A stretch of 30,634 nt of DNA from Planctomycetota bacterium. GTDB taxonomy: Bacteria; Planctomycetota; MHYJ01; JACQXL01; JACQZI01. Shown here in pieces: positions 1 through 30,634 of the stretch; positions within the stretch are counted from its first letter, which is position 1, and the number at the start of each line of letters is the position of its first letter. The DNA lies in contig JACQZI010000031.1 in the NCBI GenBank assembly GCA_016207825.1, forward strand, positions 1 to 30,634, read 5' to 3'. The notes below the pieces were generated by a model. The model saw only the letters and a program-made list of their open reading frames with translations, did not search any database and was not told the DNA's origin. The translations under genes and the position numbers were made by a program.

Positions 1-222
1 AGTTAAGGTTTAAGGGTAACATAATGAATCTGTTTAAGTTTGTTAGCAGAGGTTATCGGAAAGAAAAAGCCATAGCGTAGAGGTAAAACAGCTAATAAAC
101 CGAAAGAAGAAACTTATAAAAATTATTCAACAGAGCAGGGTGCCCCCGAAGTAAAACGGAGTGGGGTGACTTAAATGTGATTTTCAGTGGTTAGGACTAT
201 AGTCCTATACCATAAAAATAAT
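1..222. other. Left-edge intergenic stretch, no supported gene
   Basis: No gene is supported here. One frame is open from the window edge to a TAG at 78-80 (25 codons, with an internal ATG at 24). It could be the very end of an upstream protein or chance; I recognise nothing in it. Around 140-175 there is a GC-rich patch with CCCCCG followed by CGG and GGGG, which may form a weak bulged hairpin. No clear promoter or Shine-Dalgarno sequence precedes mfd. Confidence 0.4.
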
Positions 223-3200
223 ATGAAATCGGCCTGGTTAAACGAGATAACGGAAACCCTTTCAAAAGGCGCTTCCTGCCAACTGGGCGGGCTGTGGGGC
301 TCCTCTTACGCATACATATTATCAGAAGCCTTAAGCCGCCTGCCCGAAGGGAAAAAACCCAAAACGCTTCTGGTCGTCTTGCCGACTATAGAAGAAGCAG
401 AGCTTGCCGGAGATGATTTCGCCTCGTTCATGGGGAAAGGAAAATATGCCTTAGAACTATTCCCTTTCAGCGAGACGGGCGATATCTCAACCGAGCCGGA
501 AGTATTCAGCCGTAGATTGCAGGTTGCCTCAAAATTAATCTCCGGAACTCTTCCCGAAACGATTATTATCGCTTCCGTCCAGGCATTGGCGCAAATGATT
601 CCCTCCCCCAAAACGTTGCTGCGGGATTTTATCACCCTGAAAACCGGCGAGAGTTTCAATGCGGATAAAATCTCCGCCCGCCTGATTGACGAAGGCTTTA
701 CGCGGCAATCCGAAGTAACCGCGCCGGGCGAGTTCTCCGTCCGCGGCGGCATTATCGATATATTCTCTCCGGACAGCTCTACTCCGGTCCGCATCGAACT
801 CTCCGGTGACAAAATAGAATCCCTGCGCGCCTTCAGCCCGGATGACCAAAGCTCGCGCGAGGCGATGGATGAAATAAAGCTGTGCCTCAATAAGCTGGAA
901 CAGGCAGAAAGTTATCTCGTTGATTATCTGCCCAAGAACACTTTAATCGCCGTCAAGGAGCCGTCTCTGGTTTATGAGCATCTTGCGCCGCAGGGAGAAG
1001 AAATAGTAAAAAAGATACAATCATATCAACATATAAGCTTTCAAACCTTACCAACTGTTGAAGGGGCAAACTTCCAGATAACCTCTCTCCAGCGCTTTAA
1101 CGGCGGCTTGACCGGCATTGCCGGCGAACTGGAAACGCTCATCCAAAAAGGTTTAGCGCTCACCATCTTCTGCCAGAACAAGGCCGAAGTCAGCCGCCTG
1201 CACGAGCTCCTGCCGCGCGGGGAAAAAGATATCGAGATTAAAACCGGACGGCTCAACGCCGGATTTATCTTCCCGGAAATATCCCGCGCCTTTATCAGCT
1301 ACAACGAGCTCTTTAACCGCTACCATAAACCGCGCCGCTTCCGTTCATCAAAGGAAGCCGATAAGGCAAAAGCAGATCTGCTTGAACCCTTTCTGGATTT
1401 GGAAAAAGGAGATTTTGTCGTCCACCTGAAATACGGCATCGGACGCTTTAAAGGAATCGAACAGCTCGATAAAAACGGGTATCTCCACGAATACCTGGTG
1501 ATAGAATACCAGGACCGCGCCAAAATCTATGTCCCGGTCCATCAGGCGGACATGGTGGAAAAATATATTGCCGGAACCGACCGTCCGCCGCAGCTTTCGC
1601 GCCTGGGCACGGACCAGTGGGATATCCGCAAGGAACGGGTCAAGACCGCGATTTCCCATTTCGCCCGCGAGTTGTTGGAAATACAGGCGCTGCGCGAAAC
1701 ACAGAAAGGCATCGCCTTTCCGCCGGATACCGAATGGCAGAATGAATTCGAGGCGGCCTTCCCTTACGAAGAAACACCCGACCAGCTCCAGACCAACGAA
1801 ATAATCAAAGAGGATATGAAATCATCACAGCCCATGGACCGGCTTATCTGCGGGGATGTCGGCTACGGCAAGACCGAACTTGCCATACGCGCCGCCTTCA
1901 AAGCCGCCGCGGCCGGTTACCAGGTGGCCGTGCTCGTCCCGACCACCATTCTCGCCCAGCAGCATTACCAGACCTTCCGCGAGCGTATGGCGGATTATCC
2001 GGTCCGGGTAGAAATGATTTCCCGCTTCCGGAGCAAATCCGAACAGCAGAAAATTATCGCGGATGTCCGGGAAGGCACGGTTGATATCATCATCGGCACT
2101 CACCGGCTGGTCCAGCCGGATATCGAATTTAAGAACCTCGGGCTGATTGTAATAGACGAGGAACAGCGCTTCGGGGTGGAACACAAGGAACGCCTGAGGA
2201 AACTCAAGGCGCTGGTCGATGCCCTGACCCTGACCGCCACGCCGATTCCCCGGACGCTCCATATGTCCCTCTTGGGCATCCGCGATATTTCCACTCTTGC
2301 CACTCCGCCCCTTGACCGCCGCGCGGTCGTTACCCAGATTATCCCCTTTGATGAATCCATTGTCCGTATGGCAATCACACGCGAGTTGAAGCGCGAAGGC
2401 CAAATCTATTTCGTCCATAACCGCATCTATGATATCGAAAAGATTGCCGACCGGATAAAGGCAATCGTGCCGGGCGCGCGCGTGGCTGTTGGCCACGGGC
2501 AATTGCCGGAGGCGGAACTGGAAGAAACCATGAAGAAGTTTATCGAGGGCGAAACCGATATCCTCGTTTCCACCAACATCATTGAGTCGGGGCTGGATAT
2601 CCCGCGGGTCAATACCATCTTTATCCACAATGCGGATAATTTCGGCCTGGCGGATTTACACCAATTAAGGGGGCGTGTCGGAAGATACAAGCACCAGGCG
2701 TATGCTTATTTGATTGCCTCTCCCAAAGTATCAACCGGTGACGCCACCAAACGCCTGAAGGCAATCACGGAGTTTAACGAACTCGGCGCCGGGTTTAAGA
2801 TTGCACTGCGCGATATGGAAATACGGGGCGTGGGGAATATCCTGGGGCGCGAACAGCACGGGCATATCGCCTCGGTCGGCTACGACCTCTATTGCAAACT
2901 GCTCGAGCAATCCGTAAAAATGCTCAAGGGCGCGAAAACCGGGCAGGAAGTGAAATCCTCCTCCCCCGCGGAAACGAGCATAGAGTTAAGGTTGAATGCT
3001 TATTTACCGGTTGATTATGTCACCTCGGAAAAGCAGAGGATGAAGCTCTACCGCAAAATCAGCCGTATCTCCGGTGTCGGGGCAGCGAACGAAATACGCA
3101 ATGAACTTAAAGACCGCTTTGGAACGAGCATACCGCCGGAAATCGAAAACCTGCTGGAACTGGCTCATATAAAAATACTGGCTCAAAGACATTCTATAGT

Positions 3201-3399
3201 ATCCATTGTCCAGATCGAAGAACCCAAGAGCCAGCTTATCTTACATTATATGGACAGCGCCAAGGCGAAGAAGCTAAAGAACAAAAACCGTGAAGTCGTG
3301 AGGATTGTTGACAATGACACGATGCATATAAACCTGCCGCCAAAGATTGCGGACGAGCCCGATAAGCTTCTTGAATTTGTTAAGAAGGTGCTCTCGTAA
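223..3399 (+). CDS. mfd: Transcription-repair coupling factor Mfd
   Basis: Superfamily 2 DNA translocase that pushes RNA polymerase stalled at lesions off the template and recruits UvrA for nucleotide excision repair; cytoplasmic. Numbered from the GTG at 187 (1070 aa), the N-terminal UvrB-homology module carries a degenerate P-loop (LGGLWGSS) with no lysine, as is usual in Mfd. The CarD-like RNA-polymerase-interaction domain starts near residue 409 (DFVVHLKYGIGRFKG). The motor follows, with Walker A GDVGYGKTE at 556-564 and DEEQ box at 657-660, then the TRG region and a C-terminal TRCF/D7 domain to the end. Length is within the family range (about 1050-1180). I prefer the ATG at 223 over the GTG at 187, since neither has a Shine-Dalgarno sequence and the ATG still leaves a normal N-terminus. 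It is monocistronic here; the next gene is convergent. Confidence 0.97.
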   Translation: MKSAWLNEITETLSKGASCQLGGLWGSSYAYILSEALSRLPEGKKPKTLLVVLPTIEEAELAGDDFASFMGKGKYALELFPFSETGDISTEPEVFSRRLQVASKLISGTLPETIIIASVQALAQMIPSPKTLLRDFITLKTGESFNADKISARLIDEGFTRQSEVTAPGEFSVRGGIIDIFSPDSSTPVRIELSGDKIESLRAFSPDDQSSREAMDEIKLCLNKLEQAESYLVDYLPKNTLIAVKEPSLVYEHLAPQGEEIVKKIQSYQHISFQTLPTVEGANFQITSLQRFNGGLTGIAGELETLIQKGLALTIFCQNKAEVSRLHELLPRGEKDIEIKTGRLNAGFIFPEISRAFISYNELFNRYHKPRRFRSSKEADKAKADLLEPFLDLEKGDFVVHLKYGIGRFKGIEQLDKNGYLHEYLVIEYQDRAKIYVPVHQADMVEKYIAGTDRPPQLSRLGTDQWDIRKERVKTAISHFARELLEIQALRETQKGIAFPPDTEWQNEFEAAFPYEETPDQLQTNEIIKEDMKSSQPMDRLICGDVGYGKTELAIRAAFKAAAAGYQVAVLVPTTILAQQHYQTFRERMADYPVRVEMISRFRSKSEQQKIIADVREGTVDIIIGTHRLVQPDIEFKNLGLIVIDEEQRFGVEHKERLRKLKALVDALTLTATPIPRTLHMSLLGIRDISTLATPPLDRRAVVTQIIPFDESIVRMAITRELKREGQIYFVHNRIYDIEKIADRIKAIVPGARVAVGHGQLPEAELEETMKKFIEGETDILVSTNIIESGLDIPRVNTIFIHNADNFGLADLHQLRGRVGRYKHQAYAYLIASPKVSTGDATKRLKAITEFNELGAGFKIALRDMEIRGVGNILGREQHGHIASVGYDLYCKLLEQSVKMLKGAKTGQEVKSSSPAETSIELRLNAYLPVDYVTSEKQRMKLYRKISRISGVGAANEIRNELKDRFGTSIPPEIENLLELAHIKILAQRHSIVSIVQIEEPKSQLILHYMDSAKAKKLKNKNREVVRIVDNDTMHINLPPKIADEPDKLLEFVKKVLS

Positions 3400-3690
3400 A
3401 CAGTGATAACGCTATTATATGATGCATATAACATGTTGCTTTATATTTAATATAATGTATAGTCCGGTATCATTTATATTTGATGCGCATGAAAAAACAA
3501 TCGGACAAATTGTAATTTCTATTGACAAATTGTCCGGGTTACTATTTAAGAATGACACCTCCCAGTTATAAACCACCTAATTCGGGGAACAATTTAATTT
3601 TATGCTAATATTTTGCAAAATGACCGGCAGACGGTCAAATCACATGGTATCAAAAATGCGTCTCGATATTTAACCGGTTTAAAAAGCGGT
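3400..3690. other. AT-rich convergent spacer with operator-like palindromes
   Basis: Spacer between mfd (+) and the NYN gene (-). It holds an AT hairpin (TATATG-ATG-CATATA) just after mfd, two copies of a GACAAATTGT half-palindrome, and a short perfect hairpin TGACCG-GCAGA-CGGTCA at 3621-3637. No open frame here resembles a protein. Confidence 0.5.
3504..3535. promoter_or_regulatory. Paired palindromic GACAAATTGTC operator-like sites
   Basis: GACAAATTGT occurs at 3504-3513 and again at 3524-3533, exactly 20 bp apart, so both would lie on roughly the same face of the helix. The second extends to the palindrome GACAAATTGTC (arms GACAA/TTGTC around one central A), which overlaps a TTGACA box at 3522-3527. 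A related half-site, AAATTGTCCGG, recurs at 4585-4595 on the other side of the NYN gene. Binding by a repressor is inference; no cognate regulator is identified. Confidence 0.35.
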
Positions 3691-4305
3691 TTATTTCCAT
3701 GAAGAGGGGCGATTCAATGTAAGAGAATTATCGACTTTTATAACGTCATCAAACTGACAGGTTGCTAAATGCTTTGTTTTTATCTTCATGTGAAAATCAG
3801 CCACCTGTTTTAATTCCTCGGCTCTTCTGCCGATTGGTATAACAACTCCGATTCTTTTTGCCGGGAATTTTTTCTTAATACTCGCTATTGCGGGAATTAA
3901 ATCACTATCACCGGAAATTATTAGTGCCGTATCCCATGTATCATCTATTGCTGTTTGGAAAAGATTTATCGCAATATTTACATCCGTTCTCTTTTCTCTA
4001 AAAGTATTATAAGATTTATGGCAAACCGGACAGGTTAAATCTATATATCGAAATACGCCTAAAATCGGTTTTACATTAACAAATTGCAATGCTTTTACAT
4101 AAGTTTGATGCCTGTTTAACTTATCTTTATTCCAAGTTGAATAAGCGGTGAAATAATAGATCTCAATGATTTCGGTGTTTTTGGGATTTATGAAACAAGC
4201 GGCTAATTTTGCAAGATTTAACCATTTATATTTATAAAAAAATGGGCGAGCGTTTAAAGAATGGTAAAGATTAAATCCATCAATAAAAACGGTGACTCTA
4301 TTCAT
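3691..4305 (-). CDS. NYN-domain (PIN-like, DUF88/LabA-type) ribonuclease candidate
   Basis: 204-aa protein with a single NYN domain, the PIN-like fold of LabA/DUF88, Limkain-b1 and MARF1 relatives, which are generally considered metal-dependent RNases. The acidic residues expected at the active site are all visible: D9 in FIDGFNLYHS, D108 in KRTDVNIA, and D133/D135 in SGDSDLIP. A CPVC pair at C92/C95 sits in an insertion before the D108 helix and might bind metal, but only two cysteines are present. The gene is clearly more AT-rich than its mfd and mur neighbours and stands alone, which suggests acquisition. There is no Shine-Dalgarno sequence before the ATG. Instead the start lies 15 nt after the U-tract of a two-hairpin leader, so expression may depend on read-through. 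Substrate is unknown; a defence or toxin role is possible but unproven. Confidence 0.85.
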   Translation of the reverse strand: MNRVTVFIDGFNLYHSLNARPFFYKYKWLNLAKLAACFINPKNTEIIEIYYFTAYSTWNKDKLNRHQTYVKALQFVNVKPILGVFRYIDLTCPVCHKSYNTFREKRTDVNIAINLFQTAIDDTWDTALIISGDSDLIPAIASIKKKFPAKRIGVVIPIGRRAEELKQVADFHMKIKTKHLATCQFDDVIKVDNSLTLNRPSSWK

Positions 4306-4319
4306 TTTGATATCTAATC

Positions 4320-4351
4320 AAAAAAAAACCCGAACCCACAAGGAGTTCGGG
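4320..4351 (-). terminator. Intrinsic terminator ahead of the NYN gene
   Basis: A 7-bp GC-containing stem CCCGAAC/GTTCGGG with a 9-nt loop is followed directly by nine T residues on the minus strand. It lies between a minus-strand promoter and the NYN start codon, so it acts as a leader terminator and does not end any upstream protein gene. Confidence 0.65.
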
Positions 4352-4387
4352 GCCAACAAGATATTACATCTTATTGGGATGATCGTT
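4320..4387 (-). ncRNA. Short two-hairpin leader RNA or small RNA upstream of the NYN gene
   Basis: Read on the minus strand, a predicted start near 4387 is followed by hairpin 1 (arms 4353-4362 and 4368-4377, 10 bp, 5-nt loop) and then hairpin 2 (arms 4329-4335 and 4345-4351, CCCGAAC/GTTCGGG, 9-nt loop). Nine U residues follow (4320-4328). In hairpin 1 the only imperfect pair is G-U in the minus-strand RNA but would be a C-A mismatch in the plus-strand RNA, so the minus strand is the better folder. The layout fits either a free RNA of about 68 nt or an attenuator controlling the downstream NYN gene. I match it to no known riboswitch family. Confidence 0.5.
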
Positions 4388-4393
4388 AGCCAT

Positions 4394-4422
4394 ATATTAA
4401 TACAAGGGGTTTCCTAAGTCAA
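4394..4422 (-). promoter_or_regulatory. Sigma70-type promoter for the NYN leader RNA
   Basis: Minus strand: TTGACT (-35, 4417-4422), 17-bp spacer, TAATAT (-10, 4394-4399). Spacing is ideal and both boxes match consensus at most positions. Initiation would fall near 4387, just before the first leader hairpin. Confidence 0.55.
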
Positions 4423-4630
4423 GCTTTTAGCGTTTTTTACTCTTGTTATTTTATCGGATATTTCCCCTGCTTTCTACACTAATACTATAACTTTTAAACG
4501 GCAGATTGTCAACGGAAATTTTTACCGCGCCAGACAAGCTTTTGGAATTGGCAAAAAATATACTTCCGTAAAAAACAATTGGAAAAATTGTCCGGCGGTT
4601 GAAAAATCAATGTTTTCCTCATGTATCCCA
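4423..4630. other. AT-rich spacer, no gene
   Basis: No open reading frame with recognisable protein character. It contains one AAATTGTCCGG copy (4585-4595) related to the palindromic sites near 3504-3537. Otherwise I see nothing. Confidence 0.4.
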
Positions 4631-4916
4631 CCGCAGTTGCTCCACAGCCGCCCCTGAGTCGCTCTTGGTATCTTCCGGATACGCTCTATAGCCCTTCCGG
4701 AATACGCCCATATATCTGCCGGAATGCGTTCCTGTCCTTACCTGAATGCCTCTATGTACTTACCGGAATGTATTCCCACTCCATCCGGAATAGCTGCACA
4801 ATCTTAAGGGAATAGTGCCGGACTATTACCGCCTCATATACGGAATATTAAAGGAGCACGGCCTGATACTCACCGGAGCATCTCTATAGCCGCTCCTCCA
4901 CATGCCCGGTACCGTA
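4631..4916. repeat. Degenerate tandem array, 13 units of exactly 22 bp
   Basis: Cut from 4631 in 22-bp steps, the sequence gives units starting at 4631, 4653, 4675, 4697, 4719, 4741, 4763, 4785, 4807, 4829, 4851, 4873 and 4895 with no insertion or deletion. Nine begin CCGG or CCTG, and the central ones share CCGGAAT followed by R-C, a variable pyrimidine-rich middle and a C-T-T/A end. Units 4697 to 4806 are best conserved and the ends decay. A further C-rich unit may extend to 4938. The phase is constant although the sequence drifts. Twenty-two base pairs is about two helical turns, the spacing typical of iterons and other cooperative protein-binding arrays. It is not a CRISPR, as there is no invariant repeat with unique spacers. 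The 64-codon frame across it looks spurious. Confidence 0.8.
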
Positions 4917-4961
4917 CCCCCTCCCCCCCGGTATCATTTTTAAGGGGAAATTCGTAATATA

Positions 4962-4989
4962 TTGACTTTTGATATATGAATCCTATTAT
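4962..4989 (+). promoter_or_regulatory. Promoter candidate between the 22-bp array and the HTH gene
   Basis: TTGACT (4962-4967), 16-bp spacer, TATTAT (4984-4989); an overlapping TATAAT at 4987-4992 gives a 19-bp spacer. It points towards the HTH gene at 5141 and starts 45 bp after the array ends, so array-bound protein could influence it. Confidence 0.4.
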
Positions 4990-5017
4990 AATTAGGTTTG
5001 AGATAATAGGTTTTACC

Positions 5018-5096
5018 CCTAAAAAAGGGTTTTAGTGCTAAAGGCGTAGACTATTTATACAGGAACTGTTGCTTTAGGTTACATAAATAGTTGTCT
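5018..5096 (+). promoter_or_regulatory. Structured leader of the HTH gene
   Basis: Three nested or adjacent inverted repeats can be drawn: CCCT-AAAAA-AGGG followed by TTTT (about 5017-5033); a long pair AGACTATTTAT (5048-5058) with ATAAATAGT-TG-TCT (5083-5096), perfect except for a 2-nt bulge; and inside it ACAG-GAA-CTGT (5059-5069). No Shine-Dalgarno sequence follows before the ATG at 5141. The region could be a regulatory leader or the remains of a transposon end. Confidence 0.35.
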
Positions 5097-5140
5097 ATGA
5101 AGACAGAAACGGTTGTTAAAACGCCCTTTAAACGAATTAT

Positions 5141-5650
5141 ATGAGCCCTAAACGAGTAATAATAGTCCTTCCTCCTTCGGAATATACCAGGTTAAAGGAT
5201 TATATGATTAACCTCAGCATACAGGGAAAATGGAAAGAACGGCGGCGGGCAGAAGCGGTTATTAAGGCAAGCGACGGATTTTCCGTCCCGCAAATCGCCG
5301 AAATAACAAAATCGAATAAACGCTCGATTTACCGCTGGATGAAAAACTATCAGGACAAAGGCATATACGGATTATACCGGGCGATTTATCATATCAAATT
5401 AACCGACGTGCAGGTGGAAGAACTGCTGAAAACAAGCAACTGGGCCGCGGTGAAAAACCGCAAGACTCTTAAAAAATTCCGCGATCGGTGGACTTTCCGC
5501 GAGATGTCCGAATGGGTAAAAAATAAATGGGGTATCAAGATTTCTCCGGAAGCGGTAAGGAAGATGACCTACCGCCAGTTAAAACCGTGGCTTCCCACCC
5601 CGCGCAAAAGAGCTGAAATTGATACAAAACCGCCGCTGGAAAAGAAGTAA
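5141..5650 (+). CDS. Stand-alone transposase-type HTH protein (IS630-like N-terminal half)
   Basis: 169-aa basic protein. Residues about 25-75 (KWKERRRAEAVIKAS, then PQIAEITKSNKRSIYRWM) form the HTH seen at the N-terminus of IS630/Tc1-type transposases. It is followed by a second winged-HTH-like segment around 105-150 (TFREMSEWVKNKWG, then ISPEAVRKM). In such transposases a DDE catalytic domain should start just after the proline-rich linker near 150. Here the frame ends in TAA at 5648-5650, and I find no DDE-type continuation in the next 70 bp. It therefore encodes only DNA-binding domains: either a truncated remnant or a domesticated regulator. It lies directly downstream of the 22-bp array and a promoter candidate. 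There is no recognisable Shine-Dalgarno sequence. Confidence 0.7.
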   Translation: MSPKRVIIVLPPSEYTRLKDYMINLSIQGKWKERRRAEAVIKASDGFSVPQIAEITKSNKRSIYRWMKNYQDKGIYGLYRAIYHIKLTDVQVEELLKTSNWAAVKNRKTLKKFRDRWTFREMSEWVKNKWGIKISPEAVRKMTYRQLKPWLPTPRKRAEIDTKPPLEKK

Positions 5651-5719
5651 GCCACAGAAGAACACTGAAGCACACAGAAAAGCACAGAAAACCGCGGATT
5701 GAACAGATTTAGCGGATTA
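5651..5719. repeat. Dispersed CACAGAA-type intergenic repeat
   Basis: Purine-rich stretch made of repeated CACAGAA, CACTGAA, CACACAGAAAA and GCACAGAAAA words ending ACCGCGGATTGAACAG. From memory it resembles a dispersed intergenic sequence common in several environmental phyla. It separates the HTH gene from the lipoprotein gene without a clear terminator. A related word set recurs at 6738-6764. Confidence 0.45.
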
Positions 5720-5720
5720 T

Positions 5721-6179
5721 TTATTCTGGATTTTTATCTTTGTACGCCTTATTAAGCAAACCGGACATTAAATCCCTTAGTTCATTACATTCATATCTCT
5801 TGGAAAGCTTACCATATAATAATTCAGCGCCCTTATCTCCATGTACTATCAGTTTTGCATCAGCCTCATTGTTTGAATTACCCGTAAAGAAATATACCGT
5901 ACCCAACAAGCACATACACCAACCTTTTGAAGGATACGATTGCTTAAGAGTCCCCCAGAGATTATTAAGCGCTAATTCATCAGTAATTGTAACGGCAACA
6001 TTCGAACCGACACTGCTTTCGCTTCCTTGTAATACTATTTTTGTTATCTTATTCCGAGATATGTCATTAGATTCCAAATAATCTGCTATTGATGATGCTT
6101 TTATAGAATCATTAGTCTGACAAGACCCAGCTAATATCGCTCCAATTAGCATCAATACGATTAATAAACATTTCTTCAT
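5721..6179 (-). CDS. Putative lipoprotein, unknown function
   Basis: 152 aa. The N-terminus MKKCLLIVLMLIGAILAGSC is a short lipoprotein-type signal peptide with the candidate lipidated cysteine at 20; the lipobox LAGSC is slightly unusual, with Ala at -3. The mature part contains CMC and further cysteines but no motif I recognise. A strong Shine-Dalgarno sequence AGGAGG sits about 7 nt before the ATG, so the start is secure. It is the last gene of the minus-strand series from murF, 16 nt after the YdjM-type gene, and may be co-transcribed with it. Confidence 0.7.
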   Translation of the reverse strand: MKKCLLIVLMLIGAILAGSCQTNDSIKASSIADYLESNDISRNKITKIVLQGSESSVGSNVAVTITDELALNNLWGTLKQSYPSKGWCMCLLGTVYFFTGNSNNEADAKLIVHGDKGAELLYGKLSKRYECNELRDLMSGLLNKAYKDKNPE

Positions 6180-6195
6180 CTTTTTCCTCCTGTTT

Positions 6196-6720
6196 TCATG
6201 GTCTGCTTAGCTTTAAGACATATAATCGCTTGATTAAGATACTGATAAGCAATATTAAGCCAAAAACACCACCTTCAATCAAATATTCCTGCATATTATT
6301 CCAGGTGGACCAGTCGTTAGTTGACGCCCAATGGAATAGCGGAATGGGAAAGTGTATCCTTAGCGATGAAAAGGGCCAGAATGGATTTAAGCCATTGCCC
6401 TGATTATATAATGTATCAATCCCCAAGTGGGATAAAATACACAGCCAGTTAAAGAGGAAGAGCCTGCCCAAAGAGAACTCCCTGAAAAAGGATGCCAGCC
6501 TTTCAACCGGAATAAGCAAGGCGGTAACGATTGATAAAACGAGTAATGAGTGGGAAAAGTAATAAAGCTCGTGCCCCCAATAAGGGAAATTGGAATCGGG
6601 CAGGTTTCCCAAGATAGCCGCTATGATAATAACCGGAATCAGTTTCTTCCCTGATATTTGAGAAGGAACTATCAGGATGCCGACCGACGCCCCCATCAAA
6701 CCATGTCCGACGAGTGTCAT
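6196..6720 (-). CDS. YdjM/DUF457-family membrane-bound metal-dependent hydrolase
   Basis: 174 aa when started at the ATG at 6720 (MTLVGHGLMGASVG). An upstream alternative at 6753 would translate a dispersed repeat and is less likely. The layout fits the YdjM/LexA-regulated (PF04307) inner-membrane family: an early histidine in VGHGLMG, an acidic residue in GNLPDSN, the FSHSLLV motif after it, and LSHLGIDTLYNQG in the later part, within four to five hydrophobic segments. These His/Asp residues are thought to bind metal. The substrate of the family is not established. It lies between a small membrane protein and a lipoprotein at the tail of the mur series. Confidence 0.75.
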   Translation of the reverse strand: MTLVGHGLMGASVGILIVPSQISGKKLIPVIIIAAILGNLPDSNFPYWGHELYYFSHSLLVLSIVTALLIPVERLASFFREFSLGRLFLFNWLCILSHLGIDTLYNQGNGLNPFWPFSSLRIHFPIPLFHWASTNDWSTWNNMQEYLIEGGVFGLILLISILIKRLYVLKLSRP

Positions 6721-6736
6721 ATTTTTCTTATTATTT

Positions 6737-7036
6737 TCACCGCGGAGACGCAAAGGACGCTGAGTTAGTATCAGGAGCTTTTTTATTAAGCAGCTTCTTC
6801 ACTATTAAATAAACAATTAAAACCGCTAAGGAATATATTAAAACGTCTAATATTAATCCCGGGAAATTAATTGCCCAATCAACATCGCCGTATCCGTAGC
6901 ACAAACACGGATAAATAATAACACTGAGCGGATATCCTCTTACTGATGAGGTACATATATCTTCCTCATGATAAAACAGGGTTAATCCTGTAATAACGAA
7001 TCCGATTAAAACGATTGTGATTAATGCCTTTTTCAT
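6737..7036 (-). CDS. Small membrane protein, unknown function
   Basis: 99 aa with an N-terminal hydrophobic helix (ALITIVLIGFVITGLTLF) and a second one near 60-83 (LILDVLIYSLAVLIVYLIV), joined by a cysteine-containing loop (CLCYGYGDVDW). No family recognised. Its ATG overlaps the murG stop by 4 nt (ATGA), so it is probably translationally coupled to murG. The last residues (NSASFASPR) and the stop codon come from a dispersed repeat, so the native C-terminus may have been altered by that insertion. Confidence 0.65.
   Translation of the reverse strand: MKKALITIVLIGFVITGLTLFYHEEDICTSSVRGYPLSVIIYPCLCYGYGDVDWAINFPGLILDVLIYSLAVLIVYLIVKKLLNKKAPDTNSASFASPR
6738..6764. repeat. Dispersed CCGCGGAGACGCAAAGG-type repeat
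   Basis: This 27-bp piece (ACCGCGGAGACGC followed by AAAGGACGCTGAG) belongs to a word family I recall as a frequent intergenic repeat in unrelated environmental bacteria. Here it supplies the end of the small membrane protein frame and the spacer before the YdjM-type gene. Confidence 0.4.
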
Positions 7037-8115
7037 TTCATCAGTGCGATAATCTTTTGGGATGAATCAGGATTTCCTAAGGTTTTGCTCGCCTCCGCCA
7101 TTTTGCTTAATGTTGGTTCGTCAAGTAATACTTTCTCAATGATGTGTTTCAGCTTGTCGGGTGAGAGGTCTTTTTGCTCGATAAGAATACTAGCATTTTG
7201 GTTCGTCATGCCTAACGCGTTGTAATACTGATGATTCTCCGCGGCGTAGGGGAAGGGAACCAAAACCGCCGGAAGTCCAAGCGCGGTCAGCTCAGCAATG
7301 GTAATACCACCCGAGCGCGCCAGCACCAAATCAGCCGCGCTGTAAACCGTGCTCATATCCTCGGTAAACGGGGAAAGATGATAGGATAAACCATCACATT
7401 TACTATACGCCTCTTTAAGCGCGGGATAATCCTTTTCTCCGCATAGATGTATAAGGGCGATTCTGTCTTTATATGATTTCACGAGGTCGATATTATCAAG
7501 GATGAACCTGTTGATAGCCTCTGCCCCCTGACTCCCGCCGATTATGGCAAGGGTTTTACGGGAAGGGTTAATCCCGAGTTTCGAAGCGGCGTCGCGCCGA
7601 GCTATCCTCTTTATCTCATCCCGGACCGGGCTTCCGGTAAGCCGCGCCCGTAAGGGATTTGCCAGATGCCTTGCCGAACCTTTCCACTGGCAGGCGACAT
7701 ATCTCGCCCAGGCGGAAAAGCGCCTCGTAACCTTACCCGGCAGGACGTTCTGCTCAAGAAGGATAATCGGAATCCCGCGCATCTTGGCGACCAGGAGCGT
7801 GGAAAAAGAGCCATATCCGCCCAGTCCGATGACGCAATCCGGATTAAATCTGCTCATAATCCGGTATGCGGTGTTTACGGATTTAATCAGCTTAAAGATA
7901 AATAACGGGGAGGCGCTCAGGCGAGGAGAAGAGACTATTTTATAATCAAATTGATATCGCGCGAGCTGTTTGGCGTCAAAGGGGCGGTCGGTGCAGAGAA
8001 ACAGCGTTTCGTTTTTAGTTGTCAGTTGTTTGTCCTTACGGGAAAGGGATTGGGCTAAGGCGATACCGGGAAAGAGGTGTCCGCCTGTTCCGCCGCCGGC
8101 AATAACTATTTTCAT
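7033..8115 (-). CDS. murG: UDP-GlcNAc:lipid I N-acetylglucosaminyltransferase MurG
   Basis: GT-B glycosyltransferase, GT28 family, that adds GlcNAc to lipid I to make lipid II on the inner face of the membrane. 360 aa, normal length. Visible motifs: the N-terminal glycine-rich loop GGGTGGHLFPG at 7-17; LLEQN at 119-123 (commonly HEQN); GSPVR at 161-165; GGSQGA at 193-198; and ARSGG in the UDP-binding C-terminal domain. An odd insert-like segment, KDKQLTTKN (28-35), is encoded by a word matching dispersed repeats elsewhere in the window. It follows ftsW and overlaps the next gene by 4 nt. Confidence 0.97.
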   Translation of the reverse strand: MKIVIAGGGTGGHLFPGIALAQSLSRKDKQLTTKNETLFLCTDRPFDAKQLARYQFDYKIVSSPRLSASPLFIFKLIKSVNTAYRIMSRFNPDCVIGLGGYGSFSTLLVAKMRGIPIILLEQNVLPGKVTRRFSAWARYVACQWKGSARHLANPLRARLTGSPVRDEIKRIARRDAASKLGINPSRKTLAIIGGSQGAEAINRFILDNIDLVKSYKDRIALIHLCGEKDYPALKEAYSKCDGLSYHLSPFTEDMSTVYSAADLVLARSGGITIAELTALGLPAVLVPFPYAAENHQYYNALGMTNQNASILIEQKDLSPDKLKHIIEKVLLDEPTLSKMAEASKTLGNPDSSQKIIALMK

Positions 8116-8132
8116 AAAAGAAGTTAGTTGTT

Positions 8133-8197
8133 AGTGGTTAGTTGTTAGTTGATAGTTGTTAGAATATTATAAATCTGATTACTGACCACTAACCACT
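8133..8197. repeat. TTAGTTG-type dispersed repeat with 10-bp inverted ends, containing the ftsW stop codon
   Basis: The murG-ftsW spacer consists of repeated TTAGT and GTTAG words, with perfect 10-bp arms AGTGGTTAGT (8133-8142) and ACTAACCACT (8188-8197). The ftsW stop codon (8189-8191) lies inside the right arm. On the minus strand the arms could form a stem between the two genes. Confidence 0.6.
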
Positions 8198-9319
8198 GAC
8201 TACTTTTTCCGCAGGCGCCGGTTTCTTCTCCGTCTGCTTGGCTATATTAAGGAGTATGCCCACTCCGCACATGGTGGCAAGGATTGCCGAGCCGCCGTAA
8301 CTGATAAAGGGCATGCCCATCCCCTTGGTCGGCATGGAGGCGGTGACCACGGCAAGATTAAGCAATGCCTGCAGGGTGATAATCAAGGTGATTCCCAAAC
8401 TCAATAGCGCGGCAAAGTTATCCGTAGATTTCCTAAAGACCTGCCATCCTTTCCAGAAGATGAGGAAGAACAGGAACATGATAAACATAATGCCGATAAA
8501 CCCGAATTCCTCCCCGATGATTGCCATTATGAAATCCGTATGCTGCTGAGGGAGGTAAAAGAGTTTCTGCTTGGAAAGGCCGATGCCGGCCCCGTTAAAG
8601 CCGCCCGCGCCCAGCCCGATAAGCGCCTGGTTTATCTGGTAGCCCTTGCCGCCCGGGTCTGCCGTCGGGTCAAGGAAGGTCGTGCAGCGGTCCACGACAT
8701 GCGGGAAAAAGACGAACGCCGCGATTGCCCCTAAGACGACGACGGAAGCGACTATCGGAACGGTGTGCATAAGCTTCGCCCCGCCGACGAATATGAGGAT
8801 GCTGGCGATTATGACCAGAAACGCGGTCGTCCCGATATCAGGCTCGACCATGATTAATCCCAAGACCACTCCGATGATGATAAGGAGCGGAAGCAGGCCC
8901 TTTTTAAAGTCGCGCAGCCGCTCCGGGTCCTTGCTGATAAACGCGGCGATGAATATGATAAGCCCGAACTTGACGAACTCCGAGGGCTGGAATCCGACCG
9001 GACCTATTTTTATCCAGCGGTGCGCCCCGTAATAATATCTGCCGACGCCCGGGACAAATACCGCCACCAAGAGCCCGGCCGTTACGAGGAGCATGATAAA
9101 GCTGATTTTGGAATAGAATTGGTACGGGATTTCCTTGATTAAGAGCATCGCCACGATGGAAATGAGCACCCAGGTCAGGTGTTTATTGAAGAAGAAATAT
9201 CCGTTGGAGAATGACGAGGTGCGCTCGGCAAGGAAGAAACTGCTGGAATAGACCATGACCACGCCGATACAGATAAGCGCAAGCACCGCGCACAGGAGCA
9301 CCCGCCGGTTTTTCAGCAT
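8189..9319 (-). CDS. ftsW: SEDS-family peptidoglycan polymerase FtsW
   Basis: 376-aa polytopic membrane protein of the FtsW/RodA/SpoVE family, the glycosyltransferase that polymerises lipid II with a partner class B PBP. Visible family features: RWIKIGPVGFQPSE at 101-114, VEPDIGTT at 158-165, GYQINQALIGLGAGG near 227-240, and D262 in QQHTDFIMAIIGEE, equivalent to the catalytic Asp of RodA. The C-terminal ISYGGSA precedes a final helix. Position between mraY and murG supports FtsW over RodA. No murD lies between mraY and ftsW, although it is usually found there. The last residues (VVSG) and the stop are encoded by a dispersed repeat. Confidence 0.93.
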   Translation of the reverse strand: MLKNRRVLLCAVLALICIGVVMVYSSSFFLAERTSSFSNGYFFFNKHLTWVLISIVAMLLIKEIPYQFYSKISFIMLLVTAGLLVAVFVPGVGRYYYGAHRWIKIGPVGFQPSEFVKFGLIIFIAAFISKDPERLRDFKKGLLPLLIIIGVVLGLIMVEPDIGTTAFLVIIASILIFVGGAKLMHTVPIVASVVVLGAIAAFVFFPHVVDRCTTFLDPTADPGGKGYQINQALIGLGAGGFNGAGIGLSKQKLFYLPQQHTDFIMAIIGEEFGFIGIMFIMFLFFLIFWKGWQVFRKSTDNFAALLSLGITLIITLQALLNLAVVTASMPTKGMGMPFISYGGSAILATMCGVGILLNIAKQTEKKPAPAEKVVSG

Positions 9320-9346
9320 AGATTTTATATAGTATTCAGCTTAATC

Positions 9347-9365
9347 CCTGCCCGCCGCAGGCAGG
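9347..9365. repeat. REP-like palindrome between mraY and ftsW
   Basis: CCTGCCCGCCGCAGGCAGG forms a GC-rich hairpin, CCTGCC paired with GGCAGG. It sits in the 76-bp mraY-ftsW gap. From memory, similar CCTGCC/GGCAGG palindromes are dispersed in many metagenome-derived genomes. It lacks a T-run, so it is not a good terminator. Confidence 0.5.
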
Positions 9366-9395
9366 CGTGTACAAACAACACTATTTATATTATCG

Positions 9396-10481
9396 TTAAA
9401 AGACCTCTATCTTCAACAGGGCAATACTCAAAAGCGCCAGAATCGCCGCGACAATCCAGAAGCGGACGGTTATTTTCGGCTCCGCCCATCCGGCAAACTG
9501 GAAGTGATGGTGTAAAGGAGCTATCTTAAAGACGCGTTTGCCCCATCCGCGGAAGGAGATGACCTGGATGATGACAGAGAGCGTTTCTATGACGAATATC
9601 GCGCCGACCAGGAATAGCAATAATTCCTGCTTGGCGCAGACGGCGATAAATCCTAAGGCGCCCCCAAGCGCGACCGCGCCGGTATCGCCCATAAAGACCT
9701 CGGCCGGATGGGAATTGAACCAGAGGAAACCCATTGCCGCGCCGACTAGGGCGGCACTGAAAACGGTCACTTCCCCCACGCCCGGGACATAGGGAATTCC
9801 CAAATATCCCGAATAGTCAACACGGCCGACGACGTAGACCATGATGGTGTAACCCAGAACCGCCATGCTCAGGCATCCTATAGCCAGGCCGTCTAATCCA
9901 TCCGTAAGATTGACCGCGTTGGAACTCGCCGTGATGACCAGCGCCACGAATATCGGATAGAACCAGCCTAATTCGATGGTGGTCTTGAATAATGGAATAT
10001 AAAGTTTGGTCGCGTCCGGGAGATGCGTCCGGAAATAATACCATAGGCCGAAACCGACGGCCAGGCCCAAGAGCATCTGGCTGAAAAACTTGGTGGATTT
10101 GGTGATGCCGTGCTGCTTGGCGGCGGTCAGCTTGACGTAATCATCGATGAAGCCGATTAACCCGAGGCCGGTCGTCAAGAGTATCGCGTAGACGACGAAG
10201 ATATTATTGAGGCGGCCGAAGAGGAGCGTCGCCCCGATTAGCCCCAGGAGTATGATGATTCCGCCCATGGTCGGGGTGGAGGATTTGCCTTCGTGCAGTT
10301 TTACCAGAAGTTCGGAATCCTTTTTCTCCGTGCGTTCGGCGATTTTCTTTGCTTTAAGCACCCGGATAATCATGGGCGCGACTATCAGGCACAGGACAAA
10401 GGCGAACATGGCGGCGAATGCCGAACGGAAAGTGATGTATTTGAACTGCTCGAAAATGGGGGAAATCAAACGATATAACAT
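9396..10481 (-). CDS. mraY: Phospho-MurNAc-pentapeptide translocase MraY
   Basis: Integral membrane enzyme that transfers phospho-MurNAc-pentapeptide from UDP to undecaprenyl phosphate, making lipid I. 361 aa, about ten membrane helices. Family motifs in order: GKSSTPTMGG, FIDDYVKL (the Mg-binding DD pair), NAVNLTDGLDGLA, FMGDTGAVALGG, and the histidine motif LHHHFQFAGW near the C-terminus. It starts 4 nt after the murF stop, so it is surely co-transcribed with murF. All catalytic residues look intact. Confidence 0.97.
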   Translation of the reverse strand: MLYRLISPIFEQFKYITFRSAFAAMFAFVLCLIVAPMIIRVLKAKKIAERTEKKDSELLVKLHEGKSSTPTMGGIIILLGLIGATLLFGRLNNIFVVYAILLTTGLGLIGFIDDYVKLTAAKQHGITKSTKFFSQMLLGLAVGFGLWYYFRTHLPDATKLYIPLFKTTIELGWFYPIFVALVITASSNAVNLTDGLDGLAIGCLSMAVLGYTIMVYVVGRVDYSGYLGIPYVPGVGEVTVFSAALVGAAMGFLWFNSHPAEVFMGDTGAVALGGALGFIAVCAKQELLLFLVGAIFVIETLSVIIQVISFRGWGKRVFKIAPLHHHFQFAGWAEPKITVRFWIVAAILALLSIALLKIEVF

Positions 10482-10485
10482 AAAA

Positions 10486-11856
10486 TTACTTCCTCTTTAG
10501 GGCATGTTTGGCCCTTTTTAGCGTTTCTTCTAATCCGACAGCGCGCGAGCCTTTTAATAAGACCAGGTCGCCTTTTTTTAGGTAGCTCCCGAGGTAATCG
10601 CCTGCCTGGGCGGCCGAGGAGAAATAGGATAAAACAATCTTACCCGTCCTGGGGAATTTCTCATAAATCCGCTGGGCGGTTATCCGTGTTTCTTCTCCGA
10701 CGGCAAGGACGGCATCAGGCTTAGCGGAAATTATTTCATCCGCGATTTGGGCGTGGTATTTTTTGGAATAAGCGCCCAGTTCATTCATCGAGCCGAAGAC
10801 CAGAATCTTGCGCCCTTTGGCATCAATTGATTTCATTTCGTGGATGGCGGCCGCGGCCGACTGCGGATTGGAATTATAGGCGTCGTTTATGAATGTCACG
10901 CCGCCGGCGGATTCCTTTTCCATGCGCATTGCCGGTAGGTGAAAACTCTTCAGGGCGTTTACAGCCCTTTTAATATCGATGCCGAGCGCGCGGACGGTTG
11001 CCAGGGCGGCCATGGCGTTTGAGATATTGCACGCGCCCATAACCGGCAGATACCCGTGGTACTTACCGAAGGTAAAACGGAAACCGCCTGACGAAGCCAC
11101 AGCCCGAGCGGAAGGGATAGTTACAGTTTTATATAGCGCCTTTTTAAGATACGGCGCGAGCAGTTTGTTATTGGGCAGGATGATTGCGATGCCGTTTTTG
11201 CCGAGCGATTTTAGGAGCGATGCCTTTTCGCGCGCGACTGCTTTCAGGCTGCCGAGGCCGTCCAGATGGCTTGCCCCGATATTCGTGATAACGGCGATAT
11301 CCGGCCGGATTATCCCGGCAAGATAGGCAATCTCGCCCGGATGGTTGGTGCCTACTTCAAATATGGCGTATTTATGGAAAGCGTCTATCGAGAACATGGT
11401 TACCGGAACGCCGACGGCATTATTAAAACTCTTGGGGGAGCGGACGGTTTCACACCCACACGTGGAAAGGATGTGGTAAATCATTTCCTTGGTCGTGGTC
11501 TTGCCGTTACTGCCGGTAATGGCGATTATTCTGGCGCCGACCAGCCTGCGGTAAAAGCGGGCGATATCTCCCAGCGCGCGGGTGGTATCGGAAACCTTGA
11601 TAACCGGCACCTTTGCCGGGAGGCGAGCCGGTTTTACTGATACGATAATGGAAGAAGCTTTTCCTTTTTCCGCCTGAGGGATGAATTTATGGCCGTCGAA
11701 ATTGGCGCCTTTCAGTGCGACGAATAAATCGCCCTTTTTAAGGGAGCGGGTATCCGTGGAAATACGCCTGACAAGCAGACCATTTACTTTGATATTCCGG
11801 TTAAGCAGATTGCCCCGTGTGCACGAAATAATATCGGCCAGGCGTAATGCGCGCAT
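10486..11856 (-). CDS. murF: UDP-MurNAc-tripeptide:D-Ala-D-Ala ligase MurF
   Basis: ATP-dependent Mur ligase adding D-Ala-D-Ala to the UDP-MurNAc tripeptide in the cytoplasm. 456 aa, typical length. An N-terminal UDP-binding domain carries STDTRSLKKGDLFVALKG (33-50). The central ATPase domain has the P-loop TGSNGKTT at 114-121 and GTNHPGEIAYL. The C-terminal domain has INDAYNSNPQS, as expected for MurF over MurE. The gene lies 67 nt downstream of the DUF2851 gene with no Shine-Dalgarno sequence; murE, usually next to it, is absent. Confidence 0.95.
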   Translation of the reverse strand: MRALRLADIISCTRGNLLNRNIKVNGLLVRRISTDTRSLKKGDLFVALKGANFDGHKFIPQAEKGKASSIIVSVKPARLPAKVPVIKVSDTTRALGDIARFYRRLVGARIIAITGSNGKTTTKEMIYHILSTCGCETVRSPKSFNNAVGVPVTMFSIDAFHKYAIFEVGTNHPGEIAYLAGIIRPDIAVITNIGASHLDGLGSLKAVAREKASLLKSLGKNGIAIILPNNKLLAPYLKKALYKTVTIPSARAVASSGGFRFTFGKYHGYLPVMGACNISNAMAALATVRALGIDIKRAVNALKSFHLPAMRMEKESAGGVTFINDAYNSNPQSAAAAIHEMKSIDAKGRKILVFGSMNELGAYSKKYHAQIADEIISAKPDAVLAVGEETRITAQRIYEKFPRTGKIVLSYFSSAAQAGDYLGSYLKKGDLVLLKGSRAVGLEETLKRAKHALKRK

Positions 11857-11923
11857 AGATTTTTTTATCGGTTAAATATGGTCAAAACTGAAGAAAGTTA
11901 GGGGACGCATTTCAAGGGAGGAA

Positions 11924-13393
11924 TCATCTCCCGGAAGACAGCCATTTGACCAGCCCGCACGATTGGCAACCCTCGAATCCGCGGGCGCAGAAATCGCGGT
12001 AAATCTGGATTAATGCCTGCTGCTGGAAGGCGGTCCGGCTGAATTCACGGCTTGATTTCGCCTTGTCCGCAAACAGGCGGTATTGCATGAATTTGGTGAT
12101 GTAGTTTTCAGGGAGAGGCGGATATGTCTTGAGCCTTTGGACTAATGATTCGGCCAGCTTCTTATTTTCCGTTTCACGCGCATAAAGGATGAGAATCGGG
12201 ATAATCACGTTTACCTCTATGGTTTGAATCGTGCCGGCGCCGACCAGCGCCATGGGCTTTTTCAGGGTCTTTCCGCCGAAAGTCGCGTGGCGCAGCCAGT
12301 AATCGTTATCCTTAGTATTAAAATATTCCTTGAGCCGGGAAAGCGGATTAGGGTTTTCATAACACCTAAGAAGCGTGTTAAGCAGACCGTCTTGGAGGCA
12401 GCCGGCGAGGAAACGGCTCATTCCGGCAATCCTCCGCGCGGGGTAATTCGCGGGCCTGGTGCCTTTGAGATTCCAGAAGACAAACGGTCTATCCGGAAGC
12501 GATACCTGACAATATGCCCTATGGAGTTCGGAAAGATATTGGTTGGTTTCTTTATCATACTCCGCTTTCGAGGGCGGAACCAGATTGGCCTGATATAAAA
12601 AGATTGCCTGTAATATAAGGGGCGCCTCTTTTGCCTCCAGTCCGGATAATATTTTCCTGAGCAGGCTTAAAGGAACGGACTCGGCAAGCTTAATGAAAGG
12701 CAAGTAATTTTTATGATAACCGAGCGCGCCTATGATGCCTTCGTATAATATTTCGTCGTAGCCAACATCTTTACGTTTCAGGCGGAATGCGTTTGCCTTA
12801 TTGTATAATCTCTCTTCACCCGCTTTTTCCAGGAATCGTTCGAACGGCTCTTTAAAAGACGGGTTGAGGCAAAGGCGGCTGCAAGCGCCGACTCCGCCGA
12901 AACGGGCGTTCTTTTCGCTGTAGTGGCTCATTTCCAAGAAATGGTCGATTTCCTCAAATTCCTTTTCCAGCAAAGGCGCCAGTATCAGCTGCGGAACCTT
13001 TTTCCCGCCGGAGGTGACAACAAATTTCTTATCGGAATCCAGCCAGCCGGCGACATGGAGAATCACTTTATTGTAACGGGAATCCTTCTCGTGCTTATGG
13101 CGGAACCAGTCCGAGGAATAAAGATGGATTTCGATATCGCCTTTTATCATGTTATTATCCAGCTGAATCAGCGCCTCCTTGAAATCCGGGCCGTCCGATT
13201 TATTCCAGAATCCGGGAAAGCCAACCGATACATTTTTCCCGTCAATCGTTTTCATGGCAAGGCTTTTAAGGGACTGTTCCGCCCAAAGGTGATGGAGATG
13301 CTGCTCGTTGATTTGTTCCTGTGGCGCGTCGTGTATTAAAAGCGGCTTTGGAGGAGAGTTTTTTGCCTTAGAATAATTTCCTGCCGAATTCAT
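11924..13393 (-). CDS. DUF2851 family protein
   Basis: 489 aa. It matches the DUF2851 family layout: the N-terminal QEQINEQHLHHLW, then FPGFWNKSDGPDFKEA, then GDIEIHLYSSDWFRHKHEKD and ILHVAGWLD. The C-terminal end has a cysteine cluster (CARGFEGCQSCGL). The conserved Asp, Glu and His residues in the first third are reminiscent of a PD-(D/E)XK-type nuclease core, but I know of no demonstrated activity. It sits 6 nt downstream of the shikimate kinase gene, so the two are co-transcribed. Confidence 0.85.
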   Translation of the reverse strand: MNSAGNYSKAKNSPPKPLLIHDAPQEQINEQHLHHLWAEQSLKSLAMKTIDGKNVSVGFPGFWNKSDGPDFKEALIQLDNNMIKGDIEIHLYSSDWFRHKHEKDSRYNKVILHVAGWLDSDKKFVVTSGGKKVPQLILAPLLEKEFEEIDHFLEMSHYSEKNARFGGVGACSRLCLNPSFKEPFERFLEKAGEERLYNKANAFRLKRKDVGYDEILYEGIIGALGYHKNYLPFIKLAESVPLSLLRKILSGLEAKEAPLILQAIFLYQANLVPPSKAEYDKETNQYLSELHRAYCQVSLPDRPFVFWNLKGTRPANYPARRIAGMSRFLAGCLQDGLLNTLLRCYENPNPLSRLKEYFNTKDNDYWLRHATFGGKTLKKPMALVGAGTIQTIEVNVIIPILILYARETENKKLAESLVQRLKTYPPLPENYITKFMQYRLFADKAKSSREFSRTAFQQQALIQIYRDFCARGFEGCQSCGLVKWLSSGR

Positions 13394-13399
13394 AATAGT

Positions 13400-13933
13400 T
13401 TACGGCGGAATATGGCCTTCCTGCCTGAGATAATAAAGTATTTCATCAAGCACCATCCGCGGCCTTTTATTAGCAGTGTTGATGACGCAATCGCAGGCGC
13501 GGTGGTAATAGTGGTAGCGGAATTCCAGAAGCTTCTTTATTTCCTGGCGCAGCTCCATATCGGTCAGCCTGGGGCGCTGGGTCCTGGTTTTATCGTCAGC
13601 CATAATCCGGTCATATATCGTATCCGCATCGGCTTCCAGTAGGAAAATGACGCCGCGGCGCTTGAGGTTTTTGTAGTTTTTGTATTTCATAATCGCCCCG
13701 CCGCCCACGGCGATTACGCGCGAATCATATTTGGAAAGCTCGTTGATTAAGTCGGATTCAAGCATCCGGAAAAGGCTTTCATGGCCCTGCTGGAACATTT
13801 CGGTTATGGTAAACCCGAAACGCTTTTCAATCAGCTCGTCCGCGTCCATGAATTCGAGAAGCAGTTTATTGGCGAGCAGCTTTCCCACGGTCGTCTTGCC
13901 CGTCGCCCGGAAACCGATAAGGACCAGATTCAT
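13400..13933 (-). CDS. aroK: Shikimate kinase
   Basis: Phosphorylates shikimate with ATP in the chorismate pathway. 177 aa, normal length for the NMP-kinase-fold family. Walker A GFRATGKT at 7-14; substrate-binding D32 in MDADE, R56 in FRMLES and the GGG loop at 77-79; LID arginine R120 in TQRPRL; and R139 in EFRYHYY. The start codon overlaps the stop of the DUF2520 gene by 4 nt (ATGA), indicating translational coupling. No other aromatic-pathway genes are nearby. Confidence 0.95.
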   Translation of the reverse strand: MNLVLIGFRATGKTTVGKLLANKLLLEFMDADELIEKRFGFTITEMFQQGHESLFRMLESDLINELSKYDSRVIAVGGGAIMKYKNYKNLKRRGVIFLLEADADTIYDRIMADDKTRTQRPRLTDMELRQEIKKLLEFRYHYYHRACDCVINTANKRPRMVLDEILYYLRQEGHIPP

Positions 13934-14820
13934 AAATTTCCTTTAAAGAGACCGGACAATTCTTTTGCCCTGGGTCTTGACAACGTGCCTTTTGCCAGCC
14001 CGAGTTTTATCGTTTCTTTGCCGGCTATTATATAAAAAGGAAGATACTCTGGCAAGGTTAATTTTATCGCCCGGATATGCTCTTTTATGGTATTGACATC
14101 ACCCCGCGCAATCGGACCGGTCAACGCATCGGTCAACCCGATTTTGTTGATATTATTTACCGCCCCGTTGACTAAAGGCATCAGAGCGGGCAATGCCTTA
14201 TCTTTCGGGAATCCGGCTTTCTTGAGGAATTCCCGCGCCAGGTAAACCAATGTTACTAGGTAATTAGAGGCGATTACGCCTGCGGAGTGATAAAGGGGTT
14301 TTAGCTTTTTATCGATACGGACAGGAACGCCGCCCATCGCCTTGATTAAATGGACGAGTCTGCTGCGCACGGAGGGAGAATCGGCTTCATAAGAGCAAAA
14401 CGTTCCCTTAAAGAACCTGACGGCTTCAGCCGGAGAGGCAATCGTCTGCAGGGGATGAATCGTCCCTGCTTTAACCCCGGTTTTACCGTTTTTCAGGATA
14501 TCAGAGGAAAAATTACCGCTGCAATGGATGATTACGGCATTACGCTTGAAAGCATTTTTGGAAGAAAGATATTGGAAAACTGATTTGATATTATCGTCTG
14601 GAACAGTGATAAAAACTATATCGCCCTGTGAAGCCGCTTTTAAAATATCGGTTGACGCATGAGCTTCTCCGCCGATAAAACGGGCGGCTTTTTGTGTTTG
14701 GTTTTTATTACGACTGAATACGGCAACAACCCGGTAACGCCCTGATTTCTGTAATAACCTGCCGATAGTCTGCCCGGATTTACCCACACCGATGATTGAA
14801 ACGGTAATTTTACCGGACAT
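13930..14820 (-). CDS. Rossmann-fold DUF2520 oxidoreductase-like protein
   Basis: 296 aa. The N-terminal NAD(P)-binding Rossmann domain has SIIGVGKSGQTIGRLL (8-23) and FITVPDDNI. It is followed by HCSGNFSSDIL, a GTIHPLQT motif and an all-helical DUF2520 domain with YHSAGVIASNYLV and LTGPIARGD. These are the standard signatures of the DUF2520 family, which resembles ProC/F420-NADP reductase folds but has no agreed reaction. It heads the series with aroK, DUF2851, murF and onward. It overlaps aroK by 4 nt. Confidence 0.88.
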   Translation of the reverse strand: MSGKITVSIIGVGKSGQTIGRLLQKSGRYRVVAVFSRNKNQTQKAARFIGGEAHASTDILKAASQGDIVFITVPDDNIKSVFQYLSSKNAFKRNAVIIHCSGNFSSDILKNGKTGVKAGTIHPLQTIASPAEAVRFFKGTFCSYEADSPSVRSRLVHLIKAMGGVPVRIDKKLKPLYHSAGVIASNYLVTLVYLAREFLKKAGFPKDKALPALMPLVNGAVNNINKIGLTDALTGPIARGDVNTIKEHIRAIKLTLPEYLPFYIIAGKETIKLGLAKGTLSRPRAKELSGLFKGNL

Positions 14821-15065
14821 AGTTGTATATGTAAAAACGTGTTATGTAAATATTAAATTAAAAACCTCCGTCACGGCCGTATGGAAGCCTCTAGAAGAAC
14901 CTTCTCTTTAGAGGGGAACGCCCTGAAAGCTTCTGATTATTTCATCCCGGGACGAGCCCGGAAGAACTGTATCATCCGCCTCCAGAGGTTAGTTCCCTGT
15001 TGTTTTTCGTTGGTTCTCTAAAAAACAATCCATTACGAGAAGGACAGAGGTTTATTATTCCCGTC
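14821..15065. other. Intergenic region with hairpins, no gene
   Basis: No coding potential seen. Hairpins: CCTCTA paired with TAGAGG around 14888-14914, with an inner GAAG/CTTC, and CCGGG-ACGAG-CCCGG near 14947-14961. It separates the MshEN gene from the DUF2520 gene, both on the minus strand. Confidence 0.4.
14857..14888 (-). terminator. Possible terminator downstream of the MshEN gene
   Basis: On the minus strand CTTCC and GGAGG can pair across a CGGCCG-containing loop, followed at once by TTTTTAATTT. The stem is short and contains a G-U pair. The position between two same-strand genes with an extended gap is reasonable. Confidence 0.35.
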
Positions 15066-15698
15066 CTATTTCTTGGTTTTAGACTCCTCTATTTTCTTGG
15101 CCAGTTCATCCGCGCTGATAACTTTTTTGGCCACCAGCAGTTTCACCAGCGCATCCAGGAGAAGCTGGTGGTCTTCACCGTCTTTTATCGCCGGAATCGG
15201 ACCGGTGCTTTCCAGGTCCTTGATAAGCTCTTCCTTGGTTGTCGGCCCGGTCTTGGGCTTATCAAACATTTCGGCGATTATTTTCTTTAAAGCGCTCCGG
15301 TGAGCCAGGACCACCTCTACTCTCATGTTGGTAAAAAGCTGTATCTCCTCAATCGCTTCGTAATCGGTCGGGTCGCTTATAGCAATCGTCAGGATATCTT
15401 CGTGCTTGGTCATCGGAAGGAAAGTGTATTTTTCTATCAACGACTGCGGTATTTTCTTGATTAATCCTTCCGGCCAAACCACTTTTTGAGGATCGACTAT
15501 TTTCAGCTCCTGCTGCTGGGCAAGAAATTCGACAAGGGTTTCTTCCTTAATAAAACCCAGTTTTTCGATTATTTCGCCCAGCCGCCCGCCCGTATTCTGC
15601 TGGTATTCCAAAGCTTTTTTCAACTGTTGCGGCGATATCATTTTGGCCTTGAGGAGCATCTCACCAAGACGATTTTGTTTTTCCTTATTTTGTTCCAT
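15066..15698 (-). CDS. Stand-alone GspE/PilB N-terminal (MshEN) domain protein
   Basis: 210 aa. It corresponds to the N-terminal part of type II secretion / type IV pilus ATPases (GspE/PilB/MshE) with no ATPase domain. Two consecutive repeats are visible: RLGEMLLKAKMI then LKKALEYQQ, and RLGEIIEKLGFI then LVEFLAQQ. They are separated by a short NTGG linker. This matches the paired RLG-L-G-L-Q pattern of c-di-GMP-binding MshEN domains, although the first copy lacks the usual glycine (LLKAKMI). A second GSPII_E-N-like region (LPMTKHEDILTIAISDPTD) follows, and the last 60 residues are charged. It may be a c-di-GMP-responsive adaptor or regulator; no pilus genes are adjacent. A promoter very close to the ATG suggests a leaderless mRNA. 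Confidence 0.85.
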   Translation of the reverse strand: MEQNKEKQNRLGEMLLKAKMISPQQLKKALEYQQNTGGRLGEIIEKLGFIKEETLVEFLAQQQELKIVDPQKVVWPEGLIKKIPQSLIEKYTFLPMTKHEDILTIAISDPTDYEAIEEIQLFTNMRVEVVLAHRSALKKIIAEMFDKPKTGPTTKEELIKDLESTGPIPAIKDGEDHQLLLDALVKLLVAKKVISADELAKKIEESKTKK

Positions 15699-15704
15699 GA
15701 CAAA

Positions 15705-15733
15705 ATTATAACTGACTCGATTATAAAATGCAA
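15705..15733 (-). promoter_or_regulatory. Promoter of the MshEN gene, predicted leaderless
   Basis: Minus strand TTGCAT (15728-15733), 17-bp spacer, perfect TATAAT (15705-15710). The -10 box ends only 6 nt before the ATG (15698), so transcription should begin at or beside the start codon. No Shine-Dalgarno sequence is present, consistent with leaderless translation. Confidence 0.6.
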
Positions 15734-15782
15734 CATTTTTTTGTGATTTATTGTATTTTTATTATCCTTTTCCCTTGAAATA

Positions 15783-15798
15783 ATCAAAGGCTTTTGAT
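15783..15798 (+). promoter_or_regulatory. Small palindrome before comEC
   Basis: ATCAAA-GGCT-TTTGAT forms perfect 6-bp arms 16 nt before the comEC ATG, in the divergent MshEN/comEC spacer. It may be an operator or a leader hairpin; no regulator is identified. Confidence 0.3.
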
Positions 15799-15813
15799 AG
15801 GGATAAACATGAA

Positions 15814-18336
15814 ATGTCTACCATAAAATCGCCGCCACGCCCGTTGGTTTCGGTTACTGCCTTCTTTATCGCAGGCATTCTCTTGGCAAATTACAATATC
15901 CTGCCGAAAAACACCGCATTCTGGCTGTTGGCAGCCGCTTTCGCTTCCTGGGGCGCGCTTTATTTATTCAACCGTTTATCTGCTTTCAGATTTATTCTTA
16001 TCTTGATATTATTTTTAATAGCCGGATTTTTCAGGCTATACTGCGCAAACGAACTGCCGGGAAATCATATAGCTAATCTTAAGCATGAAGATGTTGCCAT
16101 AATCCTTACCGGAGTAGTTACGGAAGAGCCGGTCATCACCAACGACCCGGATATTGACGGCGAAAATGACGAGGAAATGTTTGATGATAAATTCCGGGAT
16201 GGAATCAGAGGGCGGTTTGTTATCAGATGCGAAACGCTAATGCCGGCCGGCGGTAACAGCGATAAAACCATCCAAACTTACGGCTTATTGCTGGTAAGAT
16301 TTTATGAGTTTACCCCTAAAATCAAATACGGAGACAGGGTAGAAATACTAGGCTTGATTTCCTCTCCCAAGCCGCCTTCCAACCCCGGAGGATTTGATTA
16401 CCGCCAATATCTTCAGCGCCAAGGTATTTATAAAACCATTCTCCTGACAAAACCGGATAACCTTAAAATCACAAGTTCCGGTCATGGGAACTTCATTTTA
16501 CGGATGGTGCAATCTGTCCGGCGCAAGCTGAGCGAAAAGATAGAAAGTACTTTTACAGCGGAACACCAGGGGTTAATCAAGGCATTAATTCTTGGCGACC
16601 AGAACGCGGTTCCAGCATACCAGGAAAACAACTTCCAGCGGACAGGGACTATTCATTTTCTCTCGGTAAGCGGATTACATGTGGTCCTGGTTTTGGGAAT
16701 GTTTCTGTGGATATTTTCCATGCTGAAGATAACCGGCAACCGGCGGACGATTCCCTTAATGCTAATAACGCTCTTTTATATGGGATTGACCGGTTTTAAT
16801 ACGCCGGTAGTTCGTTCGGGAATCATGGTCATGGTGTTCCTGGGAGCGGATTTATTCAAGCGCAAAAGCAATTCCCTTAACAGCCTGGCCCTGGCTGCGC
16901 TTATAATTCTTTTGTATAATCCAAACGAGTTATTCAGCATCGGCTTTCAGCTCTCGTTCATCTGTGTTTTATCCATGGTAATGTTATACCCGGAAATGAT
17001 GCGCATTTTACCGAAGGAAGATGAAGCCCTGCTTGCCGTCATCCCGCAAACATGGCCGGAGAAAATATGGCGCGCTGTTAAGTGGTATATTTTCAGGAGT
17101 GTTGCTGTATCGGTTTCCGCGTGGCTCGGAAGCGCGCTGCTTGTCATAACATATTTTAATATTATCACGCCGGTTTTCATCCCGGCTAATCTTATCCTGA
17201 GTCCGCTTATTTTCCTGATATTACTAATCGGCCTTTTATACCTGCCGTTTAGTTTGATAGGAATACCACTCGTCTTCCCGGACGCCCTGATGTTATTGTC
17301 CGATGCTACGACATGGACTGTTAAACTTTTAGCGCGGATGCCCGGCGCTTATTTTTACCTGCCGGATATTCCTTTATGGATGATAACCGGCTATTACACG
17401 ATGTTTTGTCTGTGGTATATATCGCCATATTTGGGTGCGCGGCGTTTGAAATACCTTTTGGCGTTAAGTGGCGCAACAGTTTTGCTTATTGCCGGATGGA
17501 TTATAACTCCGCTGGGCGCCGTCAAACATAACTCAGCTGATATAACCATGATAGATGTCGGCAATGGGTCGAGCTTTTATATGGAATTCCCTGACGGCAA
17601 AAATGTGCTTTATGATTCCGGCACGACCAGCCCGTTTGATGTCGGCGGTCAGACCATCGCCCCGTTCCTGTGGGAAAAAGGCATCACAAAAATAGACACG
17701 ATAATTTTATCGCATTCGCACCTCGACCATATCAACAGCATTCCATCACTCTTGGAAAGATTCCGCGTTAGGCGTGTGATTATATCGGATTACTGGTTTG
17801 AACATGGCTCGAACGACAACGGTAAAATCCTGGTTTCGCTGATTTCCAATATGGGCATCGCTATTGAAAGGGTCAACCGCGGTGATAAGATAACCCTCGC
17901 GAAAGATATTATCGGAACGGTCATGGGCCCACCAACCTGGGACGAGGTAGAGAAAAGCAATCAGGCCTTCAAAGACCCGAATGATATCTCGATGATACTA
18001 AAAATAACCTGTAAGGAAAAATCACTGCTCTTAACGGGCGATATCCAGACCATGGGCATACTCTGGTTTTTGGAATCCGGGCAGAAAGGCTTCCAATCCG
18101 ATATCCTCCAGATTCCTCACCACGGATATAAGGAGCCGCGCATCCGGAGCCTTATCGAAGCCGTCCAGCCGAAAGACGCCCTGATTAACGGCACGGAAAA
18201 CTCAATCGCGGATGAAACCATCCAACTCTGCGATGAGAATAATGTTAAGGTCTTCAGTTCTTATAAAGACGGAGCGGTCACAATCAGGTTCGGGGAAGAA
18301 GGGATAAGCATTCGCCCGTTTAAGGATGGGAATTGA
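15814..18336 (+). CDS. comEC: ComEC/Rec2 DNA-uptake channel
   Basis: 840-aa inner-membrane protein that carries single-stranded DNA into the cytoplasm during natural transformation. Domain order is complete. It begins with hydrophobic helices and a DUF4131/OB-like region (EEPVITNDPDID, then PPSNPGGFDYRQYLQRQGIY). The competence domain comes next, with ALILGDQNAVP, FLSVSGLHVVLVLG and the following membrane helices. A C-terminal metallo-beta-lactamase-like domain has HSHLDH with H634/H636/D638/H639, LTGDIQ, and PHHG at 768-771. The lactamase-domain metal ligands look intact, implying possible nuclease activity. The gene is divergent from the MshEN gene and converges on the coiled-coil gene with only a 9-bp gap and no visible terminator. 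No other com genes are in the window. Confidence 0.93.
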   Translation: MSTIKSPPRPLVSVTAFFIAGILLANYNILPKNTAFWLLAAAFASWGALYLFNRLSAFRFILILILFLIAGFFRLYCANELPGNHIANLKHEDVAIILTGVVTEEPVITNDPDIDGENDEEMFDDKFRDGIRGRFVIRCETLMPAGGNSDKTIQTYGLLLVRFYEFTPKIKYGDRVEILGLISSPKPPSNPGGFDYRQYLQRQGIYKTILLTKPDNLKITSSGHGNFILRMVQSVRRKLSEKIESTFTAEHQGLIKALILGDQNAVPAYQENNFQRTGTIHFLSVSGLHVVLVLGMFLWIFSMLKITGNRRTIPLMLITLFYMGLTGFNTPVVRSGIMVMVFLGADLFKRKSNSLNSLALAALIILLYNPNELFSIGFQLSFICVLSMVMLYPEMMRILPKEDEALLAVIPQTWPEKIWRAVKWYIFRSVAVSVSAWLGSALLVITYFNIITPVFIPANLILSPLIFLILLIGLLYLPFSLIGIPLVFPDALMLLSDATTWTVKLLARMPGAYFYLPDIPLWMITGYYTMFCLWYISPYLGARRLKYLLALSGATVLLIAGWIITPLGAVKHNSADITMIDVGNGSSFYMEFPDGKNVLYDSGTTSPFDVGGQTIAPFLWEKGITKIDTIILSHSHLDHINSIPSLLERFRVRRVIISDYWFEHGSNDNGKILVSLISNMGIAIERVNRGDKITLAKDIIGTVMGPPTWDEVEKSNQAFKDPNDISMILKITCKEKSLLLTGDIQTMGILWFLESGQKGFQSDILQIPHHGYKEPRIRSLIEAVQPKDALINGTENSIADETIQLCDENNVKVFSSYKDGAVTIRFGEEGISIRPFKDGN

Positions 18337-18345
18337 AACCGTCCG

Positions 18346-19698
18346 CTATTTGAAATACTCTTTTATCAGTTCGTCGTATTTGGACGGCCAGGCATGATTT
18401 TCCAGCGCCTTTGCGCGCGCCTTGATTACTTCCTGCAAAAGCTCGATTCTCTCGGGAGGCGTATCAAGCGGAATGGAAAACTCACGGACGCTATCCGGCG
18501 CGCCGCCTGAGGGGTGCTGCGGGGCATAGGCCGCGTCATTCGCCAACGAAAAACCCGTTTGTTCCGGAGAAGAAGTTGGCTGTGTAGAACCTGATTGATA
18601 TTTTGATATCGCCTCTTTGATTTCCCTTTCGGATATCTTAAGCCGGGTCTGGATGGTTTCCATTACCTGCCGGTTTTTCCGGGAGATGGCTTCAAAGAAT
18701 TCCTGCAACGGCTCGCTGAAAGCCCCTGTATCCGGATTGGATTTATTTTCCAGCGCTTCCAGTCCTTCTTTCAGGTTTTGTCCCAATACTTCGGACGGCA
18801 TCTTATCAATCGCCTCTTTCAAGGCGTCTTTCAGCTGGTTAAACATATCAACGCTCACCTGCCCTGCGGCAAGGGCCGTTTCTATTTCCTTCATTAATTT
18901 ATTGATTTCAGCCGGATTACCGGACAGTTCAGGCGATGCTGTCTTATTGAATATAAGAACAATCTGGTCCAGCAATTTATTCGCGGTCTCTATCTGCCGG
19001 AGCTCTTTGGCTGTTTTCTCTTTCAGCTCTTCCAACTGCCTCAATATTTCTTCCGGGTTATCGCCCTGCTTTATCGCCTGCGCGACAGCTTCCATCTGGT
19101 CGGAAAGGCTTTTGGTCATGGCATCCAAATCAGTCTTATTTTGGAATGATTGGAGCGTATTGGTGAGTTTGCCTGCCTGGTTATCCATCAAGTCATTCAG
19201 GGTCTCCTTAGCCTCGGAAAAGTTTATGGGGATAAGCCAGATGACGATTATCCCGAGAACGGAAAGCGCAAACTGGAAAATATAATTCGTGTTAAACCGT
19301 TTATAAGCTATTGCGGGCGCAATGCGGAACCTGATGGTTTCCGTTTCCCTGAGCAGTAATTTTTCTATCGTATTAGGGCTGGGTTTTACGACACATTCCA
19401 GGCTGGCGGCCAAACGGTTATTCAAGAGCATAGCGTCATCCAGGAATATCGCCGTCTGGTAAAGCGAAGGCTTTCTGGATATCCCTATGGATAAGCCGAA
19501 GACAAACCCGATGCCAAGAATCAAAAGGTAATCCCAGATATAAAGCATCAGGATCCCCAGCTTGGCTAGGATAACGGCAACGGCAATAAGAATAATGAAG
19601 TAGAATCCAATCAAAAGAATATGTTCCAGGGTGTTTTTTATCCAAAGGGCATTGCTGACGCGCCGCAATGAGCCGATTAAATCGTTCCTGTTTTCCAT
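18346..19698 (-). CDS. Membrane-anchored coiled-coil protein, unknown function
   Basis: 450 aa. Three hydrophobic helices lie in the first 170 residues (about 24-47, 50-72 and 143-163). They are followed by a long charged helical region (170-390) with many E/K/Q heptads (QLEELKEKTAKELRQIET), probably coiled coil, then a Pro/Ser-rich linker and a C-terminal segment (LQEVIKARAKALENHAWPSKYDELIKEYF). The layout recalls DUF4175-like proteins found beside MoxR/BatA-type genes in Planctomycetota, but I cannot assign it firmly. It starts 5 nt after the YdjY-domain gene, so the two form one transcriptional unit. Confidence 0.7.
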   Translation of the reverse strand: MENRNDLIGSLRRVSNALWIKNTLEHILLIGFYFIILIAVAVILAKLGILMLYIWDYLLILGIGFVFGLSIGISRKPSLYQTAIFLDDAMLLNNRLAASLECVVKPSPNTIEKLLLRETETIRFRIAPAIAYKRFNTNYIFQFALSVLGIIVIWLIPINFSEAKETLNDLMDNQAGKLTNTLQSFQNKTDLDAMTKSLSDQMEAVAQAIKQGDNPEEILRQLEELKEKTAKELRQIETANKLLDQIVLIFNKTASPELSGNPAEINKLMKEIETALAAGQVSVDMFNQLKDALKEAIDKMPSEVLGQNLKEGLEALENKSNPDTGAFSEPLQEFFEAISRKNRQVMETIQTRLKISEREIKEAISKYQSGSTQPTSSPEQTGFSLANDAAYAPQHPSGGAPDSVREFSIPLDTPPERIELLQEVIKARAKALENHAWPSKYDELIKEYFK

Positions 19699-19703
19699 AT
19701 ATT

Positions 19704-20705
19704 TTATTTATTAGGATCAGGTTTGTCTTTATTTTGCTCTTGCTCCTTCTTTCTCTTTTCCTCCTCCCACTTTTTCATTTCCTCTTCGACTTTCTTTTTC
19801 CAATCAGCTTCCCACTTGGTGACATCTTCCTTAGCCTTTTTGATTTCCTCTATTTCCTTTTCAGTAGGAACACGGATAATCACCTTAACGGCCGTCCCGA
19901 TTTCAGGAAGAAGCGGTTTATTCGGCTGGTAAAAAGTGCCAGTGCCGTATCCGCCGCTTTCGGTCGGATTATCTATGATAGCCGCCGGGTCGTGGTAAGT
20001 GGCAATGATAGTCTTGGTTGCCTCTGCCAGATATATCTGTCGCCCGGTCGGTTTGCCTGTATCGTAATCAATCTCATCCTCAAAAGTCGAGCCGGTATAA
20101 ACCCAACCGACTCTGGGCCATGGTTTTTCCGTCCGTATGTCTATAATCAAATCCTCGGCGCGGTATGAAAACTTCTTGCCTTTGTTTTCCCATTCAACAA
20201 TCACCACCACGGGATCTCCGGTTGGTTTCATAATCTCGCCCTGCTTTTTGGGTTTTTCCCCTTCTTTCAGGCCGAACATCATGAGCGCTGTCTGGATATT
20301 ACGCGGCTTACATTTAAGAACAACCAGCGATTCATAATCCTTGCCTCCGGCTGAACAGGCGAGGAGCTCCAACGGCATATTGTAATTGGAGATAGTCGCT
20401 TCCAGTTCTATCTTTTTTTCGTTCATATAAACAACTTCGCCGCTATCAAGGCGATAAACACCCTTTTCATTCGGGTCGGTCTTTACCACGGGCTCGGTCG
20501 TGGATTGGTTAGTCGGCGTAACGGGTTCAGAGGCGGCATCAGCAACCGGCGGCTGGACTTCGGCGGGTGGATTATTACCGGATTGGGCGCGCGCATAATT
20601 CAAAAGCCGCGATATGCCCCCGTAGAAAATAAAAGCAATCGCTACGGGAACAAGCAAAGCACCTATCGCAATAATCTTTTTCTTAGATTTATTATCCTGT
20701 GACAT
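19704..20705 (-). CDS. Membrane-anchored YdjY-domain protein
   Basis: 333 aa from the ATG at 20705, chosen because GGGGGAAAG precedes it; a TTG at 20753 would add 16 unlikely residues. One N-terminal membrane helix (IIAIGALLVPVAIAFIFYGG) is followed by a Pro/Thr-rich linker. The YdjY-like domain runs from about residue 75 to 285: VYRLDSGEVVYMNEKKIELEA, MPLELLACSAGGKDYESLVVL, KPRNIQTALMMFGL, and WVYTGSTFEDE, ending with TAVKVIIRVP. A charged K/E-rich helix forms the C-terminus. This domain is especially frequent in Planctomycetota, often in envelope proteins; its role is unknown. The gene pairs with the coiled-coil gene downstream. Confidence 0.78.
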   Translation of the reverse strand: MSQDNKSKKKIIAIGALLVPVAIAFIFYGGISRLLNYARAQSGNNPPAEVQPPVADAASEPVTPTNQSTTEPVVKTDPNEKGVYRLDSGEVVYMNEKKIELEATISNYNMPLELLACSAGGKDYESLVVLKCKPRNIQTALMMFGLKEGEKPKKQGEIMKPTGDPVVVIVEWENKGKKFSYRAEDLIIDIRTEKPWPRVGWVYTGSTFEDEIDYDTGKPTGRQIYLAEATKTIIATYHDPAAIIDNPTESGGYGTGTFYQPNKPLLPEIGTAVKVIIRVPTEKEIEEIKKAKEDVTKWEADWKKKVEEEMKKWEEEKRKKEQEQNKDKPDPNK

Positions 20706-20769
20706 AGTCTTTCCCCCATTAATATAAACGTAATACAAGCCCCTTTGGTTCAAAAAATCCGTTAAATAC

Positions 20770-20786
20770 CCGTATTTTTTATACGG
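20770..20786 (-). terminator. Hairpin just after ndk, weak terminator candidate
   Basis: A perfect CCGTAT/ATACGG stem with a 5-nt loop begins 3 nt after the ndk stop. There is no T-run directly after it on the minus strand; a T6 tract follows about 14 nt later. It may stabilise the 3' end or terminate inefficiently. Confidence 0.35.
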
Positions 20787-20789
20787 TGT

Positions 20790-21263
20790 TTACGATATAA
20801 TCTTATCATCCGGACTATGAATCCAGTTATGGGTATTCAACATGTAATCCAGGAGCTCATTCTGGGTAAAGAAGACGGACATTTCTGTATTGGCATTCTC
20901 CGGTGAGTCGGAAGCATGGATAAGATTATATGTGGTGCCTGACCCGAAATCGCCGCGGATGGTGCCCGGTTCGGCATCAGGTCCCATGGTTGCGCCAATC
21001 ATTTTGCGGCAAATGGAAACGACTTCCCTGGCTTCCAGGACCATGACCACAACGGGCGCTGAGGTAATGAAACGAACCAACCCTTTGTAAAACCCTTTCT
21101 TTTTATGTATGGCATAAAGGGTCTGGGCCTGTTTAAGCGAGACGGAAATGAGTTTTAAGCCGACGATTTTCAGACCTTTTTCCTCAAAGCGGCTGATAAT
21201 TCTGCCTGCCAATTGCCTCTGAACCGCATCAGGCTTAATAATAACCAATGTTCTTTCCAGCAT
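20790..21263 (-). CDS. ndk: Nucleoside diphosphate kinase
   Basis: Transfers the gamma phosphate of nucleoside triphosphates to nucleoside diphosphates through a phospho-histidine. 157 aa; bacterial Ndk is usually about 135-150, so it has a slightly longer C-terminus (NTHNWIHSPDDKIIS). Visible motifs: RTLVIIKPDAVQR (4-16), MIGATMGPDAEPGTIRGDF, and the active-site NLIHASDSPENA with the catalytic His, plus the terminal EMSVFF. Shine-Dalgarno AAGGAG lies before the ATG, and a strong promoter is visible upstream. It is probably transcribed on its own or with the downstream YdjY gene. Confidence 0.97.
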   Translation of the reverse strand: MLERTLVIIKPDAVQRQLAGRIISRFEEKGLKIVGLKLISVSLKQAQTLYAIHKKKGFYKGLVRFITSAPVVVMVLEAREVVSICRKMIGATMGPDAEPGTIRGDFGSGTTYNLIHASDSPENANTEMSVFFTQNELLDYMLNTHNWIHSPDDKIIS

Positions 21264-21296
21264 AAATCACTCCTTATAAATTTAATTATAGTATTT

Positions 21297-21325
21297 ATTT
21301 TATACCTCCTTTTAAGGAATGTCAA
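21297..21325 (-). promoter_or_regulatory. Sigma70-type promoter for ndk
   Basis: Minus strand TTGACA (21320-21325, perfect -35), 17-bp spacer, TAAAAT (21297-21302). It gives a short 5' leader of about 25-30 nt with Shine-Dalgarno AAGGAG before the ndk ATG. Confidence 0.6.
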
Positions 21326-21377
21326 GAGAAAGGAGATTTCAGGAAGGGGAAGAAGCCCCCTATAAACAAGAGGATTT

Positions 21378-22844
21378 TCACTTCACCCTATAAACGACCA
21401 TGCTTGTATTCCCATAATGAAAAATATTTATCTCTTCCAAATCAGATGGGTTTAACTTGCTTCTGAAATCAGGGATAATAATGTCGATGTCCGACGTGTC
21501 TATAACCAAATAATCAGCTTTATGTTTAATACATCTGAGGTTTTCCATCAAATCAGAATAATTTGTCCCGTTAAGCCTAAGGCGACTTTGGGTGTAATGT
21601 TCTATAATCCTGCTCCCGCTGTAATAAGGAATGCGGTTGGAATCCGCAACAATCAAAGGCTGTGCTATGCCTTTGTGATTATATTTAATCCATTCTCCGA
21701 CTTCCCTTTCAGAAAGCTTATCCTTATTCACCGGTTTAAAGGTAAACGGAATAAACATACCAATAACCACCAGCACGCTTGCAATTAATCCCCTGCGAGA
21801 TATCTTATTTGCAATCACATACAATCCGATGGCGCCCCAGAAGATTATTAATGGAATCAAAGGCGTAGTGTATCGCTTGCTTATCCTTAAAGCAAAGTCT
21901 GCAAACTTTATCAAGACAATGAAATAGACAATAAACACCGACAATATTATCCAGATATTAATCTTATTAAAACCATCTTTGATATGGCCCTTACGCACAA
22001 GCCAACCGGCAATGATAAGAGCAAGGAATATGCCGCTCGCCCCGAAGAAATCGGCTATGGTTATATAAATCGATTGCAGCTTGATTACCGGATTTGCCAT
22101 CTTGGCTATGTTATCAAAAGAAAGTTTCCCACTGATGGTGAATTCCCCGGATTTCCTTATCATATAAATAATATAAGGGATAGCTGCCAAGAGCCAGGGC
22201 AGAGTGATAAATAACAAACTTAACGCTTTCTTTTTCAACCCGCCTTTCCACCACAATCTAAAATCGAGGAAAACAATCCACGCAACAAATATAAAGAGAA
22301 GCACAATCCCATCCGGACGGGTCAGGAACGAGAGCATGGTAAATACGCCGGTCAATGCAAGGAATAAATATCGTTTCCGTGTCATGTTTGTTTCTTCACG
22401 CGATGCGATAAACAAATAAACCGAGCCTGTAAGAAGAAATATAAATGTCCCGGTAGTAAGAACCGCGGATGAAAGCCGCGCCAGTTCCTGATGGAATATG
22501 TAAAACAAGGATGAAATTACCGCAATGGCTTTGCTTGTAAAAAGCTTAATTGCTATTAAGTAAAGCGGTATTACCGCCAGGGAACTTAACAGTATAGAAA
22601 CAAGCATCCCTGCCCATTCCCAATTACCAATCAACCGGTAAGCAAGGGACATAAGGAACGGATAAACCGGATGATACGGGTGAGAAATTGCTTCCTTAAA
22701 CTGCCCGTTATAATAATATGAAGCGGCCTCTATATATAAAGGCCCGTCGCTTGAAATCACATATGTGTTCAGGGCGATTGCCAGGCGGACTATCAAAGCC
22801 AGCCCGAAAAGGATAAAAAGAATCAATTTAGTCTGCTTATTCAT
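21378..22844 (-). CDS. GT-C (GT39/ArnT-type) membrane glycosyltransferase
   Basis: 488 aa with about eleven hydrophobic segments. The first extracytoplasmic loop carries the acidic residues characteristic of polyprenyl-phosphate-sugar-dependent GT-C enzymes (SSDGPLYIEAASYYYNG) and an HPYHPVYPFLMSL motif. The C-terminal about 100 residues are soluble (LIVADSNRIPYYSGSR and on). This fits the PMT/ArnT/dolichyl-phosphate-mannose transferase superfamily; the acceptor (lipid, protein or polysaccharide) cannot be told. It lies 52 nt downstream of the Fe-S reductase gene on the same strand, without an obvious functional link. Confidence 0.82.
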   Translation of the reverse strand: MNKQTKLILFILFGLALIVRLAIALNTYVISSDGPLYIEAASYYYNGQFKEAISHPYHPVYPFLMSLAYRLIGNWEWAGMLVSILLSSLAVIPLYLIAIKLFTSKAIAVISSLFYIFHQELARLSSAVLTTGTFIFLLTGSVYLFIASREETNMTRKRYLFLALTGVFTMLSFLTRPDGIVLLFIFVAWIVFLDFRLWWKGGLKKKALSLLFITLPWLLAAIPYIIYMIRKSGEFTISGKLSFDNIAKMANPVIKLQSIYITIADFFGASGIFLALIIAGWLVRKGHIKDGFNKINIWIILSVFIVYFIVLIKFADFALRISKRYTTPLIPLIIFWGAIGLYVIANKISRRGLIASVLVVIGMFIPFTFKPVNKDKLSEREVGEWIKYNHKGIAQPLIVADSNRIPYYSGSRIIEHYTQSRLRLNGTNYSDLMENLRCIKHKADYLVIDTSDIDIIIPDFRSKLNPSDLEEINIFHYGNTSMVVYRVK

Positions 22845-22896
22845 TAGAAATATAATGATAGAAAAACAATGGGGTTAAATCAAGGAAAAGAGTTGG

Positions 22897-24912
22897 CTAT
22901 TGGATTGCGTCGTTAACCAACTCGATGATGTCGCGTGCCTTCATTTTCGCTGTCAGGTCTTTTTCCTTTATGCCGTCTTCGAGCATGGTTAGGCAATAGG
23001 GACACGCCGTGGCAATCATATCAGCGCCGGTTTTGGCGGCTTCTTCGGTTCTTATCTGGTTAATACGCTTGCCCAATTTCTCTTCCATCCACATCCTGCC
23101 GCCGCCTGCTCCGCAACAAAAACTGTCAACGTGATTACGCTTCATTTCTTTCAGGCGGATTGAACCGATGCTCTTCAGAACACTGCGCGGCTCGGAGTAG
23201 ATTTCATTATAACGCCCCAGGTAACAGGAATCGTGATATGTAACCACTTTGTCAATTTTGCCGGAGAGTTTCAGCTTGCCCTCGCTGATTAGCTGATTAA
23301 GCAACTGTGTATGATGAATAACCGAGAGTTTCATTTTACTCCCCCCTCCGACAGGGAATACATTGTATTCATTTCCAATAGTGTTTAGGCAATGAGGGCA
23401 AAGCGTTATGATTTTATTAAATTGATATTTCTTAAGGATTTCCATATTTTCCTGGACGATTGACTGGTAAAGATATTCGTTACCGAGCCTGCGAGCGGAA
23501 TCTCCGCAACATTTCTCCTCGTTGCCGAGTATGGCGAAATCCACTCCGGCTTTCTGGAGGATATTGACAAACGCCCTGGCAACCTTAATATTACGCTCAT
23601 CAGTCGCACCGGCGCAGCCGACCCAAAAAAGATAGTCGGTCTTGTCCGAAGGGCTTTCGGAAAGGATTCTTACATTTAATCCCTGGGCCCAGTTCGTCCG
23701 CTTATCCCACCCCACCGCCCACGGATTTCCATTGGTTTCCAGGTTCTTAAAAACCGATTTTAATTCTGCCGGAAACCTGCTTTCGGAAAGGACGAGGTTA
23801 CGCCTTAACTCCACGATTTTATCGACGTGTTCTATAAATACAGGGCAATGCTCCTGGCAATACTTGCAGGTGGTGCATGCCCAGATTGTGTCTTCTGTTA
23901 TGACATTCGCAGGGATAGGCTTAAATTCCTGGGTCTTGTTATTGGGGTTGATGGTATCAAGATGATTCCGTAAATCCCTGATTAATTTCTTGGGGGAAAG
24001 CGGTTTTTCGCTCAAATCGGTCGGGCAATTTGCCCGGCAGCGGCCACACCTCATGCAGGCATCCAAGTCAACCAGATTCTTCCACGGAAATTCCTTTATG
24101 GTCGAAACGCCGAAGGTTTCCGCCTTTTCCAAATCCGGCGTATTCAATACCCCGCGGTGTTTGAGATCGGAAAAGAAAATGCTTAAAGGTCCCGTGAATA
24201 TATGCCACAACTTTGAATACGGTATATAAGCGATAAAAACCAATGTCAAAGTGGAGTGGATAAACCATAACATGGGATAAACGCTGACCAACCCTTCTTC
24301 TGACATTCCGGCAAAACCCCATAACCGTGCGACGACGGTTCCGATAGGCGCCCATTTCAATACTTCGCCCCCTTGGGCAAGCGCGGTTACATTTATTCTC
24401 AAGCCTTCCATCAAGAATCCCAAAGCGGCAATGCAGAATATCAGGAAGACGGAAAAGGCATCCGGTATTGTTTTATCCAGGTTGGAAGAACCGATAATAA
24501 AGCGTCTGGTAAATGCAAGTATTAATCCTGACAATAACGCCAGACCGGCAATATCCATGGCAAGCGAAAAACCCCGGTAAAAATTGCCTTCAAGGAATAT
24601 AATGCCGAAATCCGCCTGGACAAGGACAATGAGTGTCCCGATATAAAGCAGACCAAACCCGTAAAAAATGAACGAATGCACAAGCCCGCCAAAGGCTTCG
24701 CTCAAGATACGGCGGTGGAAAAGGGCATAGACAATCACACGCCAGATTCTTACCGGGTAGTTGTTAAATCGGTTATCCGACTGTCCAATGCGCCAGAGAT
24801 TATAGCGCCTGAATATGCCAAGGGTAAAAATGACCGCGGCAAAGACGAAAAGTATGTAATGAAGGGCTTTTAAGAGCGCCGGAACTTGCCAGTAAACCTC
24901 GTGTGAAATCAT
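22897..24912 (-). CDS. Fused cytochrome b / HdrD-type iron-sulfur oxidoreductase
   Basis: 671-aa membrane protein. Residues 1-240 form about six helices of a nitrate-reductase-gamma/HdrE-like diheme cytochrome b, with candidate heme histidines H18, H79 and H219. Residues 286-296 (CMRCGRCRANC) and 346-356 (CTTCKYCQEHC) bind two [4Fe-4S] clusters. Two CCG domains follow: the first with GCAGATDERN, KCCGDSARRLGN and LCPHC; the second with SCYLGRYNE, FCCGAGGGRMWMEE and ACPYC. This is the HdrE plus HdrD (or DsrM plus DsrK) architecture in one chain, transferring electrons between a quinone pool and a soluble partner. The physiological partner is unknown. It is divergent from the TPR-DUF3857 gene. 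Confidence 0.9.
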   Translation of the reverse strand: MISHEVYWQVPALLKALHYILFVFAAVIFTLGIFRRYNLWRIGQSDNRFNNYPVRIWRVIVYALFHRRILSEAFGGLVHSFIFYGFGLLYIGTLIVLVQADFGIIFLEGNFYRGFSLAMDIAGLALLSGLILAFTRRFIIGSSNLDKTIPDAFSVFLIFCIAALGFLMEGLRINVTALAQGGEVLKWAPIGTVVARLWGFAGMSEEGLVSVYPMLWFIHSTLTLVFIAYIPYSKLWHIFTGPLSIFFSDLKHRGVLNTPDLEKAETFGVSTIKEFPWKNLVDLDACMRCGRCRANCPTDLSEKPLSPKKLIRDLRNHLDTINPNNKTQEFKPIPANVITEDTIWACTTCKYCQEHCPVFIEHVDKIVELRRNLVLSESRFPAELKSVFKNLETNGNPWAVGWDKRTNWAQGLNVRILSESPSDKTDYLFWVGCAGATDERNIKVARAFVNILQKAGVDFAILGNEEKCCGDSARRLGNEYLYQSIVQENMEILKKYQFNKIITLCPHCLNTIGNEYNVFPVGGGSKMKLSVIHHTQLLNQLISEGKLKLSGKIDKVVTYHDSCYLGRYNEIYSEPRSVLKSIGSIRLKEMKRNHVDSFCCGAGGGRMWMEEKLGKRINQIRTEEAAKTGADMIATACPYCLTMLEDGIKEKDLTAKMKARDIIELVNDAIQ

Positions 24913-25093
24913 CTTTGTTTATCTCCACGTAATTATATTATATTGCAGAGTAATGTGTCAATTTATTTGATGAAGATGATTTAATTGATAGAATATCCCC
25001 CTGCTGGACTCTTTATTATCGGGGACCCCCGCAAACCCGTCCCTAGGTCACAGAGATCTCGGGATAAGACGGGATGGAGAGGAGTGCAGAATT
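24913..25093. other. Divergent intergenic region
   Basis: AT-rich near the reductase start, GC-richer towards the TPR gene. A potential 5' UTR stem CCCGTC/GACGGG (about 25036-25076) precedes the Shine-Dalgarno GAGAGGAG of the TPR gene. No convincing promoter boxes were picked out. Confidence 0.3.
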
Positions 25094-28000
25094 ATGAATA
25101 CACGGCTAAAACAATATTTCCTGCTGATATTCCTTGTTATCCTATTAAGCCCCTTGGCTTTATTGGCAGGTGATATCAGCCTGGAACAATCACTCCTGTG
25201 TTCAGATAAGCTACAATCAGGCGATTATGACGAATTAACTATCGATTGGCTGGATTATATTAAGCAAAACCCGGAAGCCCCTTTAGCCGAGTGTTTATTG
25301 AAGGCATTACCGGGATTGCGACCGTATCTTAAAAGTGATGAGACACTGGTAAAACGGCTGGAAGATTTATACAATAATAAATCCGTCAAAGGATTTAACC
25401 GCCTGCTTATCACAAAGAATCTGGTTGATTTATACACCGTGCAAAACAGGAGCGAAGAAACAGCCAAACTTGCCAAAGAACTCGGCTATATCAAGGACTG
25501 GGCGTTTATGGGACCATGGGGATTTACCAACTGGTCATCATTCGATATCCCGTTCCTGCCTGAAGAAAAACTTGATTTCGCATCCGCCCTTATACACGAA
25601 AGGAAGGAATTATCCTGGAGAATATTGCCTGAAGTATCAATACCGGAGCCGGTTAATTTCTTCAATTACATCCCAAAGGCCGGCGCGGTTTACGGAATCG
25701 CCCAGATGGAACTGGTTAAACCGGAACATGGCTATTTAATCATCAACTCGGCAACAGCATTTAAATTATGGGTAAACTCTTCCCCCGCCTTTGAGGCAGA
25801 CCGTTTGCGTAATTTGCTGCCCCAGGAATTTATTATTCCGGTCAGCCTCTCTGCCGGATGGAACCGCGTCATGATTAAAACCATCTTCGGGGAAGGGAAC
25901 GGACAATTCCGTATGCAACTGTTGGATAAGGACTATAAACCGTTTGAAGGCATCAGGCACGAAAACAAGCTGAAACTAAATGAGATCGCCACCGATACCC
26001 CCCCCCAATCGCAACCGATTGATTCTTCCGCAATCAGCTATTATATCTCAAAGCCTGAACGAACTGTATATGATGCGCTTGCCTTAGGTCTCCTCTATTT
26101 GTTTAATGCCGATTACGACCGGTCATATGCTTGTATGGAAACAGCCGGCCAACTTGCACCTAATGATGTCTATCTAAAATACTATCTCGCGTTGGTTTGC
26201 GAGACATCCCCGCTGATGCCGGCCAATTACCGCCAGAACAAGGTCCAGGGCTTGGCGGAGAAAATATTAATCGCCGAAAGCAAGTTTCTGCCGGCATACC
26301 AGTTAAAAGCCCGGTATTACGAAACAAACGATAAACCGGAAGAGGCGTTATCCGAAATAAACAAGGCGTTAAAGATTAATCCCGGATTCCTATACGGATG
26401 CCTTTACGGCGCTTCAATTTGCAATAAGCTGAACTGGGAATATGAATCCTATGAATACATCGAAAATGCAAAGATAATCGCCCCCCAAAATCCCATGGTT
26501 CTTTCATACGAGGCAAACCGCTTCTGGCGCAACAAGAACTACGAAAAAACCCTGGAAATCTATCTCGGCATTGCCAAACAATATGCACCGGCTTACGATT
26601 CTCTCGTTGTTTTATATAACGAAATGGGCAGCTTAAAAGAAGCCATCGGCATTTATCAAGCCATGCTTAAAGCCAAGCCGAATAATCCGGCACTTCTGGA
26701 AAGCCTGGCTCAAGCGTTTGTCAATGCGGAAGATTATGAAAACGCCTTGAAACAGTATGCGAAGCTTATTGAACTCGTTCCGCTTGAAGGACGTTACCAA
26801 AAGGCTGTCGGAAACGCTTATTTTAATGCGGGTAAAAAAGACGAGGCTATCGCCTCGTACCAAAAATCGCTCGAACTCAACCCGTCAGATATCCCGCTCA
26901 GGCGATATCTTAAATATACCAAGCCGGATGATGCCAAACCGGGAGCAAACGGTGCGAAAGGAGACGATTTCGGCAAAGAGCATTATATAGATGTAACCTC
27001 GCTCATTCCTTCGGCGCCGACCAGGAAGGATTTTCCGCATGCCAATATCGTTTACCTCGCTGACCAGGCGATTGTCCGCATTTACGAAGACGGCTCGCAC
27101 AGCGAAATAATACACCAGGCATACCGCATCCTTAACGAGGAAGGCGTGGAAAAATACAGCACGGTCCGGTTTTACGGTTCGGGCGAACCGCCGGAACTTA
27201 TGGAGGCGCGCACTTACCGCCCGGACGGACAGATGATGGAGCCGGCTCTGGTCCAAAAAGAGGAACTGACCATGCCCGGAATAACCATTAATAGCATCGT
27301 GGAATATAAATACCGGGTGGATTACCCCTGGAAACCGTATTTCCAGTTTAACTTCCCCAAGTTTTATTTCCAGGACCCGGCTTACGACGCCCCGTTCCTT
27401 GTTTCACAACTCGTAATAATCGCGCCCAAGGGATTCCCGATAAAATATTCCCAGCGCAATTTTAAGGATAAGCCGAGGATTTCCGAGCAAAGCGACACCG
27501 TCACCTACAGCTGGACCGCAGTCCAGACCGAACGCCTAGAGCCGGAATCCAATATGCCGCACATAGACGAAGTCCTTCCCAACGTCATGGCAGGTGAGAA
27601 CCGCTATGATTGGGACGACATCAACCAATTGTACAAGGAATTTTATCTGCGCCGGACTATTGTCACGGAACAAATAAAAAAAGAAAGCGCGCGCCTTACG
27701 GCCGGCAAAAAGACCGTTAAGGAAAAAGCCGAAGCGATTTATTACTTCGTGAACGAACTGGTCAAAGAAGGACAGGGCGGCGAATCAAACGCGCATGGCA
27801 TCCTCTTAAGCCATACCGGCAACCGCCTGATTTTATTAAAGGCATTGCTGGATGCCACGGGGATAGAAAGCCATTTCGCACTGGTGCGCCAGCCGCCCAG
27901 CCTGTGCCCTGAACCGGACTGGGATTTCCCGAATTATGAATATTTCACCGGACGCGAGGAAACCGCCGGACAATTGCTATTGGTGATGCAAGAAAATGGC

Positions 28001-28819
28001 GAACCACTCTGGATTTGCGGGGATTACCGCTATCTCGCCTTCGGCGATTTGCCTGATTACACCCAGGGAGGAAAGGCATTTGTCATCAACAACCGTGGCA
28101 AACACCAATTCGTAACTATTCCCAAAAGCATCATAGAAGACCGGTCTTCCCGCATGGAGCTGACGTTCCTGTTAGATAATAGCAATAATGTCTCCCTGGA
28201 AGTAAATATTGCCTATGCCGGTGCGCTTAGTAGTTACAGGAAAAACAACTTTATCGCGATGGACGAAAAAGAAAGGTCCGGCGCGCTGGAAAAAGAGCTT
28301 GGGCTGGTTTACCAGGGGCTGGAAGTGAAATCCGTCTCTTTCAACAACCTCTCTTCGCAATCGGAGCCGCTTGTAATCAAGCTTAAATGCCTGGTTAATG
28401 GATTCGTTACCGAGGCGGGCGAGGAATTAAAATGCCGGAACGGCCTTTCCCCTTTAAACCTGACCGGCAAATTCAGCGAAGAATCCTCACGCCGGTTTCC
28501 CCTGCAGATAAAGGAGCCGTTCTATAATCACGAAAAAAGCAGGTTTCTGTTCCCGGAAGGCGCTGATATCGCCTGGATTCCGGAAAGCGCCACCATCACC
28601 GCAACCTGCGGATTTTACACCCTTGTAACGAAACAGGAAACGGAAAACGGGAAAACGGTTGTTTCCATAGAAAGGGTGATTCACCTGGAACCCGCTAAGA
28701 TTATGCCCGCGGATTATCCGGCATTTATAGAGTTCTGCCGGGAGGTTGATTACATGGAAACCCGGCCCATCAGGTTCACTTTGAAAGAAAGCGGTAACGG
28801 AAAAGCGCCGCCGAAATAA
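25094..28819 (+). CDS. Exported TPR - DUF3857 - transglutaminase-like protein
   Basis: 1241 aa. Sec signal peptide at 1-26 (QYFLLIFLVILLSPLALLAG). Residues about 140-290 look like a beta-rich carbohydrate-binding/PA14-like module. From about 325 to 600 are TPR units (for example AQAFVNAEDYENALKQYAKL and AYFNAGKKDEAIASYQKSLE). A DUF3857 domain follows (about 625-790, ANIVYLADQAIVRIYEDGS to NSIVEYKYRV), then a transglutaminase-like core (about 850-990) and a final beta domain. At the place of the transglutaminase nucleophile the sequence reads SHTGNRLILLKALL (906-919), with no cysteine, so the core is probably not an active thiol enzyme. Envelope location is inferred; function unknown. Shine-Dalgarno GGAG precedes the ATG. 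It is convergent with pilZ, 1 nt apart. Confidence 0.88.
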   Translation: MNTRLKQYFLLIFLVILLSPLALLAGDISLEQSLLCSDKLQSGDYDELTIDWLDYIKQNPEAPLAECLLKALPGLRPYLKSDETLVKRLEDLYNNKSVKGFNRLLITKNLVDLYTVQNRSEETAKLAKELGYIKDWAFMGPWGFTNWSSFDIPFLPEEKLDFASALIHERKELSWRILPEVSIPEPVNFFNYIPKAGAVYGIAQMELVKPEHGYLIINSATAFKLWVNSSPAFEADRLRNLLPQEFIIPVSLSAGWNRVMIKTIFGEGNGQFRMQLLDKDYKPFEGIRHENKLKLNEIATDTPPQSQPIDSSAISYYISKPERTVYDALALGLLYLFNADYDRSYACMETAGQLAPNDVYLKYYLALVCETSPLMPANYRQNKVQGLAEKILIAESKFLPAYQLKARYYETNDKPEEALSEINKALKINPGFLYGCLYGASICNKLNWEYESYEYIENAKIIAPQNPMVLSYEANRFWRNKNYEKTLEIYLGIAKQYAPAYDSLVVLYNEMGSLKEAIGIYQAMLKAKPNNPALLESLAQAFVNAEDYENALKQYAKLIELVPLEGRYQKAVGNAYFNAGKKDEAIASYQKSLELNPSDIPLRRYLKYTKPDDAKPGANGAKGDDFGKEHYIDVTSLIPSAPTRKDFPHANIVYLADQAIVRIYEDGSHSEIIHQAYRILNEEGVEKYSTVRFYGSGEPPELMEARTYRPDGQMMEPALVQKEELTMPGITINSIVEYKYRVDYPWKPYFQFNFPKFYFQDPAYDAPFLVSQLVIIAPKGFPIKYSQRNFKDKPRISEQSDTVTYSWTAVQTERLEPESNMPHIDEVLPNVMAGENRYDWDDINQLYKEFYLRRTIVTEQIKKESARLTAGKKTVKEKAEAIYYFVNELVKEGQGGESNAHGILLSHTGNRLILLKALLDATGIESHFALVRQPPSLCPEPDWDFPNYEYFTGREETAGQLLLVMQENGEPLWICGDYRYLAFGDLPDYTQGGKAFVINNRGKHQFVTIPKSIIEDRSSRMELTFLLDNSNNVSLEVNIAYAGALSSYRKNNFIAMDEKERSGALEKELGLVYQGLEVKSVSFNNLSSQSEPLVIKLKCLVNGFVTEAGEELKCRNGLSPLNLTGKFSEESSRRFPLQIKEPFYNHEKSRFLFPEGADIAWIPESATITATCGFYTLVTKQETENGKTVVSIERVIHLEPAKIMPADYPAFIEFCREVDYMETRPIRFTLKESGNGKAPPK

Positions 28820-28820
28820 C

Positions 28821-29321
28821 CTAACGGAAAAACTTGCCGCCCATGCCATACTGTCCTTTGGTGGCAAACTGGCATATCACGCATCCTTTGGAAAGATTCT
28901 TCACGTTCTTGGCGGCGTTCGGGTCTATCTTCTTTTCCGGCTTTACCTTGCTGCCCAGGAGTTTTGCCAGGTGTTTAAGGCGTTCCCTGGCCTCGCTATT
29001 AATTTGGGAGAATTTCATGCCGGTTAAAAATCCCTGGAACTTTGCGAAAGGCTCCACCCAGACTACTTTTGCCGAGACATTCAAGGGCTTCATGCCGAGT
29101 AATGGAATCGAGATATTGAAGTTCTTTTCGTCGTTGATATTGAGTTTTTCATAGGAAAGCATCCTCAGCCCGCTTTCGCTTACGTTGATGATGGTAAACG
29201 GCTTGGGCTTGCCTTTAAACCAAGCCAAGAGTCCCCCGCCTTTATTTTCAACGTATGCCTTGGCATTTTTTACGCCTACCCGCAGACTTGTCCGCTTGTT
29301 TTCATTCGTTTCAGGTATCAT
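28821..29321 (-). CDS. PilZ-domain protein (c-di-GMP receptor candidate)
   Basis: 166 aa. The PilZ ligand motifs are present: RxxxR at R10-R14 (RTSLR) and the N/D-x-S-x-x-G motif at 46-51 (NVSESG), followed by beta strands ending FLTGMKFSQIN. The tail from about 120 is basic and contains a CVIC pair. Having both motifs makes c-di-GMP binding likely. Shine-Dalgarno GGAG lies 8 nt before the ATG. Upstream on the same strand is a structured element ending in a terminator about 65 nt before the start codon, so the gene may be controlled by premature termination or simply insulated from upstream transcription. Confidence 0.88.
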   Translation of the reverse strand: MIPETNENKRTSLRVGVKNAKAYVENKGGGLLAWFKGKPKPFTIINVSESGLRMLSYEKLNINDEKNFNISIPLLGMKPLNVSAKVVWVEPFAKFQGFLTGMKFSQINSEARERLKHLAKLLGSKVKPEKKIDPNAAKNVKNLSKGCVICQFATKGQYGMGGKFFR

Positions 29322-29385
29322 ATATATTCTCCGTTAAAATTATTTTATGGCGGTATTATATCTCTAAAGAGACACAGGGTCAAAT

Positions 29386-29411
29386 AAAAAAAGGGCCCCG
29401 ACATAATGCCG
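29386..29411 (-). terminator. Intrinsic terminator upstream of pilZ
   Basis: On the minus strand CGGCAT-T-ATGTCG forms a stem with one G-U pair (a C-A mismatch if read on the plus strand). It continues into GGGGCCC and seven T residues (29386-29392). It ends a minus-strand transcript of the structured element at 29397-29546. Confidence 0.55.
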
Positions 29412-29546
29412 TGACACCTTTCCTAATTCATTAATTAACCACCTTAACTAATGACCTACACCTGACTGACTCGCCTCCACACGTAGCATCATTCAGGCGT
29501 CCCGATACGTAGGTCAGCAGACCATCCCGTGAGGGGAAGTGTCGGG
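29397..29546 (-). ncRNA. Multi-stem structured element upstream of pilZ
   Basis: About 150 nt closed by a perfect long-range pair, CCCGACA (29397-29403) with TGTCGGG (29540-29546). Inside are TGACCTAC (29452-29459) with GTAGGTCA (29509-29516), CGCCT (29472-29476) with AGGCG (29495-29499), GGTC-AGCA-GACC (29512-29523), and CCC-GTGA-GGG (29526-29535). The first and fourth partly compete. On the minus strand the 3' side of the closing stem runs straight into GCCC and T7. The same 3' segment can instead form the local terminator hairpin, so two alternative folds exist. It may be an ncRNA, a pilZ leader, or a MITE/transposon-end structure. I recognise no Rfam family with certainty. Confidence 0.45.
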
Positions 29547-29557
29547 ATTTTCCTTAC

Positions 29558-29689
29558 TTAAACCTGAGATACCTGCACATCCAGCCAGAGCCGTTTTGAC
29601 GCATCAAGGATGAAATCCACGTAACTCGCTCCGCCCGGAGTAAAGCGATTTAGTTTTATACCCTCGTTTATTAATTCCAAGCAGGCTAA
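29558..29689 (-). pseudogene. 43-codon orphan C-terminal-like protein fragment
   Basis: A minus-strand frame between stops reads with protein-like composition: LINEGIKLNRF, FTPGGASYVDFILDASK and RLWLDVQVSQV, then TAA at 29558-29560. It has no ATG and is preceded at once by an in-frame stop, so it is probably the remaining C-terminus of a larger gene. I do not recognise the family. Its stop lies 11 nt from the structured element, which could be its original 3' UTR. Confidence 0.35.
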
Positions 29690-29782
29690 TTATCCGAAGT
29701 ATTTACTGCGGAAAGAATCATATCAATCTGAATCCTATAAACTTTGGAACGGCTAAAGACTTCGCACCCTCCCAGACAGATG

Positions 29783-29995
29783 AAAACACCCCCCTCTACC
29801 CATCCCCACTATACCCCCAGGGGTATCTCTCTCCGGGGTATCCCGAGCGCGAAAAGGGAGTATATCGAAATTCTATTTAAGGGGAACAAAAATAGTTATG
29901 CCCTCCTTACAGGGTATCACCACCCCCTCTACCCACCTCCCCTATACCCCCCTCCTGACCCCTATCCGGACCGGTCAAAGCACTTGGAATAGGGG
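29783..29995. repeat. C-rich tract with ATACCCC palindromes and an imperfect direct repeat
   Basis: A perfect palindrome ATACCCC-CA-GGGGTAT lies at 29811-29826, another GGGGTAT at 29835-29841, and further CTATACCCC, GGGTAT and ATAGGGG words occur to 29995. Two blocks starting about 29788 and 29920 share CCCCCTCTACCCA, then CCCCTATACCCCC with small differences, giving an imperfect direct repeat of about 35 bp. The 82-codon plus-strand frame across it is proline-rich low complexity and looks spurious. Confidence 0.5.
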
Positions 29996-30024
29996 GTGCG
30001 ACGGGCCTGTATTTATTCTTCTCT

Positions 30025-30240
30025 AAAGCAAAGGTAGACAGGCTGTTGAAAGATTATCTGGCTTATTATAATGAATACCGTCCACACGAGGCATTGGATG
30101 GGTGTGTTCCCAATGACCGATATAATCACAAACCCAGGGACAAACCGGAGAAAACAGATAAGGTAATTAAAGGAAAGGTGGAGCGGATTCAGTTTGCCGA
30201 TGGATTGTTAAATGCTTATAGGTTGAAGGACGCTGCTTAA
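30025..30240 (+). pseudogene. C-terminal remnant of a DDE integrase-core transposase
   Basis: In-frame residues KAKVDRLLKDYLAYYNEYR followed by PHEALDG match the end of the rve/integrase core found in IS3- and IS481-type transposases, where YYNEYRPH follows the last catalytic Glu. The tail (IQFADGLLNAYRLKDAA) follows and ends in TAA at 30238-30240. Only about 70 codons remain and the catalytic D and E residues are gone, so it cannot transpose. The upstream C-rich tract replaces the rest of the gene. Confidence 0.75.
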
Positions 30241-30432
30241 CAGTTAATGAAAGCTTGTTATTTTATTCCGGCGTGAGTAGTCTACACTAAAGGCAAATAA
30301 ACCCTATTATTTGAGACTTGACAGCTCGGTTTCTACCAATCCAAGCTCCCATTTTCACTCCCAAAGGCACGATAATTGGTTAACTTATAACTGAAAACAT
30401 GTAACTTTTAACTTGTTAATGCGGTCAAGGGA
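30241..30432. other. Non-coding spacer with TAACTT-type repeats
   Basis: No gene seen. TAACTT/TTAACTT words recur around 30378-30420, and a segment at 30278-30316 resembles the inverted sequence at 4990-5053. A transposon end may lie here, but no terminal inverted repeat was defined. Confidence 0.35.
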
Positions 30433-30634
30433 CTACTTAACAAATACACTCAAGAATCGTCCCCACTGCGGCCGATACTGCCTCTCCCTGCTATTCTGTG
30501 TCCCGCTTTCCGAATCCCATTCCCTCCCCGTGAATTTGTAACGTTGAGGCACCGTCTCACTATCCACTAACAGCTCGCCGAAGGCACTGTAGATATAACA
30601 GTTTTTAGTTGTTTGTTGTTGGTCTATTAGATTA
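30433..30634 (-). pseudogene. RHS repeat-associated core fragment, truncated
   Basis: The minus-strand frame, open from the window edge, reads YIYSAFGELL, then YKFTGREWDSESG and QWGRFLS, then stops (TAG at 30433-30435). This is the RHS/YD core signature, normally YxYDAFGxLL, FTGREWDxETGLYYYRARYYDP and GRFLSEDP. The middle is degraded (TQNSRERQYRP where LYYYRARYYDP is expected) and the usual EDPI continuation is lost, so this end is decayed. The part nearest the window edge is encoded by an AACAAC-type repeat (QQQTTKN). The rest of the gene lies beyond the window. Confidence 0.7.

Follow-up and report, generated by a model that had tools for sequence, protein, structure and literature searches.

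A constant 22-bp step in tandem arrays that adjoin a family of HTH genes in one clade of Planctomycetota

Why does a row of short direct repeats keep its spacing while its sequence drifts, and what has the neighbouring gene to do with it? The question is raised by a stretch of 30,634 nucleotides from a Planctomycetota bacterium (contig JACQZI010000031.1, analysed whole and called the window here), in which a series of degenerate 22-bp units precedes a gene for a small HTH protein. Bacterial tandem-repeat loci usually vary in unit length. One exact step, found in dozens of mostly unrelated arrays, calls for a mechanism.

The array and its surroundings

The locus is made up of the following features:
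4631–4916, plus strand: array of 13 tandem 22-bp units with consensus CCGGAATAnnnTCCnnAnnCTTA, defined by lag-22 identity and a profile chain; the well-formed part is 4653–4916 and weak units reach out to 4610–4939
4908–4935, plus strand: G/C-rich imperfect palindrome GGTACCGTACCCCCTCCCCCCCGGTATC at the gene-proximal end of the array, by direct reading
4962–4989, plus strand: candidate sigma-70 promoter TTGACT-16-TATTAT (10/12 matches), reading into the HTH gene
5141–5650, plus strand: gene encoding a bipartite HTH protein of 169 aa, one of a multicopy family, by Pfam, NCBIfam and an AlphaFold model

Autocorrelation bears out the constant phase that a sequence-only reading of the window had described. 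Identity at lag 22 is 0.511 over 4631–4916, compared with 0.255±0.027 in dinucleotide-preserving shuffles, and not one of the 5,000 shuffles attained 0.511, whether at this lag or at any other between 8 and 60. Identity is raised at lags 44 and 66 as well, and hence the phase of the array is constant. A profile chain takes in 15 units between 4610 and 4939, each at a step of 22 bp, and the 12 well-fitting units at 4653–4916 agree best in columns 1–7 (C10, C10, G9, G10, A10, A7 and T7 of 12). The outer units are degenerate and the first (4631) is weak, again as described earlier. Tandem Repeats Finder does not detect the array because its units are too diverged. Nothing else in its own genome clearly matches the repeat. 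A CRISPR array consists of near-identical repeats with unrelated spacers of constant length; this array, in contrast, is a continuous run of 22-bp repeats that drift along its length, with no division into constant repeat and spacer. Coding repeats were rejected, since 22 is not divisible by three and the signal at lag 66 does not exceed that at lag 22. An 11-bp sub-period (0.35 at lag 11) is seen in the window array taken by itself; as a general property it was rejected, the average over the array set being 0.247 at lag 11.

The promoter candidate lies where the earlier reading had put it, beginning 45 bp past the end of the array and pointing into the HTH gene, which starts at 5141. Promoter-like sites are in slight excess in this region (5 versus 2.7±2.0 expected from shuffles), and the leader that runs from promoter to gene has no more predicted structure than its shuffles (z 0.63). 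At 4321–4400 Rfam gives an isrL match, which was rejected for a score far under the cut-off. The context is chromosomal, with mfd and mur genes. On the minus strand, window 4305–4512 carries a strong promoter-like site (TTGACA-17-TATAGT, 11/12 matches) and a terminator-like hairpin of the intrinsic type (4351–4329), directly before the start of an NYN-domain gene (3691–4305); from its sequence, the arrangement looks like an attenuated leader. A GTTAGTT heptamer array of 5.7 copies (8123–8162) lies between MurG-like and FtsW-like genes.

One step in many arrays

The array is no isolated feature; it is one of dozens in its genome (G000; 2.89 Mb in 42 contigs), most with unrelated repeats. A first search of this genome used CCKGAAT-like motifs, two or three of them at intervals, and brought up further 22-bp arrays of different sequence. 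All loci fetched for such matches held a 22-bp array except L037, which gave a measured lag of 21 and, by eye, no more than a short series of 22-bp steps. We also took a motif-unbiased sample, 400 kb from two large contigs chosen regardless of content, in which 8 of 12 non-coding periodic stretches had a period of 22 bp or its double; a more sensitive rule gave 11 arrays. Extrapolation from these 400 kb puts the total at ~60–80 arrays per genome. Six arrays with a 22-bp step were found in 140 kb of G003, a genome of the same order and another family. Mean identity over 54 distinct arrays is 0.561, 0.540 and 0.517 at lags 22, 44 and 66, with every other lag within 5–69 at 0.24–0.27.

The arrays share a step, not a sequence. 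Pairwise similarity of the repeats averages 0.310, compared with 0.289 after permutation, and a consensus common to all arrays was rejected, as most pairs are no closer than permuted ones. Some repeat types recur at two to three loci, where the flanks are also in common. GGGGTA..TACCCC-like elements terminate most other arrays, their place and character recurring while the sequence varies, as read directly and without statistics.

Spacing was measured with a profile chain that allowed steps of 18–26 bp. Across 44 arrays the step is exactly 22 bp in 608 of 612 cases, alongside 4,132 departures from consensus, and all four exceptions fall at array ends; the exact count depends on the penalty, very weak penalties letting the chain take chance steps, and intact phase is favoured because the arrays had been picked out by their lag. 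With broader margins and 68 arrays the count was 841 of 862. These counts support selection on the spacing of the arrays while their sequence drifts, as the earlier reading had supposed; random indels between units are nearly absent. Conserved columns are contiguous within the unit (z 6.8), which is not what uniform drift would give, and no second conserved block lies half a unit away. Two arrays counted as non-coding (L046:3976–4552 and L182:1546–1910) have a 21-bp step and units like ATACCTTTCGCTTTGGTATAA; the 22-bp ruler is therefore not quite universal.

One narrow clade has the arrays, the HTH family and also FAM2, another multicopy family. Of the 392 genomes in a phylum sample, 5 carry the HTH family at E 1e-10, all from one order. 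The other five sampled genomes with matches have IS630-type proteins, several of them of transposase length, without adjoining 22-bp arrays. FAM2 occurs in 3 of 199 genomes, a sample that omits some genomes with FAM2 matches. No 22-bp arrays were found in 144 kb, in short contigs, of two same-order genomes that lack the genes (G004 and G002), nor in 199 kb of three outgroup genomes, 342 kb being sampled altogether. One further Planctomycetota MAG relative (L030) had neither an array nor a profile match, and searches of IMG/VR viral contigs returned no HTH relatives.

The HTH family and its link to the arrays

The protein encoded next to the window array matches Pfam HTH_23 and HTH_32. It also matches the IS630 transposase model NF033545 (E 8.5e-15; 55 bits, cut-off 100) over positions 1–120 of 299. 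The catalytic DDE domain is absent, the open reading frame stopping at 169 aa and the alignment at position 120. Judged from these matches, the protein is an IS630-type transposase reduced to its N-terminal half, with paired-type DNA binding; it resembles IS630/Tc1-mariner enzymes in this region, whereas the catalytic half is missing from all full-length copies of the family (~143–169 aa). Its AlphaFold model (pLDDT 85) has two helical lobes, and the best structural matches include the Pax5 and Pax6 paired domains, CAST TnsB, Mos1 and SETMAR, at scores (Foldseek E≥0.04, VIA Z≤6.3) that give support at the level of the fold only. The top PDB match by sequence profile is 2lvs, a CRISPR repeat binding protein (E 0.0011).

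The gene is not the orphan it had seemed, since its own genome contains at least a dozen relatives. Family matches number 15 in G000, 11 in G003, 9 in G007, 2 in G005 and 1 in G001, and many of the copies are decayed; G004 has one weak match (E 8.8e-4), a transposase-like open reading frame. Gene and array co-occur, as predicted from the window. In G000, G003 and G007 an array ends 170–500 bp upstream of 12 of the 13 full-length HTH copies, one of the counted copies having an in-frame stop; the exception is C17, where no array was detected. This compares with 4–6% at random (3.7% of sampled positions in G000 and 6.1% in G003 are equally near an array), so linkage is ~15–25 fold above background. 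Among the short single-HTH copies, 8 of 14 have an array no more than 600 bp away, upstream or downstream, with none detected for the other 6.

Gene and array also vary together. HTH proteins more than 70% identical have their repeat type in common, and below 50% identity the arrays are no closer than permuted ones, save for one pair (L091/L106) whose arrays match at 0.90 though the proteins are 40% identical. Divergence of the HTH proteins is associated with that of the arrays among full-length copies (Mantel p 0.004). Common descent of adjoining genes and arrays would likewise lead related HTHs to share repeat types. The array type of the L097 HTH gene is also found at two loci without an HTH gene (correlation 0.97 and 0.91), and that of L079 at one (0.75); such arrays are possible targets in trans.

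For many arrays there is no HTH gene in the vicinity. Two arrays lie upstream of AAA_14/DUF4143-like ATPase genes (L029, to which the Pfam run applies, and L036), and the same array polarity and G/C-rich end are found ahead of different genes, HTH, ATPase and FAM2. G006 has FAM2 and one array with no HTH match; the arrays are therefore not strictly dependent on the HTH family, and a factor other than the HTH protein may bind them. FAM2 is a family of proteins of ~265 aa, with 51 matches in G000. Two of its members serve as examples:
L056:3354–4151, minus strand: FAM2 member, with ~50 paralogues over G000, G003, G007, G001, G005 and G006
29561–29671 of the window, minus strand: C-terminal FAM2 fragment of ~36 aa (profile match, E 2.5e-6)

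The fragment lies near degenerate C-rich repeats (29780–29980). FAM2 matched no Pfam family. Its AlphaFold model is very confident (pLDDT 95.6), yet Foldseek finds nothing like it in PDB or BFVD, the best VIA score being Z 5.4; the predicted fold may be new, although these searches do not prove it. As a general array partner FAM2 was rejected, with an array ≤600 bp upstream in 5 of 24 sampled copies in G000 and 4 of 15 in G003. Several contigs of the genome terminate within the 3′ part of FAM2.

What the arrays may be for

On balance we favour the view that the array is a tiled platform for cooperative binding of the protein encoded just downstream. The HTH protein would be a domesticated IS630-type DNA-binding domain, with two paired-domain-like HTH lobes and no catalytic domain. 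One molecule would occupy each 22-bp unit, with neighbours head-to-tail and about two helical turns apart, such that some 13 molecules would coat ~290 bp beside the promoter of their own gene and govern how active it is, the simplest modes being autorepression or local silencing. The footprint and register of the protein would hold the step at 22 bp, while unit sequences drift, are homogenised by tandem exchange and come to differ between diverged paralogues. Some repeat types also form arrays without an HTH gene, close to genes such as those for AAA ATPases and FAM2, and these would then be targets in trans. Periodicity, conserved spacing, linkage to the gene, restriction to the clade and the protein family are shown by the data; binding, cooperativity and autoregulation, or any other effect on transcription, are what we infer from them.

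Two known systems offer partial precedents. TnsB of Tn7 and CAST elements binds sites of 22 bp with one bipartite HTH domain per site (PMC9371665). With TnsB also among the structural matches of the HTH model, this is a precedent for a footprint of one protein per 22 bp. TnsB, however, has a catalytic domain and three to four sites per end, whereas here 10–25 units run head-to-tail, catalysis is lacking and there are dozens of arrays, mostly of different sequence; no transposase core is found among the annotated proteins of the window. Cbp1 is a small multi-HTH protein that tiles CRISPR repeats in a chromatin-like manner and controls transcription (PMC10883916). The likeness to Cbp1 and Cbp2, archaeal coaters of CRISPR repeats, lies in the pairing of a small multi-HTH protein with a repeat array, which would be tiled here too. 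In contrast to those systems, the arrays have no spacers, repeats diverge within an array and no cas genes are seen near it. Two observations sit awkwardly with one protein per unit. Half-size, single-HTH paralogues keep the 22-bp period, so that the rule needs dimers there, and the lack of a general 11-bp sub-period or of a second block half a unit away is contrary to the trace that two equal lobes might leave.

The main rival holds that array, G/C-rich palindrome and gene form a non-autonomous mobile cassette, moved now or in the past by a transposase in trans, with the arrays as Tn7-like ends made up of transposase-binding sites and the HTH protein as a leftover or as a regulator of transposition. 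We regard this as unlikely. It would account for the equal polarity and G/C-rich end ahead of three kinds of gene, for repeat types that recur with common flanks, for the TnsB-type fold and 22-bp site size, and for the many decayed HTH copies. However, the catalytic domain is in no full-length family copy, the arrays lie on one side only, and the repeats are mostly unrelated, so that a single transposase could not recognise them all.

Less likely again, the arrays could be neutral minisatellites, produced by replication or repair that duplicates 22 bp, with the HTH genes hitch-hiking. Centres that are homogeneous and edges that are degenerate (unit identity 0.54, 0.79, 0.79, 0.77 and 0.53 by array fifths) are the mark of tandem exchange, and the slow fall of similarity from lag 22 to lag 66 is also as expected of unequal exchange; repeats mostly unrelated between loci fit as well. 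Such an origin is at odds with nearly no indels against thousands of substitutions, with the clustering of conserved positions in the unit, with the enriched linkage to full-length HTH genes and with the absence of arrays from sampled relatives without the gene families.

A function of the repeats as RNA, the array being transcribed as, for example, a type III antitoxin-like array, terminator and gene, is improbable. The order of repeats, hairpin and gene would suit it, as would promoter-like sequences read directly at the distal end of two type A arrays (L032 and L033). Yet the units of 44 arrays fold not clearly better than column-permuted ones (mean z −0.45 and −0.32), and RNA hairpin units as a general property were rejected on this small excess of secondary structure. 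Moreover, no Rfam family matches at the gathering score, the promoter candidate of the window sits past the array, and the linked gene encodes a DNA-binding domain, not a ToxN-type endoribonuclease as in type III toxin–antitoxin systems. Least of all do we expect an iteron origin or centromere, at which the HTH protein would serve replication or partition, for although constant-step direct repeats of ~22 bp adjoining a DNA-binding protein gene recall plasmid iterons, these arrays are chromosomal and ~60–80 per genome, the adjacent protein is an IS630-type HTH and no Rep initiator, neither a Rep domain nor a ParA-type ATPase linked to the array is found in the examined loci (the AAA_14/DUF4143 proteins of two loci being of another type), and nothing that we found supports the segregation or replication control once suggested for the array.

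Dozens of arrays together with HTH genes of apparent transposase descent suggest a hitherto undescribed system in which protein coats arrays of DNA repeats; we found no description of 22-bp arrays tied to such genes in open-licence papers. More tentatively, the tiled platforms could make up a clade-specific, chromatin-like system of dozens of strict 22-bp arrays, each with one domesticated-HTH paralogue and wired to FAM2. The specificities of array and protein would in that case turn over together on a fixed ruler. If the HTH proteins do coat the arrays, they form a natural series of matched protein–operator pairs, useful for studying the joint change of DNA-binding specificity and operator sequence, and a bacterial counterpart of Cbp1 chromatin on CRISPR arrays.

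Two minor observations concern other repeats. Another set of direct repeats of 22 bp, conserved, of TTGACAAAGTGGAAGAAAATGC type and in two to three copies, lies 5′ of some HTH and ATPase genes and may be a common operator:
L036:3389–3552: TTGACAAAGTGGAAGAAAATGC-type repeats
L048:16657–16806: TTGACAAAGTGGAAGAAAATGC-type repeats
L073:2042–2192: TTGACAAAGTGGAAGAAAATGC-type repeats
L050:16012–16159: a related form

Finally, the 16S rRNA of the genome (L080:1501–2982) has in its 3′ third an apparent insertion of CACAGAA-type repeats, real or an assembly artefact, that resembles window 5649–5691.
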